Shown here: piece by piece, positions 1 to 64,000 of the stretch
How positions within the stretch are numbered: the stretch's first letter is position 1
How the letters are laid out: each line of letters begins with the position of its first letter
NCBI GenBank assembly: GCA_018436725.1
Contig: JAHDKT010000028.1
Coordinates: forward strand, 1-64,000
Length of the DNA: 64,000 nucleotides
Origin: Synergistaceae bacterium
Lineage (GTDB): Bacteria; Synergistota; Synergistia; Synergistales; Aminobacteriaceae
Direction: 5' to 3'
Position numbers and translations under genes: made by a program
Notes under the pieces: model-generated
Databases searched by the model: none
The model's input: only the letters and a program-made list of their open reading frames with translations
What the model was told of the DNA's origin: nothing

Positions 1-29
1 AGAGCAGGTCGCCGCCGGAAATCCTTTTT

Positions 30-83
30 GAAAAACGCGACGAAGCCGTCCGGGGAACATATCCCCGAGACGGCTTCGTCGCG
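30..83 (-). terminator. Rho-independent terminator of the leftward operon
   Basis: A perfect 15-bp inverted repeat (36-50 with 69-83) encloses a second small stem (CGGGG/CCCCG). Read leftward it is followed by GTTTTTC. It lies just past the stop of the leftward gene at 172. The rest of 84-171 shows nothing I can name. Confidence 0.8.
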
Positions 84-171
84 TTCGCGCGTATCGTCGT
101 TTCGACCGCCGCCGGTTCCCGGTCGGCGCGCCGGCGTACTTCACGGCGAAGAGCCGCCCCGGGCTGGAGGG

Positions 172-927
172 TTACATACTCTCTTGGCCGTAGGCAGTTC
201 CCACGAAGGCAGGAAAGCTCTTCGGTGAAGATGTACTTAAACGATCGGCGCCGGCGGAAAGAAGCGGAAGCGCTTTTTTTTCAGCTCCTGTTTCAAGAAC
301 AGCCGTAACGCCCATCCAGTCCGGCGCGGCACATCTTAAAATTGCGGCCCCGTGGAGAGAAGTCGCTCCCCAGAATCCGGAACCTCCTTTCACGCGGTCA
401 GCCCGTGCAAGTTCGGCTGCTCTGACGGCATTGATGATCTCCTCGTCCGAAAGCAGGGCTGTTTCAACGACAAGAGTGAGCTTGCTATGCAGGAGAACCG
501 AGCGGAGCGTTTCCAACTCTCTTCTGAGGCCGTTTTTGTCGTTCTTCTTCAGTCTGTGCAGAGGAATGGGGGTTTGTATCTCTTTTGCCCCCTCTACGGA
601 GGCCGAGAGGCTTTCGATTTTTTTCGCCTCGAGCGGGGCGCCGCCGAACGGGAAGTCAATGACGCACGCAGGCTCGACCTCGCTTTCGCGCAAAAAAGCC
701 ACTGCTTTTCCGATCCAGGGAGCAGGAACGCAAAGCGATGCGAGCTTGTTCTCTCCGGCGAGAGCGCATGCATTCGACAGCATCGCCTCGTCGAGTACGG
801 GGGTGAGGAGCGAATACTCCACACGTATCAGGACATCCTCCGGCCCGTGACGGGGAAGCAGGCCGGCTTCCGCAAGCGCAGCCTGTCTTCGCGCTTTTTT
901 CGAGAGGAGTTCCAGATCGGTCGTCAT
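172..927 (-). CDS. Divergent deoxyribose-phosphate aldolase (DeoC)-like protein
   Basis: This 251-residue protein has the length and motif order of the DeoC TIM barrel: a CVIDFPFGG strand near residue 90, VVETALLSDEE near 155, and VKGGSGF near 180, which carries the lysine that forms the Schiff base in DeoC. Two other catalytic positions are changed. The Asp of the EIDMVIN-type motif is Gln118, and the second Lys of the VKASGG motif is Thr208. Classical DeoC cleaves deoxyribose 5-phosphate; with these substitutions that activity is doubtful and the substrate is unknown. The start overlaps the end of the upstream gene by 4 bp, so the pair is probably translationally coupled. Confidence 0.7.
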   Translation of the reverse strand: MTTDLELLSKKARRQAALAEAGLLPRHGPEDVLIRVEYSLLTPVLDEAMLSNACALAGENKLASLCVPAPWIGKAVAFLRESEVEPACVIDFPFGGAPLEAKKIESLSASVEGAKEIQTPIPLHRLKKNDKNGLRRELETLRSVLLHSKLTLVVETALLSDEEIINAVRAAELARADRVKGGSGFWGATSLHGAAILRCAAPDWMGVTAVLETGAEKKALPLLSAGADRLSTSSPKSFPAFVGTAYGQESM

Positions 928-1310
928 GCGTCCTCTTCAGTCTCCATAAGGCAGGAACAGATTTCGCTGTTTCTTCCCGTACCTTTGTCGATGCGGATGG
1001 CTCCTATGGAGAGTCGCCCCGCTCTGTGGAGCAGCAGCAGAATGGAGAGCAGCGACGACGGCTCGATGCCGATCATTTTCGCAGTAGCGAGGATGTCCAT
1101 CTCCGGGGCGGCTTCCGACATACGCAAAACTTCGCCTCCGATGAGGGAAAGCCACTGCGAGAAAAGATCCTGTATCTCGGGAACTGTTGTAGCAGCCATC
1201 TGTGCGGTTCTGGTTACCGACTCCACAAGCCGGGCGGCGACCAGCCCCTCCGAATCAAGGAGTTTTTTGATCTCGAAAAGTACGGCGTTTTCGGTACGGT
1301 CTTCGCTCAT
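924..1310 (-). CDS. Conserved-looking hypothetical protein, coupled to the DeoC-like gene
   Basis: I do not recognise this 128-residue protein. It is predicted helical, with no signal peptide and no clear motif. Residues about 70-110 look like a small helical bundle with several Ile/Leu-rich stretches. An AAAGGAGCG ribosome site lies 7 bases before the ATG, and the stop overlaps the next start (ATGA). It may be a small partner or regulator of the DeoC-like protein. Two adjacent cysteine codons (CSC) occur near the C-terminus. Confidence 0.6.
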   Translation of the reverse strand: MSEDRTENAVLFEIKKLLDSEGLVAARLVESVTRTAQMAATTVPEIQDLFSQWLSLIGGEVLRMSEAAPEMDILATAKMIGIEPSSLLSILLLLHRAGRLSIGAIRIDKGTGRNSEICSCLMETEEDA

Positions 1311-1370
1311 TAGGAACGCTCCTTTGCGTTTTTTTCATGCGCAGCCCTGTGCGGTGAAAGCGTACAGGCG

Positions 1371-1379
1371 TGCTACAAT
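1371..1379 (+). promoter_or_regulatory. Extended -10 promoter (TGC-TACAAT)
   Basis: TGCTACAAT lies 88 bases before the phosphoesterase start. No good -35 is visible, which fits an extended -10 promoter. Confidence 0.4.
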
Positions 1380-1466
1380 AAAAAATAGGGTAAACGTTTC
1401 CGCTCCATTTTAGTACACTTTCCAGCATTGGGAAACATCCCGTTCTAGGAAGGGGTGAAGAAATCC

Positions 1467-1991
1467 ATGAAACGGCGGCTCGGAGTTCTTGCCGACACGC
1501 ACGGTCATGAAGATGCATGGGCGAAAGCCTCTCTGCTGTGGGGGGACACTCCCGACGCGGTCCTGCATGCGGGAGACGTTCTTTCGTCGGATGTCGATAC
1601 GGGGTTGGCCGGGATGATTCGATCGGCGTCTTTTCCTGTTATAATTTCGCGGGGTAACTGCGATTACCCCGAGGATGAAAAAATCCTCCACCGCCCTCTT
1701 CTTTCTCCTTATGCCTTCGTATGGTGGAACGGAAAAAGCATCCTCATGGCGCATGGGAATCGATTCGAGGAGTTGCGCGCTCTTGCGCTCCGCAGCAGAG
1801 TCGATCTGGCGGTGTACGGACATACGCATGTAGCCTCCGTTGTTCGGGAGGAGGGGACGATTTTCCTCAATCCCGGCTCGGCATCTCTTCCCAGAGGAAG
1901 GGATCCCGCAAGCGCAGCCACAGTCGACGAGGATGAAATAGTTATTTTCACGCTTGACGGAGTTCAATTGCACAAAGAACGGTGGTACTGA
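1467..1991 (+). CDS. YfcE/MJ0936-type metallophosphoesterase
   Basis: This 174-residue single-domain calcineurin-like phosphodiesterase has all the metal-site motifs in order: LADTHGH, HAGDV, SRGNCDY, MAHGN and YGHTH, then the usual NPGS turn. Enzymes of this family hydrolyse phosphodiesters in the cytoplasm with two divalent metal ions; the natural substrate is often unknown. I chose the ATG at 1467, about 11 bases after AGGAAGGGG, over an in-frame GTG at 1455 that lies inside that ribosome site. The cheW-like gene follows closely. Confidence 0.9.
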   Translation: MKRRLGVLADTHGHEDAWAKASLLWGDTPDAVLHAGDVLSSDVDTGLAGMIRSASFPVIISRGNCDYPEDEKILHRPLLSPYAFVWWNGKSILMAHGNRFEELRALALRSRVDLAVYGHTHVASVVREEGTIFLNPGSASLPRGRDPASAATVDEDEIVIFTLDGVQLHKERWY

Positions 1992-2033
1992 TCCTTTTTG
2001 AAGGAGAACGCTTTCCGGGAGGGAGAAATCAGA

Positions 2034-2558
2034 ATGAATCCGACGCTTACACAAACCGAAGCAAAAGACTTGAAGGCCCGAGAGATCGAGAGCAGGGGGG
2101 CCGAACGTATTACCCTTGTCTTCGCGCTGTACGAGGAGGACTTCGGCCTCGATGTGACGTACGTCAGGGAGATCGTGCGGGTTCCGCCGTTCATCACGAG
2201 AGTCCCGAACTCTCCCGACTATATCAGGGGGGTCATCAACCTCCGGGGCTCCATCGTCCCCGTTTTCGACATGGAGCTGAAGATAGGCATGCTGCAAAAG
2301 GAGCTGACCGACGAAGCACGGATCGTCGTCGTCTCCTGGAACGAAATCCTGTTCGGCATTATCGTGGACTCCGTTCGTGAAGTATGCACCATCTACGACA
2401 GTCAGATCGAGTCCGCCGCCAGGCTCAACACCACCATGGAAAAGAAGTATCTTCTTGGAGTTGCCAAGCACGAAGACGGACGCCTTATCGTGCTGCTGGA
2501 TCTCGCTTCTCTGTTCGACATCGACCAGATTCTCGACGAAGAAGTCTCCAACGGTTGA
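2034..2558 (+). CDS. cheW: CheW-like chemotaxis coupling protein
   Basis: This 174-residue protein is essentially one CheW domain. It shows the FGLDVTYVREI and IRGVINLRGSIVPVFD motifs typical of CheW, which links chemoreceptors to the kinase CheA. A GGGAGGGAGA ribosome site 7 bases before the ATG at 2034 is better than the in-frame TTG at 1998. No receptor, CheA or CheY gene is nearby, so it is an outlying chemotaxis gene. It lies between a phosphoesterase and a PHP gene and is probably co-transcribed with them. Confidence 0.9.
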   Translation: MNPTLTQTEAKDLKAREIESRGAERITLVFALYEEDFGLDVTYVREIVRVPPFITRVPNSPDYIRGVINLRGSIVPVFDMELKIGMLQKELTDEARIVVVSWNEILFGIIVDSVREVCTIYDSQIESAARLNTTMEKKYLLGVAKHEDGRLIVLLDLASLFDIDQILDEEVSNG

Positions 2559-2569
2559 ATCACAGCCGG

Positions 2570-3418
2570 ATGATCAGAATAGACCTCCATCTGCACAGTA
2601 CCTTCTCGGACGGTTCAATGACCCCCGAGGCGCTCGTGGCCCACGGGAGGAGTAAAGGTATCGCCGTTCTGAGCCTGACGGATCACGATACCGTCGATGG
2701 GCTTCCGTCGTTCATGGCGGCATGCGCCCGCTGGAACATGGCCGGCATCCCTGGAATAGAACTTTCCGCCGAGCATCCGCGTACGGTGCATATTCTCGGG
2801 TATCGTCTCGATCTCCGCCGAACCGGTAATTCGTCCACGAACGTCGGAATGAAACGGGCTCTTGAGGCTGTCAGAAGGGGAAGAGACGAACGGAACGAGC
2901 TGATGTGCGAAAATTTGAGAGAAATGGGCGTCGACATTTCTCTGGAAGAAGTCGTTCTGGAGGCCGGAGGCGATGTCGTCGCCCGTCCGCACATGGCGAA
3001 AGTTCTTGTACGGAAGGGGTACGCCCAGGATATCGTCTCCGCGTTCTCACGGTATCTGAGTACCTCGTCCCGGGCGTACGTGGAACGCTACCGCCTGTCC
3101 CCGGCAAAGTGCATCGAACTGATAACCGACGCGGGAGGTCTTGCGGTGCTCGCGCACCCCGCGCAGACTACGTCGGATTTTTCCGAGCTTCGGGAGATCG
3201 TTCGTGAGCTGAAGGACGCCGGTCTGTGGGGGATCGAATGCGTTTCCTCCCGCGCCTCGGGCGAACAGGTCTTCAGGTATCTTTCGCTGGCGGCGGATTT
3301 CTCCCTTTTCCCCACGGCAGGCAACGATTTTCACGGTACCAACCGCCCTTCGGCCTCCATGGGAGTGGCGGTATCGGAGGATTTCCTCCCCTGGGCGAGG
3401 CTGGGCGTGACCCTGTAG
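2570..3418 (+). CDS. PHP-domain phosphoesterase (YciV/RNase AM-like)
   Basis: This 282-residue protein begins with the PHP signature DLHLHSTFSDG and continues with LTDHDTVDG, GIELSAEH, VARPHMA, LAHPAQ and a final NDFHG. These His and Asp residues form the trinuclear metal site. Relatives remove 5' nucleotides from RNA or the 3' phosphate from nucleoside 3',5'-bisphosphates. The ATG at 2570 starts right at the PHP signature, 12 bases after the cheW stop. Ribosome-site similarity is weak (AGCCGG), so translation may be coupled to cheW. Confidence 0.88.
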   Translation: MIRIDLHLHSTFSDGSMTPEALVAHGRSKGIAVLSLTDHDTVDGLPSFMAACARWNMAGIPGIELSAEHPRTVHILGYRLDLRRTGNSSTNVGMKRALEAVRRGRDERNELMCENLREMGVDISLEEVVLEAGGDVVARPHMAKVLVRKGYAQDIVSAFSRYLSTSSRAYVERYRLSPAKCIELITDAGGLAVLAHPAQTTSDFSELREIVRELKDAGLWGIECVSSRASGEQVFRYLSLAADFSLFPTAGNDFHGTNRPSASMGVAVSEDFLPWARLGVTL

Positions 3419-3449
3419 GCCGCTTCCGGCCATGATTCGAGGATGCGCG

Positions 3450-3492
3450 GAGCGAATTTCGGCGGGAAATTTCCTACGGAATTCGCTCTTTT
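3450..3492 (+). terminator. Rho-independent terminator after the PHP gene
   Basis: GAGCGAATT (3450-3458) pairs with AATTCGCTC (3480-3488), followed by TTTT. Confidence 0.65.
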
Positions 3493-3494
3493 GA

Positions 3495-3503
3495 TGGTAT
3501 CAT
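3495..3503 (+). promoter_or_regulatory. Extended -10 promoter (TGG-TATCAT) of the ltaE operon
   Basis: TGGTATCAT follows the preceding terminator and lies about 100 bases before ltaE. No convincing -35 is present. Confidence 0.5.
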
Positions 3504-3600
3504 ATCAGGGGCGATTCGGGAGCGGAGACGACTCCCGAAGCCGAAAAAACGATGACATGTCCTTCGACGTGTTTTTTAAATTAAAAGGAGGATGCCGAGC

Positions 3601-4632
3601 ATGTTTCCCGTTGATCTGAAAAGCGACACTGTGACGAAGCCTTCCGAAGAGATGCGGAAGGCTATGTATGCTGCTGAAGTCGGCGATGACGTCTACGGAG
3701 AGGATCCTACGGTCAATCGCTTGGAGGAAACGGCCGCCGGGCTTACGGGAATGGAGGCCGCTTTGCTTCTCCCGTCCGGTACCATGGGCAATTTGGTTGC
3801 CGTCCTCACGCACTGCGGCAGGGGAGACGGAGCGATTCTCGGCGCGGATTCCCACATTTTGAATTACGAGGGGGGGGGGCTGGCCGCCCTCGGCTCCGTG
3901 GTTCCTTTGGTAGCGGATGATTGCTCAGGCTGTATTCATCCGGAGGAGGTGCGTAGGCACTGCCGTCCGTCGAACGTTCACTTCGCGCCGGCCCGCCTGC
4001 TCTGTCTCGAAAACACGCATAACCGCAGAGGCGGGCTCGCGCTCTCTCCGGAGACGATCCGCTCTTCGGCGGAGGAGGCCCATCTCCGCGGACTCTCCGT
4101 ACATATCGACGGCGCCCGGATCTTCAACGCCTCCGCCGCGTGGAACTGCTCCGTGAAGGAGTACGCGTCGAGCGTGGATTCGCTCCAGTTTTGTATTTCC
4201 AAGGGGTTGGGAGCGCCTGTCGGCAGTCTTCTCTGCGGCGCCCGCTCCTTTATCGATGCGGCGCGCCACTGGAGAAAACGGCTCGGGGGAGGCCTTCGCC
4301 AGGCGGGCATTCTGGCGGCGGCCGGTTTGTTCGCGCTGGAGCGGAATATCGACCGCCTCCGCGAGGATCATGAGAACGCGGAGCTTCTTGGCCGACTGCT
4401 CTCCGGCGGCGGCGTCATCCAGGTCGAACACAACGAAAAACCGACGAATATGGTCTACTGCAAGGTCCCCGAAGGCGCCTGCGCCGATCTTCATACCCGC
4501 TGCGCGGCGAGAGGCGTTCTTTTCAACGGCGTTTCGGACAACCGTTTCCGGCTTGTGACGCATCTCGATGTATCGAGAGAGCAGATTGTCCGGGCCGCCG
4601 AAATCATCCTCGAGGAGGCTGCTGCTTCGTGA
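3601..4632 (+). CDS. ltaE: Low-specificity L-threonine aldolase
   Basis: This 343-residue fold-type I PLP enzyme splits L-threonine and L-allo-threonine into glycine and acetaldehyde. Family motifs are clear: DLKSDTVTKPS at the N-terminus, VGDDVYGEDP, LPSGTMGN, HIDGARIFN, and CISKGLGAPVG, which holds the PLP lysine. The ATG at 3601 is 9 bases after AAGGAGG; the earlier in-frame ATG at 3592 abuts that site and is unlikely. It is the first gene of an operon, and its stop overlaps the next start. Confidence 0.93.
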   Translation: MFPVDLKSDTVTKPSEEMRKAMYAAEVGDDVYGEDPTVNRLEETAAGLTGMEAALLLPSGTMGNLVAVLTHCGRGDGAILGADSHILNYEGGGLAALGSVVPLVADDCSGCIHPEEVRRHCRPSNVHFAPARLLCLENTHNRRGGLALSPETIRSSAEEAHLRGLSVHIDGARIFNASAAWNCSVKEYASSVDSLQFCISKGLGAPVGSLLCGARSFIDAARHWRKRLGGGLRQAGILAAAGLFALERNIDRLREDHENAELLGRLLSGGGVIQVEHNEKPTNMVYCKVPEGACADLHTRCAARGVLFNGVSDNRFRLVTHLDVSREQIVRAAEIILEEAAAS

Positions 4633-5990
4633 AAAAGTTTCCGGAGCGGAGGACGGCGGAGAGCGCGGCTTCCTTCCTGATCGAACGAGCGCTGAAGAGA
4701 GGGGCCGCTGCGGCGGATGTGCTCTACACGTTCAACTCGGGGCACTCTCTTTCGCTGATCGACGGGGAGCCGGAAAAAATCTCCTCCGGATTCTCCCTCG
4801 GAATAGGTCTCCGGACTCTTGATTCGTCGGGGAGGCAAGGGGTCGCTCATGTGAACTCTCTCGACAGGATTCTTCTCGAAGAGGTAGTCGACTGGAGTCT
4901 TTCGAACTGTCGCTCTTCGGAGCCGGATCCCTACATCGCGCTTGCCCCGCTTCAGCCTCTCCGTTCCGGCGATCTCGGCCTCTGCGATGAAGAGATTCTG
5001 AACCTGACTTTCGAGGAGCGGATGGCGTTCTGCAAAGAGATGTGGAACGAAGCCGGAAACGCCGACCGGAGGGTTTTATCGGTTCGCAGCTCGTCGTGGG
5101 GGGATGGCGCCGGCGAGGTTCTCTATGCCTCCTCGGTCGGGGCGATGATGTGGTACGCGGGGGCGAGCGCCGGATGCGGCGTCTCCGTGATTCTCTCTTC
5201 GGGAGACGAGATGGAGATGGGGGGGTACGGGGATGAAAGCCGAATTCTCTCCGCCCTTTCGCCTCGAGAGACGGCTCGCGAGGCCGTCAGGAGAACCGCC
5301 ATGGTACTCGGCGGTGAACCTCTGTCGACGGGACGATACGATCTCCTTCTCGACCCCGAATCGTCGGCGTCCTTTATCGAGGTGCTCGGCGAACTTTTCC
5401 TCGCTTCGAACGTGCATAAAAACAAGTCCTTCCTGAAGGAGAAGCGAGGAGAGCGGGTCGCCTCCGCAGCGTTGACGCTTGTGGACGACGGGACGTTGAG
5501 AAGCGGACTCGGTACCGCCCCGTTCGACGGCGAGGGAATCCCTTGCAGCAGGACGAACCTTCTCGTCGGCGGCATCGTCGGCTCATGGCTGTACAATCTG
5601 AAGTACGCCCGGATCGACGACGTGGTCTCCACGGGCAACGCAAGCCGTTCGCTGTCCGGAGTGCCCGATGTGGATTTCTCCAATCTCCGCATGCTTCCCG
5701 GGAAGTGGACGCCTCAGGATCTTCTTCTCCAGACGGGACGGGGGCTCTATGTCACCGAACTGCTGGGGCTTCACACCATGAACCCGGTGAGCGGCGACTT
5801 CTCGCTCGGGATCAAGGGAGCTCGTATACAGAGTGGCGAGATTCGCGAACCCGTAGGCGGGATGACCGTCGCGGGGAACCTCAAGGATCTGCTCCACTCG
5901 ATCGACCTTGTCGGCAACGATTTTAAGTTTTTCGGGAGCATCGGCTCCTGCTCTATGGTGATACGAGATGTCGCGGCCGCCGGAACGTAG
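4629..5990 (+). CDS. PmbA/TldE-like protein of the TldD/PmbA family
   Basis: This 453-residue protein has the PmbA/TldD layout: an N-terminal domain with the GLRTLDSSGRQG region and a C-terminal barrel with the PFDGEGIPCSRTNLL segment. I see no HExxxH zinc motif, so it corresponds to the TldE (PmbA) subunit rather than the catalytic TldD. TldE works with TldD in a protease that trims peptides such as microcins. No TldD gene is in the window. The GTG start overlaps the ltaE stop by 4 bp. The gene ends inside the start of the amidase gene. Confidence 0.87.
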   Translation: MKKFPERRTAESAASFLIERALKRGAAAADVLYTFNSGHSLSLIDGEPEKISSGFSLGIGLRTLDSSGRQGVAHVNSLDRILLEEVVDWSLSNCRSSEPDPYIALAPLQPLRSGDLGLCDEEILNLTFEERMAFCKEMWNEAGNADRRVLSVRSSSWGDGAGEVLYASSVGAMMWYAGASAGCGVSVILSSGDEMEMGGYGDESRILSALSPRETAREAVRRTAMVLGGEPLSTGRYDLLLDPESSASFIEVLGELFLASNVHKNKSFLKEKRGERVASAALTLVDDGTLRSGLGTAPFDGEGIPCSRTNLLVGGIVGSWLYNLKYARIDDVVSTGNASRSLSGVPDVDFSNLRMLPGKWTPQDLLLQTGRGLYVTELLGLHTMNPVSGDFSLGIKGARIQSGEIREPVGGMTVAGNLKDLLHSIDLVGNDFKFFGSIGSCSMVIRDVAAAGT

Positions 5991-7590
5991 CCCGCGCATT
6001 ATCCCGTTGCTCATGTTCCTCTTATTCTGCCTCCGGACCGGAGCTGCGGAAGGGGCGCTTCCCCTCCTTTCGGGAAACCAGCCTCTGGGAACCGTTCCCT
6101 CCGAGAGACAGGGAGCGGATACGCTCGTCTCCGTTGTCTATATGGCCTCCCTGCTCGGTTTTCCCGCCTCTGTGAACGGAGACACTCTTCTCGTTACCGC
6201 AGGGAAAAACAAGATGCAGGTTGTTTCGGGAGCGGCTGCCGCATGGATCGACGTTGAACTGATTCCATTGGCCGCCTCATGCGTTCAGAGAAACGGCCAG
6301 TGGCTTCTGGAAAGCAGATCCGCCCTCAAGCTTTTTAACGCACTTCTTTCCCGTTCGGGGAAGCCCCCCTCGCTCAACTGGGGGCCTGAAGGAAATGGCG
6401 CGCCTCCCGCGGAGGCCGTCGCCCCCTCTTCGCCTCCGAAGGCGCCCTCTCCTCAGGAAACCGCGGTCGCTCCGCGAACTTCCGCAGAGCGACCCGTCTT
6501 GAAAGGTATCCGATGGGGGGATGACGAGGGCAAACTCCGTGCGGTCATGGACTTCGAAGGGAATGGAGAACCCGAAGTCCAGCGCGGCGCAGGCGGGGTG
6601 AAGGTGTTCTTCTCCTCCGGTCCGTGGCCTGTTTCCGGTGTTCCGTCGCCGCACCGCGAGGTGAACGTGGGGGCGATGAACTTCGGAGACCGCATTCTCG
6701 TCGATTTCGCTTCGATGCTCCCCGTTCAGGAGATTATTACTCTGGACGCTCCCAGGCGCCTCGTCATCGACTTCACGAGAACCGGCGCACCGAGTGTCTC
6801 CTCTTCCTATCAACCTCCCGCGGCCGACGCGCCTCGCCCTCTTCCAACTCCGGAGGTCGCGCCGACGCCCGTGCCGCCCGTAGCGTCGCCCCGTCCGCCG
6901 GCGCGTTCGGGCAAGCGGATCGTCGTAGTCGATCCGGGGCACGGGGGAAAGGATCCGGGGGCCGTCGCGAATAAGATCAGGGAAAAGGATCTCAACCTCA
7001 CCGTGTCCAGAATGCTCGTCGCCCGCCTGAAGGAACTCGGGATAGACGCCAGACTCACGCGCGACACGGATGTCTATCTGACGTTGCGGCGGCGTACGGA
7101 GATAGCGAACACTATGAATGCGGATCTCTTCGTCAGCATCCACGGGAATGCGCTTCCTCCCGGACGAAGCGCCACCGGTATGGAAATCTACCTGATGGCG
7201 CTTCCTACGGACAAGGACGCAATGGAACTGGCCCGTTTCGAAAACAGAGAGCTTGCCGAGGACAACGGGGATACCGCCAAGGCTGCGGACAAGCGCACGC
7301 AGATGTTGCTCGCCATCCTTGGCAACATGCAGCAGAACGCCAAGATCAACGAGAGCACCGGATTCGCCGAGTATCTGTTCAACGCGGGGAAATCGGGCGG
7401 TCTCAAGATGCGGCGCGTCGCTCAGGCTCCGTTCTATGTGCTGCGAGGAGCGGCGATGCCCTCCGTTCTGATCGAACTGGGATTTCTGACCGACAAACAG
7501 GAGGCGAAGCTGCTCTCCGACGGCTCGTATCAGAGAAAAATGGCGGAGGCGCTCGCCCGCGGAATTCAAGAGTACCTCAAACACAACTGA
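5968..7590 (+). CDS. N-acetylmuramoyl-L-alanine amidase with AMIN domain
   Basis: This 540-residue exported cell-wall hydrolase cuts the bond between MurNAc and the peptide stem. A signal peptide (about 1-28) is followed by a small domain like the copper-amine-oxidase N-terminal fold (about 35-120), a Pro/Ala linker, an AMIN targeting domain (about 170-270), a second Pro-rich linker, and an Amidase_3 domain (about 310-535). The zinc and catalytic residues lie in DPGHGG, REKDLN, SIHGNA and LIELGFL. The start overlaps the previous gene by 23 bp. It probably acts in septum splitting or wall turnover. Confidence 0.92.
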   Translation: MSRPPERSPRIIPLLMFLLFCLRTGAAEGALPLLSGNQPLGTVPSERQGADTLVSVVYMASLLGFPASVNGDTLLVTAGKNKMQVVSGAAAAWIDVELIPLAASCVQRNGQWLLESRSALKLFNALLSRSGKPPSLNWGPEGNGAPPAEAVAPSSPPKAPSPQETAVAPRTSAERPVLKGIRWGDDEGKLRAVMDFEGNGEPEVQRGAGGVKVFFSSGPWPVSGVPSPHREVNVGAMNFGDRILVDFASMLPVQEIITLDAPRRLVIDFTRTGAPSVSSSYQPPAADAPRPLPTPEVAPTPVPPVASPRPPARSGKRIVVVDPGHGGKDPGAVANKIREKDLNLTVSRMLVARLKELGIDARLTRDTDVYLTLRRRTEIANTMNADLFVSIHGNALPPGRSATGMEIYLMALPTDKDAMELARFENRELAEDNGDTAKAADKRTQMLLAILGNMQQNAKINESTGFAEYLFNAGKSGGLKMRRVAQAPFYVLRGAAMPSVLIELGFLTDKQEAKLLSDGSYQRKMAEALARGIQEYLKHN

Positions 7591-7611
7591 TCCAAGGAGG
7601 ACGATCGCTTA

Positions 7612-8301
7612 ATGGGGCGAAAATACGACGACTATGAAGACGGTTTTGAAGTACGGAAAGAGGCGGCTCCGCGTTCATCGAGGCGTTCGGGGGAAGGCCG
7701 GAGTCCGGGGAAAAAGGCGCCGCTGATCATCCGCCTGATCGCATGGACCGGCGTGCTGGTTTTCTGCTTTGCCGCCGGATATGTTGGTACTTCGGTGGCG
7801 CTGCGAATGCTCAATCGACAGGGCATCCTTCAACGGGAAGACGTGGCGGCGAACCGGGGAGAGGCGGAGCGAATACTTAACGAGGAGGCCGGAGAGATAC
7901 GGTTGAACGCCCGCAAGGTGACCTTCACGCTTCACTTCCCCAGGGAGGGGGCGATCACCTCCGAAAAGGCGGAGTTTCTGTCGGGCATCATGGAGGACGA
8001 CATCCGCCAGGTCATAGCCAGAGTGCTCTCCGCGATGCCCGGAAGAGATGCCTCGGACGTCAAGCTACTCAACCTTTTCCGTTCCGGGGACACGCTCTTT
8101 TTGAACTTCAACACGCCCTTCCTCTCGTTCCTCACCTCTCAGGGAGCCCAGGGGAGCGCTCTGTTCATCACCGCAGTCGTGCAGACGATGAGCGAGAACT
8201 TCTCTCCGATCGTTCAGGTGCGCTTTCTCGTGAACGGCAAGGAGCAAGAGAGCGGCGCCCCGGTGGATCTCGGCGTTCCGTGGCGTCTTCCAAGAGGATG
8301 A
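7612..8301 (+). CDS. Membrane-anchored GerMN-domain protein
   Basis: This 229-residue protein has a charged Arg/Lys-rich cytoplasmic head (1-40), one transmembrane helix (about 42-65) and an extracytoplasmic GerMN domain (about 100-225) with the typical TLFLNFNTPF and VQVRFLVNGKE strands. GerMN domains occur in spore germination protein GerM and in many cell-wall-associated proteins of non-sporing bacteria. Its place right after the amidase, with an AAGGAGG site, suggests a role in envelope or wall assembly rather than germination. Confidence 0.82.
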   Translation: MGRKYDDYEDGFEVRKEAAPRSSRRSGEGRSPGKKAPLIIRLIAWTGVLVFCFAAGYVGTSVALRMLNRQGILQREDVAANRGEAERILNEEAGEIRLNARKVTFTLHFPREGAITSEKAEFLSGIMEDDIRQVIARVLSAMPGRDASDVKLLNLFRSGDTLFLNFNTPFLSFLTSQGAQGSALFITAVVQTMSENFSPIVQVRFLVNGKEQESGAPVDLGVPWRLPRG

Positions 8302-8912
8302 TCCGTTCGGGTATGAACGCACCGGGGCTTGACCGCATTCTTTTCGCGAGCGGAAACAGGGGGAAGTACGTCGAAGTGGTCGATCTATTCGCCCCGCTTG
8401 GCATCGAGATCATCTTCGGTCCGGAAGCCCTGCGGCTCGACGTCGAGGAGACCGGCGCCACCTACGCGGCCAATGCCTGGCTCAAAGCGAAGGCGTACTG
8501 CCTGGCCTCGGGAATAGCCGCGCTTGCGGACGACAGCGGCGTTGAAGTCAGGGCGCTCGGATGGGAACCCGGCATCTACTCCGCCCGCGTCGCGCCGTCC
8601 GACGAAGAACGGACCGACCGACTTCTCGGACGGATGGAAGGAGTCACGGACCGCTATGCCCGCTACGTGGCGGCTTTTGCTCTCTATCTCCCCTCCGGAT
8701 GCTGCATCATCACCGAGGGAGTATGCCCCGGCGAACTCAGAGAAGTTCCGGTGGGGAGCAGAGGGTTCGGCTACGACCCGATCTTCGCTCCTTCCGGGTA
8801 CGAGGGGACGTTCGGCGAGATTCCGGATGCAATAAAAAGAAAAATATCTCATCGTGCTGTGGCAGGATATCGATTGATGGATATCCTTTCCGGAAATTGT
8901 GTGGTAGAATAG
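8298..8912 (+). CDS. rdgB: RdgB/HAM1-type dITP/XTP pyrophosphatase
   Basis: This roughly 204-residue housecleaning enzyme hydrolyses non-canonical purine nucleoside triphosphates (dITP, XTP) to monophosphates. Motifs are FASGNRGK at the N-terminus, ALADDSGVEV, GIYSARVA and GFGYDPIF, and the C-terminal SHRAVA. The ATG at 8298 overlaps the upstream stop (ATGA). In-frame alternatives are GTG 8280 and ATG 8313, and the exact start is uncertain because no strong ribosome site is present. It is the last gene of the ltaE operon before secG. Confidence 0.92.
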   Translation: MIRSGMNAPGLDRILFASGNRGKYVEVVDLFAPLGIEIIFGPEALRLDVEETGATYAANAWLKAKAYCLASGIAALADDSGVEVRALGWEPGIYSARVAPSDEERTDRLLGRMEGVTDRYARYVAAFALYLPSGCCIITEGVCPGELREVPVGSRGFGYDPIFAPSGYEGTFGEIPDAIKRKISHRAVAGYRLMDILSGNCVVE

Positions 8913-8956
8913 CTTTTCGTTTGGATTTGGTTCCCATTTTTTAGGAGGTGCGCGAC

Positions 8957-9181
8957 TTGAAGACGTTTCTTGGTATCGTCCACATTCTTCTCTGCATCGC
9001 TCTTTCCGGAGTCATCCTTCTTCAGCAGAGAAAGCAGGGCGGCTTCTCCGGAATTTTCGGCGGAGGCACCCAGGCCGACATGGGCGGAAGTCAGTGGCAG
9101 CGTTTCACCGGACTTACGAAGCTTACGGTGATCCTGACCACGATCTTCATGGTAACATCGATCGTTCTCGTTCTTCTGTAA
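8957..9181 (+). CDS. secG: Preprotein translocase subunit SecG
   Basis: This 74-residue protein has two transmembrane helices (about 4-20 and 53-72) joined by the classical QQRKQGG...FGGGTQ loop. SecG assists SecYE in protein export. The TTG at 8957 lies 8 bases after AGGAGG; the in-frame GTG at 8948 overlaps that site and is not usable. Confidence 0.92.
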   Translation: MKTFLGIVHILLCIALSGVILLQQRKQGGFSGIFGGGTQADMGGSQWQRFTGLTKLTVILTTIFMVTSIVLVLL

Positions 9182-9190
9182 GAGCAGACG

Positions 9191-10261
9191 ATGGATTCCC
9201 GCATCAAGGGGCAATCCTGCCCGGCGTGTCCGGAGATGGAGAGCTTCTCCGACGTCCGCGAGTTTCTTCCCGGCGAAAACAGGCTGCACTCCGCCACGCA
9301 CGAAGAGATACTCGGCGGATGCACGACCGATGTCTATTTCGTGAAGACGCGGGATGTTCTCAGGAAGAGCGGAAAACTTTCGACGGATGTCACCGCGGAG
9401 ATCTTCGCCAGAAAATCCGGTGTTTTCGCCGGACTTGACGAGGTACTTACCCTTCTTCGAGGGAAAACTCTACACGTCTCTTCCCTCCGCGAAGGTGATG
9501 TCTTCGCGCCCAAAGAAGTTCTCGTACGGATTTCCGGTTCCTATGACGTCTTCGGGAAGTACGAAACCGTCATCCTCGGGATGCTGGCAAGCGCTTCCGC
9601 ATGGGCAACCGCAGCCAAGGAGTGCGTCGACGCCGCGAGCGGCAAGCCTGTTCTCTGCTTCGGCGCCCGCCACGTACACCCCTCCGTGGCTCCGGTCATG
9701 GAGCGGACGGCTGTGCGGGTAGGCGGATGCGTCGGAGCGAGCTGCATTCTCGGAGCCAAGCTCGCGGGTATCGAGCCTGTTGGGACGGTGCCCCACGCAG
9801 CGGTCCTCATCATGGGAGATACCGTCGATCTTGCGGTTGCGTACGACGCCGTCATGCCCTCCGGAGATCCGAGGATCGTCCTTGTCGACACGTTCAAGGA
9901 CGAGGCCGAGGAGTCGCTCCGTGTGGCTCGCGCCTTGGAAGGCAGACTGAACGGCATCCGGCTCGATACGCCCGGCGAACGCGGCGGCGTGTCGCCCGAT
10001 CTTGTACGTGAAATCCGTTATAGGCTCGACATGGCCGGGTTTTCCGGAGTTCGCATCATCGCTTCGGGAGGTCTCTCTCCGGAGCGTATACGGGAACTCG
10101 ACCAGGCGGGAGCCGACTCTTTCGGCGTCGGAAGCTATATTTCGCATGCGAGCCCCATCGATATGACGATGGACATCAAGGAGATCGCAGGCGCGCCGAT
10201 AGCCAAACGCGGACGCCTTCCGGGGAGGATGGAGAATCCCCGATTGACGCGCGTCCTGTAG
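9191..10261 (+). CDS. Nicotinate phosphoribosyltransferase
   Basis: This 356-residue enzyme makes nicotinate mononucleotide from nicotinate and PRPP in the NAD salvage pathway. The sequence shows the short type: CTTDVYFVKT near the N-terminus, the FGARHVHPS segment with the predicted active-site histidine, then GTVPHAAVLIMGD, LVDTFKDE, GIRLDTPG and the phosphate-binding ASGGL turn. It starts 9 bases after secG with only a weak ribosome site. Co-transcription with secG is likely but functionally unexplained. Confidence 0.87.
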   Translation: MDSRIKGQSCPACPEMESFSDVREFLPGENRLHSATHEEILGGCTTDVYFVKTRDVLRKSGKLSTDVTAEIFARKSGVFAGLDEVLTLLRGKTLHVSSLREGDVFAPKEVLVRISGSYDVFGKYETVILGMLASASAWATAAKECVDAASGKPVLCFGARHVHPSVAPVMERTAVRVGGCVGASCILGAKLAGIEPVGTVPHAAVLIMGDTVDLAVAYDAVMPSGDPRIVLVDTFKDEAEESLRVARALEGRLNGIRLDTPGERGGVSPDLVREIRYRLDMAGFSGVRIIASGGLSPERIRELDQAGADSFGVGSYISHASPIDMTMDIKEIAGAPIAKRGRLPGRMENPRLTRVL

Positions 10262-10462
10262 TGAAAGTTATATACGCGCCGCCGACGAGGTGCGCAAAGA
10301 CGTTTTTTTGTCCAGATCGCTCCTTCGCCAGAGAAAATGCGTTCCTGTGAAGACCCCTGCCACGTCTTCGCGGGAGTCGCAGAGCATCTGCCGAAGAAGA
10401 GATGATTTCTTCATAGAGGGACCACTCGAGATACGAAAGAAGCTTTTGAAGGAGGAAATACC
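10262..10462 (+). promoter_or_regulatory. Leader region of rplM, possible L13 autoregulatory leader
   Basis: This 201-base gap without a gene precedes rplM. It has a short T7 run near 10310 and several GC-rich segments able to pair. rplM-rpsI operons often carry a leader bound by L13; I cannot confirm the fold here, and no clear -35/-10 pair is visible. Confidence 0.3.
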
Positions 10463-10894
10463 ATGTTGGGTAACCGCACCTATATGGCCACCAAAGAAAA
10501 GGTGGAGCGCAAGTGGTATATCGTCGACGCCACCGATAAGTCTCTTGGCCGCATAGCATCCCAGGTGGCCAAGGTTCTGATGGGAAAGAACAAGCCCACC
10601 TACACGCCGCACGTCGATACAGGAGATTTTGTCATCATCGTCAATGCCGAGAAGGCGAAGCTGACCGGCAACAAACGTCAGACGAGCACCGTCCACCACT
10701 ATACCGGATGGCTCGGCGGCTTCCGTTCGACGACCTACGGAGACATGATCGACAAGAAGCCCGTCCAGCTCATGGAGCGTGTCGTCAAGGGAATGCTTCC
10801 CAAGAACAAGTTGAAGTTCCACCGTAAGCTCAAGGTGTACGCGGGGGCCGAGCATCCTCATTCGGCGCAGCAGCCCGAACCCCTTGAAGTGTAA
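10463..10894 (+). CDS. rplM: Ribosomal protein L13
   Basis: This 143-residue L13 matches the usual bacterial length, with [16 protein letters not shown] near the N-terminus, a [14 protein letters not shown] segment, and MLPKNKL with VYAGAEHPH near the C-terminus. It binds 23S rRNA early in large-subunit assembly. A GGAGG site lies 8 bases before the ATG. rpsI follows after 23 bases, the standard bacterial gene pair. Confidence 0.98.
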
Positions 10895-10917
10895 TCGGGA
10901 AGAGGAGGAAGAATTTT

Positions 10918-11313
10918 ATGCAGAATACAACTTATTTCTGGGGAACCGGAAGAAGAAAGTGCGCCCTCGCCCGCGTGCGCATTCGCCCGGGCGACGGCGC
11001 CTTCAAGGTGAATGAGCGGGAGGTTGCGGAGTACTTCCCGAGAGACTGCTGGCAGATCAGCGCGATGCAGCCGCTGAAGGCCGTCGGTATGGAAGGAAAG
11101 ATCGACGTCTTCGTTCGCGCCTCCGGCGGCGGCCTCACCGGCCAGGCCGGCGCGGTACGCCTGGGCGTCGCCCGCGCGCTGCTGAAGCTCAACCCCGAGC
11201 TTCGCCCCGTTCTCAAGAAGAACGGTTTTCTCACCCGCGACCCCCGCATGGTGGAGCGGAAGAAGTTCGGCCAGAAGGGCGCACGGGGACTTCGGCAGTT
11301 CTCCAAGCGTTAA
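10918..11313 (+). CDS. rpsI: Ribosomal protein S9
   Basis: This 131-residue S9 has the [15 protein letters not shown] start, [19 protein letters not shown], and the basic C-terminal tail KFGQKGARG...QFSKR that reaches the ribosomal P site. It sits directly after rplM and before a strong terminator. Confidence 0.98.
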
Positions 11314-11340
11314 TTGGCGTTCTCAGTTCGGAACTTTCAG

Positions 11341-11366
11341 GCGGGCCCTCCGGGCCCGCTTTTTTC
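11341..11366 (+). terminator. Rho-independent terminator of rplM-rpsI
   Basis: GCGGGCCC pairs with GGGCCCGC around a short loop, then TTTTTTC. Confidence 0.9.
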
Positions 11367-11423
11367 ATACGCCGCTCCAGTCTTCGGGTTCATAGCATGA
11401 GCATGCTGTTTCAAAGAACTTTA

Positions 11424-11432
11424 TGGTATAAT
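11424..11432 (+). promoter_or_regulatory. Extended -10 promoter (TGG-TATAAT) of the CHAT operon
   Basis: A perfect TATAAT with an upstream TG lies past the rpsI terminator and 41 bases before a small ORF. The -35 is weak. Confidence 0.6.
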
Positions 11433-11472
11433 TTCAAACGATCCAATTGTCTTTCATGTACAGGGAAATTTT

Positions 11473-11622
11473 ATGTTGAAAGACGGTTCAATACCGCTAT
11501 TCTTTGTGTTCGTCTCTGTCGCTGTCTTATCTCTATGGTTCCTAAGAAATTTTTTCGGGATTCCTGGAAGAAGCTCTGACGGATGTCGGGGTCGGAATGC
11601 GAGGAGGGAGTGGGCGCTTTGA
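11473..11622 (+). CDS. Small single-pass membrane protein (49 aa), first gene of the CHAT operon
   Basis: This short ORF is preceded by an AGGGA ribosome site. The protein starts with a short polar segment (MLKDGS). A strongly hydrophobic stretch follows (about residues 7-28, rich in Phe, Val and Leu), then a basic Gly/Arg-rich tail. That profile is expected for a small inner-membrane protein and unlikely by chance in GC-rich DNA. It lies between a good promoter and the DUF4384 gene, 49 bases before it. I do not recognise the family. It could be an anchor, a regulator or a leader peptide. Confidence 0.45.
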   Translation: MLKDGSIPLFFVFVSVAVLSLWFLRNFFGIPGRSSDGCRGRNARREWAL

Positions 11623-11671
11623 TTCCTGGATTCGCAAAGAGTTCCGGGAAAAATAACAGGAGGTGTTCTGA

Positions 11672-12760
11672 ATGAGAAGAGTATGTAGGATTCTCTTGGG
11701 CGTGTTCCTGGCGGTTCTTTGCAGTACGGTGCAGGCTCGTGCGGATGTCCTTCCACGCACGACGACGGCGACCCGTGATATCGTGCTCGTCGAAGAATTC
11801 GAGGAGGAAGAGACGAGCAAAGCTGCCGAAGAGACGAAAACAGGGGAAGCCGTGCCTGCCGAGGTCGGCAAGAAGTCCGGTATAGATGGAGAGGAGAAGG
11901 CCGCGCGTCTGGGCGTCGAGGAGATGCATAAAACGGACTTCGTTCTGTCCCTGGAATCTGGAAGAGCCGCGGAAGGAGATATTTACGAGATCGGCGACAA
12001 GATCGAATTCATCTTTACATCCGACAAGGACTGCTATGTGACACTTTTGAACTTTACCCCTTCGGGACATATCTATGTACTCTTCCCGAACAAATGGGTG
12101 GCGGACAACTTCGTGAAGTCGGGCGAGCGAGTCCTTGTTCCCGCCGCCGGGCAGAAGTTCTCCATGAAACTCGGAGGCCCTGCCGGTGTCGACATCGTCA
12201 AGGCCATTGCGACCAACGTGAAGACGCAAATCGTCGACCCGGAAAACCAGAAGCTCTTCGGCCCGTTCTCCGTCCTGGAGGATCCCAAAGTTGCGACAAG
12301 GGACATCATCCTTTTCGAAGAAGAACCGGAGCCTTCGGCCGCGGCGCCGGCAGCCCCCCTTGAGTGGGCGGTCGCATCTCTGGCTGTCTTTACAAAAGGG
12401 GACTCTCCGGAGAAGGGCGGATTCGGCACGGCGGTCGAGGACGGCTGGATCGTCAAGATCTGGGCAGACAGGGATTCTTTCCTGACGGGGGAATCCATCT
12501 TCGTGAAGCTTCAGAGCAATCGCCCTGCGACGCTCCTCTCGCTCGTGAATACCGGGGCGAGCGGGAGGGAGAATATTCTCCTCCCGGAAGGCGTCGAGAA
12601 ATCCGTGGTCCCCGGAGCCATCGCCATTCTTCCGGGCAAGCAGGACAAGTGGAAGCTGATCGCCGCCTCGGAACCGGGGGTCGATGTGCTGACAGCCGTG
12701 CTCAGGGACGAGGCCGGCAAGGAAATGAAGGTCTCGTTCAGTATTACTGTCGAGGAATAG
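11672..12760 (+). CDS. Exported protein with two DUF4384-like domains
   Basis: This 362-residue protein has a signal peptide (about 1-24), an acidic linker, a DUF4384 domain (about 95-200; ...DCYVTLLNF...GHIYVLFPN...), a second acidic linker, and a related second domain (about 255-360). Each domain is preceded by almost the same motif, ATRDIVLVEE (residues 33-42) and ATRDIILFEE (208-217). DUF4384 domains are often fused or linked to caspase-fold peptidases, in keeping with the CHAT protease two genes downstream. An AGGAGG site sets the start. Its biochemical role is unknown; a surface-exposed binding or scaffold role is an inference. Confidence 0.75.
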   Translation: MRRVCRILLGVFLAVLCSTVQARADVLPRTTTATRDIVLVEEFEEEETSKAAEETKTGEAVPAEVGKKSGIDGEEKAARLGVEEMHKTDFVLSLESGRAAEGDIYEIGDKIEFIFTSDKDCYVTLLNFTPSGHIYVLFPNKWVADNFVKSGERVLVPAAGQKFSMKLGGPAGVDIVKAIATNVKTQIVDPENQKLFGPFSVLEDPKVATRDIILFEEEPEPSAAAPAAPLEWAVASLAVFTKGDSPEKGGFGTAVEDGWIVKIWADRDSFLTGESIFVKLQSNRPATLLSLVNTGASGRENILLPEGVEKSVVPGAIAILPGKQDKWKLIAASEPGVDVLTAVLRDEAGKEMKVSFSITVEE

Positions 12761-12777
12761 GGCAAGAAGATTCGCAG

Positions 12778-12807
12778 GAAGCGGGTGAAGAAGCCTTCTC
12801 CCGCTTC
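12778..12807 (+). other. Intercistronic stem-loop
   Basis: GAAGCGGG (12778-12785) pairs with CCCGCTTC (12800-12807) with no real T-run after it. It may be a weak attenuator or an mRNA-stabilising hairpin between the DUF4384 gene and the next gene. Confidence 0.4.
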
Positions 12808-12892
12808 TTCTGCATATATTGTCCGCTGTGTGCCGACGTTGGGCGAACGAGAGCGGAAACGCTCGCGGAGGTTTATGAGGAGGGTGCGTGCA

Positions 12893-13912
12893 GTGTCCCG
12901 AAAAACTTTTCTTTGGACTGTGACAGTGCTTCTGCTGCTGGGGGCCGGACTCGTCATCGCGCAGATGGCGCTTGACGCCCTGGCTTTGAATGAAACGTCC
13001 GTTGCCGCGGAGACTCAGGAGCTGCAGGGAGTTCAAGGCGCGGACGAGACCACGATGGTGGTGCAGAAGACGAAGATGCAGAAGAGCGGCGCGGCGGGAA
13101 AGAAAGCATCCGCCTCTATGGATGAGATTCACAAAAAGAAACTCCCGGAATACCGCACAATCAACGGAGCTTTGGATACCCAGAAGAAGCTGTACAGCGC
13201 GCAGCGCGAGAACGATCCTCAGGCGTCCCGTTTGGCGGCGGCCTTGAAAAAAGAGATTCCCCGAGCCAAAGAGTCTTTGAAGAAACTGCGCGGGCTCACC
13301 GACCAGGAGATTGCGCTGATCAAATCCACGACGAAGGACGCTCAGGCGATCAAGGTTGCCGAGTCGTCCTATGCATCGTGGAAGAGCGCGGTGGATCACC
13401 TGAAGGAACAGCCTCTGACCGATAAGGAGTTGAAGGCGCGGAACGAGGGGATTCGGAAAAATTCGGAGGTCGCTGTTGCGAATGCGCACGACCAGGCGAA
13501 GACGGTAAAATCGGAAGAGCTTGCCCCGGAGGACAAAAACGTGCTGAAGAGCAATGTCGTCGGCGGCGCGAAGAATATCTTCTCCAACCTCCAGCAGATC
13601 ATGAATAACATGCAGTCCGTGATGAACGCGCTCGGAGGGGTGTCCGGAGGGGCGGGGCTCAACATAAACGCCCTTCAGGGGCTTGGAGGCGCATTCCAGG
13701 GGGTGGCGAAGCAGATGCAGGGCTTCCTCGGTACGTACGGTCCATTCGCCCAAACGGTAGGCGCGCTGGTCGGCGAACAGATCTCCGTTCCGGCGCTCTC
13801 CATACCCGACTTTTCGAGCATGGTGAAAATGGGCGGCGGATCGGTCTCCTCCGTCCCGTCCACTCCTTCCGTCCCGTCGGTACCCGGAGTGAAGTTCAAG
13901 CCGCCGTTTTAA
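12893..13912 (+). CDS. Membrane-anchored or secreted protein with Gly-rich amphipathic C-terminus
   Basis: I do not recognise this 339-residue protein. An N-terminal hydrophobic segment (about 5-24) is a signal peptide or anchor. Residues about 40-190 are charged and probably helical or coiled coil. From about 200 to 290 the sequence is rich in Gly, Ala, Met and Gln with amphipathic character (VMNALGGVSGGAGLN, GALVG). The end is a Ser/Pro/Val low-complexity tail (VSSVPSTPSVPSVPG). The GTG at 12893 lies 9 bases after AGGAGG. It sits between the DUF4384 and CHAT genes, so it may be a partner or substrate of the protease. Membrane insertion by the Gly-rich part is a guess. Confidence 0.6.
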   Translation: MSRKTFLWTVTVLLLLGAGLVIAQMALDALALNETSVAAETQELQGVQGADETTMVVQKTKMQKSGAAGKKASASMDEIHKKKLPEYRTINGALDTQKKLYSAQRENDPQASRLAAALKKEIPRAKESLKKLRGLTDQEIALIKSTTKDAQAIKVAESSYASWKSAVDHLKEQPLTDKELKARNEGIRKNSEVAVANAHDQAKTVKSEELAPEDKNVLKSNVVGGAKNIFSNLQQIMNNMQSVMNALGGVSGGAGLNINALQGLGGAFQGVAKQMQGFLGTYGPFAQTVGALVGEQISVPALSIPDFSSMVKMGGGSVSSVPSTPSVPSVPGVKFKPPF

Positions 13913-13948
13913 ACCGCGCCGAGGTGCGGACTGAAAGGAGGCGGGGGC

Positions 13949-16900
13949 ATGAGGAAGAAGACATCCGGGACAGCGGCGTTGATGCTGTTTTTGGCGTGTA
14001 TTTTCCTTTCTCCGGGGGGCGTTTTTGCCGCCTCCAAGGGCGAGGAGGAGCTACAGAAAGGATTGCAGCGCTACGCCGCGAAGGAGTACGTTCCTGCCGC
14101 CGTTCATTTCGGAAAAGCGTCGGCGCTTCTTGAAAAAGAGAAGAAGTTTCTGCTTGCGGGAGATGCGGCATATAACAAAGGATTGAGCAGAAGAAGCGCT
14201 CCGTACGACGCGGGAACCGCCTCCGCGGAACGTGCTGCGGCTGTTCTTTCCGCCTTCGACCGTTCCGCGGCGTTGTACGTCAAGGCCAAGGACGAAACGA
14301 AGGCGGCGAACGCATTGCTCCAGGGCGCGCAGACAGCTCTCGCGGCCGCTCGGCTCTCCGATGCGGAAACTCGCTACGCTGAAGGGCTTTCAAAAGCCAA
14401 GAAACTCAAATCAGAACTTCTCCAGGGGCTCTCTCTTGAGGGGCTCGGAAAGGTTGCGTTTCAGCGCGCACGCGTCGGCGAGAGCCGGAAATTCTTCAGC
14501 GATGCGCTGGAGCGGCTGCATTCGATTCCGACTGCCCGTTCGAGAGTGGCCTTGCAGCTGGTTGCGACGCTCAGAAAATCAGGGGATATGCCTGGAGCGC
14601 TCGATCGGCTGGATGTGGCGGAAAGGGAACTCGTCTCCTTGGAGAACGACGAGAAAACCCGGAATATTGCAGGGTTGCTGCGCTTTCTTCTGCTCGCTGA
14701 ACGAGGGCATACGTATCTGCAGATGGGGATTTTCCACAAAGCGCAGGAGTACTTGCAGGAAGCGCTCGAGGTGGACCAAGGCAACGCGATGATCAGCGAG
14801 GAGAACCGGCTGAGCGTCGAAGGGAACAAACTGGTCGCGGAAGGTGAGCTTGGCAATCCTGTATTTTCAGCGGATGCTCTGGAGGCGCTCCGCCGGGTTG
14901 CAGAGGGCAGAGGGCTGCGAGACTTGGAGTGCGCGGCGCTTATCTCCAGGGGAAGACTGCTGCGCGTCGACGGTAAATACGCCGAGGCCATGCTTGCCTT
15001 CGAGAACGCCTCCGCGAGCGCGCGCGAGGCGGGTCTTTCCAACCGCTCTATGCAGGCGGTGCTGGCCAAGGCGAACCTTATGTACTTCCAGGGAATGTGG
15101 AAGGCAAGCGAGAACGCGTACAGAATGGCGTTCAACGGGGCGCTCGAACAGGGGGACATGGAATCCGTGCTCGTCTCCCTCATGGGAGTCGAACGCATCG
15201 CCAGGGCGAACCATCTGGGCATGTCCGGCAAGATGGACTACCGGAAGATGCAGGGAATCCCGTGGAAGGGGGCGCTTCTTCAGGAGAAAAACGTCCTTCC
15301 CGTACGCGGAGGCAATGCCCTGCCGATGGCCTGGAGAAGGCTCGGCGAGCTGTCCAGAGAATGGTTTTCCTCATCGGAGCCCGGCTTGAGAGGCGCGCTT
15401 GCCGTAGAGGCCGCTGCGGAGACGCTTTCATGGAACCGTATGAAGAACATGGCGCGTCATCTTGTCGCCGAAGGGGTGCTCAGGCTCGTCACCGGACGAG
15501 AGGAGACATCTGTTCGGGCTGCGGAGGCGCTTCGAGCGATGGAGAACGCACGCGCGAACGCAGCGGACCCCGAGGCCTTGCGGCAGGCCTATTCCGCCTG
15601 CTGGGACGCACTCGCGCACGCTGCCGGAAAGGGACTCCTCGGAAAAAAAGGAGAGCTTCCGGAGATTCGGACCGACGGTATTCTGCCGGTTCCCGAACCG
15701 GGGGCCGTCGCCTCGGACGGAACGTCGATACCGGCGTCCTCCTCGGAAACACAGCGTTTGCTGTCGACGCTTGTAGAGGCGCTGAACGCCCTCTCTCTCA
15801 AGGAAAAGGAGCAGCGCGCGGTCATGCTTCACTTGCTGCGCGGGGAGCCTCTGCCCGATATTCTGGCGTCCAATCTGTTCCGCGCGGCGGGCGCACGGGC
15901 GGCCGACCGCTCCGGAAAGATGGAGACCCGTCTTGCAGGAGAAGGAGCGAAGGCCGATACCGCCCGCAAGGAGCTGGCGGGAGTCCTCTTCGATGTTCTC
16001 GAACGCTTGGGGAGTTCCCCTCTTGATGAAATCCGCGGGAACGACAAGCTGGCGAAGTACGTCAAGGGAATAGAAAGCGAGTCCAGGGAAGAACGGGCGC
16101 AGCGCGCAGAGGCGCTCGCGTCGTCGACTCCTCCCTTTGTCGTCTACACTCTGCGCGAAGCGGCCGCTCTTTCGGATGTTCACAGCGCATGGAGAGGCAT
16201 CTCTCTTCGTGTCGTTCTTCTGCGGCGGCTGGGGGTTCTCGGCGAAGCGAAGGAGATGCCTCTGCGGCAGGGGGTGGATCACCTTGTCGGATCTTTGGCA
16301 AAGGGAGCGGAGGTTTTCGAGAAGCGTTTCGCGCTCTCCGAAAAAGAGCCGCCCGCGGAGCGGGAGAAGAAGATTGCACAGATGCTCTCGTTGGCGAAGG
16401 ACTTGGTTCGTACGGAGCTTCAGACGCAACTCGTGCAGTGCCGGGCCGTCGCCGACGCTCCCGAGGGGGCCGTCGGATTCGACGACAGGCAGGCCTTGAA
16501 GGAGCTTGTCGCGAGGTATCTGCTTGCTCTCGGCGAAACGAAGGAGGCGATGAACGTCGCGGAGGCTGTCAGATCGGCTTTCGGCTTCACCGCGAGAAGC
16601 GCGGGAGGGACGCCGAACCCGGAAGTTGTCTGGAGAACGCTTTCAGTTTCCGCGAAGGCGGCTCTTTCCTCGGGGGATGTTCCGGCCGCTTTGAAATTTC
16701 TTGACCAGGCGATAGAAGTGATGGAATCCGTCTCCCCGTCGGACGGTACGAATTCGCAAGCGACGGCCGACAAGCTGGAGGTGTACCGCACCGCGATCGA
16801 GACTGCGTTCCGCCTGTACGCCGAGTCCCCGACGGAAGAACATGCCGCTATGCTCTGGAGATACCTTGAGGGGATGAAAAGCCGGCAGTGGAGGGAGATG

Positions 16901-18313
16901 CTTGCGACGACGGGCGCCGCGTTCCTCGACCGTCTGCCGGAGAACGAGGGGGCGCGCTACAGGTCGCTCAACATGGAGGCGGCGCAACTCCTGGCGAAGA
17001 CGGCGTTTCTGGATTTGCGCGGACTCGTGAAAGAAGCGGACGAGGCCCGGAACGAACTTCAGGATGTACGCTCCTCGCTGAGAGAAATAGCGGGACGGCA
17101 CACTGTAGACGCAGCGCGGCGCATTCCCTCGCTCAAGGATGCGTCCGAAGCGCTCCACCCGGACTGGGCGGCGGCGAACTACTATCTCTCCCGGACCCTC
17201 TCCTTCGCCTTCGTGCTTGAAAAAGGGAAATCGCCGCGTCTGGTACGGCTTCCGCTCGACTATGACAGCTTCTTCGTGTATACCCTCTGGATGCGGACGC
17301 TTCCGGATGCGGTGGAGTTCCAGTCCGTACGTTCGAACGAGGCCGTCATGGCCGCGGGGGTAACGTCTCCGCGGCTTGCGGAGCAGCTCTTCGACCCGGT
17401 GGCGAAGCTTCTGGGGGAAAAGAAAAAGCTCTTCGTCATTCCCCACGACCTTCTGTACACTTTCCCGTACGAAACGATGTCGGTGGAGAAGGGGGGCAAG
17501 TGGCGCTATCTTCTGGACGAAGGATGGACGTTTGCCGAGCTTCCGAGCGCGTTTCTGCTTGATACAACGGATTCGAGGGAACGGAGCGGAGGAAAAAAAC
17601 GGCTCGTCGTAATGGCCGACCCGGAATACTACCCTATGCTGCGAAAAAAATTGGGCGCGGACGAGGCCCGGAAAGTACTTCTCGCCGGCGTCGACAATCC
17701 TCTGGTACAGCAGATTCGGGAGGCCTTCTGCAAGTTTATGGCGCCGCTCCGGAACGCACGCCGTGAAGGTCGGTACCTTGTGGAACAGTGGAAGGGATTC
17801 GGAGATGTGCGCTCGCTGATGGGCGCCGACGCCTCGGAGAAGATGCTCTACGACCCGGGGACCAAGGTGTGGGAGGCGCACCATGTGCATATCGTGTGCC
17901 ACGGGTACGACAGGAACAGCATTCCGGATCTTCAGCCGGGCCTTGCCCTCTCTCCGGTCGACGACAACGAGAACGATTCGTTCGCGCAGATGGGGGAACT
18001 CGCCGCGCTTCGCTGGCGTTCCGAACTCGTCGTGCTCTCCGCGTGCGATACGGGGCTGGGCGATCTCTTCATCGGCGACGGGATGGTCGGGCTGAACACC
18101 GTATTCCTCGCCGGGGGCGCCAAGGGGATGCTCATCTCCAGGTGGCGGGTACCGGACGAGAGCGCTCCGGACTTCATGAAGGTCCTCTATGCACGTATCG
18201 TTGCGGGAGAGCCGCCTGTCGACGCCCTCTCCTCTGCGAAGCGAGAGCTGAAAAAGACATACGAAGAAGCGTCCCACTGGGCGGTGTTCAAATATGTCGG
18301 TATTCCCTGGTAA
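13949..18313 (+). CDS. Secreted TPR-CHAT caspase-family protease
   Basis: This 1454-residue protein has a signal peptide (about 1-27), a very long helical repeat region of TPR type (about 30-1050, with Ala-rich 34-residue-like repeats), and a C-terminal CHAT peptidase domain (about 1110-1454). The caspase-type dyad is present: His1318 in HIVCHGY and Cys1366 in LSACDTG. The GGAKGMLISRWRVPD segment and the final AVFKYVGIPW are also typical. CHAT proteins are caspase relatives (clan CD); most described ones, such as the type III-E CRISPR protease, act in the cytoplasm, whereas this one carries an export signal. A GGAGG site precedes the ATG. It is the core of a five-gene operon. Confidence 0.88.
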   Translation: MRKKTSGTAALMLFLACIFLSPGGVFAASKGEEELQKGLQRYAAKEYVPAAVHFGKASALLEKEKKFLLAGDAAYNKGLSRRSAPYDAGTASAERAAAVLSAFDRSAALYVKAKDETKAANALLQGAQTALAAARLSDAETRYAEGLSKAKKLKSELLQGLSLEGLGKVAFQRARVGESRKFFSDALERLHSIPTARSRVALQLVATLRKSGDMPGALDRLDVAERELVSLENDEKTRNIAGLLRFLLLAERGHTYLQMGIFHKAQEYLQEALEVDQGNAMISEENRLSVEGNKLVAEGELGNPVFSADALEALRRVAEGRGLRDLECAALISRGRLLRVDGKYAEAMLAFENASASAREAGLSNRSMQAVLAKANLMYFQGMWKASENAYRMAFNGALEQGDMESVLVSLMGVERIARANHLGMSGKMDYRKMQGIPWKGALLQEKNVLPVRGGNALPMAWRRLGELSREWFSSSEPGLRGALAVEAAAETLSWNRMKNMARHLVAEGVLRLVTGREETSVRAAEALRAMENARANAADPEALRQAYSACWDALAHAAGKGLLGKKGELPEIRTDGILPVPEPGAVASDGTSIPASSSETQRLLSTLVEALNALSLKEKEQRAVMLHLLRGEPLPDILASNLFRAAGARAADRSGKMETRLAGEGAKADTARKELAGVLFDVLERLGSSPLDEIRGNDKLAKYVKGIESESREERAQRAEALASSTPPFVVYTLREAAALSDVHSAWRGISLRVVLLRRLGVLGEAKEMPLRQGVDHLVGSLAKGAEVFEKRFALSEKEPPAEREKKIAQMLSLAKDLVRTELQTQLVQCRAVADAPEGAVGFDDRQALKELVARYLLALGETKEAMNVAEAVRSAFGFTARSAGGTPNPEVVWRTLSVSAKAALSSGDVPAALKFLDQAIEVMESVSPSDGTNSQATADKLEVYRTAIETAFRLYAESPTEEHAAMLWRYLEGMKSRQWREMLATTGAAFLDRLPENEGARYRSLNMEAAQLLAKTAFLDLRGLVKEADEARNELQDVRSSLREIAGRHTVDAARRIPSLKDASEALHPDWAAANYYLSRTLSFAFVLEKGKSPRLVRLPLDYDSFFVYTLWMRTLPDAVEFQSVRSNEAVMAAGVTSPRLAEQLFDPVAKLLGEKKKLFVIPHDLLYTFPYETMSVEKGGKWRYLLDEGWTFAELPSAFLLDTTDSRERSGGKKRLVVMADPEYYPMLRKKLGADEARKVLLAGVDNPLVQQIREAFCKFMAPLRNARREGRYLVEQWKGFGDVRSLMGADASEKMLYDPGTKVWEAHHVHIVCHGYDRNSIPDLQPGLALSPVDDNENDSFAQMGELAALRWRSELVVLSACDTGLGDLFIGDGMVGLNTVFLAGGAKGMLISRWRVPDESAPDFMKVLYARIVAGEPPVDALSSAKRELKKTYEEASHWAVFKYVGIPW

Positions 18314-18374
18314 ACGCTCCATTCAGTCGCCGCTTTTCGGAGAGCGGTCAATCCTTTCAAGGAGGCTCGGTATC

Positions 18375-19865
18375 GTGAAAAAAAACGGAATAGCATGCGC
18401 GCTTCTTGTCCTGACGCTCTTGATCTGTGCGGCGGGAACGGCCTGTTCCTCTGAACTTCTGCGCGAGCGGGCGAAAAACCTCTACAGCGTCCAGGACTAC
18501 CGGGGAGCGTTCGCTCTTTTCGAACGACTCCTCGGCGAGGTCCCGGGGGACGGCGAGGCCCTGGATTACTCCGCATGGTGCCTGCGCTACCTCGGCGACT
18601 GGAAGAGCGCCGAGGAACGCTTCTTTCAGGCGCTCGACGCTCCTTCCGGCGCCTTGACGAGCTGGATTCACGTCGGACTCGGCGAGACGTATCTCGGCGC
18701 GGGAGATGAACGCAAGGCGATTCTCTCCTTCCGGAAAGCGATCGAGAGCGCCCCGGAGGACGAGGAGCTGTATCTTCGTTCATCGAAGGGGATTGCCTGG
18801 GCCGCCGCATTTCTCGGCGAGAGAGAGGAATACGAGCATGCGCTCTCTTCGATCAGAGAGAAGGACGGAGAGTTCGCCGCCGCAGTGGCGGGCGACACCG
18901 GCGCGGTGCTCGAGGAGCGGGCCGCGCTTCGTGCAGGCAAGGAGACCTCCGACGAACCGGTCGAACCTGTTCTTGTTCTGGACACTGTGGAACGCCATGC
19001 GAAACTCTTCGAGGAAGAGTCTTTAGAAAAAGAACTGGACGAAATCCTTTCCGAAGTTCTGGTGCAGGACGAACCGACTCCATCGGCCGATGTCGCGGAG
19101 ACGAAGGAAAAGGAACAGGAACAGGAGCCCCTTGAAATCGTGGTACTGGAGGACGTTATAAAAGGCGGCGACGCGGCGTCGTCAGGTGTGAAGGAAGCCG
19201 GCCCGGGGGAGCTTCAACCCGAGGCGCGGGTGGAGCCGACGCCTGCGCACGAGGCTTCCTCGGAAAAACCCAAGGACGACGCGGCGCCCGTACCGCCGAA
19301 GCCGGTAAAAAAACCGGCTGAGAAGCTTCCGGCCTCGAAGCCTGTGCAGAGCGGCGTGCTCGCCTCGCCGCCGTCCGCTGTATGGGGCGTCCGCGTAGGC
19401 GTGGCGCTCGACGAAGAACTCGCGAGGGCGGAAGGCGAAGGAATCGACCTCGACAGGGAGAGCGCCGCCGACAAGTACGGAGTGCTGCACTTCGCGTTTA
19501 CTCCGAATGCAAGCCCTTTCCCGTCTTCCGTCCGTGCGCAGGCGGCTTCGGAGTTCTATCATATCGAAGGGTACAAAGGGTCCGTCCTGAAAGTTCGGGG
19601 TATGGTGAAGACGAAACCGCTGCCCAAGCCCCTCGAATGGAAGAAGGCGACTTTCGACGCTTTTGTCGCGGAGTTCTCCAAAGAGCACGGCAAACCGGCG
19701 ATCCTGACCGATCAGGGGACCTCCTCGGAGGTCGCTTGGCTCCTCCCCGAACGACGTGTTCTCTGGGTTTTCGTCGACGCGGGGCTCGATAATACCTGCC
19801 AGGTACAGCTGTCGTACGTGGACAGGAGAATCCAGGCGGGCCACCTCATCGGGATTTTAAAGTAA
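18375..19865 (+). CDS. Exported TPR protein with acidic linker and unknown C-terminal domain
   Basis: This 496-residue protein has a signal peptide (about 1-23, ending in a GTAC that could be a weak lipobox), TPR-type repeats (about 25-165), a long Glu/Pro/Ala-rich linker (about 190-335) and a compact C-terminal domain (about 340-496) I do not recognise. The GTG at 18375 lies 9 bases after AAGGAGG; the in-frame ATG at 18294, inside the CHAT gene, is less likely. As the last gene before a strong terminator, it is probably an adaptor for the CHAT protease. Confidence 0.7.
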   Translation: MKKNGIACALLVLTLLICAAGTACSSELLRERAKNLYSVQDYRGAFALFERLLGEVPGDGEALDYSAWCLRYLGDWKSAEERFFQALDAPSGALTSWIHVGLGETYLGAGDERKAILSFRKAIESAPEDEELYLRSSKGIAWAAAFLGEREEYEHALSSIREKDGEFAAAVAGDTGAVLEERAALRAGKETSDEPVEPVLVLDTVERHAKLFEEESLEKELDEILSEVLVQDEPTPSADVAETKEKEQEQEPLEIVVLEDVIKGGDAASSGVKEAGPGELQPEARVEPTPAHEASSEKPKDDAAPVPPKPVKKPAEKLPASKPVQSGVLASPPSAVWGVRVGVALDEELARAEGEGIDLDRESAADKYGVLHFAFTPNASPFPSSVRAQAASEFYHIEGYKGSVLKVRGMVKTKPLPKPLEWKKATFDAFVAEFSKEHGKPAILTDQGTSSEVAWLLPERRVLWVFVDAGLDNTCQVQLSYVDRRIQAGHLIGILK

Positions 19866-19890
19866 CGAAGAGGGCGCGCTCCGCTCGCCG

Positions 19891-19929
19891 CGCCTGCCTC
19901 CGCATTCGACGGGAGGCAGGCGCTTTTTT
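19891..19929 (+). terminator. Rho-independent terminator of the CHAT operon
   Basis: CGCCTGCCTCC pairs with GGGAGGCAGGCG, followed by a T7 run. Confidence 0.9.
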
Positions 19930-19986
19930 TCGGAGCCCCCCGCCCCGGAAAAAAGATCGTGCCTCCTGCTCCTCGATCTATGAGTC

Positions 19987-19995
19987 TGCTATACT
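19987..19995 (+). promoter_or_regulatory. Extended -10 promoter (TGC-TATACT)
   Basis: TGCTATACT lies 95 bases before the DMT exporter gene and after the CHAT terminator; no clear -35. Confidence 0.5.
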
Positions 19996-20089
19996 CTACA
20001 TTCGAAGACGCGGGAAGGTACTCTACTGTCCCGTCCCGACCTGCTCCGGAAGCGAGGTTCCGGGAGATATCCTGAAAGGATTGAGATCG

Positions 20090-20977
20090 ATGCACAAGAA
20101 GACCGGTAATTCCGGGGGCGCCCTCTTTGTTCTGCTCGGAGCTATGCTGTGGGGCACGACCGGCACATCGCAGGCCCTGGCCCCCGTGGGGGCGACCTCC
20201 CTTGAAGTCGGCGCTCTTCGCGTGGCCATTGGCGGAGCCGCGCTGCTCGCCGTCGCGCTCGCCCGGCGTTCCTTCTCCGGAGGCGGAAAGTGGCCCATTC
20301 TTCCTACGATCATAGCAGTACTGGCTACCGCCGCGTACCAGCCCTTCTTCTTCACAGGCACGGCGAAGACGGGGGTCGCGGTGGGAACGCTGGTGACGCT
20401 TGCCAGCGCGCCTGTGGTCTCGGGCGTGGTCGGTTTCTTCGCCCTCGGGGAACGCCCGGAAAGAGTATGGTATCTCTCCAGCCTTCTCGCCATCGGAGGG
20501 TGCTCTCTGCTCACGCTTTCCGGCGACGCGGGAAGCGTGGTCAACCCGGTCGGCGTGCTCTTCTCCCTCGGCGCGGGGTTTTCGTACGCCCTCTTCGTCC
20601 TCGGCAGCAAATACCTGCTGAAGGAACATACCCCCGACGCCGTCAACGGCGTCGTCTTCTCGGGAGCGGGACTTGTGCTCTTTCCGGTGCTCCTGATGAA
20701 CCCTCCGCTCTGGCTCGCGGAGCCCCGCGGCCTTGTCGTCGCCCTCCACCTCGGGCTGATCGCGACGGGGCTCGCCTACTTCCTCTTTTTGAAGGGCCTC
20801 TCCTCGGTCCCCGCCTCTACGAGCGTCACACTCTCCATGGCCGAGCCGCTGACGGCCTCTCTGCTCGGAGTGTTCCTGCTGGGGGAGCGGATGAATCTTC
20901 TCGGAGTCGTCGGTGTAGTCCTCACCTTCGCAGGGGTCGCCCTGCTGGCGTTCGGAGTGACCAAGAAAAAAGACTAG
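20090..20977 (+). CDS. DMT-superfamily (EamA) transporter
   Basis: This 295-residue inner-membrane protein has about ten transmembrane helices in two EamA repeats. The first begins GAMLWGTTGTSQAL and the second GAGFSYALFVLGSKYLL. Family members usually export amino acids, metabolites or nucleotide derivatives; the substrate cannot be read from sequence. The ATG at 20090 is 9 bases after AAAGGA. No terminator is evident before the following sugar-acid operon, which has its own promoter. Confidence 0.87.
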   Translation: MHKKTGNSGGALFVLLGAMLWGTTGTSQALAPVGATSLEVGALRVAIGGAALLAVALARRSFSGGGKWPILPTIIAVLATAAYQPFFFTGTAKTGVAVGTLVTLASAPVVSGVVGFFALGERPERVWYLSSLLAIGGCSLLTLSGDAGSVVNPVGVLFSLGAGFSYALFVLGSKYLLKEHTPDAVNGVVFSGAGLVLFPVLLMNPPLWLAEPRGLVVALHLGLIATGLAYFLFLKGLSSVPASTSVTLSMAEPLTASLLGVFLLGERMNLLGVVGVVLTFAGVALLAFGVTKKKD

Positions 20978-21030
20978 CGGGTGCTTTTTCTCGACGGAGA
21001 ACGCAATTATTGAATTTCTCAAGGAGTGTT

Positions 21031-21111
21031 ATGTCTTTTTTTAAGCGCGTCTCCTGTTCACCAGGTGGAACAACTCCGGTTCGTTATTTCAGCTTCGCCT
21101 TTCTCTTGTAA
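21031..21111 (+). CDS. Possible 26-residue small ORF
   Basis: AAGGAG lies 6 bases before an ATG that opens 26 codons. The predicted peptide has a basic start and a Phe-rich end. It lies downstream of the exporter and ends exactly inside the -35 of the next promoter. It may be chance. Confidence 0.2.
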   Translation: MSFFKRVSCSPGGTTPVRYFSFAFLL

Positions 21112-21134
21112 AACGACTTCCCATAGGAGATAAT
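21106..21134 (+). promoter_or_regulatory. Promoter of the sugar-acid operon (TTGTAA-17-GATAAT)
   Basis: The -35 is at 21106-21111 and the -10 at 21129-21134 with a 17-base spacer, so transcription would start near 21141. No operator is obvious apart from a short GGAGA/TCTCC inverted repeat across the -10. Confidence 0.55.
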
Positions 21135-21170
21135 ACACTCGATTCTCCAGAAGCGGAGGCGAAATCGAAG

Positions 21171-21227
21171 ATGTTCAAAAATCTTCCAGGAACCGGTATT
21201 TCGCCGGATTCGACGGTTGGACGATGA
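21171..21227 (+). CDS. Possible 18-codon leader ORF coupled to the UxaA small subunit
   Basis: An ATG with a good GCGGAGG ribosome site opens 18 codons and ends at a TGA that overlaps the ATG of the next gene (ATGA). The next gene has no good ribosome site of its own. Translational coupling through this leader would explain its start. The peptide (MFKNLPGTG...) has no recognisable function. Confidence 0.4.
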   Translation: MFKNLPGTGISPDSTVGR

Positions 21228-21553
21228 AATCTGTCCCGGCGCTTCGCCTTTCGGAGCGGGACAATGTGCTTACTCTTCTCGCCGCAGGCCGGCGGGGGGA
21301 TTCCGCCTGCACACCCGACGGATCGCTCCGTGTTCCGCTCGCCGACGACGTTCCCTTGTACCATAAAACAGCTTCGGAATGTATACTGAAGGGCGACCCC
21401 GTGATCAAGTACGGGGTGACGATAGGGCTGGCGACGAAGGATATCCTTCCCGGCTGCTGGGTGCATCTTCAGAACATCCGGAGCCTCGTCGACGAAAAAT
21501 CGTCGGGCCTCGACATACACACGGGCGTGGATACGTCGAGGTCGTACGAATGA
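21224..21553 (+). CDS. UxaA-family dehydratase, small (SAF-domain) subunit
   Basis: This 109-residue protein corresponds to the N-terminal SAF domain of altronate/galactarate-type dehydratases. DNVLTLLAAGRRGD and KGDPVIKYGVTIGLATKDI match the family pattern. In many bacteria this domain and the catalytic part are fused; here they are separate genes with a 4-bp stop/start overlap. Together they would dehydrate a sugar acid to a 2-keto-3-deoxy acid. The ATG overlaps the stop of a short leader ORF. Confidence 0.85.
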   Translation: MKSVPALRLSERDNVLTLLAAGRRGDSACTPDGSLRVPLADDVPLYHKTASECILKGDPVIKYGVTIGLATKDILPGCWVHLQNIRSLVDEKSSGLDIHTGVDTSRSYE

Positions 21554-22764
21554 CTTCCTGGAACGGGTATCTCCGGCCCGACGGATCGAAAGGGGTTCGG
21601 GACGTTCTCCTCGTCGTGTACACCGTCGAGTGCGCCCGCTTCGTCGCGGAGAAGATCGCCGCGGACGAGGAGGGAGTGCACTGCATCGGGTACGCTCCCT
21701 GCAACGACAACGACTACGCCATCCGCACGCTGCTCGCCCTCTCGCGCCACCCGAACGCCGGGGGGGCGCTCTTCATCGGTCTAGGATGCGAATATACCCG
21801 CCCCGAGCGTCTGTGCGAGGCGACGCGCGCTTCCGGTCGTCCCGCGGACTGGTTCCTGATCCAGGAGATCGGCGGGACGCCGCTCTCGATCGCCGAGGGG
21901 AAGCGCAGGCTCGCGGAGCTGCGCGGCCGCATGGACGAGACCCGCAAAACAGTGTCCATGACATGGGAAGATCTCTCCGTCGGCTGCGAGTGCGGCGGTT
22001 CGGACGCGACGAGCGGTCTGGCGGGCAATCCTCTCGTCGGAAGATTCTTCGACCGGTTGACGGACAGAGGCGGCACGGCGATCTTCGAAGAGATGGCCGA
22101 ACTCGTCGGCCTTCTTCCCGAGTTGCGGCGAAGGGCCGCGTCGCCGGACGCCGAACGGGAGATCGAAACCGCCTATGAAAACATGGTCAGGTACTGCCGG
22201 TCGGTCCGGCAGTACTCCATTTCTCCCGGCAATTTCGCGGGCGGCCTGTCGACCATCGAAGAGAAGAGCTGCGGGGCCTTCGCGAAGTCCGGAAGCCGCC
22301 CGGTCCAGGGAGTGCTCCGCGTCGCCCGGCGCCCTCCGCGCTCCGGACTCTGGCTGCTCGACAGCCTTCCGGACCCCTATTTCATGCAGTACGGATACAG
22401 CAATCCTCACGATACCGAGGGTCTGATGGACCTTCTTGCCTCGGGGTGCCAGGCGCTTCTCTTCGTCACCGGACGGGGAAGCCCCGTGGGGGCGCCCCTT
22501 GCTCCCGTGATCAAGATCACCGGAAGCAGCGGGACCTTCCGAAAAATGAGCGACGATATGGACCTGGACGCGGGGCCGATACTCTCGGGCGAACGATCGT
22601 TCGACCAGATGACCGACGAACTGGAAGCCCTGGTCGTAAGGGTCTGCGCCGGGGAACCGACCAAGAGCGAGCGCCTTGGACACCGGGAGTTCTCCGTGGA
22701 GTGCAAGTATCAGAACATGACAAGGGCGCGCTGCACCGAATGCGCAGCCGACGGAAGGGAGTGA
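21550..22764 (+). CDS. UxaA-family dehydratase, large subunit
   Basis: This 404-residue catalytic partner of the SAF subunit carries the family motifs ECGGSDATSGLAGNP, FVTGRGSPVG and PVIKITG, and conserved cysteines that in relatives hold an iron centre. The substrate is probably a hexarate or hexonate such as altronate or galactarate; sequence alone does not decide. The ATG overlaps the small-subunit stop. An SDR follows after 4 bases, so all belong to one operon. Confidence 0.87.
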   Translation: MTSWNGYLRPDGSKGVRDVLLVVYTVECARFVAEKIAADEEGVHCIGYAPCNDNDYAIRTLLALSRHPNAGGALFIGLGCEYTRPERLCEATRASGRPADWFLIQEIGGTPLSIAEGKRRLAELRGRMDETRKTVSMTWEDLSVGCECGGSDATSGLAGNPLVGRFFDRLTDRGGTAIFEEMAELVGLLPELRRRAASPDAEREIETAYENMVRYCRSVRQYSISPGNFAGGLSTIEEKSCGAFAKSGSRPVQGVLRVARRPPRSGLWLLDSLPDPYFMQYGYSNPHDTEGLMDLLASGCQALLFVTGRGSPVGAPLAPVIKITGSSGTFRKMSDDMDLDAGPILSGERSFDQMTDELEALVVRVCAGEPTKSERLGHREFSVECKYQNMTRARCTECAADGRE

Positions 22765-22768
22765 GCGC

Positions 22769-23530
22769 ATGGATCTTTCGCGGTTTTCTTTGCGGGGCGA
22801 ACGCGCCTTCATCACCGGAGGCGGTTCCGGGATCGGTTTGGGAATCGCGCGCTGTATGCTGCGCGCCGGAGCCGAGGTCGTTCTGACCGGCCGCAGGAAG
22901 GCGCTTCTCGACGAAGCCGTCGACGGTCTGGGGCCGGGAGCGCATGCGCTTCAGGGCGACGTGACGGACCCGAAAGGGATGGAGACGCTCGCCCGGAGGA
23001 CCGAGGATGAATTCGGTCCGGTCTCCGTGGTGGTGAACAACGCGGGAATTCATCACAAGGCGCCGTTCGAGGCGACGTCGATGGAGGATTTCGAGCGGGT
23101 GTTGCGGACGCACGTCGGAGGGGCCTTCGCTGTCTCTCAAGCGTTCGTTCCGGGGATGAAAGCGCGGGGGAAGGGGCATATCCTCTTCATCGCCTCGATG
23201 ACGACCTTCATCGGAATGCCGCAGGTCATCGCCTATTCGGCCGCGAAATCGGCCTTCGGCGGGATGGTGCGCGCTCTCACGGCCGATCTGGCGCCTTCGG
23301 GGATCCGCGTGAACGCGCTCGCGCCGGGGTGGATCGACACGCCGATGCTCCACAAGGCCGTTGACGGCGATCCGGAGCGGAAGGCGAAAATCCTCGGAAG
23401 GACGCCGATGAAGCGCTTCGGTTCGACCGAGGATATCGGCGATGCGGCGGTTTTTCTCAGCAGCCCCGCAGCGTCGTTCATTACAGGGGTTGTGCTCCCG
23501 GTGGACGGGGGAGCCGTCACGGGATTTTAA
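22769..23530 (+). CDS. SDR-family oxidoreductase (gluconate 5-dehydrogenase-like)
   Basis: This 253-residue classical short-chain dehydrogenase binds NAD(P) through TGGGSGIGLGIA and has NNAGIHHKA, the catalytic Ser (IASMTTF) and the YSAAKSA motif with Tyr and Lys. The C-terminal SSPAASFITG and VDGGAV are standard. In this operon it most likely oxidises or reduces a keto group of a sugar acid. An AAGGGAG site precedes the ATG. Confidence 0.9.
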   Translation: MDLSRFSLRGERAFITGGGSGIGLGIARCMLRAGAEVVLTGRRKALLDEAVDGLGPGAHALQGDVTDPKGMETLARRTEDEFGPVSVVVNNAGIHHKAPFEATSMEDFERVLRTHVGGAFAVSQAFVPGMKARGKGHILFIASMTTFIGMPQVIAYSAAKSAFGGMVRALTADLAPSGIRVNALAPGWIDTPMLHKAVDGDPERKAKILGRTPMKRFGSTEDIGDAAVFLSSPAASFITGVVLPVDGGAVTGF

Positions 23531-23622
23531 CAGAAGTTCGAGCGTTCCAGGATGCACGGACGCTTCCGGGGAGATGCAACTGAACGATGGAACACACTGA
23601 ATTCAACACAGGAGGGGATACC

Positions 23623-24600
23623 ATGTACAAGAAGAACATGCGCATCGTCATCGGTCTCGCGTTGGTCCTCGCGATGTTCGTTTCCGGACAGGCGTTCGCG
23701 GCGCAGTACGAGATCAAGATCGCCTACGAGAACAACCCCGGCGAACCCACGGACCTCGGCGTTCAGGAGTGGGCGCGCATTCTGAAGGAAGTCAGCGGCG
23801 GCAAGGTCGAAGCCGTTCTGTACCCCAGCTCGCAGCTCGGCGCCAAGAAGGACGTCCTCGAGATGATCCTGATGGGGAGCAACGTGATCACCATCGCCGA
23901 CGCCGGATTCCTTATGGACTACGTCCCCGACATCGGCATCATGTACGCTCCCTATCTGACGGACACCTACGACGAGTATTTCGCGCTCGTCGAGTCCGAC
24001 TGGTTCAAGAAGCAGATGGAGAAGGTGGCGGGGCACGGCTTCGAGATCGTCACCGCAAAGTGGATCTACGGCGACCGGCATCTGCTGGCCAACAAGCCCG
24101 TGAAAAGCCCGGCGGACCTTGCGGGCCTGAAGATCCGCACCCCCAATATGAAGATACTCTCCAAGACGATCGAGTACATGGGCGGCATTCCGACGCCGAT
24201 GCCTCTCGGCGAAGTGTATCCCGCCATCGCGCAGGGCGTCATCGACGGGGCGGAGAACCCGTACCCCGTGCTCTGGGGCGCCAAGCTCTACGAGAAGGCG
24301 AAATTCCTCACCCCGACGGGGCACGTGAAGAACGTCTCCATGTGGCTCGGCAGCCATAAGTACTTCGCGTCGCTTCCCCCCGAGATCGCGGGCTACGTCC
24401 GCGAAGCCGCGGAGAAGGCGTGCCTTTTCGTCAACGACAACGTGAAGAAGGACGACATCCAGGCCATCGAGAACTTCAAGAAGGCCGGAGTGGAGATCGT
24501 CGAGCCCGATCTGGCGGCTTTCAAAAAGGCCGTCGAGCCCATCTACGAAGAGCTTTGGGGCAAGGAGCTGTACGAGGAAGTCAAAAAGAACATGAAGTAG
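23623..24600 (+). CDS. dctP: TRAP transporter substrate-binding protein (DctP family)
   Basis: This 325-residue periplasmic binding protein has a cleaved signal peptide (about 1-26, ending AFA). Family motifs include SSQLGAKKDVLEMI, KSPADLAGLKIRTP near 165-180 with the arginine that binds the substrate carboxylate, and GVIDGAENP. It captures an organic or sugar acid for the DctQM permease. AGGAGG precedes the ATG. A 12-bp hairpin follows its stop. Confidence 0.93.
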   Translation: MYKKNMRIVIGLALVLAMFVSGQAFAAQYEIKIAYENNPGEPTDLGVQEWARILKEVSGGKVEAVLYPSSQLGAKKDVLEMILMGSNVITIADAGFLMDYVPDIGIMYAPYLTDTYDEYFALVESDWFKKQMEKVAGHGFEIVTAKWIYGDRHLLANKPVKSPADLAGLKIRTPNMKILSKTIEYMGGIPTPMPLGEVYPAIAQGVIDGAENPYPVLWGAKLYEKAKFLTPTGHVKNVSMWLGSHKYFASLPPEIAGYVREAAEKACLFVNDNVKKDDIQAIENFKKAGVEIVEPDLAAFKKAVEPIYEELWGKELYEEVKKNMK

Positions 24601-24615
24601 GCGAAACACTCATCG

Positions 24616-24648
24616 CGGAGGAGCGTCGCTGAAACGGACGCTCCTCCG
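24616..24648 (+). other. Strong intercistronic hairpin after dctP
   Basis: CGGAGGAGCGTC (24616-24627) pairs perfectly with GACGCTCCTCCG (24637-24648) around a 9-base loop. No T-run follows, so it is more likely a stabiliser or processing hairpin for dctP mRNA than a full terminator. Confidence 0.65.
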
Positions 24649-24728
24649 GAAGCCGAACCGACTCTCCTCCCCGGGAGTGCGCCGGCGTCGTCCTCGATGT
24701 TTTGAAAATGTCTGGAGGTTGCAGGAAG

Positions 24729-25220
24729 GTGAACATTCTTAAAAAACTGCTCTATCACGTGGACGATATCGTCGCGTCCATCGCCCTGATCATCCTCGTC
24801 GGGAGCACGATCCTCGGCGTCTTCTACAGGTATGCGCTGAGCGATCCGCTCACTTGGGTGGAGGAGGTCAGTCTCCTCTGCGTCGTCTGGTTCGTCTTCA
24901 TCGGCGGAAGCTCGGCCACCAAACGGAACGCCCATGTGGGCATCGACTTCGTCATCGCGCTCTTCCCGCTCGCCGTTCAGAAGCTCGCGTTCATCGTCGT
25001 CCATGCCGTCTGCTACGCATCGCTCTCTTTCATGGCGTGGTGGGGGTGGCTTCTGGCGCTTCAGGCCAAGCTCAAGGTCACGAACATGCTCCGCATCTCG
25101 TACACCTACATCGACCTCGCCGTTCCCATCGGCTGCATACTCATGATGATCCACATGACGCTCCAACTGCGGCGGAACTGGAACATGCTCTCTCCCTCGG
25201 GGAAGGAGGCGTCCCGATGA
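24729..25220 (+). CDS. dctQ: TRAP transporter small permease (DctQ family)
   Basis: This 163-residue inner-membrane protein has four transmembrane helices and the LTWVEEVSLLCVVWFVFIGGS segment typical of DctQ. It forms the membrane complex with DctM. The GTG at 24729 follows TGGAGG by 9 bases; the in-frame TTG at 24702 is less likely. The gene ends inside the dctM start (ATGA). Confidence 0.9.
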   Translation: MNILKKLLYHVDDIVASIALIILVGSTILGVFYRYALSDPLTWVEEVSLLCVVWFVFIGGSSATKRNAHVGIDFVIALFPLAVQKLAFIVVHAVCYASLSFMAWWGWLLALQAKLKVTNMLRISYTYIDLAVPIGCILMMIHMTLQLRRNWNMLSPSGKEASR

Positions 25221-26503
25221 TCGTCTCCCTCACCTTCGCGCTCCTTCTCGTTCTGCTTTTCATCAACGCGCCGGTCTTCGTGGCCATTCTCGGAAGCTCC
25301 ATCTTCTATTTCGTCGCCAACGACGCGCTCTCATGGATGATGATCGTGCAGCGCGCCATCAGCGGACTCGAATCGATCCCCCTCCTCGCCGTTCCCTTCT
25401 TCGTCATGGCGGGCGTCTTCATGAACTACACCGGCATCACCAGCAGAATGATCCGGTTCGCCGAGGTGCTCACCGGGCATCTCCCCGGGGGGCTGGCGCA
25501 GACCAACGTCGTGTTGAGCACGCTCATGGGCGGGCTCTCCGGCTCGTCCCTCGCGGACGCGGCGATGCAGTCGAAGATACTGGTGCCGGAGATGGAGAAG
25601 CGCGGGTACGGCAAGGCCTTCTCCTCGGCGGTCACGGGCGCCTCCGCGCTGATCACGCCCATCATCCCGCCGGGAATCGCGCTGATCATCTACGGCTTCG
25701 TCGGCAATGTCTCCATCGGGCGGCTCTTCCTGGCCGGAGTCTTTCCCGGCATCATGACGTGCCTCTTCATGATGGTTGTCGTGCACTTCATCTCGAAGAA
25801 GCGCGGCTATCTTCCGATCTACGAAAAGCGTGCGGGCGTGCGCGAGGTTTTTCGCGCCTTCCGCGAGGCGTCCTGGGCGCTGCTGCTCCCCGTCGTCATC
25901 GTCGGGGGGATACGTTTCGGCGTCTTCACGCCCACGGAAGCGGGCTCGATCGCGATTCTCTATTCGCTGGTGCTGGGGACGATCGTCTACAGGGAGATGA
26001 CGCTCCACGACCTGCGGACCGGCCTCATCGAGACCGTCACCACGACCGCCTCCATCATGCTCATCATCGGGGCCGCGTCGGCCTTCGCCTGGATTCTTAC
26101 ATGGGAGCGTGTCCCCCAGATCGCGGCCAACTGGGTGCTCTCGGTCGTCTCCAGCCCCGGAATGTTCCTTCTGCTCATCAATATCTTTCTGCTCATCGTG
26201 GGGATGTTCATCGAGGGAAACGCCGCGATGCTCGTCCTCATCCCGATCTTCATGCCCATGGTCAAAGGGCTTGGGATCGACGAGGTGCACTTCGGGCTGG
26301 TCTTCATCTTCAACATGGCAGTCGGTTCGCTGACGCCGCCGATGGGGACCGTCATGTTCACCACGTGTTCCATCACGGGGGCGAAGATAGGGGAGTATAT
26401 CAGAGAGTCCGTTCCGTTCTACCTGATCCTGCTCTTCTGCCTCTTCCTGATAACCTATTTCCCGCAGATTTCGCTCTTTCTGCCGAATCTGCTGTTCAAT
26501 TGA
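25217..26503 (+). CDS. dctM: TRAP transporter large permease (DctM family)
   Basis: This 428-residue transmembrane permease has about 12 helices and the family motifs SAVTGASALITPIIPPGIALIIYG, PTEAG and NMAVGSLTPPMGT. It couples Na+ (or H+) flow to uptake of the acid delivered by DctP. The ATG overlaps the dctQ stop. An alcohol dehydrogenase follows after 33 bases. Confidence 0.94.
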   Translation: MIVSLTFALLLVLLFINAPVFVAILGSSIFYFVANDALSWMMIVQRAISGLESIPLLAVPFFVMAGVFMNYTGITSRMIRFAEVLTGHLPGGLAQTNVVLSTLMGGLSGSSLADAAMQSKILVPEMEKRGYGKAFSSAVTGASALITPIIPPGIALIIYGFVGNVSIGRLFLAGVFPGIMTCLFMMVVVHFISKKRGYLPIYEKRAGVREVFRAFREASWALLLPVVIVGGIRFGVFTPTEAGSIAILYSLVLGTIVYREMTLHDLRTGLIETVTTTASIMLIIGAASAFAWILTWERVPQIAANWVLSVVSSPGMFLLLINIFLLIVGMFIEGNAAMLVLIPIFMPMVKGLGIDEVHFGLVFIFNMAVGSLTPPMGTVMFTTCSITGAKIGEYIRESVPFYLILLFCLFLITYFPQISLFLPNLLFN

Positions 26504-26536
26504 CGGAAACGTATAGATATCGAGGAGATGACTGAA

Positions 26537-27556
26537 ATGAAAGCGTTTTGTATCGACGAACCGGGGAAGTATTCTTTCAAAGAGATTCCCGAGCCCGTTC
26601 TCAAGGAGGGCGAAGTGCTTCTCCGCGTGAAAAAAGTGGGCTACTGCGGCAGCGACCTGAACACATGGCGCGGCCTGAATCCTCTGGTCAGGTACCCCCG
26701 CATTCCCGGGCACGAGATCAGCGGCGTCGTTGAGAAGACCGCGCCCGGCGTTCCCGGCTCCATCCGCGTCGGCGACGTCGTCACCGCCATGCCGTACACG
26801 AGCTGCGGGAAGTGCTGGTCGTGCCTGAGCGGCCGCCCCAACGCCTGCAAGAACAACGAGACGCTGGGAGTACAGCGCGAAGGCGCGCTGACCGAGTTCG
26901 TCGCGTTGCCGTGGGAGAAGATCGTCGACGGCAAAGGACTCGGCCTGAGGGAACTGGCGATCGTCGAACCCCTCGCCATAGGCATCCACGCGGGAAAACG
27001 CTGCGCTCCGAAAGAGGGGGAGTTCATGCTCGTCTTCGGCTGCGGCATGATCGGGATCGGGGCGATCGCGGAGGGGATACGGGCCGGGGCGAAGGTCATC
27101 GCGGTGGATGTGGACGATGACAAGCTCGGAATGGTCCGCGCCATCGGGGCGACGCATACTGTGAACTCCAGAAAGGAAAATCTCGCGGAGCGCGTCGCGG
27201 AGATCACCGGCGGACACGGTCCGGCGGTCGTTCTTGAGGCCATAGGCCTTCCGGAGACCTTCGTGCAGGCGGTGGACCTCGTCGCCTACTCGGGGCGGGT
27301 GGTGTTCGTGGGGTACGCAAAAGCCCCCGTGACTTTCGACACGAAGTATTTCATCCTGAAGGAGATCTCCATCAGGGGCTCCAGAGGGTCGGGACGCCCC
27401 GACTTCGAGCAGGCGATCGGTCTGCTGCTCTCCGGCGCCTTCCCGGTCGACCGCCTGATTTCGGCCGAATTCCCCTTCGAAGACGCGGGCAAGGCGATGG
27501 AGCGGTGGCACGCCAATCCCGGCGTCGTCTCAAGGATGCTCGTCGGTCTGGAGTGA
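26537..27556 (+). CDS. Zinc-binding alcohol dehydrogenase (idonate/threonine dehydrogenase-like)
   Basis: This 339-residue medium-chain dehydrogenase has catalytic zinc ligands in GYCGSD, GHEISG and IVEPLAI, a structural-zinc segment with CGKCWSCLSGRPNAC, and the nucleotide-binding VFGCGMIGIGA. It probably oxidises a sugar acid such as idonate or galactonate, given its neighbours. GAGGAG is 9 bases before the ATG at 26537; the ATG at 26528 abuts that site. Confidence 0.88.
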   Translation: MKAFCIDEPGKYSFKEIPEPVLKEGEVLLRVKKVGYCGSDLNTWRGLNPLVRYPRIPGHEISGVVEKTAPGVPGSIRVGDVVTAMPYTSCGKCWSCLSGRPNACKNNETLGVQREGALTEFVALPWEKIVDGKGLGLRELAIVEPLAIGIHAGKRCAPKEGEFMLVFGCGMIGIGAIAEGIRAGAKVIAVDVDDDKLGMVRAIGATHTVNSRKENLAERVAEITGGHGPAVVLEAIGLPETFVQAVDLVAYSGRVVFVGYAKAPVTFDTKYFILKEISIRGSRGSGRPDFEQAIGLLLSGAFPVDRLISAEFPFEDAGKAMERWHANPGVVSRMLVGLE

Positions 27557-27564
27557 GGCGCACC

Positions 27565-28680
27565 ATGAAGATCACCAAGGCGGAGACCTGGTTCTGCCGC
27601 CGCGACAGAAACTACTTCGACAGCGCGCGCACCGGCGGCGCTCCCATGCCGTGGGACGTCGTCGTGCTGCGCCTCTCCACCGAAGAGGGATTCTCCAGCG
27701 TCGTGAGCTTTCTGGGAGCGAGGTCGGGTCTGGTGACGGAAGCCTACCTTCATGAGAACATTCTGCCCGTGGTGCTCGGCAGAGATGCGCACGAGCGGGA
27801 AGCGATCTGGCACGAATTCTGGAATCTCGACCGTCATCTGGCCTTCTTCCCCGTCTATCTTCCCGGGCCGGTGGACGTCGCGCTCTGGGAGCTTGCCGCG
27901 CTCCAGGCAGGCCTGCCGCTCTACCGCTATATCGGCGCCTGCCGGACGTCGCTTCCGGTGTACGCCAGCGGTCTCTTCCACAATACCGCGGAGGAGTACG
28001 TCGCGGAGGGGAAAAAGTACGCAGCGGACGGCATCGCAGCCTACAAAGCGCATCCGTGCGGCCCGTGGCGGAAGGACATGGAGATCGCCGAGGCGCTTCG
28101 CGAAGGGTTGGGGAAGGAAGCGATCCTGCTCTCCGATCCGGTGGCGGAGTACACACTCGAAGAGGCCATCCGGGTGGGGCGGCATCTTGAGACCCTGGAC
28201 TTCCTCTGGCTCGAGGAGCCCTTCCGCGACTTCGAGCTGACGAAGTATAAAAAGCTCTGCGACGCGCTCGATCTCCCCGTGGCGGCGACCGAGACCACCA
28301 GGGGCGCGCACTGGGGCGTGGCGCAGGCCATCGTTCACGGCGGCGTGGACATCGTCCGGGCGGACGTGTCGTGGAAGAACGGCGTGACGGGGACGCTCAA
28401 GATAGCCCATCTCGCCGAGGCGTTCGGCCTCAACTGCGAGGTCCACACCACCACGATGGGGCTGATGGACCTTGCGAACGTGCATGTCTCCTGCGCTATC
28501 CGGAATTGCGAGTACTTCGAGTATTTCGTCCCGGAGGAGAATTTCCGTTTTCCGCTGCAGCGTCCTCTCGAAATCCTGGAAGGGCGTATCGCCGTCCCGG
28601 AAGCCCCCGGTATCGGAGGGGAGATCGACTGGGACGGAGTCGACCGCATGTGCGTTTCGCACAGAGTATCGTCGCTCTAG
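27565..28680 (+). CDS. Enolase-superfamily dehydratase-like enzyme with K-x-H motif
   Basis: This 371-residue mandelate racemase/muconate lactonizing family protein has a two-domain layout. Visible active-site elements are AYKAH on the second barrel strand (Lys-x-His instead of the usual Lys-x-Lys), metal ligands in LLSDP, WLEEPF and AATETT, and an Asp-His pair in VRADVS and EVHTTTMG. A His in place of the second Lys suggests acid-sugar dehydration rather than epimerisation, but the substrate is not known. It starts 8 bases after the dehydrogenase. Confidence 0.82.
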   Translation: MKITKAETWFCRRDRNYFDSARTGGAPMPWDVVVLRLSTEEGFSSVVSFLGARSGLVTEAYLHENILPVVLGRDAHEREAIWHEFWNLDRHLAFFPVYLPGPVDVALWELAALQAGLPLYRYIGACRTSLPVYASGLFHNTAEEYVAEGKKYAADGIAAYKAHPCGPWRKDMEIAEALREGLGKEAILLSDPVAEYTLEEAIRVGRHLETLDFLWLEEPFRDFELTKYKKLCDALDLPVAATETTRGAHWGVAQAIVHGGVDIVRADVSWKNGVTGTLKIAHLAEAFGLNCEVHTTTMGLMDLANVHVSCAIRNCEYFEYFVPEENFRFPLQRPLEILEGRIAVPEAPGIGGEIDWDGVDRMCVSHRVSSL

Positions 28681-28702
28681 CACACGAAAGGATGAATGCA
28701 TA

Positions 28703-29776
28703 ATGTCCGCTATTTCCGATGTCCGGATCTACCGCGCGGTTTCTCCTTTGAGCCGCCCGATCGCGGACGCCACGCACTCTCTCTCCGAAATCTCCTTCTA
28801 CGTCGTGGAAGCGGAGACGGAATGCGGCGTCGTCGGTCAAGGCTATATTCTCTCCTTCCACTATTCTCCGGGCGCCATCGCCGGGGCGCTGAAGGATATA
28901 CGCTCGATCGCCGCAGGGCTTGCGCCGAATGAAACGGGAGTGCTCGCCCGAAAGGCCGCCTCCGAGCACGAGTATTTCGGTCACGAGGGGATCCAGAAGT
29001 GGGCCCTTGCCGCGGTGAACGTAGCCATGTGGGACTGCTGGGGGAGAACCCTCGGCGTTCCTGTCTGGAAGCTGCTCGGAACGTGCGTGTCGCGGGTTCC
29101 GGTCTACGGCAGCGGAGGTTGGCTCTCCTACTCCGTCGAAGAGCTTCTCGACGAGGTTCTGGGGTATGTGAAGCGCGGCTTCCAGGCCGTCAAGATCAAG
29201 GTCGGGGGGGGCGTGGAGAAGGATCTGGAGCGTCTACGGAAGGTCCGCGAAGCTGTGGGATCAGGAGTGAAGATCATGATGGACGCCAACCAGGGGATGA
29301 CCCTTCAGGACGCCCTCCTGCTCTCGCGCAAGGCGGAAGCGCTGGATATCTTCTGGTTCGAGGAGCCGATCGACCACAGGGACTACGAGGGGTACGCCAT
29401 TCTCAGAAGCCGGAGCGCCATATCGCTCGCCATGGGGGAGCGAGAGTACGGTATCGAAGCGCTCAAGGCGCTCGCCGACCGTCGGGCGCTCGACCTCTGG
29501 CAGCCCGACCTCATCCGCATCGGCGGCGTGGAAGAGTGGCTCCGCTCCGCGGCGTACGCCGGAGCCTGCCATATCCCCGTTCTTCCGCACTACTACAAGG
29601 ACTACGACGTGCCGCTTCTCTGCACCATCCCGAACGGCGTCGGAGCCGAGTCCTTCGACTGGATCGACGGCATCATCGACAACACGATGCGTATCGAGGA
29701 CGGGTACGCCTATCCGCGTTCCGGGGCTGGGTGGGGGTTCTCGTTCAGAAGGGATGCTCTGACCCCGATAGAGTAG
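28703..29776 (+). CDS. Enolase-superfamily enzyme with K-x-K motif
   Basis: This 357-residue protein is a second mandelate racemase-group enzyme, clearly different from its neighbour. It keeps VKIKVGG (Lys-x-Lys), metal ligands MMDANQG, WFEEP and MGERE, and the Asp/His pair of WQPDLIR and VLPHYYKD. It could be a sugar-acid dehydratase or an epimerase. AAAGGATG precedes the ATG at 28703. It ends the sugar-acid operon just before a terminator. Confidence 0.85.
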   Translation: MSAISDVRIYRAVSPLSRPIADATHSLSEISFYVVEAETECGVVGQGYILSFHYSPGAIAGALKDIRSIAAGLAPNETGVLARKAASEHEYFGHEGIQKWALAAVNVAMWDCWGRTLGVPVWKLLGTCVSRVPVYGSGGWLSYSVEELLDEVLGYVKRGFQAVKIKVGGGVEKDLERLRKVREAVGSGVKIMMDANQGMTLQDALLLSRKAEALDIFWFEEPIDHRDYEGYAILRSRSAISLAMGEREYGIEALKALADRRALDLWQPDLIRIGGVEEWLRSAAYAGACHIPVLPHYYKDYDVPLLCTIPNGVGAESFDWIDGIIDNTMRIEDGYAYPRSGAGWGFSFRRDALTPIE

Positions 29777-29784
29777 CTTGTCCG

Positions 29785-29822
29785 CTCCCCCGCTTCTCCG
29801 AGAAGGCGGGGGAGTTTTTTTA
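29785..29822 (+). terminator. Rho-independent terminator of the sugar-acid operon
   Basis: CTCCCCCGC (29785-29793) pairs with GCGGGGGAG (29806-29814), followed by at least seven T. Confidence 0.92.
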
Positions 29823-29851
29823 TAATGAATCCGCCATTCCGCGCCGCCTGG

Positions 29852-29879
29852 TTGCTTGTGAGGGAATCAAATATATACT
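29852..29879 (+). promoter_or_regulatory. Promoter of the hybrid histidine kinase (TTGCTT-16-TATACT)
   Basis: The -35 is TTGCTT at 29852-29857 and the -10 TATACT at 29874-29879, about 50 bases before the start codon. Confidence 0.55.
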
Positions 29880-29927
29880 ATCATGCGGTGAGACGCCGCG
29901 TGCGACCGGGTAGGGGAGGGAGATTCC

Positions 29928-32192
29928 ATGTTTTTCGATATCAGAGGCATTGTCCTTTTCTGGTTGGTCATCAACGTAATGCTCACCGTGACGAATATCG
30001 CCATGTACTTCCGCTACCGGAAGCGCTTCGAAGGGCTCCTCTTCTGGTCCGTGCACATGGTCCTTCAGGTAACGGGTATGACCTTCATCTTTCTTCGAGG
30101 GTTCATACCCGGTTTTGTCTCCGTCTTTCTCGCCAACGGGATTCTCGCCCTGGGTGCGCTCTCGCTTCTCGTCGGGCTCGAACTGTTTGTGGACAGGCGG
30201 GGGCGGCATGGTTTCAACCTCGCGGCGATCGCGGCCTATCTTTCGGTCATGGCCTGTTTCTACTGGGTTCGCCCCGACCTTGCGGTGCGTACAGTCGCGA
30301 CGTCCGCTCTGCATGCCGCCATTGCGTTTCAGATCTGCGTGTTGCTGCTCCGGCGGGTTCCTTGCGGCCTGCGGGATATCACGCGCATTACCGGGCTCGT
30401 GGCGGGCGTCTATGCAACGGTGCATTTTACCAGAATGTGTTTTTTGCTCTTCGTCCCGCCGGAGACGAACGAGATGTTCCGCTCCGGTTTTGTGGACTCG
30501 CTCTTTCTCTCCTGCATCCTGACGCTGGAAATAGCCTTGAGGCTCGCCATCATCATGATGCTCTTGCGCCGACTGCTCGAAACCCTCGAACGGACCACGG
30601 CGGAAGCGGAGAGAATGGCCGTCGCGGCGCAGACCGCGAGCAGGGCGAAGAGCGAGTTTCTGGCGAATATGAGCCACGAGATACGGACGCCCATGAACGG
30701 CATTCTGGGAATGACGGGCTTGCTGCTCGAAACGAATCTGACCGATGAACAGCGAAGCCGCGCCGAGGTCGTTCGTTCGAGCGGAGAGCATCTTCTCAGG
30801 ATTCTCGACGATATCCTGGACTTCTCGAAAATCGAAGCCGGAAGACTTGATCTGGAGGTCGTGGAATTCGATCTGCGCGTCGTGCTCGAAGAAATCCTCT
30901 CCATCATGGGGCCGCGCATCGGGGAGAAAGGGCTGCGACTGCGTCTTTCCATAGATACGGACGTGCCTTCCTCGCTGAGGGGAGATCCCTTGCGCCTTCG
31001 TCAGGTATTGAACAACCTGGCGGACAACGCGATAAAATTCACAGCGCAGGGAGAGGTCTCCATCTCGGTAGAGGTCGCCGGGGAGGGAGCGGCGGACGTC
31101 GCGCTCCGATTTGAGGTGCGCGACACGGGTATCGGCATCCCGTTGGAGAAGCAGGGGGCGCTCTTCGAGAAGTTCAGCCAGGTGGATGCCTCGACGACGA
31201 GGCAATACGGAGGCACAGGCCTTGGCCTGGCCATCTCCAAAAGACTTATCGAGATGATGGGCGGAGAGATCGGCGTGACAAGCGCGGAAGGCCGGGGCTC
31301 GGAGTTTTGGTTTCTTGCGCGCTTCGGGAAGGCATCCGAAACGTGGCGCGTTCTTCCTGCGGGAGAGCGGGCGGACATGAACCCGCTTACTGCGGCGCAG
31401 ACGCGAGCGCGTCTTCTTGTCGCGGAGGACAACAGCACCAACCTCCAGGTCGCGCTGGGCCTTTTGAAAGGGTTGGGGCTGCATGCGGACGCGGCGGCGG
31501 ACGGGGCGGAGGCTGTAGAGGCGATGCGAAAGCATCCGTACGACCTGGTGCTGATGGACTGTCAGATGCCCCGGATGGACGGATACGAAGCGACGCGAAG
31601 GATCCGTTCAATGGAGGGCCCCGTTGGCGCTGTCCCGATTATCGCCATGACGGCCCATGCGATGCCGGGGGACAGGGAGAAGTGCTTGCGGGCGGGGATG
31701 AACGACTACATCTCCAAACCGATAGCGCCACGCCTCTTCGTCGAAGTACTTCGGCGCTGGCTCCCTTCGGGGGAAGACGCTCCCGAAGAAGCCCGGATCC
31801 CCGAGGAAACAGCCGCAGAGAGAAGCGCCCCGGCTGTTTCAGGGCAGGAGCATGAGTTCGCGTCTCGGGTATGGGACAGGACCCTTCTGCTGGAACGGGT
31901 GCTGGGAGATGAAGTCTTGGCCGAAGATGTTCTCGCCGGTTTTTTAAGCGATCTGCCGGAGAGGCTTGCCGCTCTTGAGCGGGCTGTGGCGGCCGGCGAC
32001 TGCGCCGAGGCGGCGAACCTCGGTCACAGCTTGAAAGGGGCTGCCGGCAGCGTCTCCGCGGAAGCCTTGATGGTTGTCGCGATGGAGATGGAGAAGAAAG
32101 CGAGAGAGGGAGATCTTCACGCTCTCGGGAATATTCTGCCCGCTGTGATGTGGGAATATGAACGGTTGAAGTCGGCGCTTGAAAAGGAGTAG
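29928..32192 (+). CDS. Membrane hybrid sensor histidine kinase with REC and HPt domains
   Basis: This 754-residue protein has six or seven transmembrane helices (about 1-210) and a short coiled coil. A HisKA domain follows with His250 in [10 protein letters not shown]. The ATPase domain has intact N (NLADNAIKF), G1 (DTGIGI) and G2 (GGTGLGL) boxes. A receiver domain follows with Asp544 in LMDCQMP, and a C-terminal HPt domain with His700 in GHSLKGAAG. It can therefore carry a full internal phosphorelay; no cognate response regulator with an output domain is adjacent. The membrane part resembles 7TM-type sensors, and its signal is unknown. Confidence 0.92.
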
Positions 32193-32229
32193 ATGGAAAG
32201 AGGCTCCGGGTCTTTGCACGAAGAGTACC

Positions 32230-32264
32230 CCGGCAGGGACCGGAGCAGGCTCGTTCCCTGCCGG
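32230..32264 (+). other. Hairpin without T-run upstream of a secreted-protein gene
   Basis: CCGGCAGGGA (32230-32239) pairs perfectly with TCCCTGCCGG (32255-32264). No T-run follows; it ends 12 bases before the ribosome site of the next gene. Confidence 0.5.
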
Positions 32265-32283
32265 ATGTGAAGGGAGGAAGATC

Positions 32284-32766
32284 ATGATTCGACGTGTGTT
32301 CTCTTTGTTGGTGGCGGGCGTTCTGTTTCTCGTTCTCTGCACCGTCTCTTCGGAGGCGACGGAACAAACGGAGAATGAGTATTGCAACGCGCGCTTCGGT
32401 TTCTGTTTTTCGTATCCGGCGTATTTCGAAATGGATCCGCCTCCGGCCAACGACGATGGACGTATCCTGCGCGACGGCAACGGGTGCGTTGTGACGGCGT
32501 GGGGAGGGTACAACGTTCTTGAAGAGACGCTTGCGGAAGCGATGGCGTCGCGGAGCGAGGATTTCGACACCGTCACCTACGAAGCCAAGGGGAAAAATTG
32601 GTTCGTCCTTTCGGGGTACAGAGGGAGCGATATCGTCTATCTCAAGCTCTGGGTGGGGCGGGATGCTGTCAACGGCGTGGAGATGACGTACCCCTCGGCG
32701 TTGAAAAAAGAGTACGATCGGATCGTGACGAAGATCGTCCGTTCGTTCCGGCCGGGAGAGTTGTAG
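32284..32766 (+). CDS. Small secreted protein of unknown function
   Basis: This 160-residue protein has a signal peptide (about 1-26). The mature part starts with a Cys pair (EYCNARFGFCFSYP), the pattern seen in small exported beta-rich domains, and ends with KEYDRIVTKIVRSFR. I do not recognise a function. GGGAGGAAG precedes the ATG at 32284. It is downstream of the sensor kinase and may be co-transcribed with it. Confidence 0.65.
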   Translation: MIRRVFSLLVAGVLFLVLCTVSSEATEQTENEYCNARFGFCFSYPAYFEMDPPPANDDGRILRDGNGCVVTAWGGYNVLEETLAEAMASRSEDFDTVTYEAKGKNWFVLSGYRGSDIVYLKLWVGRDAVNGVEMTYPSALKKEYDRIVTKIVRSFRPGEL

Positions 32767-32785
32767 CCTTTTTGCGGACGCCGGA

Positions 32786-32826
32786 AAAAAGAAGCGCGGA
32801 GAGGTGTATGCCGCCGCGCTTCTTTC
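32786..32826. terminator. Bidirectional terminator between convergent genes
   Basis: GAAGCGCGG (32791-32799) pairs with CCGCGCTTC (32814-32822), with an A6 run on the left and T-rich sequence on the right. Confidence 0.7.
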
Positions 32827-32833
32827 GCTCTTT

Positions 32834-34015
32834 CTAGCCCAGTGTGCCGAGAGCGAGCGCGATGCGCTCCATCCCGTCCTTCAGCAGCGCCCTCGGCGTG
32901 GCGATGTTGATCCTCGCGAAGCCCTCGCCGCCGGTTCCGAACCAGTGTCCGCCGTCGAGCGCCACCTTGCCCTTCTCCACGAGCAGCTTCTCCAGTTCCC
33001 GGCCGGAGAGTTTCATGGCTCGGCAGTCGAGCAGCGGGACGTACGTTCCCTCGGGACGGAGCATGGAGACGGTTGGAAGATGCTCCGCCAGAAAGGCGTC
33101 GATATAATCCAGGTTGCCTTCGAGGTACTCGAGAAGCGCGTCGAGCCACGCGTCTCCCTTGGTGTACGCCGCTTCAAGCGCGGCGCCGCCGAAGACGTTT
33201 CCGCCGTCGATATGGACGAAATCGATGACGGCCTGATAGTTGTCGCGCAACCTTTTCGAGGGGATGACGACGGCTGCGGTGGCGAGGCCCGCGATGTTGA
33301 AGGTTTTGCTCGGGGCGACGGTGGTGATGGTGCTCTCCCTCATCGCGTCGGAGACGTCGGCGAGCGGCGTATGTTTCACGCCCTTGTACAGAATGTCGCA
33401 ATGAATCTCGTCGGAGACGACCACGACGCCTCTCGCGGCGCAGATCGCCCCGAACTTCTCCAGTTCCTCCCTGCTCCAGACGCGCCCCACGGGGTTGTGC
33501 GGCGAGCAGAGGAAAACGAGCTTGACCGCGGAGTCGTCCAGCTTCTTCTCCAGGTCCTCGAAGTCCATCTCGAAACGTCCGTTGACCAGTTTCAATGGGT
33601 TTTCCACGACGGTGCGGCCTCTCCCCTTGATAGTGGAGAAGAAGGGGTAGTAGACGGGGGGCTGGACAAGAATTCCCTCTCCGGGCTGGGTAAAGGCCAT
33701 GATGGCGGCGGCGAGCGCGGGGACGACCCCCGGAGCGTGGCGGATCCACTCGGTGCGAATTTCCCAGCCGTGCCGGCGCCGGAACCACCCTGCGATCGCC
33801 TCGCGGTACGGTTCGAAACGGCGGGTATAGCCGTAAATCCCGTGGTCCACGCGCTCCCGAAGGGCTTCGATCACCTCCGGGGGCGCTTTGAAATCCATAT
33901 CGGCAACCCACATCGGAAGCAGGTCGTTGGATCCGAAGAGAGGCTCCATACCGTCCCACTTGGCGCAGTCGGTATTTTTTCTGTCGATTACAGTGTCGAA
34001 GTCGTAGCGTGCCAT
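32834..34015 (-). CDS. patB: MalY/PatB-family cystathionine beta-lyase / C-S lyase
   Basis: This 393-residue fold-type I PLP enzyme has MWVADMDFKAPPEV at the N-terminus, YGYTRR, LCSPHNPVGR, VSDEIHCD, and the PLP lysine in APSKTFNIAG. Relatives split cystathionine or other sulfur-linked amino acids to pyruvate, ammonia and a thiol. A single gene transcribed leftward from an extended -10 promoter. No MalY-type sugar genes are nearby, so a role in sulfur amino acids is preferred. Confidence 0.92.
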   Translation of the reverse strand: MARYDFDTVIDRKNTDCAKWDGMEPLFGSNDLLPMWVADMDFKAPPEVIEALRERVDHGIYGYTRRFEPYREAIAGWFRRRHGWEIRTEWIRHAPGVVPALAAAIMAFTQPGEGILVQPPVYYPFFSTIKGRGRTVVENPLKLVNGRFEMDFEDLEKKLDDSAVKLVFLCSPHNPVGRVWSREELEKFGAICAARGVVVVSDEIHCDILYKGVKHTPLADVSDAMRESTITTVAPSKTFNIAGLATAAVVIPSKRLRDNYQAVIDFVHIDGGNVFGGAALEAAYTKGDAWLDALLEYLEGNLDYIDAFLAEHLPTVSMLRPEGTYVPLLDCRAMKLSGRELEKLLVEKGKVALDGGHWFGTGGEGFARINIATPRALLKDGMERIALALGTLG

Positions 34016-34050
34016 AATGCAAACCTCGCTTTCAAAAAATCGTTGATACT

Positions 34051-34059
34051 ATCATATCA
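34051..34059 (-). promoter_or_regulatory. Extended -10 promoter (TGA-TATGAT) of the PatB-like gene
   Basis: On the minus strand TGATATGAT lies about 35 bases before the start codon. It overlaps a short TGATA/TATCA inverted repeat. Confidence 0.4.
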
Positions 34060-34335
34060 TTTTCGATGTGGAGGAAGAAGCGTGTCCCTCATAAATAAAG
34101 GCCTTCTTTTTTTAAAAAAAGAGTATATTTCAGTGTTTTGTGCTCAGAACGAGACGCTTGGTGTACGGAGCGCATTCTCATCTCCCGCAGCGTTGCGGAA
34201 TACCCCATTTTCTCCTAACCGCACGTCCGCAAGAGAGTTCTTGAGAATCATATTCTTCCAATTCTGAAGTCACGCCCTCCCTCTTGTAGGAATGAGAAAG
34301 AAGTGGTAGTCTGATAGCCCAATCGTTCTTCTCTC
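34060..34335. other. Intergenic stretch without recognised gene
   Basis: About 275 bases between divergent genes. They are noticeably more AT-rich than the surroundings, with T/A runs near 34105 and a small CCGCA/TGCGG hairpin near 34190. I looked for a cobalamin riboswitch before the B12-dependent reductase and did not see a B12-box. Confidence 0.5.
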
Positions 34336-34381
34336 ACTCAATATCTTGTGCGAGAAAGTTTTTGCAGTATGTATATAGTGT
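34336..34381 (+). promoter_or_regulatory. Tandem NrdR-box-like operators before the ribonucleotide reductase
   Basis: Two 16-base elements resemble the NrdR box (ACACTATATATTGTGT type): ACTCAATATCTTGTGC at 34336-34351 and AGTATGTATATAGTGT at 34366-34381. Their centres are 30 bp apart, close to three helical turns, as in known NrdR operators. The second lies just before the ribosome site and would cover the -10 region. Confidence 0.6.
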
Positions 34382-34398
34382 TTTTAGGAGGGGTTCAT

Positions 34399-36981
34399 GT
34401 GTCAGTATCCTACAAGGAACGCTTTCGTTCTTCCGTTCCCGCGCCGTCGGCAGGCGGAGGCAAACGTCTCTCGGAGAACGCCCTGTGGCTTCTTGACCAG
34501 CGCTATTTCGCCCGCCGCTACGACCCTGTCGTCAAGGGAATCCGGAAGGAGAACTCTTTCGAGGAGTTCGCCCGCCGGGTGGCGCGTACCGTCGCATGCG
34601 CGGAGACGAAGTATCTCGGCGGAGGGGAAGAGGATCTGCGGTGGCTTCGCCGGCTTGAGTGCGGTATTTTCGACGATATCCTGAACCGGCGCTTCCTGTT
34701 CAACTCCCCGTGCCTCTTCGGGGCCGGGGCGGGGCTGACCGTGGATCCCCGGATGGCGGAAAAGCTCTACTGCGACCCCGAGGAACTGACATTCGACGAC
34801 TACTCGCTTCTGCACCGTTCGAAGACGAAGGGCCAGCAGCTCTTCGCCTGCTTCGTCATCGAGGTTCCCGACAGCATCGACGGCATTTTCGACTCCGTCA
34901 AGGATGCGGCCGTGATCAGCAAATACGGCGGCGGCGTCGGAGGAAACTTCGGCCATCTGCGCGAGCGGGGCTCCGTGATCAACGGCGGCATCGGCGGTCA
35001 GGCGAGCGGGCCGGTATCGTTCATGGAGACGTGGAACACCATGGGCGCGGTGGTGGTGCAGGGCGGCCGCAGGCGCGCCGCCCTGATGGGAATGCTCTTC
35101 GACGACCACCCCGACATCTTCGACTTCATCGACGCAAAGGTCGACGAGGGGAAGCTGCCGTACTTCAACATCTCCGTCTGCGTCTCGGACAAGTTAATGA
35201 AGTCGGCGCAGACCGGCGCGGACTTCAGTCTCTTCTCGCGGAGCAGCGGCAAGGTCGTCCGCTCGCTCAACGGCGCCGAACTGTGGAACAAGCTCTGCGA
35301 AAGCGCGTGGAAACGCGGCGACCCCGGTATCTTCTTCATCGACCGGGCGAACGCCGACAACCTGCTGAAAGCCGACGAAACATGGCGCATCGAGTCCACG
35401 AATCCGTGCGGCGAACAGCCGCTGCCGAATTATACGAGCTGCAATCTTGGCTCGGTGAATGTGGAGGCCTTCGTGGAGCGGAGGGAGGACGGGGGCGTTC
35501 GCTTCGACTTCGGGGCGTTTGTCGATCAGGTATTCCGTTCGATGTACTATCTCGACCTGGTCATCGACGCCTGCTCCTATCCGCTGGAAAAAATCGGCGA
35601 GCGCACGCGACGCATCCGTCCCGTGGGGCTGGGCATCATGGGGCTTGCCGACGCCGCCATCCTGCTGGGGATGCGCTACGGCTCGGAGCGTTTCAAGGTC
35701 TTCTGCAGGACGCTCGCGGATTCCATGGGGAGCGCCGCGCTGTGCGCAAGCGTCGGTATGACCGAGGAGATGGGAAAGGATCCGTTCCCCGACGCGCATC
35801 TGGTCGAGGAACTCTTCCGCAGATTCGCCCGCGAACAGGGGGAGGAACTCTTTCCGGAGTCGTGGTTCGCCTCGCTCGACCGCGAGGCGATACTGTCGTT
35901 CGTCGAGAAGATGCGCTCGTCGTCGACGATCCCCTACACCCTGGCGAACGCATTCGGATCCTTCTTCACCGCCGAGGGGATGGGGAGCGAACAGGAGCGC
36001 CTTTCGCTCGCCGCGAAGATGCTGCAGGCCTTCGCACGCGGCAGACTGCGCACCAGCAGACGCCTCTCCATCGCGCCCACCGGCTCGATCTCCATGCTCA
36101 TCGACGCCAGCGCGGGTATCGAGCCGAACTTCGCCTGGAGCTGGAGCCGCCGCATCGCCAAGGCGGACGGGGACGGCCAGGAGACGAGGGAGTTCCATCA
36201 CAAGCTGCTCTCTCCCCTTCAGGCGGCGGAGCTGCATGATACGGGCGCGATCTCCGACCCCGTCTTCGTGACCGCCTACGACATCGCGCCGGACGAGCAT
36301 GTCGAGGTGACGGGTATCTTCGCGGGCGTCGTCGACAGCGGCATCAGCAAGACGGTGAACCTCCCCAACGACGCGACCGTGGATCAGGTGAAGGCGATCT
36401 ACCGGCGCTGCTACGAGATGGGCGCGAAGGGGATCACGATCTACCGCGACGGGTCGCGCTCGTTCCAGCCGATCGAGACGACGAAAAAGCTCGAGAAGAC
36501 GGAGGAGAAACAGCCGCTCTCCAGCCGCGTCAAGGAACGCCCGGGACTCGTCGTCTTCGGCAAGACGATCAAGGAGACCACGCCGTGGGGGAGCATCTAC
36601 GTGACGCTGAACTTCGACGGCGCCGAACCGTTCGAGGTCTTCGCCACCATCGGCAAGAGCGGCTCCGAGCTGAAGGCTATGACCGAGGCGCTGTCGCGGG
36701 CCATATCGATCGGCCTGCGAAGCGGCGGCAAACTGGAGGACTTCATCGCCACCCTCAAGGGGCTCTCCGGGAAGGAGTACTGGCTCTTCGAGTTCGACGA
36801 CAAGCACGTCGCCCGCTCGATACCGGATGCGATCGCGGTGCTGCTCGAACGCCTGATAGGAAAGGACGTCGGCGTGCACGGAGGCGGCGGAGGAGTGGAG
36901 TGCCCGGAGTGCGGCGCACCGATGGAGATGATCTCCGGGTGCGAGTACTGTTTCAGCTGCGGATACTCTCCCTGCAAATAG
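34399..36981 (+). CDS. nrdJ: Adenosylcobalamin-dependent (class II) ribonucleotide reductase
   Basis: This 860-residue enzyme reduces ribonucleotides to deoxyribonucleotides with a B12-generated thiyl radical, independent of oxygen. The sequence shows NSPCLFGAG (redox Cys), GGGVGGNFGHLR, the STNPCGEQPLPNYTSCNLGS block with the radical Cys, Asn and Glu, and SIAPTGSISM. The C-terminal part has CPECG and CEYCFSCGYSPC, a Cys-rich tail that re-reduces the active site. The GTG at 34399 follows AGGAGG by 7 bases. It is a single gene between tandem NrdR-like boxes and a terminator. Confidence 0.95.
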   Translation: MSVSYKERFRSSVPAPSAGGGKRLSENALWLLDQRYFARRYDPVVKGIRKENSFEEFARRVARTVACAETKYLGGGEEDLRWLRRLECGIFDDILNRRFLFNSPCLFGAGAGLTVDPRMAEKLYCDPEELTFDDYSLLHRSKTKGQQLFACFVIEVPDSIDGIFDSVKDAAVISKYGGGVGGNFGHLRERGSVINGGIGGQASGPVSFMETWNTMGAVVVQGGRRRAALMGMLFDDHPDIFDFIDAKVDEGKLPYFNISVCVSDKLMKSAQTGADFSLFSRSSGKVVRSLNGAELWNKLCESAWKRGDPGIFFIDRANADNLLKADETWRIESTNPCGEQPLPNYTSCNLGSVNVEAFVERREDGGVRFDFGAFVDQVFRSMYYLDLVIDACSYPLEKIGERTRRIRPVGLGIMGLADAAILLGMRYGSERFKVFCRTLADSMGSAALCASVGMTEEMGKDPFPDAHLVEELFRRFAREQGEELFPESWFASLDREAILSFVEKMRSSSTIPYTLANAFGSFFTAEGMGSEQERLSLAAKMLQAFARGRLRTSRRLSIAPTGSISMLIDASAGIEPNFAWSWSRRIAKADGDGQETREFHHKLLSPLQAAELHDTGAISDPVFVTAYDIAPDEHVEVTGIFAGVVDSGISKTVNLPNDATVDQVKAIYRRCYEMGAKGITIYRDGSRSFQPIETTKKLEKTEEKQPLSSRVKERPGLVVFGKTIKETTPWGSIYVTLNFDGAEPFEVFATIGKSGSELKAMTEALSRAISIGLRSGGKLEDFIATLKGLSGKEYWLFEFDDKHVARSIPDAIAVLLERLIGKDVGVHGGGGGVECPECGAPMEMISGCEYCFSCGYSPCK

Positions 36982-36996
36982 ACGATCCGGGAGAGC

Positions 36997-37036
36997 AAAA
37001 AAGCCGGAACCGGGAAAAAGCCCGGTTCCGGCTTTA
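36997..37036. terminator. Bidirectional terminator between nrdJ and flaG
   Basis: AGCCGGAACCGGG pairs with CCCGGTTCCGGCT around a 5-base loop, with A-rich left and T-containing right flanks. Confidence 0.85.
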
Positions 37037-37054
37037 TGTGTCGTGAGACATGGC

Positions 37055-37423
37055 TCAAGCGACGATGTCGAAGAGGAAACCGAGGATCTCGTTCCGCCGC
37101 TCGATGAGGCGCACTATCTCGTCCGGAGGAATCTTGCGGATGATCTTCTCCTCGTCGTTGCTCTCCTTGACGATCACCTGCACAAGATCCGCCTCTTCCT
37201 CGATATTGAACTGGAGGTATCTGCTGTGGAGGGCCGCATTCTCCTGGAACGTATCCAAGGCTCGTTCGAGCGCTTTATCCCCGCGCACAAAACGATTGCG
37301 GATTCGTCCCTCGGAGAACGTCCGCTGCTCGTCGTATCTTTTTCGAGGGTAGGATGGTTCAAGGTAGTTCTTTCTCGCCCACCCCATAACCTCGACAGAG
37401 GGAACGGAAAAAGCAGGAGACAT
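37055..37423 (-). CDS. flaG: FlaG-family flagellar protein
   Basis: This 122-residue protein ends with a FlaG domain (about 70-122: QVIVKESNDEEKIIRKIPPDEIVRL). The N-terminal half is charged and not recognised. FlaG proteins affect filament length or assembly. The ATG at 37423 follows GGAGG. It stands alone here, divergent from metK and away from any flagellar operon in the window. Confidence 0.82.
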   Translation of the reverse strand: MSPAFSVPSVEVMGWARKNYLEPSYPRKRYDEQRTFSEGRIRNRFVRGDKALERALDTFQENAALHSRYLQFNIEEEADLVQVIVKESNDEEKIIRKIPPDEIVRLIERRNEILGFLFDIVA

Positions 37424-37521
37424 GTTACTCACCTCCAAAATACACTCCACCATCGAGGAGAATATACCCCAGAGCGGAAGAAATGTCAAACGATTCCGTT
37501 TTGAAAGAAAGCGTTTCGCCA

Positions 37522-37549
37522 TTGACACGCGGCGGAAATCGCGTATAAT
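37522..37549 (+). promoter_or_regulatory. Consensus promoter of metK (TTGACA-16-TATAAT)
   Basis: Both hexamers match the sigma-70 consensus exactly, with a 16-base spacer, 32 bases before the SAM aptamer. Confidence 0.9.
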
Positions 37550-37580
37550 TCTTCCGGTGTTTTTGTTTTTACAATTGAGA

Positions 37581-37683
37581 CTCTTATCGAGAGAGGTGGA
37601 GGGACTGGCCCGATGAAGCCCGGCAACCTGCCTGAAAAGGTATGGTGCCAACACCAGCAGCCGATGGCTGACTGATAAGAGGG
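37581..37683 (+). ncRNA. SAM-I (S-box) riboswitch aptamer
   Basis: The leader contains the conserved S-box series: CTCTTATCGAGAGAGGTGGAG, GGGACTGGCCCGATGAAGCC, CGGCAACC, GGTGCCAA and the closing ACTGATAAGAG. S-adenosylmethionine binding favours the terminator at 37702-37730 and lowers metK expression. Confidence 0.97.
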
Positions 37684-37701
37684 AGCGTTTGAGAACAGTC
37701 A

Positions 37702-37730
37702 AAGGCCCTTCTTGCGAAGGGCCTTTTTTT
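37702..37730 (+). terminator. Riboswitch-controlled terminator before metK
   Basis: AAGGCCCTTC pairs with GAAGGGCCTT around TTGC, followed by T-run. It is the expression platform of the SAM riboswitch. Confidence 0.92.
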
Positions 37731-37759
37731 CATTACTTTGCATCAAGGAGGAAAAACAA

Positions 37760-38959
37760 GTGACAAAAGAGCGTTATCTCTTCTCATCCGAGTCCGTAAC
37801 CGAGGGACACCCCGACAAGGTGGCCGACCAGATTTCCGACGGAGTACTCGACGCGATTCTCGCGGAGGATCCCATGGGACGTGTCGCGTGCGAAGTGCTC
37901 TGCACCACGGGCATGGTGATGGTGGCCGGAGAAATTACAACGGAAACATACGTGGACATCCCCAAACTTGCAAGGGACATAGTGAAGGACATAGGCTACA
38001 CTCGCGCGAAGTACGGTTTCGACGGCGATACCTGCGCCGTGCTCACCGCGATCGACGAGCAGTCGAGCGACATCGCGCAGGGCGTGAACAACGCGCTCGA
38101 GGTGCGCGAACATCTGGTTACGGAGGAAGAGATCGCAAAGACCGGCGCCGGCGACCAGGGGATGATGTTCGGCTTCGCCTGCAAGGAGACCGAAGAGTAC
38201 ATGCCCATGCCGATCGCGCTGGCGCATCGCCTCGCCAGGCAGCTCGCGAAAGTCCGCAAGGACGGCACGATCCCCTATCTTCGGCCGGACGGAAAGACGC
38301 AGGTCACCCTGGAGTACGTGGACGGAAAAGCCGTGCGTGCGGACACCATCGTTGTCTCGGCGCAGCATCATCCTGAAGCGACGCTCGCCGAGATACGGGC
38401 CGACATCATCGAGCATGTCGTCACGCCGATCATCCCCGAATACTTGATGAAGGGCGACACGAGAATTCTCGTAAATCCGACGGGGCGTTTCGTCAAGGGA
38501 GGCCCCATGGCCGACTCGGGACTTACCGGCAGAAAGATCATCGTCGATACCTACGGGGGATGGGTCGCCCACGGCGGCGGCGCCTTCTCCGGGAAAGACC
38601 CGACGAAAGTGGACCGCTCCGCGGCATATATGGCGCGTTATGCGGCGAAGAACGTCGTGGCGGCGGGGCTTGCCGAACAGTGCCAGATTCAACTGGCCTA
38701 CGCCATCGGCGTAGCCGAGCCCGTCTCCATCATGCTGGATACCTTCGGAACAGGGAAGCTCTCCGACGTGGAGATCACGAAGCTGGTGCGTACGCACTTC
38801 GATTTCCGGCCCGCGGCGATCATTCGGGACCTTGAACTCCGCAAGCCGCAGTATCGCCGTCTTGCGGCCTACGGACACATCGGCCGCATCGATCTTGATC
38901 CGATGCCCGCATGGGAGCGGACAGACCGCGCTCAAGCCCTTGCCGCGGCGCTGAAATAG
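37760..38959 (+). CDS. metK: S-adenosylmethionine synthase
   Basis: This 399-residue enzyme makes S-adenosylmethionine from methionine and ATP. Motifs are [53 protein letters not shown] and [19 protein letters not shown]. The GTG at 37760 follows AAGGAGG. The gene is alone between its riboswitch and a terminator. Confidence 0.98.
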
Positions 38960-38980
38960 CGACGTTTCGACTCTCTCCGG

Positions 38981-39018
38981 ACGGAGGATCGCGATACGCG
39001 CGGTCCTCCGTTTCTTTT
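38981..39018 (+). terminator. Rho-independent terminator after metK
   Basis: ACGGAGGAtCGCG pairs with CGCGgTCCTCCGT, then TTCTTTT. Confidence 0.8.
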
Positions 39019-39034
39019 CCTCGCCCTCTCCGTG

Positions 39035-39043
39035 TGCTATGAT
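39035..39043 (+). promoter_or_regulatory. Extended -10 promoter (TGC-TATGAT)
   Basis: TGCTATGAT lies 53 bases before the RsbW-like gene and after the metK terminator. Confidence 0.45.
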
Positions 39044-39095
39044 GACCAACGGAAGACCAACGACGTCCTTTGTTTCGGAAGCGAGGAGTGATCGA

Positions 39096-39536
39096 ATGAA
39101 AACAGAGAAGATGCTGGCGTCGATTGCATTCTGCACGATAGAGGAGTTCGCGCCGCACAGGAGCAGGCTTCTGTCGCTGATAAGCGCCGTATGCGGACCG
39201 CAGAAGGGAATGCGTCTTTTCGTAGCAGTCAACGAAGCGGTGAACAACGCGCTCTTCCACGCGAACAGGGAGCTTCCGGGGGCTGGAGTGCAGATCGTCG
39301 CCGTCGACGAGGGAGAGAGCCTGCGCGTTTCCGTACGCAGCGAAGGCAACGGTTTCGAGCACGACTTGAGGACCGATCCCGACGTTTTTTCCGATTTTTT
39401 CAGAGAGTCGGGCAGGGGCGTCCAGATCATCCTCCACGTGGTGGACGAGGTCCGTATCGAAGAGTCCGGGAGTACCGTCACGCTTCGTATGGCGAAAAAA
39501 GAGTCGCTGGAAGATGTCTCCTCGATCTCGTTATGA
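39096..39536 (+). CDS. RsbW/SpoIIAB-like ATPase (anti-sigma or serine kinase type)
   Basis: This 146-residue GHKL ATPase domain protein has AVNEAVNNALFHAN (N box) and GRGVQIILHVVDEV (G box). In partner-switching systems such proteins bind a sigma factor or phosphorylate a STAS protein. GAGGAG precedes the ATG at 39096. The phosphatase gene follows after 9 bases, so the two act together. No STAS protein or sigma factor is adjacent. Confidence 0.82.
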   Translation: MKTEKMLASIAFCTIEEFAPHRSRLLSLISAVCGPQKGMRLFVAVNEAVNNALFHANRELPGAGVQIVAVDEGESLRVSVRSEGNGFEHDLRTDPDVFSDFFRESGRGVQIILHVVDEVRIEESGSTVTLRMAKKESLEDVSSISL

Positions 39537-39545
39537 GGTGATCGC

Positions 39546-40607
39546 ATGAAAAACTCTCTTCAATCCCCGTCGTCTTTTCCTTTGACGCTCGAGGTGGCGG
39601 GGTTTCGTTTCAACGGAATGAATCTGCTGGACATGTTCGGCGAGTCTCTCGTCATGTGGGAAACCGCGACGGGAAACATCGTCTACATGAACGAGGCGGC
39701 GCGCGTTCTCTACGACTATACGCTCGCGGAGTCGCAGACGCTCTCCGTCGACGATATTTTTCCCTCCCGCGACGGGCTTGCCGACAGGGCTTTTTCCGTG
39801 ACCACGACCTCGCACAGAAAGCGGAGCGGAGTATTTTTCCCGGTACAGGCGACCTGCCGTACTCTGGCGCAGGATTCGGAGGAGATCATGATGATGGTCG
39901 TCGCCGATATCTCGCCGGAAAATCTGGCGCGGGACGACGTCGCGCTCGCTTCCGACATACAGAGGGGATTTCTTCCGGGAGATCTGGTAGGGGAGCCTGA
40001 TGTCGAAGTGCGAAGTATCTACCGTCCGATGTTCCTCATCAGCGGAGATATGTTCGGGTATCACTGGGATCCCTCCGGCAGAATCCTGAACGGCTACATC
40101 TACGACCTTATGGGACACGGCGTTCCTGCGGCGCTGCAGACATCGGCCCTGATGGTGCTCTTCCGGCAGGCGTTCGAGGACGAGGACAGAATCGGCTCCA
40201 GCCTGACGGAGAAGCTTCAATGGGTGAACGACACGGCTGCCGAACGATTCCTTTCGGACTCGTTCGCCGCCGCTATCTGCTTCCGTTTGGATCTTCGCAG
40301 AAAAACGCTCTCGTATTGCGCCGCAGGAATCAACGCCTTCCTGCACGGAGTGAACGGGGAGCTGCGAAAAGTGCCGACCCCCGGCTCGCTCCTCGGGCTT
40401 TCGAGCCGGGTCGAGTTCGGTTCGGGCGAGATATCTGTACAACCGGGAGATTACTTTCTTTTCACGAGCGACGGGTTTCTCGACCTGCTCGAAGGGACGG
40501 AGCCGCTCCGGATGACCTTCTCCGATGCGTACGATCATTTGTTCCAAATCGGATACACCGGCGCCAGCAGAGACGACCTGTCCGCTCTCTGCATTCATAT
40601 CCGCTGA
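39546..40607 (+). CDS. PAS-PP2C (SpoIIE/RsbU-like) serine phosphatase
   Basis: This 353-residue protein has an N-terminal PAS-like domain (about 25-125) and a SpoIIE-type PP2C domain (about 140-350). Metal-binding motifs are SGDMFGY, IYDLMGHGVPAAL, FTSDGFLDL and SRDDLSALC. It should dephosphorylate a STAS antagonist and so oppose the RsbW-like kinase, with the PAS domain sensing the signal. Ribosome site GAGGTG. The gene ends 10 bp from a convergent hybrid kinase gene, with no terminator between. Confidence 0.88.
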   Translation: MKNSLQSPSSFPLTLEVAGFRFNGMNLLDMFGESLVMWETATGNIVYMNEAARVLYDYTLAESQTLSVDDIFPSRDGLADRAFSVTTTSHRKRSGVFFPVQATCRTLAQDSEEIMMMVVADISPENLARDDVALASDIQRGFLPGDLVGEPDVEVRSIYRPMFLISGDMFGYHWDPSGRILNGYIYDLMGHGVPAALQTSALMVLFRQAFEDEDRIGSSLTEKLQWVNDTAAERFLSDSFAAAICFRLDLRRKTLSYCAAGINAFLHGVNGELRKVPTPGSLLGLSSRVEFGSGEISVQPGDYFLFTSDGFLDLLEGTEPLRMTFSDAYDHLFQIGYTGASRDDLSALCIHIR

Positions 40608-40617
40608 GAGGGAGCCG

Positions 40618-41877
40618 TTACCGCCTTTCGAAGCCGATCGGCGGAATGTTGCGGATGATGACCTCGACCAATTCGTCGGGGTCCACAGGTTTTGCGATAT
40701 AGTCGTCCATCCCGGCATCGAGACACATCTGCCTGTCGCCTTCCATGGCGTATGCGGTCATCGCGATGACCGGCAGCCGTTTCTCGGCGCCTTGTTCATT
40801 GGAGCGAATGGCCTGCGTCGTCTCCAAGCCGTTCATCCCCGGCATTTGGATATCCATGAAGGCCAGGTCGAAACGCTCTTCGGCTATTTTTTGAAGCGCC
40901 TCCGCACCGCTCTCCGCGAGCGAGACGCACCAGCCCGGTCCGCCCTTTTTGCGCAGTATCGTCCTGGTGAGGCTGCGGTTGAATTTATTGTCGTCGACGA
41001 CGAGGATCGAGAGCTTCTCCGGCAAACCCGGCGCTTCTTCCGCGACGGCCCGCTCCGGTTCCGCGGCGGATTGTCCTGCGGTCTGTCCGGCCTCGGCGAT
41101 CTTCTTCATGGTGACCGTGAACTGAAAGATGTTCCGCTCGTCTCCGGCGCTCTCGGCCCGGAGAGCCCCTCCCATCGCCTCCGCCAGCCCTTTGGCGATG
41201 ATCAGCCCCAGCCCGACCCCTTCATATGCGCGTGAGAATGCGCTTCGGTCGAGGGCGGAGTAGTCGAGCATCGCGCTGATTCGTGCTCCGGTGATGCTCT
41301 CGGCGGAGTGCGCGACGGAAAAGCGGAGCGTGATTGTTTCGTCGGTTTCTCCTATCGAAAAGACGTTGATCTCGATCTTTCCTTTTGCGGTAAAGGCGAT
41401 CGCCGTTCCCACGATATTGCGAAGCACCTGTCTGAGTCGGGCGCTGTCGCCCGTGAGAAATTCGGGAATATCCGGAGCTATGGAGAGTTCCATCTGCAGA
41501 CGGCGTTCCTGCGCGGCTATAGCCAGCGGGCGGACCGCCTGCGAACAACAGGAACGAAGAGGCACGGGATCGGCTTTCAGCTCGAGCTGCCCCGTTTCGA
41601 GCCGTGAAAGGTCCAACAGCTCTTCGACGAGCAGAAGTAGATCCCGGGACGACGACGACAGCATCTCGACGAATTTCTTCTGTTCGAGATCGAGCTTCGT
41701 CCCCTGAAAGAGGTTGACCACGCCGACGATCGAGTTGAGCGGAGTGCGAATTTCATGGCTCAGGTTGGCGATGAACGCGGCCTTTTTTCTGTTCGCGTCC
41801 TCGGACTTCGCCAGGGCTTCTTCCAGGCGTGCGATCTTCGCGGCCGTTTCGTCCGGAAAACCTTGCAGTACGTTCAT
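40618..41877 (-). CDS. Hybrid histidine kinase with degenerate ATP-binding domain
   Basis: This 419-residue soluble protein has a short coiled coil (1-30), HisKA with His41 in LSHEIRTPLN, an ATPase-like domain and a receiver domain with Asp342 in FMDIQMPG. In the ATPase domain the N box reads RNIVGTAIAF, so the usual Mg-binding Asn is Thr158. The G1 box DxGxG is absent (HSAESITGA around 190-198), while the G2 box YEGVGLGL is kept. It is therefore probably a pseudokinase or very weak kinase. The ATG at 41877 follows AAGGAGG. It is convergent with the RsbU-like gene. Confidence 0.87.
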   Translation of the reverse strand: MNVLQGFPDETAAKIARLEEALAKSEDANRKKAAFIANLSHEIRTPLNSIVGVVNLFQGTKLDLEQKKFVEMLSSSSRDLLLLVEELLDLSRLETGQLELKADPVPLRSCCSQAVRPLAIAAQERRLQMELSIAPDIPEFLTGDSARLRQVLRNIVGTAIAFTAKGKIEINVFSIGETDETITLRFSVAHSAESITGARISAMLDYSALDRSAFSRAYEGVGLGLIIAKGLAEAMGGALRAESAGDERNIFQFTVTMKKIAEAGQTAGQSAAEPERAVAEEAPGLPEKLSILVVDDNKFNRSLTRTILRKKGGPGWCVSLAESGAEALQKIAEERFDLAFMDIQMPGMNGLETTQAIRSNEQGAEKRLPVIAMTAYAMEGDRQMCLDAGMDDYIAKPVDPDELVEVIIRNIPPIGFERR

Positions 41878-41960
41878 GGATGATCCTCCTTGTTCGCGCG
41901 GGGCGGCCGACATCTCCTCTTCACGTGTCCATCCTGATTATAAACCGGAGAGGGGAAAAG

Positions 41961-41997
41961 AACAAAGGGGAGACATTTTTCCCGTCTCCCCTTTGTT
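41961..41997 (-). terminator. Hairpin terminator between the beta-propeller and hybrid kinase genes
   Basis: AACAAAGGGGAGAC (41961-41974) pairs perfectly with GTCTCCCCTTTGTT (41984-41997). Read leftward it is followed by CTTTTC, a modest T-run. Confidence 0.65.
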
Positions 41998-42031
41998 CCG
42001 TATGCGTACTCCCGATCGTCGCCTTTCCTGC

Positions 42032-43102
42032 TCAGCGGAAAGCGTACACTTTCCCGTCGTAACTTCCGAAGTAGACGACCCCGCCGACCACCAGCGGAGA
42101 GGACATGATTTCTCGGCCCGTCTCGAAACGCCAGCGTTCAGCGCCCGTGGCGGCGTTGAGGGCGAAGAATATTCCCGCGTCGCTGCCGAAGAAGACGAGC
42201 CCCTGATGCACGACGGGGTCGGAATGAATGCCGCCGGGCACGGGAAACTCCCATACCGGTTTGCCCGAAGCGGCGTCGAGAGCGACGAGCTTGCCGTTGA
42301 TGGTGCCGAAGTAGAGCCGCCCTCCGGAGACCGCCGGAGATGTTGTGATCGACTCCCCCGCCGCGTACTTCCACAAAGGGATCACTCCCTTGATCCGGAC
42401 GGCCTGCATCAGTCCGTCCCAGCTTCCGAAATAGACGATCCCGTTTGCGACCACAGGCGCCGCGCCGATCGGACCGCCGCTCCCGCCTCCCCACTCCTTC
42501 TTCCCCGTCTTCGCGTTCAGGGCGTGGAACAAGCCCTCGTATGCGCCGACGAAGAGCAGCCCGTCGCTGTACGTCGGCGAGGAGCGAAGCTCTCTTCCCG
42601 TGTCGAAAGACCATGCGAGGCGACCGTTGGAGGCGTTCAGCGCGTATGTTTTCCCGTCCGTGCTGTTGAAGAACGCCTTCCCGTCGCCCGCGGCGGGAGA
42701 CCCCCATATCGAACCGGTGGTGTACCTGTCGCTGGAACCGGTTTTATAGTTCCACTGCACGTTGCCGGTTGCCAGGCTCACCGCGAAGAGGGTTCCGTCC
42801 GCCCCCCCGACGAACGCGTTCCCGCCGAGGATCGCCGGAGCGCCGTTGATCGTGGCTTTCGTATCGAAAATCCAGAGAGCGCGTCCGGTGTTTTTGTCGA
42901 GAGCATGCAATTTGCCCGTCTCGTCGCCGATGAGGATCTTGTCCCCCGCAAGGGCGGGGGATCCCGAGACGCCGGCTTGCGCATCGTAGCTCCATTGGAG
43001 AACTCCTTCCCACCCGGCCGCCTCCGTCAAGGGGAATACGGAGAACAGAAGGAGAGAGAGCGCGTAGACACCGATGAACGATCTTTTCTTGATAGAGTGC
43101 AT
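42032..43102 (-). CDS. Exported PQQ-type beta-propeller protein (BamB-like)
   Basis: This 356-residue protein has a signal peptide (about 1-29) and about eight repeats of the pattern G-A-L-W-x-F-D-T with repeating SPAL, GDKILIGD and ALDxxTGK elements. These are the blades of a pyrrolo-quinoline quinone-like propeller. BamB, part of the outer-membrane assembly machine, has this fold, but so do many other exported propellers. The ATG at 43102 lies 6 bases from AGAGGTG. Function beyond binding is not certain. Confidence 0.82.
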   Translation of the reverse strand: MHSIKKRSFIGVYALSLLLFSVFPLTEAAGWEGVLQWSYDAQAGVSGSPALAGDKILIGDETGKLHALDKNTGRALWIFDTKATINGAPAILGGNAFVGGADGTLFAVSLATGNVQWNYKTGSSDRYTTGSIWGSPAAGDGKAFFNSTDGKTYALNASNGRLAWSFDTGRELRSSPTYSDGLLFVGAYEGLFHALNAKTGKKEWGGGSGGPIGAAPVVANGIVYFGSWDGLMQAVRIKGVIPLWKYAAGESITTSPAVSGGRLYFGTINGKLVALDAASGKPVWEFPVPGGIHSDPVVHQGLVFFGSDAGIFFALNAATGAERWRFETGREIMSSPLVVGGVVYFGSYDGKVYAFR

Positions 43103-43143
43103 TTTCGACACCTCTTTTCATTGGTATGTTTCCTTTGTTGAAC

Positions 43144-43149
43144 ATTATA
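43144..43149 (-). promoter_or_regulatory. -10 element (TATAAT) of the beta-propeller gene
   Basis: A perfect TATAAT on the minus strand lies about 42 bases before the start. The -35 is not clear. Confidence 0.4.
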
Positions 43150-43187
43150 CCGCACCGGTCGATTTCTGCACCGGAAAAATACGGACG

Positions 43188-43216
43188 TTGAAAAGAAGAA
43201 ACAAGAGGGGTACAAT
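43188..43216 (+). promoter_or_regulatory. Promoter of the HD-domain gene (TTGAAA-17-TACAAT)
   Basis: Good hexamers with the ideal 17-base spacer, 27 bases before the coding start. Confidence 0.65.
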
Positions 43217-43242
43217 TCGGAGCGTTCGTAGGAGAAAGGAGC

Positions 43243-44025
43243 GTGGTGCGCGTGGGCCTTCACGTCGCGGCGGAAAAATGGTTGAGCGGATATATCGATT
43301 CGTTTCGAGATGAGAAGGGAGCGCTACACCCTCTCATGGAGGTAAAACGTACGCATGGTCTTCGTGTGCGGGACAACGCCTCGATGATCGCTTCGGGGCT
43401 GGGGTGGTCCGGGGAGCTTCTTGAGTGCGGTCTGACCGCCGCGCTGCTTCACGATACGGGGCGTTTCCCCCAGTTTTCACGATGGGGAACGTATTACGAC
43501 GGCGCCTCGCAGGACCACGGCGACCTGGGTGAAAAAACCCTCCGAGAACTCTTTCCGGCCGTAGACGCGGCGTCGGCCGGTCGATGGGAGGATATTCTGC
43601 TCGCGGTGCGGCTGCATAATAAAAAAGAGCTTCCGAAGGAGATCTCCCCTTCGGCGCTTCCTCTGGTCCGGATAGTTCGCGACAGCGACAAGCTCGACGT
43701 ATTTCGCCTCGTGCGGACGCATGTCGAGGAGAACCGTATCAACGACCTGCTGCCGAGAATCGCGCCCGCGGGCGGATACTCCGAGGCGCTCGTCCGCGAG
43801 GTGGCCTCGGAGAGGCGCGGTTCCTACAACAACGTCCATTCGCTCTCGGACTTTCTTCTGGTGCAGCTCTCCTGGGTGTTCGATCTCAACTTCGCGCCCT
43901 CGTTCCATATGCTCCGCAAGGAGGGCGTGCTCTCCTGGATGGAGAGGATTCTTCCGCCGGAGGAGACCGTGAACGGTTTCATCCGTTCCGTTCTTCGCCA
44001 CGCGGAACTCATGGAAAGCGCCTGA
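43243..44025 (+). CDS. HD-domain metal-dependent phosphohydrolase
   Basis: This roughly 260-residue protein has the HD metal motif: His in KRTHGLRV, the HD pair in ALLHDTGRF, another His in LHNKKELP and the Asp of RDSDKLD. HD enzymes hydrolyse phosphate esters, often nucleotides or second messengers; the substrate here is unknown. In-frame GTGs occur at 43243, 43246 and 43252 behind AAAGGAG; spacing favours the later ones. A single gene between its promoter and a strong bidirectional terminator. Confidence 0.8.
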   Translation: MVRVGLHVAAEKWLSGYIDSFRDEKGALHPLMEVKRTHGLRVRDNASMIASGLGWSGELLECGLTAALLHDTGRFPQFSRWGTYYDGASQDHGDLGEKTLRELFPAVDAASAGRWEDILLAVRLHNKKELPKEISPSALPLVRIVRDSDKLDVFRLVRTHVEENRINDLLPRIAPAGGYSEALVREVASERRGSYNNVHSLSDFLLVQLSWVFDLNFAPSFHMLRKEGVLSWMERILPPEETVNGFIRSVLRHAELMESA

Positions 44026-44077
44026 AAGAAAAAACAGCAGTTCGCCGGGAAAAACGAATTTTCCCGGCGAACTGCTG
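44026..44077. terminator. Bidirectional terminator between convergent genes
   Basis: CAGCAGTTCGCCGGGA (44035-44050) pairs with TCCCGGCGAACTGCTG (44062-44077). A-runs on the left give a T-run for the leftward gene. Confidence 0.85.
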
Positions 44078-44097
44078 TATCGGGGCAAACAGCGTTC

Positions 44098-45387
44098 TCA
44101 GTCGAAGCGGTGCGCGATGACGTCGATGATCGCCCTGTCGAGGTCGCGCATGCCGTGGATGGAGACCTGCACCATGTTGTTCACGGTCTTCTCGATGGTC
44201 TCGTCCACGAGTCCCTGGGGTTCCGGGTAGTGCCCGTCGAAGACGAGCAGGGCGGCGTGATACGCCTCCAGCGCCCCGGTGCCCACTTTCAGAGCGCAGG
44301 TGTCCTTTGCGCCGTCGCAGACCATACCGACCAGGTTGCCGAGGATGATCAGCATCGCCTGCGCCGCTTTGGCGATGTCCTTCGTTTTCAGATAGACCAT
44401 TGCGGCGGCCGCTCCCGCGCCTGCGGCTACGGTGCAGCCGCAGGTCGGCGTCAGACGTCCCGTGCGGCTTTTCACATAGCTCGTCGCAAGGTGACTGAAT
44501 GCGATGGCCTTCGCGGTCTCTTCCCTGCCCGCGCCCTCATGCGCGGCGAAAATAGCGACCGGAAGAATGGCGGTGACGCCGTGGTTTCCGCTGCCCGCGC
44601 TGCTCATTACGGGGAGGGGGGCTCCCGACATCCGTGCGTCGGAAGCGGCTGCGGCGAAGGATTTGATTTTCAGGCTGAGGTCGTCGGAGTCGAAGCCCGC
44701 TCCTGAGTGTTTACGGATTGTCTTGCCTATGTCGAGTCCCGTGGTGCGGCTTCGGTCGAAGCCGTATTCCGCGATAGTCATGTTCATTTCGACGCCTTCG
44801 AGGACGTACGCGATGTCCTCCTCGTCCATCATGTCCACCATCGAGACGAGTTCCGAGAAACCCATGCGGGCGATCTCTTCGGAGATGTTCTTCGCCTGCC
44901 CCGAACTCTTCGCGGGGGCGGCGGAGAAGCGGATCGCATCGTCGAGAACGACCTCGACGATGTTGGTGTGCGCGCCTTCGATGCGGCAGATCGCAGCGTG
45001 CTTCGCGGAGCGGAGCGTCGCTTCGACGTAGACGCCGTGACGGTTCATATCCGGGACGACCTTGACCGCTCCTTTGCCGAGCATCTCCATCGCCCGTGCA
45101 ACATCCTCCTCGGCGCAGTCTTTCAAGACTTCGAGACCGTACTCGGAGCGCCCGCACCGAACGGCCAAAGCTGCGGCGACGTTGTTTCCGCGAAGCCCTT
45201 GGGTTCCCGGAATGCCCACGTCCACGCCGTTCTTGTAGACGCTGTCGCTCACGATCACTGCCACGCTCTCCACAGCTTCCGGCAGCTCTTCCTTCGCCCG
45301 GGCGACGGCCAGCGCCACCGCTCCGGGCTCGGTACATCCGAGGGCCGGTTTGACTTCGCATTTCAGAAATTCTTTGATGGTGAACAT
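44098..45387 (-). CDS. cyuA: L-cysteine desulfidase family protein (CyuA/UPF0597)
   Basis: This 429-residue protein of the iron-sulfur L-serine dehydratase/cysteine desulfidase type has the ALGCTEPGAVALA N-terminus. Conserved cysteines lie in PTCGCTVAAGAG and MVCDGAKDTCALK, and SSAGSGNHGVTAILP is characteristic. Family members break L-cysteine to sulfide, ammonia and pyruvate with a [4Fe-4S] cluster. It is a single leftward gene next to an HD hydrolase. No cysteine transporter or regulator is adjacent. Confidence 0.87.
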   Translation of the reverse strand: MFTIKEFLKCEVKPALGCTEPGAVALAVARAKEELPEAVESVAVIVSDSVYKNGVDVGIPGTQGLRGNNVAAALAVRCGRSEYGLEVLKDCAEEDVARAMEMLGKGAVKVVPDMNRHGVYVEATLRSAKHAAICRIEGAHTNIVEVVLDDAIRFSAAPAKSSGQAKNISEEIARMGFSELVSMVDMMDEEDIAYVLEGVEMNMTIAEYGFDRSRTTGLDIGKTIRKHSGAGFDSDDLSLKIKSFAAAASDARMSGAPLPVMSSAGSGNHGVTAILPVAIFAAHEGAGREETAKAIAFSHLATSYVKSRTGRLTPTCGCTVAAGAGAAAAMVYLKTKDIAKAAQAMLIILGNLVGMVCDGAKDTCALKVGTGALEAYHAALLVFDGHYPEPQGLVDETIEKTVNNMVQVSIHGMRDLDRAIIDVIAHRFD

Positions 45388-45514
45388 TCTGTCCCCTCCG
45401 CGCAGAAAATATGAGAATCAGAGTATATGCTAGAATAAATGGTACCGTGCGGTGAAATAGCCGTCAATCTCCTTCAGTAAAAATCGTGCGTAGCGAGAGA
45501 TGCGTTTTTTTACC

Positions 45515-45544
45515 TTGCTTGCTTTCTTCACTATAGGATAAAAT
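45515..45544 (+). promoter_or_regulatory. Possible promoter of the nitronate monooxygenase-like gene
   Basis: TTGCTT (45515-45520) and TAAAAT (45539-45544) are 18 bases apart, 72 bases before the start. Other assignments are possible in this AT-rich gap. Confidence 0.3.
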
Positions 45545-45615
45545 AAACCATCGCGGTCTGATCGCTGCTCACCGGAGCGGGGTCAGGAGAACACTTTGCA
45601 GAGGAGAGAATCTTT

Positions 45616-46698
45616 TTGAGCATACAACTTCCCGTTTTAAAGTTAGGGAAACACACCCCCCGCTACCCCTTGATTCAGGGGGGCATGGGAGTCGCAATTT
45701 CGGGGCCCAGCCTCGCCGGACATGTTGCCAAATGCGGCGGAGTGGGAACGATCGCCAGCGTCGGATTGGCCGCCAACTCCCCTCACTACAACGGCCGCAA
45801 CTACTTCGAGGCGAACCAACTCGCCGTGAAGGACGCCATCGCCGATGCACGGAAGATCGCCGGCCCGGGCGGGGTGATCGCCGTCAACTGTATGGTGGCC
45901 CTCACCGACTACGACAGACAGACGCTTTCGGCCTGTCAGGGGGGCGTCGACGTGATTATTTCGGGCGCGGGGCTTCCTTTGCGTCTGCCTGAATACACGC
46001 GAGACTTTCCCGATGTGGCGCTTGTCCCCATCGTCAGCTCGCTGAAAGCCGCCGCTCTGATCACTCGCCGCTGGGAGAAGACCTACGGCCGCGTTCCCGA
46101 CGGGTTCGTCGTGGAGACGCCGAAGTACGCGGGGGGACACCTCGGCGTAACGAAGATGGACCAGGTAGACGACGAGCAGTTTACCCTCGAGACGGTCGTA
46201 CCGGAACTCGTGGAGTTCGTCGAGAAGGAGATGGGGAGCGATATCCCCGTCATCGGAGCCGGCGGAATCTGGGATCGGGAGGATATGGAGAAGGTCTTCT
46301 CTCTGGGAGCCAAAGGCGTGCAGATCGGAACCCGTTTCGCCTGCACCTTCGAAGGCGACGCTTCCGACCGCTTCAAACAGGCTTACATCGACGCGACCGA
46401 GGAGGACGTGGTCATAATTCAGAGTCCGGCGGGCCTCCCCGGCAGGGCGCTTAAATCGCCCTTCGTGAAGCAGTATCTCGAAGGGGACGTCAAGAGCAAG
46501 CCGTGCATGGCGAACTGCCTGACCCACTGCCGCTACAAGACGGACAAGGAAACCTTCTGCATCGCGCAGTCGCTCATCGACTCCTTCCGGGGCAACTGGG
46601 AGGAGGGGCTCTTCTTCTGCGGTTCCAACGTCGTCAAGGTGAAGGAGATGCAGCATGTCGAAGACATCATGAGGGACTTTTTCCCCGAAATGGAGTAG
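45616..46698 (+). CDS. Nitronate monooxygenase / FabK-like flavoprotein with Cys-rich C-terminus
   Basis: This 360-residue TIM-barrel FMN protein has LIQGGMGVAISG near the N-terminus, AVNCMVAL, VETPKYAGGHLG, VIGAGGIWDRED and GAKGVQIGTRFACTFE. These match the nitronate monooxygenase/enoyl-reductase II family. The C-terminal 60 residues contain a run of cysteines (PCMANCLTHC, FC, FFC) not needed for the usual fold. The start is TTG at 45616 after GAGGAGAG. The real substrate is unknown; the label is by family. Confidence 0.82.
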   Translation: MSIQLPVLKLGKHTPRYPLIQGGMGVAISGPSLAGHVAKCGGVGTIASVGLAANSPHYNGRNYFEANQLAVKDAIADARKIAGPGGVIAVNCMVALTDYDRQTLSACQGGVDVIISGAGLPLRLPEYTRDFPDVALVPIVSSLKAAALITRRWEKTYGRVPDGFVVETPKYAGGHLGVTKMDQVDDEQFTLETVVPELVEFVEKEMGSDIPVIGAGGIWDREDMEKVFSLGAKGVQIGTRFACTFEGDASDRFKQAYIDATEEDVVIIQSPAGLPGRALKSPFVKQYLEGDVKSKPCMANCLTHCRYKTDKETFCIAQSLIDSFRGNWEEGLFFCGSNVVKVKEMQHVEDIMRDFFPEME

Positions 46699-46743
46699 AG
46701 GCGGAAGTTCGCCGGAGAGGTACTGCCGCAGCGGTCCTTTTAC

Positions 46744-46769
46744 AAGGCGGGAGCATGCTCCCGCCTTTT
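46744..46769 (+). terminator. Rho-independent terminator
   Basis: AAGGCGGGAGC pairs with GCTCCCGCCTT, followed by TT. Its T-run is short. Confidence 0.7.
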
Positions 46770-46795
46770 CCGGTACGGAGAGGAGGAGAGAACCG

Positions 46796-49150
46796 ATGAG
46801 ACGGACGATGCGACGGTGCGCGCTTGTACTCGGAAGCCTGTTCGTCGCGTTGCTGTGCGCGGGAACGGCGCCGATTCTCCCTGCGGAGGGCAAGGAAACG
46901 TACTCCTCCGGAAGCGTCGGGACGACGGAGCCGCCTCGGGCAGTGCTGCAGGTAACCGCACTCGACGCGGAGAAGACCGTTCGCCCGATACCGTCGACGA
47001 AGCAGGCGATCCAGGAACGGATACGGGAGATTCAAACCGAGATAGATTCGATCACGGGGAAGAAGGAACACCTCCTGGAGGGGCGAAGCGTCGAGGAAGA
47101 AGATGTGCGCAGGGTGCTCATCGCTCTAGGGGCGCTTCAGAACGTCTACTCCAGGTACATGAGCGCCATAGACAACCTTGAAGAGGCGAAGATGGAGGAG
47201 GCGGCGCATGCGGAGAAAGCCTCGCTCCCCGTCGTCGCCGGGCAGCCTCCGTTCAATCTTTCATTTTACGAGGAAGTGCGCAACCGCTTCGAGACGGTCG
47301 AACAACGCCTTGATTCGGTCGTCTCTTCGATACGCCTTGCCGAAGGGAGTCTTTCGGCGCTTCAGGAGCAGGCGCAGAAGCTGCAGGAGCGGCATAAAAC
47401 CCTGTTCGACGAGCTGGGGGCGCTGGAGAACGCCGCCCGTGTGAAAGTAACGTTCCAGCTCAAGGAAGCCGAAGCGGATCTTGAAGGGGCGATGGCGTCC
47501 CGCACGGTGCAGACCATGGGGATCGAGGCGCAGACGAAAATCCGTACGGTGCTCCAGGAGGAGCGCGAGACGCTGCAGAAAGCGCTGAACTATGTCAGGA
47601 AACATCTCGCGTTCGACGACAAGGACCGCATGGCGCGTGTCGAGAGCATCGGCGGACAGATAGCGGCGGCCCGCGAGAAACTGCCGGCGCTTCGGGAGGA
47701 GCGAGAGCGGGCGCGCACCGCGCTCACAAGAAGCCAGGGAGCGCTGACGTCCGCCCGGAACGAAAGAGAACGCCTCCTCGCTCAGGTCGGCGTCGCCGAG
47801 CAGACGGCGGCGCTTCAGCTTGCGCAGGTCTCGTTGGAGCATACCGAGCAGACACTTCTCTTTCTCGAAGAGGAACAGCGTATATGGAACGCCCGGTATT
47901 CTCTTCTCGACGGAAGCCTGAAGGGGCAGGAGCTGTGGGACATGCGCTCGACCATCCTCGCCCGCGTGAAAGACCTCGAAAACGCGTTTCTCCTCCGTCA
48001 AAGAGGCGTCTCGGCCGTCCAGTCGGAGATACTCGCAGCACAGAAGGAGCTGGAGGAACACTCCGGAACACACGCCGTGCTCGCCAGAATACGTTCGAGG
48101 ATAGAACTGCTGAATAAAACCGTGGAGAGCGCCAACGCCTCGATGGCCCGTGTCTTCTCGCTTTTCAACCAGTACGGCCGCCTCCGGGAGGAGATCAACG
48201 AGCATATCGACGCGGTGCGTATCGCCGAGCGGGTGACCACCTTCGGCAAGGAGCGTTTTTTCGCCTTTTGGAATATCACGCTCTGGTCCGGCGACGGATT
48301 CGACATCACCGTATCCAAACTGGTCTTCGCCGTGCTTCTCTTCCTTGCCGCGTTCTTCCTGAGCGGCCGTCTGACCGCATTCCTGAGCAGAACCCTTCTC
48401 AACAGATTCGGCATGGACTCGACGGCGACGATGGCCAGCCAGAAGATACTCTTCTTCGTCCTGATGGGAGCGTTTCTCCTCGCCGCGCTCGATCTGGTCG
48501 GGATTCCGCTCACCGCGTTCGCCTTCCTCGGAGGCGCCCTCGCCATCGGCATCGGTTTCGGCGCGCAGAACATCTTCAACAACCTCATCAGCGGGTTCAT
48601 CCTGATGTTCACCGAACCCATACGGGTCGAGGACACCATTGAGATCGACGGCCTGTTCGCGACGGTTCAGGAGATCGGCACCCGCGCCACGAGGGTGAAG
48701 ACGTTCGACAACATCGACGTGCTCATGCCCAACAGCTACTTCCTCAATAACAAGATCGTCAACTGGACGCTCACGGACCAGAAAATCCGTCTTCGGATCA
48801 ACGTCGGCGTCTCGTACCGGTCCGACCCGAGGAAGGTGGAGGAGCTGTTGCTGCTGGCCGCGAACGACCACACGCGCGTTCTGCGAAACCCGGAGCCGTT
48901 CGTCGTCTTCAGAGAGTTCGGCCCGAGCGCGCTCGAGTTCGCTCTCTTCTTCTGGATCGACATGACGACCGCCTCGACGCTCAAAGTGTCCAGCGACCTG
49001 CGCTTCCGGCTCGTCGCGCTCTTCGAAAAACACGGGATACGAGTCGCCTTCCCCCAGATGGACGTCCATCTGGATACGAGTTCTCCGGCGGAACTTCGCC
49101 TGGATCGTGCCAGGCTGTCCGCCGAAAAACTACAAATACAGGAGGAATAA
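46796..49150 (+). CDS. MscS-family mechanosensitive channel with long periplasmic coiled coil
   Basis: This 784-residue protein has a signal peptide (about 1-30) and a long charged, mostly helical or coiled-coil region (about 60-500). Three transmembrane helices follow (about 510-610), with the pore-lining helix AFLGGALAIGIGFGAQNIFNN. A cytoplasmic MscS beta domain is next (VEDTIEIDGLFATVQEIGTRATRVKTFDN). MscS channels open under membrane tension to release solutes. The size and extracytoplasmic region resemble MscK rather than the small MscS. AGGAGGAG precedes the ATG. Confidence 0.88.
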   Translation: MRRTMRRCALVLGSLFVALLCAGTAPILPAEGKETYSSGSVGTTEPPRAVLQVTALDAEKTVRPIPSTKQAIQERIREIQTEIDSITGKKEHLLEGRSVEEEDVRRVLIALGALQNVYSRYMSAIDNLEEAKMEEAAHAEKASLPVVAGQPPFNLSFYEEVRNRFETVEQRLDSVVSSIRLAEGSLSALQEQAQKLQERHKTLFDELGALENAARVKVTFQLKEAEADLEGAMASRTVQTMGIEAQTKIRTVLQEERETLQKALNYVRKHLAFDDKDRMARVESIGGQIAAAREKLPALREERERARTALTRSQGALTSARNERERLLAQVGVAEQTAALQLAQVSLEHTEQTLLFLEEEQRIWNARYSLLDGSLKGQELWDMRSTILARVKDLENAFLLRQRGVSAVQSEILAAQKELEEHSGTHAVLARIRSRIELLNKTVESANASMARVFSLFNQYGRLREEINEHIDAVRIAERVTTFGKERFFAFWNITLWSGDGFDITVSKLVFAVLLFLAAFFLSGRLTAFLSRTLLNRFGMDSTATMASQKILFFVLMGAFLLAALDLVGIPLTAFAFLGGALAIGIGFGAQNIFNNLISGFILMFTEPIRVEDTIEIDGLFATVQEIGTRATRVKTFDNIDVLMPNSYFLNNKIVNWTLTDQKIRLRINVGVSYRSDPRKVEELLLLAANDHTRVLRNPEPFVVFREFGPSALEFALFFWIDMTTASTLKVSSDLRFRLVALFEKHGIRVAFPQMDVHLDTSSPAELRLDRARLSAEKLQIQEE

Positions 49151-49156
49151 CGCTTC

Positions 49157-50824
49157 ATGCTCTCGCTTGCGGAAAAGGACATCTACTCGTTGCTCCTTGA
49201 ACTCGTCTCCATACCGAGCGTCTCGTTCTCCGAGGAGGAGAACCGTGCGGCGGATTTTATTTACTCCACGCTCGGCGGACTGGAGTACTTTCGACGGAAC
49301 CCCTCGCTGCTCCGTTTTCTTCCCGCGGAAGGCGACCCTCTCGGGCGCAAGGCAGTCGCCGCGCTCGTCCGGGCAACGCCTTCCACCGGGAAAACCGTCA
49401 TCGTCACCGGGCACTTCGACGTTGTCGACGCCGAGGCGTGCGGTCATCTCAAACATCTGGCGTTCTCGCCGGAGGAGTACACCCGGCGGGTCGGCGAGCT
49501 GGAGATCTCCGCCGAGGCGAGGGCCGACCTGGAGAGCGGCGAGTATCTCTTCGGGCGGGGCGTCTCGGACATGAAGGCGGGTATCGCGCTCGAAATGTGC
49601 CTTCTCGGCGAGGTCTCCCGCCTTGAGACCTTTCCCGCGAACGTCCTCTTTCTCGCGGTTCCCGACGAGGAGAACACGTCGGCGGGGATGCGGGGCGCGG
49701 TCCCGTGGCTGGTCCGCCTCCGCGAGGAGTGGAACCTTGAGTACATCGCCTGCCTCAACGGCGAACCGTCCGTCGGAGGGCGGGGAGTCCCCGCCGGAGG
49801 AGTGTACGTCGGCACGATCGGCAAGATCATGCCGTTCTACCTCTGCGTGGGGAAGGAGGCGCACGTCGGCGACTACTACGAAGGAGTCAGCGCGTCGCTG
49901 CTGACGGCGTACCTTGCGATCGCGCTCGAAGGCTCGCCCGAGACCTCCGAGTTTCTTGGAGGCGTGAACTTCCCGCCGCAGGCGTGCCTCCGCTTCCGCG
50001 ATCTTGTGAGGAACTACTCCGTGACGCTCCCGGAGCGCTCGGTTGCCTACTACAACTGCCTCACCGTGTCCGGGACCCCCGCGGGCATCCTTGAGGAGAT
50101 GAAGGGCGCGGCGGCGCAGGCTCTCGACATGACTCTGGAACGCCTGGCGCGCTCCAGGGAAGCGATCAGGGCAAGGGGAGGATTCATTCCGGAGGGAAGC
50201 CCTCTTCGTCCGCGGGTCATGACCTACGGAGAGCTGCTGGAGAACGCGCGGAGACGCACGGACTCGTTCGGCGACGTCCTCGAAAACTTTCTGAAGACGC
50301 TTCCGGATTCCCTGGACGAGAGGGAGCGCTGCATCGAGACGGCATCCTTTCTTCTGGACCTCGCCGGAGAGAAGGGACCGCTCGTCGTCGTCGGTTTTCT
50401 GCCGCCGTACTACCCTCCCCGGCTGAACAGGGGGGAGTCCGAGGGAGAGCGCGCCGTGCTTCGGGCCGTGGAGCGGCTCAAGGATGCCGGCAAAGCGTTC
50501 GGACTCGCCATAAGCCGTGTCGACGTCTTTCAGGGGATCATGGACATGAGCTATTTGGGTTTCCAGGGCGCTCCCTCGGAGCTGGACGCGCTCGCGGAGA
50601 ACATGCCCCTGTGGGGAAGAGAGTACCGCTTTCCTCTCGATGGCCTGAAGCGGCTCGACGTTCCGATAGCGAATTTCGGCCCCATCGGCAAGGACGATCA
50701 CAAGAACGCGGAACGTATCAATCTTCCGTACTACCTTCGAACGTTGCCGCCGCTCTTCAGGCGGTTCGTGGAGTTTCTCGCCGAGGAAACCTGCGCCGAG
50801 TGTCGAGAGACTGACCAAATCTGA
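49157..50824 (+). CDS. M20-family peptidase, RocB-like
   Basis: This 555-residue metallopeptidase-type protein has zinc-site motifs VTGHFDVVD, GRGVSDMKAG, VPDEENTSAGM and NGEPS, and a late IGKDDHKNAERIN with the last His ligand. Its length and motif pattern match RocB, encoded in arginine utilisation loci of Bacillus, rather than short M20 enzymes. A putative ornithine aminotransferase is the next gene, in keeping with arginine or ornithine catabolism. It follows the channel gene by 6 bases with a GGAGG site. Confidence 0.83.
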   Translation: MLSLAEKDIYSLLLELVSIPSVSFSEEENRAADFIYSTLGGLEYFRRNPSLLRFLPAEGDPLGRKAVAALVRATPSTGKTVIVTGHFDVVDAEACGHLKHLAFSPEEYTRRVGELEISAEARADLESGEYLFGRGVSDMKAGIALEMCLLGEVSRLETFPANVLFLAVPDEENTSAGMRGAVPWLVRLREEWNLEYIACLNGEPSVGGRGVPAGGVYVGTIGKIMPFYLCVGKEAHVGDYYEGVSASLLTAYLAIALEGSPETSEFLGGVNFPPQACLRFRDLVRNYSVTLPERSVAYYNCLTVSGTPAGILEEMKGAAAQALDMTLERLARSREAIRARGGFIPEGSPLRPRVMTYGELLENARRRTDSFGDVLENFLKTLPDSLDERERCIETASFLLDLAGEKGPLVVVGFLPPYYPPRLNRGESEGERAVLRAVERLKDAGKAFGLAISRVDVFQGIMDMSYLGFQGAPSELDALAENMPLWGREYRFPLDGLKRLDVPIANFGPIGKDDHKNAERINLPYYLRTLPPLFRRFVEFLAEETCAECRETDQI

Positions 50825-50847
50825 CGACGGAAGGCGGGATTTCACAG

Positions 50848-50891
50848 GGGGCGGGGTTTCCGCGATCGGAATCCCGCCCCTCTTTTTTTTC
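50848..50891 (+). terminator. Rho-independent terminator after the RocB-like gene
   Basis: GGGGCGGGgtTTCCG pairs with CGGAATCCCGCCCC, then TCT8. Confidence 0.92.
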
Positions 50892-50968
50892 CGCCCGAGT
50901 GAACGCCGGGAGTGAAGAGCCCGTGAAAGAGAGTGTGCTGGAAATCTGCGGAAAAGAGTTTTCGGGAG

Positions 50969-50997
50969 TTGAGAAAAAGAGGATTATCATGGATAAT
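50969..50997 (+). promoter_or_regulatory. Promoter upstream of rocD-like gene (TTGAGA-17-GATAAT)
   Basis: Good hexamers with a 17-base spacer give a leader of about 115 bases. The leader contains an inverted repeat CGTTTCGC/GTGAAACG (near 51059 and 51081) that could be an operator. Confidence 0.6.
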
Positions 50998-51121
50998 ACC
51001 GCAGAGCAAGGATAAAAACTGGAATACAAACTGCGTAAACAACACTTTTTATAAACCTCGTTTCGCGACTGGTTTAAAGAGTGAAACGAAATTCACTATA
51101 CCTTCAGAAAGAGGTGGCATG

Positions 51122-52354
51122 ATGTCTCGCAACAGGTCGGAAGAGCTTATGGAGATGGAACACGAATATGGTGCGCATAACTATCATCCGCTCGAAGTCG
51201 TGATCTCGAAGGCCGAGGGGATCTGGGTGGAGGATCCGGAGGGACGCCGGTATATGGATATGCTGTCGGCCTACTCCGCGGTCAACCAGGGGCACAGACA
51301 CCCGAAGATCATCAAGGCGCTGAAAGAGCAGGCGGATATCCTTACGCTGACCTCCCGCGCCTTCTTCAACGACCGCTGGCCGCTCTTCGCCAAGAAGCTC
51401 GCCGATTTCACCGGCAAAGAGATGATTCTTCCGATGAATACCGGCGCCGAGGCCGTGGAAACCGCCCTCAAGACAATGAGAAAGTGGGGCTACATGGTCA
51501 AGGGCGTGGAGAAGGACAAGGCCGAGATCATCGTCTTCGAGAACAACTTCCACGGACGCACCATCACGATCATCTCCTTCTCGATCGACCCCGACGCGAC
51601 GGAATATTACGGCCCCTTCACTCCGGGCTTCAAGGTGGTTCCCTACGACGACCTCGCGGCGGTAGAGAAAGCGGTGACGAAGAACACCGTCGGCATAATG
51701 GTCGAACCCATCCAGGGAGAAGCGGGCGTCGTCGTGCCGAGCGACGGTTTCCTGAAGGGGCTGGAGACGATCGCGAGGAAGCACAATATCCTCCTTGCGA
51801 TCGACGAGATCCAGACCGGTTTCTGCCGTACGGGCAAGAACTTCGCGTTCCAGCACGAGGGGATCGATCCCGACATCATCATCATGGGCAAGGCCCTCGG
51901 CGGCGGCGTCTTCCCCGTTTCGGCGATAGCGGCCGACAAGAAAGTTCTCGGCGTGTACAAGCCCGGCACCCACGGCTCTACGTTCGGCGGTAATCCGCTT
52001 GCATGCGCCGTGGCAAGCGCGGCGATCGACGTGCTTGTGGAGGAGAAGATGGTCGAGCGCGCCGAAGAGCTTGGCACGTACTTCATGGACGGACTCAAGG
52101 CGATCAAATCGCCCAAGATCAAGCTCGTGCGCGGGAAAGGGCTCCTCATCGGCCTCGTCCTGAACGAGTCCGCCGGGAAGGCGCGCATCTACACCACGGC
52201 TCTGAAGGAGAAGGGGCTTCTCTGCAAGGAGACGCACGACTGGATCATCCGCTTCGCCCCCCCTCTCGTCATCACGAAGAGCGAGATCGACCAGGCGCTC
52301 GAGACGATCCAGGAAGTGTTGTGCGCTCCCGGAATGCCCATGCCCTGCCTATAG
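51122..52354 (+). CDS. rocD: Ornithine aminotransferase
   Basis: This 410-residue class III PLP aminotransferase converts ornithine and 2-oxoglutarate to glutamate semialdehyde and glutamate. Motifs are YMDMLSAYSAVNQGHRHPKI, MNTGAEAVETALK, FENNFHGRT, VEPIQGEAGVVVP, AIDEIQTGFCRTG and IIMGKALGGG with the PLP lysine. HGSTFGGNPLA completes the family pattern. ATGs at 51119 and 51122 are both possible behind AGAGGTGG; the second has better spacing. It lies behind the RocB-like gene but has its own promoter and terminator. Confidence 0.93.
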   Translation: MSRNRSEELMEMEHEYGAHNYHPLEVVISKAEGIWVEDPEGRRYMDMLSAYSAVNQGHRHPKIIKALKEQADILTLTSRAFFNDRWPLFAKKLADFTGKEMILPMNTGAEAVETALKTMRKWGYMVKGVEKDKAEIIVFENNFHGRTITIISFSIDPDATEYYGPFTPGFKVVPYDDLAAVEKAVTKNTVGIMVEPIQGEAGVVVPSDGFLKGLETIARKHNILLAIDEIQTGFCRTGKNFAFQHEGIDPDIIIMGKALGGGVFPVSAIAADKKVLGVYKPGTHGSTFGGNPLACAVASAAIDVLVEEKMVERAEELGTYFMDGLKAIKSPKIKLVRGKGLLIGLVLNESAGKARIYTTALKEKGLLCKETHDWIIRFAPPLVITKSEIDQALETIQEVLCAPGMPMPCL

Positions 52355-52390
52355 CCTCGTCGAGTTCCCGCGTCTCCACTGTAATGACGA

Positions 52391-52420
52391 ACGCCCGGCC
52401 GCTGACGGCCGGGCGTTTTA
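52391..52420. terminator. Terminator between convergent genes
   Basis: ACGCCCGGCC pairs with GGCCGGGCGT around GCTGAC, then TTTA. Confidence 0.85.
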
Positions 52421-52432
52421 CTTCTCCTGCCG

Positions 52433-53386
52433 TCAGACCATCTCCATCTCTTCGTCGGGGTCGAAGAGAAGAATGTCCCACCGTTCTTCGGTCAGTTCGC
52501 GCCCCCATATCGTGTGCGTGACTTCCTCGGTGGGGGAAAATCCGTACATTTCGTAGAGGTGGCGGGCATCCCGAAGCTCGGAGAACGTCCACAGAAAGAC
52601 CCTGTGGTACAGGTTCATCCGGGAGTAGTCCAGCGCTTCTTCCATAAGGCGTCTTCCCAACCCCATTCCGCGGAACACCGGTTCGACGAGGAACCAGCGA
52701 AGCTGCCCGACGCGTTCTTCGACGCGGTCGATAGCGATGGAACCGACGATCGAACCTCCGTGTTCCACCACCCATGCCTGACCAGCGTCGTTCTCCCTGT
52801 TCTTCAGGAAACGCGCCATTCCCTCGAAGAGGTATGTTTCGAACGACGGGTCGAAGCCGTACTGTTTTCCGTAGAAGTCCATGTGGCGGGCTGCGATGAT
52901 GCCGAGGTCTCCCGGAGACGCCGGTCGGACCGAGAGTTCGAGAGGCGACTTGGTCAGAAGCGAACGGATGTTGTCCATTGCGCCCAACAGCGAGGAGACT
53001 TCTCTCTCCGAAAGGGGGGAGATGAGATCCGCGGCTTTTTTATCCGAGGCTTTTTCCAAAGAGCCGAGCACACGTTCGCCATGATCGCTGAGCTTCAGCA
53101 GGTACGCCCGGCCGTCGAGCGGCGAGCGCTCCTTCGTCAGGAGATCGTCCTGTTCGAAGCGACGGACGATCCTGCTCAGATACCCCGGATCGAGTTCCAG
53201 TTCTCGGTTGATATCGCTTGCCGTAGGATTTTCCGAGTGTTTTATTTCGAAGAGCACCCGAACCTCGGCCAGGGAAAAGGGGCTGTTCAGTACCGACTGA
53301 TTGACTGCGCCGATGATCCGTGTATAGAATCTATTGAAAGAACGGATCTTCTGCGTGATATCATACAGATTCGTTTTCACTGCCAT
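52433..53386 (-). CDS. MarR-family regulator fused to GNAT acetyltransferase
   Basis: This 317-residue protein has an N-terminal winged helix of MarR type (about 1-150: LAEVRVLFEI, TASDINRELELDPGYLSRIVRRFE, LLTKERSPLDGR) and a C-terminal GNAT domain (about 155-310: VGSIAIDR, LRWFLVEPVFRGMGLGRRLMEEAL with the acetyl-CoA loop). The fusion is a known architecture; the molecule acetylated is unknown. A perfect palindrome lies across its own promoter, which suggests autoregulation. The ATG at 53386 follows AAGGA; a GTG at 53389 is an alternative. Confidence 0.9.
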   Translation of the reverse strand: MAVKTNLYDITQKIRSFNRFYTRIIGAVNQSVLNSPFSLAEVRVLFEIKHSENPTASDINRELELDPGYLSRIVRRFEQDDLLTKERSPLDGRAYLLKLSDHGERVLGSLEKASDKKAADLISPLSEREVSSLLGAMDNIRSLLTKSPLELSVRPASPGDLGIIAARHMDFYGKQYGFDPSFETYLFEGMARFLKNRENDAGQAWVVEHGGSIVGSIAIDRVEERVGQLRWFLVEPVFRGMGLGRRLMEEALDYSRMNLYHRVFLWTFSELRDARHLYEMYGFSPTEEVTHTIWGRELTEERWDILLFDPDEEMEMV

Positions 53387-53417
53387 CACATCCTTTCTTT
53401 ATGGATTCTCATCCTGT

Positions 53418-53447
53418 AATGATATTCCATATCATTGATGCTGTCAA
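53418..53447 (-). promoter_or_regulatory. Promoter and palindromic operator of the MarR-GNAT gene
   Basis: On the minus strand TTGACA (53442-53447) and TATCAT (53419-53424) are 17 bases apart. The perfect inverted repeat AATGATAT-TCC-ATATCATT (53418-53436) covers the spacer and the -10, where a bound MarR dimer would block RNA polymerase. Confidence 0.75.
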
Positions 53448-53540
53448 GCAATTTAGCGTTCGTTTGGAAGAAATTTTTGAGAAAATACACCACTTCCCGT
53501 GAGCTTCACCGTGAAGTGTATGCATATCCTAGAATGAGAT

Positions 53541-54815
53541 TCATCGATGTTTCGTCAGGTCCTTCAGACGCTGGAGTTCCTCGGGGAGAATGGCGCCCGA
53601 GATGAAGGATGTGTAGGCGGTCTTGTTGTGGAGGAGCGGTTCCTCCCGCAGTTGCGGGATAGCTGCGGCCGCTTCCTCGAACGACGGCGTCCCGGGAACG
53701 GGGGAGAACTCGGCCAGCTTCGCCCGGGCGCCGCAGGATTCGGCGAAAAGTATCGAATCCGCCACTGAGGAGGTCGTCTGCCCCGGCAGACCTGCGAGAA
53801 TGTAGGTCTCCATCTGTTCGGACGTGAAGCCCGCTCGCCGCAAATCGCCCAGAGCACGCCGGAATTCCTCCCCGGACGTCTTGCCCGAGCCCTTTCGTTG
53901 AACGTCGGGATCGCTGCTCTCGAGGCTCAGGCGCAGCGTTTGAAATCCCGTCCGCTTGAGGACTGCGGCGCAGCGTTCGTCTATCTCCCGAATGTGCAGG
54001 CCGTTCGGCGTGTGGTAACGGACGCCCGGAAAACGGGAGTGGAGCGCCTCGCAGAGCGGGTAGAAGCGCCGCTCTTTGTCGATCAGCAGCGCGTCGTCGT
54101 AGAATGCGGCGTCCCGCGCTCCATGCAGAGAAAACTGAAAGGCGGCGTCGGCAAGCGTTTCGGAAAGCTCCCTCTCGACGAACTTCGGGAAGAGACGCTT
54201 CGAAGCGCAGTATTCGCACGAAAGCGGGCAGCCGAACGACGTCAGAAGCACCGCGTATCCGGATTCCGCGTACAGCTCCATCGCCGGGCGGACGAGGGGG
54301 ATGGACGGCAGGACGTCCTGCACGACGTCCGCGCCGGACCGTACGGCGTGTTCGGGGCAGAGCCGGGCGTAGACGCCTCCAAGAATGACGGGAACGCCCG
54401 GGAATAGCTCTTTCGCCAGTTCGACGGCGCGAAAGACGCCCTCGTACCAGTAGGTCATGCCGGACGTGACCAGCACGCAGTCCGGACGGGGAAGCGCGCG
54501 CATTCTTCGAAGCATCGCCGCGTCGTCCAGACCGAAGCGGTGATAGCGCCGGGGGATGTTCTTGAAAACGGTCGGTTTTGGTACCTCGCTCCGGACCAGT
54601 TTCCGTCGCCCGAAGGAGATCGCCTCGCCCGCTTCCTCCGCGAGGCAATCGAGAAGAAATACTGTGTTCTCCCGTCTCCTAAGAGCGTCGAGGAGAAAGA
54701 GGAGCCCGAGCGGTTTGGCCCATAGATCGAAACAAGTGAAGTCGAAGACGGGGGGATTGATCCCGAGGATGGTCGCTCCCCGAAGTCCCCGGAGAAATGA
54801 CGTTGAATCCGCCAT
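53541..54815 (-). CDS. Radical SAM protein (B12-binding-like N-terminal domain)
   Basis: This 424-residue protein carries CPLSCEYC (CxxxCxxC) near residue 195, which binds the [4Fe-4S] cluster that cleaves S-adenosylmethionine. Upstream, the region VPVILGGVYARLCPEHAV matches the Rossmann-like domain often found before B12-type radical SAM enzymes, but no DxHxxG cobalamin motif is clear. The C-terminal half has LRLSLESSDPDVQRK and YILAGLPGQT, typical of the radical SAM barrel. Substrate unknown. It is transcribed leftward, away from the thiamine riboswitch. Confidence 0.82.
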   Translation of the reverse strand: MADSTSFLRGLRGATILGINPPVFDFTCFDLWAKPLGLLFLLDALRRRENTVFLLDCLAEEAGEAISFGRRKLVRSEVPKPTVFKNIPRRYHRFGLDDAAMLRRMRALPRPDCVLVTSGMTYWYEGVFRAVELAKELFPGVPVILGGVYARLCPEHAVRSGADVVQDVLPSIPLVRPAMELYAESGYAVLLTSFGCPLSCEYCASKRLFPKFVERELSETLADAAFQFSLHGARDAAFYDDALLIDKERRFYPLCEALHSRFPGVRYHTPNGLHIREIDERCAAVLKRTGFQTLRLSLESSDPDVQRKGSGKTSGEEFRRALGDLRRAGFTSEQMETYILAGLPGQTTSSVADSILFAESCGARAKLAEFSPVPGTPSFEEAAAAIPQLREEPLLHNKTAYTSFISGAILPEELQRLKDLTKHR

Positions 54816-54930
54816 GCATGCTCAGCTCTTTTCTGAAGATATGGTGGAAACCGCGGCGCGGCTGTCTCCTCTTCGCTTTCGCCAATGATACCATCGGGCA
54901 TACGCCCGGCGCGACGGTCTCGACGGTATT

Positions 54931-54960
54931 TTGACAGGTTTTCCTTCCGGGGTGTATAAT
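54931..54960 (+). promoter_or_regulatory. Consensus promoter of thiT (TTGACA-18-TATAAT)
   Basis: Both hexamers are exact; the spacer is 18 bases. It directly precedes a TPP riboswitch. Confidence 0.85.
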
Positions 54961-54969
54961 CAAGGCGTT

Positions 54970-55065
54970 CGCATCGGGGGAGTCCGCAACGGACTGAGAG
55001 GGGGTTGTTCGCGCCCCGACTCCTGGAACCTGATCCGGGTTATGCCGGCGAAGGGAAGGTGCCGC
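54970..55065 (+). ncRNA. TPP (THI-box) riboswitch
   Basis: The leader shows the THI-box series: CGGGGGAGTCC, GGACTGAGAGGG, GAACCTGATCCGGGTTATGCC and GGCGAAGGGA. Thiamine pyrophosphate binding would lower expression of thiT. No T-rich terminator hairpin is obvious between the aptamer and the start at 55114, so control may be at translation. Confidence 0.95.
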
Positions 55066-55113
55066 TTTCAAGGGACATTCCACCGATGGATATTTCGAAA
55101 GGAGGAGTGTTCC

Positions 55114-55629
55114 ATGTTTCATATACGCAACACGATTCTCGTCGAAGGCGCTCTCGCAGTCGCCCTCTCCGTCGTTTTCTCGGCGCTTCGCCTCTGGACG
55201 ATGCCCCAGGGAGGTTCCATCACGCTCGAAATGCTTCCGATCTTCCTCTTCGCCCTCAGGCGGGGCGGCAAGGCGGGGTTCGCCGCAGGAGCGGTCTCGG
55301 GCGTTATGCAGCTCATCACCGGCGGCTACATCGTCCACCCCGCCCAGGCTCTTCTGGACTATCCGCTCGCGTTCGGCGTCCTCGGCGCGACGGGTTTCTT
55401 CAAGAACATGCCCCTCTGGCTGGGGATATCGATCGGCGGCGCGCTCCGCTTCTTCTGCCACGTGCTCTCCGGGGTCGTCTTCTTCGGCTCGTTCGCCCCG
55501 GAGGGAACGAACGTCTGGATGTACTCCGCGGTATACAACGGCTCGTACATGGCCCCGACGCTCGTCGTCTGCGCCGTGCTCGCCTATCTTATCTGGCCCA
55601 GGCTCAAGAGGATCGGGACCGAGGGATAA
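55114..55629 (+). CDS. thiT: Thiamine-binding ECF transporter S component
   Basis: This 171-residue membrane protein has six transmembrane helices and the ThiT pattern: RLWTMPQGGSITLEMLPIF, FALRRGGKAGFAAG, and the later YNGSYMAP. ThiT captures thiamine and works with the energising ECF module (EcfA, EcfA', EcfT), which is not in the window. AGGAGG is 9 bases before the ATG at 55114. Its 3' end overlaps that of the convergent mutY gene by 26 bp. Confidence 0.93.
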   Translation: MFHIRNTILVEGALAVALSVVFSALRLWTMPQGGSITLEMLPIFLFALRRGGKAGFAAGAVSGVMQLITGGYIVHPAQALLDYPLAFGVLGATGFFKNMPLWLGISIGGALRFFCHVLSGVVFFGSFAPEGTNVWMYSAVYNGSYMAPTLVVCAVLAYLIWPRLKRIGTEG

Positions 55630-56683
55630 TTCCCTCATCGAAGAGCCGTTCCCTGACCTTTCTGCTCCCTGCGGGCAGAGGCGCGGCGGCCAGTTCGGAA
55701 GGAAGGGCCCATCTGCCGCCCCCGTCCGCGAGGTCGCCCGGGGAGTGCAGCCGGATAATCCGGACTGCGAGGCGAAGACGCCACTTCGTGAAGGAGCAGC
55801 GCACTTCGCCGCCGCAGTCCGGCGCGCATCTCCGCGCCTTTTCGGTCAGCGCCGACTCCGGCTCCGCGGGCGGCGCGCTCCACGGAAACTCCTCGAAACC
55901 CGCCCACAGCCCCGACGGCGGGCGTTTCCTCAAAAAGACCATGTCGTTGTACAGGTAGACGGCGAGAATTCCTTCAAGGCTCTCGGACTTCGTCCTTCGG
56001 GAGATCATCGGCCGTTCAAGGGCGCTCCCCCGAAGCCTCGCGAGGCAGAGAAAACCGAGAGGGCACTCTCCGCACAGCGTCGACGCGGGCGCACAGAGCG
56101 TGGCGCCAAGCTCCATGATCGCGGAGTTGAAGTCTCCCGGACGATCCGGCGGAAGCATCCGTTCGAAGGCGCTCAGAACGGTTCTTTCCCCCGAACTGCG
56201 GTCGACGGGCTCTTCAAGATCGAGCAGACGTGAGAAGACCCTCTTCCCGTTGGCGTCGAGGGCGGGGACGTGAAGCCCGAATGCGATGCTCGCCACGGCC
56301 GCCGCGGTGTAGGGACCGACGCCCGGAAGGGCGCGTAGCTCCTCGTAGGATGCCGGAAGCGTATCGAGCCCGCGAGCTTCAAGCAGCCGCGCCGCGCGCA
56401 GCAGGTTTCTCGCCCTGGAGTAGTACCCCAACCCCTCCCATGCCCTGAGGACATCCTCTTCATCGGCCCCGGCGAGCGAACGTAGCGTGGGGAAGGCGCG
56501 CATCCAACGGCGATGGTACTCGACGCCGCGTGCAGCCTGCGTCTGCTGCAGCATCACCTCCGAGATCCATACCGCGTACGGGTCGTTCGTTTCTCTCCAC
56601 GGAAAAGGGCGTCGGCAGAAGTCGTACCAGCGCAGCAGAGGCCCGACCCCTTCTTCCAAAGGTATAGGCGGCGGATGGTTCAT
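55604..56683 (-). CDS. mutY: A/G-specific adenine DNA glycosylase
   Basis: This 359-residue repair enzyme removes adenine opposite 8-oxoguanine. Features are WISEVMLQQTQ with the catalytic Glu, LPGVGPYTAAAV (helix-hairpin-helix), LDANGKRVFSR with the catalytic Asp, and the four cluster cysteines spaced C-x6-C-x2-C-x5-C (residues about 195-211). A C-terminal NUDIX-like domain follows that recognises 8-oxoG. The ATG at 56683 follows AAGGAG at a long spacing. The 3' end overlaps thiT. Confidence 0.94.
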   Translation of the reverse strand: MNHPPPIPLEEGVGPLLRWYDFCRRPFPWRETNDPYAVWISEVMLQQTQAARGVEYHRRWMRAFPTLRSLAGADEEDVLRAWEGLGYYSRARNLLRAARLLEARGLDTLPASYEELRALPGVGPYTAAAVASIAFGLHVPALDANGKRVFSRLLDLEEPVDRSSGERTVLSAFERMLPPDRPGDFNSAIMELGATLCAPASTLCGECPLGFLCLARLRGSALERPMISRRTKSESLEGILAVYLYNDMVFLRKRPPSGLWAGFEEFPWSAPPAEPESALTEKARRCAPDCGGEVRCSFTKWRLRLAVRIIRLHSPGDLADGGGRWALPSELAAAPLPAGSRKVRERLFDEGIIPRSRSS

Positions 56684-56725
56684 CGTGAGACACGCTCCTT
56701 CCCGAAGCTTCTTTTTCTCCCATTG

Positions 56726-56754
56726 TGTATAACACGCCCCCGCATAGGGTACAA
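56726..56754 (-). promoter_or_regulatory. Promoter of mutY (TTGTAC-17-TATACA)
   Basis: The minus strand has TTGTAC (56749-56754), a 17-base spacer and TATACA (56726-56731) preceded by TG. It overlaps a possible rightward -10 (TACAAT at 56750) for glgB. Confidence 0.5.
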
Positions 56755-56871
56755 TACAAGGAAGGCATTTCCGGACGATTCGGACGTCTCTTCGCCCGGA
56801 AGAGTTTCGGACGGCGGAGGCGGTCCCCCGTCCTCTCGGGGGCGCTCTATCCCGCAGAAGGAGGAACGACA

Positions 56872-58875
56872 ATGGCGAAAGAAGAGAATATCCGGTACGA
56901 CTTTTCCCTTTTCGGCGAGATGGACTCCTATCTCTTCAGGGAGGGGAATCACTTCCGTCTGTACGAGAAGCTCGGGGCGCACGTCGTCGACGACGGAAAG
57001 CATCGGGGGACGTACTTCGCGCTCTGGGCGCCCAACGCGCAGGAGGTCAGCGTGATCGGCGCCTTCAACGACTGGGACAGAACGCGCCACTACCTCTCCC
57101 CAAGAAAAGACAGCTCGGGAGTGTGGGAGGGCTTCGTCTCCGGCGCGGGCAAGGGGGCGCTGTACAAGTACTCCCTCCGCTCCCGCGACGGAAGCGTCGT
57201 CGAGAAGGGCGACCCCTTCGCCGCCTTCTGGGAGATCGCGCCGAAGACGGCCTCCATCGTCTGGCCGCACGACTATACATGGAACGACGGCGAGTGGATG
57301 AAGACGAGGCGCGAACGCAACGCCCTCGACGCGCCGATGTCGATCTACGAGGTGCATGTCGGATCGTGGCGGAGAAAGCCCGCCGAGGGTTTCCGCTCCC
57401 TCTCCTACCGCGAGCTGGGGCACGAACTCGGCGAGTACGTCCGGTCGGCCGGCTTCACGCACGTCGAGCTGCTCCCCGTGATGGAACACCCCTTCTACGG
57501 CTCCTGGGGGTACCAGACGCTGGGCTACTTCGCGCCCACCAGTCGCTACGGAACGCCCGAGGACTTCATGTACATGGTGGACGTGCTCCACCAGATGGGC
57601 GTCGGCATCATCCTCGACTGGGTACCGTCGCACTTCCCCGACGACGCGTACGGAATCGCCCGTTTCGACGGCACGTGCCTCTACGAGCACGAGGATCCCC
57701 GCAAGGGGTACCAGCCTGACTGGGGGAGCCAAATCTTCAACTTCGGCCGCAACGAGGTGCGCGAGTTCCTGATCAGCAGCGCCTTCTGCTGGCTCGACCG
57801 CTTTCACGCGGACGGCCTCCGGGTGGACGCCGTCGCGTCGATGCTCTACCTCGACTACTCGCGCAGGGCGGGGGAGTGGATTCCGAACAAGTTCGGCGGC
57901 AGGGAGAACCTTGAGGCCGTCGACTTCCTGAAAAAGCTCAACGAAGCCGTGTACAAAGAGTTCCCCGACGTCCAGACCATCGCCGAGGAGTCCACGGCGT
58001 GGCCCATGGTGACGCGTCCCACCTTCCTCGGAGGCCTCGGCTTCGGTATGAAGTGGAACATGGGGTGGATGCACGATATCCTTGAGTATATGCGGAAGGA
58101 TCCGGTCTACCGGAAGTACAACCACAACAAGATCACCTTCAGCATCATGTACGCCTTCACCGAGAACTTCCTGCTCCCCTTCTCCCACGACGAGGTGGTC
58201 CACGGCAAGGGCTCCATGCTGGGCAAGATGCCGGGCGACGAATGGCAACAGTACGCCAACCTCAGGCTGCTCTACGGGTATTTTTTCGCCCATCCGGGAA
58301 AAAAACTGCTCTTCATGGGGAGCGAGTTCGGTCAGGGGAGAGAGTGGAACCACGACGACAGTCTCTTCTGGGATCTCCTGCACTCGCCCCGTCACCATGG
58401 GATGCTGCACTGGGTGAAGGACCTCAACCGCGTCTACAGGAGCGAGGCCGCGCTCCACGGGCGGGACTTCTCTCCGGAAGGGTTCCAGTGGTGCGATTTG
58501 TCCGACTGGGAGCAGAGCATCGTCTCCTTCGTCCGGAAGAGCGCGGGCGGGGATATGGTCTTCGCTGTCTGCAACTTCACTCCGGTGCCGCGTTTCGGTT
58601 ACCGCATCTCCGTCCCCCGGGGGGGGAGATGGAGCGAACTGCTCAACAGCGATGCGGCGGAGTACGGGGGAAGCGGCGTCGGTAACTTCGGCGGAGTGCT
58701 GTCCGAGCCGCTGCCGGACTCCTCGTGGCATTCGCTGACGCTTGCGCTGCCGCCGCTGGGGATGCTCCTCTTCAAGCTGGAACGGCCGGAGGCTCTTCCG
58801 GAGTCCGTCGCGGCGAAACGGCCGGAAGAGACGAACCGCCCGCATGCGGAAACGGAGCGCGGCGGGAAGAACTAG
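56872..58875 (+). CDS. glgB: 1,4-alpha-glucan branching enzyme
   Basis: This 667-residue enzyme makes alpha-1,6 branches in glycogen. An N-terminal CBM48-like domain (YFALWAPNAQEVSVIGAFNDWD) precedes a GH13 barrel with YEVHVGSWR, HADGLRVDAVASM (nucleophile Asp), IAEEST (acid/base Glu) and FSHDEVVHGKGSM. A C-terminal beta domain ends the protein. Ribosome site AAGGAGG. No other glycogen gene is nearby, so it is isolated. Confidence 0.95.
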   Translation: MAKEENIRYDFSLFGEMDSYLFREGNHFRLYEKLGAHVVDDGKHRGTYFALWAPNAQEVSVIGAFNDWDRTRHYLSPRKDSSGVWEGFVSGAGKGALYKYSLRSRDGSVVEKGDPFAAFWEIAPKTASIVWPHDYTWNDGEWMKTRRERNALDAPMSIYEVHVGSWRRKPAEGFRSLSYRELGHELGEYVRSAGFTHVELLPVMEHPFYGSWGYQTLGYFAPTSRYGTPEDFMYMVDVLHQMGVGIILDWVPSHFPDDAYGIARFDGTCLYEHEDPRKGYQPDWGSQIFNFGRNEVREFLISSAFCWLDRFHADGLRVDAVASMLYLDYSRRAGEWIPNKFGGRENLEAVDFLKKLNEAVYKEFPDVQTIAEESTAWPMVTRPTFLGGLGFGMKWNMGWMHDILEYMRKDPVYRKYNHNKITFSIMYAFTENFLLPFSHDEVVHGKGSMLGKMPGDEWQQYANLRLLYGYFFAHPGKKLLFMGSEFGQGREWNHDDSLFWDLLHSPRHHGMLHWVKDLNRVYRSEAALHGRDFSPEGFQWCDLSDWEQSIVSFVRKSAGGDMVFAVCNFTPVPRFGYRISVPRGGRWSELLNSDAAEYGGSGVGNFGGVLSEPLPDSSWHSLTLALPPLGMLLFKLERPEALPESVAAKRPEETNRPHAETERGGKN

Positions 58876-58885
58876 CGGAACGGTC

Positions 58886-58922
58886 GAAGGGGAGGGGGGT
58901 AAACTCGCTCCCCCTCCCCTTC
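58886..58922. terminator. Hairpin between glgB and the convergent amidohydrolase gene
   Basis: GAAGGGGAGGGGG (58886-58898) pairs perfectly with CCCCCTCCCCTTC (58910-58922). It lacks a T-run on either side, so termination strength is uncertain. Confidence 0.55.
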
Positions 58923-58932
58923 GCTAAAAAGC

Positions 58933-60189
58933 TTATGCGCCCGCCAGGGAGAGCACGGCCCCGAGGATCACGTTCACGCCCTTCGCGATCTGCTCGTAGT
59001 CGGTCCACTCCTCAGGGCAGTGGCTCCGCCCCCCCTTGCTGGGGACGAAGACCAGCCCGACGTCGGTAATCCCCGCCATGATCATCGCGTCGTGTCCTGC
59101 GCCGCTCTGCATGCTCCTCATCGAGTAGCCGCGTTTCTTCGCCTCTTCCGTGAAAAGGCCGACGATCTCCTCCGACATGTGTACCGGCGCGACGGTGATC
59201 TTCTCCGTGATGGACGTTCGCACGCCGTGCTTCGTCTCCATCTCCTTCAGGAACGCGCCGAGCGAGGAGACGAGCCCGGTCACTTTTTCGTTGTTCACCG
59301 AGCGAATGTCGACCGTGAAAAAGACCCTCCCCGGAACGATGTTCGCCCCTCCGGGAAAGACCTCCATCCTCCCGATCGTCCCCACGGTACCCTCGCCCGC
59401 CTCCCGCGCCGCCCTATCCAGAAAGAGCGCCGTCTCGGACGCCGCGAGGAGCGCGTTCGCCCGCATATCCATCGGCGTGGTCCCGGCATGGTCCGGTCTG
59501 CCGAGGATCTCCACTTCCTGCTGCGTGATGCCGACGATCGTCTTCACGATGCCCACGTCCAGTCCTTCGGCCTCCAGGATGGGCCCCTGCTCGATGTGCA
59601 GCTCGATGAAAGCCTTCAGGCTCCCCTTCGGACGGACCGCCTCGCCGATCCTGTCCGGGTCGAAGCCGAAGGAGTGCATCGCCTCCGCCGCGGAAATCCC
59701 GTCGCGGTCCTTGAATGTGTCGAGCTGCTCGCGGGAGACGCGCCCCGTCATCGCCCGGCTGCCGTAGAGGCCGCCGCCGAAACGCGCTCCCTCTTCCTCC
59801 ACGAGGGCGGCGAACTCAAGAGGGTACTCCGTTTCGACGCCGTGCTCGTGGAGCGTGCGCGCTATCTCCAGCCCCATCACGACGCCCGCCGGGCCGTCGA
59901 AGTCGCCGCCGTTCTTCACCGAGTCGAAGTGCGACCCGATCATTATGGCCGGAGCGTCCGCGCGCTTCCCGGCCCTTCTGCCGAAGAGGCTGCCCGCCGC
60001 GTCCTCGTACGTGGAAAGGCCGGCCTCCTCCATGCGCGCCCGGATGTACTCCCTCGTCTTCTTGTCCTCCTCCGAAAAGGAGTGCCGCGTCATCCCCCGT
60101 CCCGGAGAGGCCGTGAACGCCGCCATGGCTTCCAGATCCTTCCGGATGCGCTCCGTCCGTGCCGAGATGGTTTTTCCTGCTGTATTCAT
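58933..60189 (-). CDS. M20-family Zn-dependent amidohydrolase (carbamoylase/allantoate type)
   Basis: This 418-residue enzyme of the N-carbamoyl-L-amino acid hydrolase/allantoate amidohydrolase group has GSHFDSVKNGGDFDG (metal His and Asp), ALVEEEGARFGG, HIEQGPILEAEGL, GRPDHAGTTPMDMR and SGAGHDAMIMA with a further metal His. The substrate is a small amide or ureide and cannot be fixed by sequence. It is the last gene of a three-gene leftward operon with a DMT exporter and an aldo-keto reductase; the exporter ends 4 bases upstream. Confidence 0.88.
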   Translation of the reverse strand: MNTAGKTISARTERIRKDLEAMAAFTASPGRGMTRHSFSEEDKKTREYIRARMEEAGLSTYEDAAGSLFGRRAGKRADAPAIMIGSHFDSVKNGGDFDGPAGVVMGLEIARTLHEHGVETEYPLEFAALVEEEGARFGGGLYGSRAMTGRVSREQLDTFKDRDGISAAEAMHSFGFDPDRIGEAVRPKGSLKAFIELHIEQGPILEAEGLDVGIVKTIVGITQQEVEILGRPDHAGTTPMDMRANALLAASETALFLDRAAREAGEGTVGTIGRMEVFPGGANIVPGRVFFTVDIRSVNNEKVTGLVSSLGAFLKEMETKHGVRTSITEKITVAPVHMSEEIVGLFTEEAKKRGYSMRSMQSGAGHDAMIMAGITDVGLVFVPSKGGRSHCPEEWTDYEQIAKGVNVILGAVLSLAGA

Positions 60190-60193
60190 TTTT

Positions 60194-61063
60194 CTAACTC
60201 TCCTTCGAGGCGAGAAAGATCCCCGCCAGAATAAGCCCTCCTCCGAGGACCTTGAGTGCGGTAATCGGCTCTCTTAGGAAGAGCGCCGCGAGCAGAGAAC
60301 TGCCGACGGGCTCCCCCAGCAGGCAGAGCGCGACGGTTCCGCCCGTCAGCCAGCGGAGCGCCCAGTTGTAGCTCGAATGCCCCAGCAGCTGCGGCACGAG
60401 CGCCATGAGGAAGAACGCGCTCCACGTCCCCCCCGTGTAGCCTGCGACGGGAAGACCGAATGCGAGCACGACGATCCAGAGAACGACGGCCGCGGTGCCG
60501 TAGTTCAGCGTCACGTAGCTCCCCAGCGAGATGCGCGGCCTGACCTTCCGGCCGAAGAGAATGTACAGAGCGGCGAAGAAGCTCCCTTGGAGCGCGAGGA
60601 AGTTCCCCCACAGCGCGGACCACCCCAGAGCGAAGTCGCCCCAGCTGATGACGACGGCTCCCGGAAGCGCCAGCAGCAGCCCCTTCTTCAGCGACGGGGA
60701 GAACGGGTCTCCCGTCAGGAGGGGTGAGAGCAACCCCGTCCACAGCGGGATCGCGTTCACGATGACCACGCTGCTGGCCACGGAGGTGTAAAAGAGCGAG
60801 GAGATCCACGTGGCGAAGTGCAGTGCGAGGAAGACGCCCGAGGCGACGCCGCGAAGGATGTCGCTCCTGTCGAGAGAGGAGATCTCGCGCACCGCCCGCC
60901 GCGCCGTGAAGGGGAGCAGAAAGAGCGTCGCCAGTCCGACCCTGTAGGCGGCGATGACGAGCGGGGGCGCTTCGGCCATCCGTGCGAAGATTGCTCCCGT
61001 CGAAATCGCGAAGACCCCCAGCGAAAGGACGAACCACGGCGAAACGGGCGGCCTGTCGTTCAT
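60194..61063 (-). CDS. DMT-superfamily (EamA) transporter
   Basis: This 289-residue inner-membrane protein has about ten transmembrane helices in two EamA repeats (first FAISTGAIFARMAEAPPLV, second WGNFLALQGSFFAALYIL). It differs from the DMT exporter at 20 kb. Being in an operon with an amidohydrolase and an aldo-keto reductase, it may move a related amino acid or product. The gaps to its neighbours are 4 and 7 bases. Confidence 0.88.
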   Translation of the reverse strand: MNDRPPVSPWFVLSLGVFAISTGAIFARMAEAPPLVIAAYRVGLATLFLLPFTARRAVREISSLDRSDILRGVASGVFLALHFATWISSLFYTSVASSVVIVNAIPLWTGLLSPLLTGDPFSPSLKKGLLLALPGAVVISWGDFALGWSALWGNFLALQGSFFAALYILFGRKVRPRISLGSYVTLNYGTAAVVLWIVVLAFGLPVAGYTGGTWSAFFLMALVPQLLGHSSYNWALRWLTGGTVALCLLGEPVGSSLLAALFLREPITALKVLGGGLILAGIFLASKES

Positions 61064-61070
61064 GGCGCGC

Positions 61071-62096
61071 CTACTCCTTCGAGTTCCGGTGTTCGAGGTA
61101 GAGTTCGTAGTGCTTCTTCAGCATCGCCGGAATCGGCAGCGTGTAGGGGCAGCGGGTGACGCAGACGCCGCACTCCGTGCAGTTGGGGACGGTGTCCAGG
61201 TTCGCCGCCGCGAAGCCGGAGGCCACCTTCGGCGACATCCTGCTCGCCAACAGGGGGTAGATCATGCCGCCGGTGATGGCGACGCCGAAGGGACAGGGCT
61301 GGCAGTACTCGCAGCGGCGGCAGAACTCCCCTCCCAGTTCGCTCTTTATCCGCGCCATCTCCTCGAAGTCTTTCCCGGAGGCGTTGTTCGGCGCGTCGTA
61401 GAACGAGACGACCTGTTCCACGGACTCCGCGGAGTCGTACCCGGGGATGGGGAAGAGGTCGGCGTGGGAGCGCAGGTATTTGAAGGCCAGCGCGGCGTCG
61501 GTGATCGCGCCGCCCGCGAAGGGCTTCATGGCGAGAATCGCGACGCCGAGTTCGCGGGCGAGGGGGTGGAGCGCGTCGGCGGCCTCGGTCTCGATGAAGT
61601 TGAACGGGAACTGGATGGAGACGAAGTCTCCCGTCCGGATCAGCTTCATCGCCATCGGAATGCTGTGCGACGAGACGCCGATGAAGCGCACCTTCCCGGC
61701 TCGCTGCGCGGCGAGCGCCGCTTCCATCGCGCCGCCGGGAGCGTAGATCACCTCCCGGTCCTTCTCCTGGGCGACCTGGTGGAACTGGAAAAGGTCGACA
61801 TAGTCGGTCTTCAGGCGCTTCAGGCTCAGGTCGATATGCTCCGCGACGCTCTTTCCGTCGCGCTTCATGCTCTTGGTGGCCAGGAAAATCTTGTCGCGGA
61901 CCGGGGAGAGCGCCCGTCCGATCTTCTCTTCGCTGTCGTGATACAGGTTCGCCGTGTCGAAAAGCGTGATCCCCCTGTCGAATGCTGTCCTGAGCACCCG
62001 CTCGGCCTCGTCGAACGTGAGGCGGATGACGGGGATGGCTCCGAAGCCGAGTTCGGAGACGGAGACGCCGGTTTTGCCGAACGGAAGATACTTCAT
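61071..62096 (-). CDS. Aldo/keto reductase with C-terminal [4Fe-4S] domain
   Basis: This 341-residue protein has an AKR barrel (about 1-250) with the catalytic tetrad: Asp and Tyr in LFDTANLYHDSE, Lys in FLATKSM and His in LFQFHQVAQ. A C-terminal ferredoxin-like part follows with CRRCEYCQPCP and CTECGVCVTRC. Members of this group occur widely in anaerobes; electrons may pass from the cluster to the substrate. The ATG at 62096 follows AAGGAG. It leads the three-gene leftward operon. Confidence 0.88.
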   Translation of the reverse strand: MKYLPFGKTGVSVSELGFGAIPVIRLTFDEAERVLRTAFDRGITLFDTANLYHDSEEKIGRALSPVRDKIFLATKSMKRDGKSVAEHIDLSLKRLKTDYVDLFQFHQVAQEKDREVIYAPGGAMEAALAAQRAGKVRFIGVSSHSIPMAMKLIRTGDFVSIQFPFNFIETEAADALHPLARELGVAILAMKPFAGGAITDAALAFKYLRSHADLFPIPGYDSAESVEQVVSFYDAPNNASGKDFEEMARIKSELGGEFCRRCEYCQPCPFGVAITGGMIYPLLASRMSPKVASGFAAANLDTVPNCTECGVCVTRCPYTLPIPAMLKKHYELYLEHRNSKE

Positions 62097-62209
62097 TTGT
62101 GTCAGCTCCTTCATGCGGAATGTTTTTCCGACTCTTTCGCCTTCAAGAATACCAGAGAACGGGGGAGTTCGAAAGAGCGCGCCGAGAAGCTCCTCGCGGT
62201 ATTTTTTTC

Positions 62210-62238
62210 TTGAAGCTTAAGTATGCTCGTGGTAAAGT
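62210..62238 (+). promoter_or_regulatory. Possible promoter of the AlkD-like gene (TTGAAG-17-TAAAGT)
   Basis: Fair hexamers with a 17-base spacer, 47 bases before the start. Support is weak. Confidence 0.3.
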
Positions 62239-62284
62239 TTTCGTGAGAATGTGCGTCGAAAAATACGGAAAGAGAGTGGTCTCC

Positions 62285-62995
62285 ATGGATCCCGTGATCG
62301 AGGAACTCCGAAAAGAATTCGCGGCGCTCGCCGACGAAGAGATCCGCCGGAGCGGCCGGCGTTTCTTCAAGGAGAACGTGAACCTGTACGGCATAAAGAC
62401 CGCCGTCGGCACGAAGATTGCCAAAGAGTATTTTAAAAAGCTCAAGGGAAGGGCGAAAGCGGATATTTTCGCTCTTTGCGAGGAACTTTGGAAATCGGGT
62501 ATGATGGAAGAGTCGTTCGTCGCCTGCAACTGGTCGTACGCCCTCCGCAAGGAGTACGCCGAAGAAGACTTCGCCGTCTTCGAGCGTTGGGTTTCCGAGT
62601 ACGTCGACAACTGGGCCTCCTGCGACACACTCTGCAACCACACCGTCGGCGCATTCATCGAGACTTTCCCGCAGTATGTGGACCGGATGAAGGAGTGGAC
62701 GGCCTCGGAGAACCGGTGGGTACGCAGAGCGTCGGCCGTATCGCTGATCGTTCCCGCGCGGAACGGACTCTTCCTCGACGACGTCTTCGACATCGCCGAG
62801 AGATTGCTGCACGACACCGACGACCTCGTGCGGAAGGGGTACGGATGGCTGCTCAAGGCAAGCTGCGAGAAGCACGAGGACGAGGTCTACCGCTATGTTC
62901 TGAGCAGAAAGGACGTCATGCCGAGGACCGCGCTGCGCTATGCGATAGAAAAGATGTCCCGGGAGAAAAAGATAGAGGCGATGAAACGGTCGTAA
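62285..62995 (+). CDS. AlkD-like DNA alkylation repair protein
   Basis: This 236-residue all-helical HEAT-repeat protein of the AlkD family has the expected series WKSGMMEESFVACNW, WVSEYVDNWASCDTLCNHTVGAF and ENRWVRRASAVSLI, and KGYGWLLKASCEKH. AlkD removes alkylated bases from DNA without base flipping. I chose the ATG at 62285; an in-frame ATG 36 bases earlier is possible. It stands alone. Confidence 0.87.
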   Translation: MDPVIEELRKEFAALADEEIRRSGRRFFKENVNLYGIKTAVGTKIAKEYFKKLKGRAKADIFALCEELWKSGMMEESFVACNWSYALRKEYAEEDFAVFERWVSEYVDNWASCDTLCNHTVGAFIETFPQYVDRMKEWTASENRWVRRASAVSLIVPARNGLFLDDVFDIAERLLHDTDDLVRKGYGWLLKASCEKHEDEVYRYVLSRKDVMPRTALRYAIEKMSREKKIEAMKRS

Positions 62996-63101
62996 GCCGC
63001 ATCGCGACGTTTTCGGATCGTTGCGGCGCGCCGGCGAACATGGCGAGGCGACTGCATGGCGCAGTATCGCTCTCTCTTCGACGTGAATTTGTCGGGAGTA
63101 T

Positions 63102-64000
63102 ATGAAAGCTCCTATGGAATCGAACCCGAAAGCGAGCTGGAAGAAGACGATGGGAAAACAACCGACTGTTGCGGAGTTGCGGAAGCGGATCGCGGATCTC
63201 GAGGAGAGAGTGCACCGGGAGAAACTCGCGGAGGAGACGCTGCGGGAACAGGAGATGCGGTACCGCGCCATCGTCGATCAGGCGACGAGCGACGCCCTGC
63301 TGGTGCACGATTTTCAAGGGCGTTTTCTCGAGGTCAACCGGCGTGCGTGCGAGAGTCTCGGGTACTCGAAGGAAGAGCTTCTTCGAATGTCCGTGACCGA
63401 TATAGAACTCGACTTCGATTTGAAGAGCGCTCAAGCGGAGTGGTCCAAAATCGAACCGGGAGTTCCCTTTACCCTGTACGGGCATCAAAAACGCAAGGAC
63501 GGTTCCGTCTTCCCGGTGGAAATCCATTTCGGCTGTTCGGTGTGGAACGGGGAGAAGCTCTTTCTCGGCCTGGTCCGCGATATTACGGAACGCAGAATGG
63601 CGGAAGAGGCTTTGCGTGAAAGCGAAGAGCGTTTTCGGAGCATCGTGGAAGGCGCTCCGGACGCCATTTTCATACAGAGCGACAGAAGATTCGCCTACGT
63701 GAACCCTGCAGCATGCCGACTCTTCGGCGCCGCTTCGGCGGACGCACTGATAGGATCTCCTGTTTTCGACCGCATCCACCCTCGGTACCATCGGTTGGCC
63801 GGTGAGAGAATGCGTCTTCTGAACGAAGAGCGCCGTTCTCTGCGCGAACGTGTCGAGTTGCGTTTCCTCCGGATGGACATGAGCGAAGTGTGGGTCGAAA
63901 CCAGCGGAGAGCCCATTTTCTACCAGGGAAAGCACGGGGCGCTCGGCTTCGCCCGCGATATAACCTGGCGAAAACAGGCGGAGGAAGCGCTGCGGGAGAG
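63102..64000 (+). CDS. Multi-PAS sensor protein, partial (runs off the window)
   Basis: At least 299 codons remain open to the edge. A short basic and coiled-coil N-terminus (1-55) precedes one PAS domain (about 55-170, with DALLVHDFQGRFLEVNRRAC and LGLVRDITERR) and a second (about 175-290, with FRSIVEGAPDAIFIQSD and GFARDITWRKQ). Each PAS is followed by an EALRESE-type linker, typical of sensor kinases or diguanylate cyclases; the output domain lies outside. Start chosen at ATG 63102 behind GGGAG; ATG 63150 is an in-frame alternative. Confidence 0.8.
   Translation, partial: MKAPMESNPKASWKKTMGKQPTVAELRKRIADLEERVHREKLAEETLREQEMRYRAIVDQATSDALLVHDFQGRFLEVNRRACESLGYSKEELLRMSVTDIELDFDLKSAQAEWSKIEPGVPFTLYGHQKRKDGSVFPVEIHFGCSVWNGEKLFLGLVRDITERRMAEEALRESEERFRSIVEGAPDAIFIQSDRRFAYVNPAACRLFGAASADALIGSPVFDRIHPRYHRLAGERMRLLNEERRSLRERVELRFLRMDMSEVWVETSGEPIFYQGKHGALGFARDITWRKQAEEALRE

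Follow-up and report, generated by a model that had tools for sequence, protein, structure and literature searches.

What does a TPR-CHAT protease do when it is encoded with a signal peptide and a set of exported companions? The CHAT/separase-type proteases studied so far act inside cells, where partners switch them on, and in the case of Craspase the specific substrate is encoded next door. Here we analyse a locus in a 64,000-nt stretch of DNA from a Synergistaceae bacterium (contig JAHDKT010000028.1, positions 1 to 64,000; the window), in which a transcription unit at 11424-19929 encloses four genes for proteins predicted to be exported or membrane-anchored. We favour the reading, with a probability of about one half, that they form a regulated protease of the envelope that acts on its co-encoded DUF4384 partner or together with it; its role is more likely to lie in envelope signalling or quality control than in digestion.

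The unit is delimited on one side by an extended -10 promoter, which is conserved, and on the other by a strong terminator. The promoter element, TGGTATAAT (11424-11432; this and all features below are on the forward strand), lies immediately 5' of DUF4384 in each of the four congeners compared (G001-G004, with one mismatch in G003), and the sequence 5' of it differs in G002 and G004. Upstream, the rpsI terminator sets the unit apart from the ribosomal genes rplM-rpsI; downstream, ahead of a gene for an EamA protein, an intrinsic terminator (19890-19930) joins a 12-bp stem at 19890-19923 to seven U (-28.5 kcal/mol, z -3.7). Between these boundaries lie genes for a double-DUF4384 protein of 362 aa (11672-12760), preceded by a conserved Shine-Dalgarno sequence, CAGGAGGTG; a membrane-anchored helical protein of 339 aa with a Gly/Pro-rich C-terminus (12893-13912); the TPR-CHAT protease of 1454 aa (13949-18313); and a TPR protein of 496 aa with an acidic/Pro-Lys linker and a C-terminal domain (18375-19865). 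Two of the starts reflect correction: that of the anchored-protein gene was moved to GTG 12893 on the basis of its Shine-Dalgarno sequence and of the A2 orthologues, and the last gene, whose product has TPR matches and orthologues in module loci, begins at GTG 18375 after AAGGAGG, not at ATG 18294 within the CHAT gene.

The initial annotation had proposed five membrane or exported products between a single promoter and a single strong terminator. Both boundaries are borne out, as are the two DUF4384 domains (two PF14326 stretches, at 81.6 and 28.2 bits against a cut-off of 27) and a second TPR protein at the end of the unit, TPR repeats being present in the CHAT protein as well as in the last gene. 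The count of products is not: four genes carry conserved signals, whereas the 49-aa ORF at 11473-11622, read as a membrane peptide, was rejected as part of the module because no relative encodes a homologue and because the rpsI-DUF4384 gap of ~150-170 bp leaves no room for it in G001 and G003.

The four genes are a real module. Among 188 Synergistota genomes, the anchored protein is present in 17, DUF4384 in 16 and the full CHAT family in 15, a count that leaves out weaker CHAT or TPR matches. CHAT, DUF4384 and anchored proteins occur together, on one strand, in 15 of the 188, spanning three families and several genera (co-occurrence Fisher p 4e-19 to 3e-21, values that overstate the evidence given the non-independence of related genomes). 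Indeed, a phylum-wide search with Pfam's DUF4384 profile hit module-type proteins only, all 16 genomes with a match having it in such a protein. Gene trees of the CHAT, DUF4384 and anchored proteins show no well-supported conflict, and their pairwise distances correlate with an r of 0.89. Furthermore, a scan of named genomes with two exact peptide patterns, by which distant versions would be missed, returned 12 loci, all in Synergistota. The possibility that gene order might not extend beyond close strains was raised from the outset; the gene set is kept across genera and families, but the exact order is not, the usual arrangement elsewhere being anchored-DUF4384-TPR-CHAT-TPR and a different one occurring in G083, in G008 and in the window's own genus. 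In three congeners the module occupies the same chromosomal locus adjoining rpsI, and no hypervariable gene is found within it.

The assembly that holds the window (G000) measures 4.78 Mb with 7% contamination, and its relatives are smaller, mostly 2-3.3 Mb; the window is syntenic with congeners, and the module therefore does not stem from contamination by another phylum. One Synergistaceae genome, G024, harbors two divergent module copies (L032 and L036). In three genomes the module has further exported genes of unknown family on its flanks (L034:911-5372, L037:21-3844 and L125:14903-17995). Such additional genes next to the module in G012, G007 and G160 were considered as core components and set aside, since one of them has a relative in 22 of 188 genomes, in most cases away from the module.

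The module is probably extracytoplasmic and putatively periplasmic, as judged from its sequences. N-terminal signal sequences, assessed by inspection and conservation rather than by SignalP, are predicted for the DUF4384, CHAT and TPR proteins and are kept across orthologues: each N-terminus runs from basic through hydrophobic to small-residue cleavage regions, the TPR segment being similar to the other two, with predicted Sec cleavage between ARA and DVL in the DUF4384 protein and predicted cleavage between VFA and ASK in the CHAT protein. The pattern is retained in orthologues that are otherwise ~30% identical in CHAT, and these hydrophobic segments sit at the N-terminus in orthologues too, which argues against their being internal segments mistaken for signals. 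At its N-terminus the anchored protein has a hydrophobic helix (peak mean hydropathy 2.2) that is conserved, whereas no cleavage site is, and it is therefore read as a membrane anchor. Synergistota are diderm, and thus the periplasm is the likely compartment. The suggestion in the initial annotation of a proteolytic system outside the cytoplasm is supported by these conserved signals, by co-occurrence within the phylum and by the invariance of the catalytic dyad.

The same annotation treated an exported CHAT protein as unusual. The signal is conserved here, but of six TPR-CHAT proteins encoded on plasmids five also have signal-peptide-like N-termini (those of Calothrix, Aulosira, Oscillatoria, Shinella and Variovorax; a short one from Nostoc lacks it), and two Synergistota have an exported TPR-CHAT without the module; an exported CHAT is consequently less exceptional than had been implied. 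The cyanobacterial and proteobacterial proteins resemble ours in combining such an N-terminus with TPR and a C-terminal CHAT domain, at 25-28% CHAT identity, and no annotated DUF4384 or anchored-protein gene is found in the six loci inspected. The two Synergistota, from another family, encode TPR-CHATs of ~1060 aa with a hydrophobic N-terminus and have neither the DUF4384 nor the anchored protein (L038:6457-9648 and L040:8914-12105). Exported TPR-CHATs are thus apparently widespread and uncharacterised, and an answer for this locus would inform many unstudied genes; here, the exported set and its doubly-motifed partner narrow the exported-CHAT question to four proteins and two residues.

The initial annotation had described His1318 and Cys1366 as intact in a 1454-residue CHAT protein. 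Residues 1142-1451 match the CHAT family PF12770 at 149 bits (Pfam cut-off 24), and both residues are invariant in 12 of 12 complete orthologues, at identities down to ~31%. Together with their surrounding motifs they rank among the most invariant positions of the protein, in which Asp1167 and Asp1403 are invariant as well. The Peptidase_C14 profile of orthocaspases (C14) has no match in the CHAT protein, for which Pfam lists CHAT. In an AlphaFold2 model of residues 700-1454 (pLDDT 71, pTM 0.73; our models are moderate overall, at pLDDT 71-73), the best structural matches are the Craspase TPR-CHAT (8d9g, E 3e-12), Csx29, human and yeast separases and SAVED-CHAT; the TM-scores are modest at 0.3-0.4 and therefore support the fold class, not its fine geometry. 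The search also matched 8rot (E 2e-8), an entry for DdvA that its depositors label a transmembrane anti-sigma factor. In addition, a weak profile match (E 0.05-0.1) aligns Cys1366 with Craspase Cys627.

This conservation bears on the possibility that the CHAT domain is enzymatically silent, its protease fold kept for binding and the four proteins serving as an envelope scaffold. The very large TPR scaffold and the DdvA match would suit such an arrangement, which we nonetheless consider improbable: His1318, Cys1366 and the motifs near them are highly invariant, as would be expected under selection for catalysis.

If the enzyme is active, the DUF4384 protein offers the most conspicuous candidate for what it meets. 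Its sequence contains, twice, the motif (A)TRDI[VIL]L with acidic residues after it: ATRDIVL at residues 33-39 (codons 11768-11788) and ATRDIIL at residues 208-214 (codons 12293-12313). TRDI is invariant in both copies in all 17 orthologues of a 17-row alignment, and the hydrophobic residues and acidic tail beside it are conserved. Copy 1 falls in an AlphaFold2 linker with pLDDT below 50 and copy 2 in or beside another, residue 212 alone lying outside the listed low-confidence segments; within these linkers, invariant positions number 8 of the 14 in the motifs and 0 of the 59 others. TRD[IVL] was not found in the aligned CHAT or anchored proteins. A third match of the ATRDI DNA pattern in the genome, just 5' of an aroA-like gene, was treated as chance, ~1.7 chance matches being expected for so specific a pattern given the size of the genome. 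Invariant short motifs in flexible linkers usually point to a binding site or a cut site. A structural search with the DUF4384 model gave only generic beta-sandwich matches (arrestin, RbmA), the anchored protein has no Pfam or PDB match above threshold and belongs to no known family, and profile searches of solved structures with the two proteins returned nothing.

By analogy with Craspase TPR-CHAT/Csx29 and separase, the TPR-CHAT enzyme may stay inactive by default, with its helical-repeat scaffold sensing the partner or signal that releases it. Once triggered, the CHAT domain would act on a dedicated, co-encoded partner, most likely the DUF4384 protein by way of the two motifs in its flexible linkers, which could either be cut (after Arg, the P1 residue in separases too) or serve for docking; tethering of the assembly to the inner membrane would fall to the anchored helical protein, and the TPR protein may serve as adaptor. 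A narrower version, which we put forward tentatively, makes the system an envelope counterpart of Craspase and separase, in which a scaffold-controlled CHAT cuts the secreted DUF4384 protein at both TRDI sites, a regulated switch for which the module itself supplies anchor and adaptor. Cleavage at TRDI is attractive because CHAT substrates are commonly encoded by neighbouring genes (PMC9729208) and because separases cleave after Arg (PMC4626109).

Perhaps, instead, the motifs are for docking and the DUF4384 protein is no substrate: TRDI would then be a linear motif that binds TPR grooves, in the CHAT protein or in the TPR adaptor, and so holds together a multivalent complex in the envelope, while the protease cuts some other target there or beyond the cell. 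Short peptides are common ligands of TPR domains, and most loci have two TPR proteins with the module. Moreover, motif 1 sits ~10 residues from the predicted mature N-terminus, where a cut would release little, such that docking fits this copy better than cleavage, and the conserved hydrophobic and acidic surroundings of TRDI agree with a binding surface. We regard docking without cleavage as possible yet less probable than the favoured reading of a protease that acts on or with the DUF4384 protein, as the habit of CHAT substrates to be neighbour-encoded runs against it (PMC9729208) and an invariant Arg-Asp also suits a clan CD protease site.

A role in conflict or defence, by which an exported protease kills phage-infected self or neighbouring cells, draws on the action of CHAT proteases in CRISPR type III-E, SAVED-CHAT and gasdermin systems, on the patchy presence of the module (15-17 of 188 genomes) and on its two copies in G024, but it is doubtful and nothing favours phage defence: a PADLOC search gave a weak TPR match only (E 0.02), no notable PHROG phage-family match or relative on viral contigs was found, the module contains no gasdermin, cyclase, Cas or toxin/immunity gene, the rpsI-adjoining locus is shared by three congeners without a hypervariable gene, and the predicted signal peptides would place the module outside the usual site of phage sensing.

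Several characterised systems can be compared with the module. Craspase TPR-CHAT/Csx29, the best solved-structure match, likewise pairs a TPR scaffold with a C-terminal CHAT domain and a His-Cys dyad, and its substrate Csx30 is encoded by the neighbouring gene (PMC9729208); however, it is cytoplasmic, about half as long and under gRAMP-crRNA control, whereas the module CHAT has a predicted signal peptide. No gRAMP (Cas7-11), Csx30/Csx31/RpoE or cas gene is present among the module genes and flanks. Separase (C50) shares a long helical-repeat scaffold with a caspase-like domain, as well as cleavage after Arg of the kind proposed here for TRDI, but it is eukaryotic and has no detectable sequence match to the module CHAT. 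Furthermore, the position of its P1-Arg reader (D2151 in C. thermophilum), placed by spacing and by alignment to Craspase K670, corresponds to Pro1407 here; with no acid at this position in either protein (Lys670 in Craspase), Arg specificity is not predicted from it, although two acids of the module CHAT, Asp1167 and Asp1403, are invariant. Gasdermin-activating bacterial proteases resemble the module in that a caspase-like or CHAT enzyme acts on a co-encoded partner, yet ours is predicted to be exported and neither the module nor the adjacent genes have a gasdermin Pfam match. The MoxR/STAND NTPases with EAD adaptors of ternary and STAND conflict systems are absent from the module genes and immediate flanks.

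That DUF4384 proteins recur beside caspase-fold enzymes, as initially proposed, is borne out: 16 of 16 Synergistota genomes with DUF4384 have it in a module-type protein, and on a Rhizobium etli plasmid (L148:4848-8448) an exported DUF4384-OmpA protein lies beside exported caspase-family and trypsin-like proteases. This may be a parallel module, but its protease is of the caspase family rather than CHAT, its DUF4384 protein has an OmpA-like C-terminus (by inspection) and TRDI was not found in that protein. DUF4384 also accompanies orthocaspases in cyanobacteria (PMC8283722), and N-terminal helices or signals, together with extracellular domains, were noted earlier in prokaryotic metacaspases (PMC3501461). 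Full-text searches of a limited library found no paper that combines a CHAT domain with DUF4384, and the fixed four-component exported set with a double-TRDI partner appears to be undescribed.

Two further observations concern the surroundings of the module in G083. Adjoining it is a divergently oriented gene for an exported trypsin-like protein with Sel1 repeats (L030:11706-13550). Also in G083, an NrdJ-type ribonucleotide reductase gene (L030:14200-17895) holds an apparent intein, a block bounded by PCVTGDTW and VHNC that includes a LAGLIDADG-like stretch.
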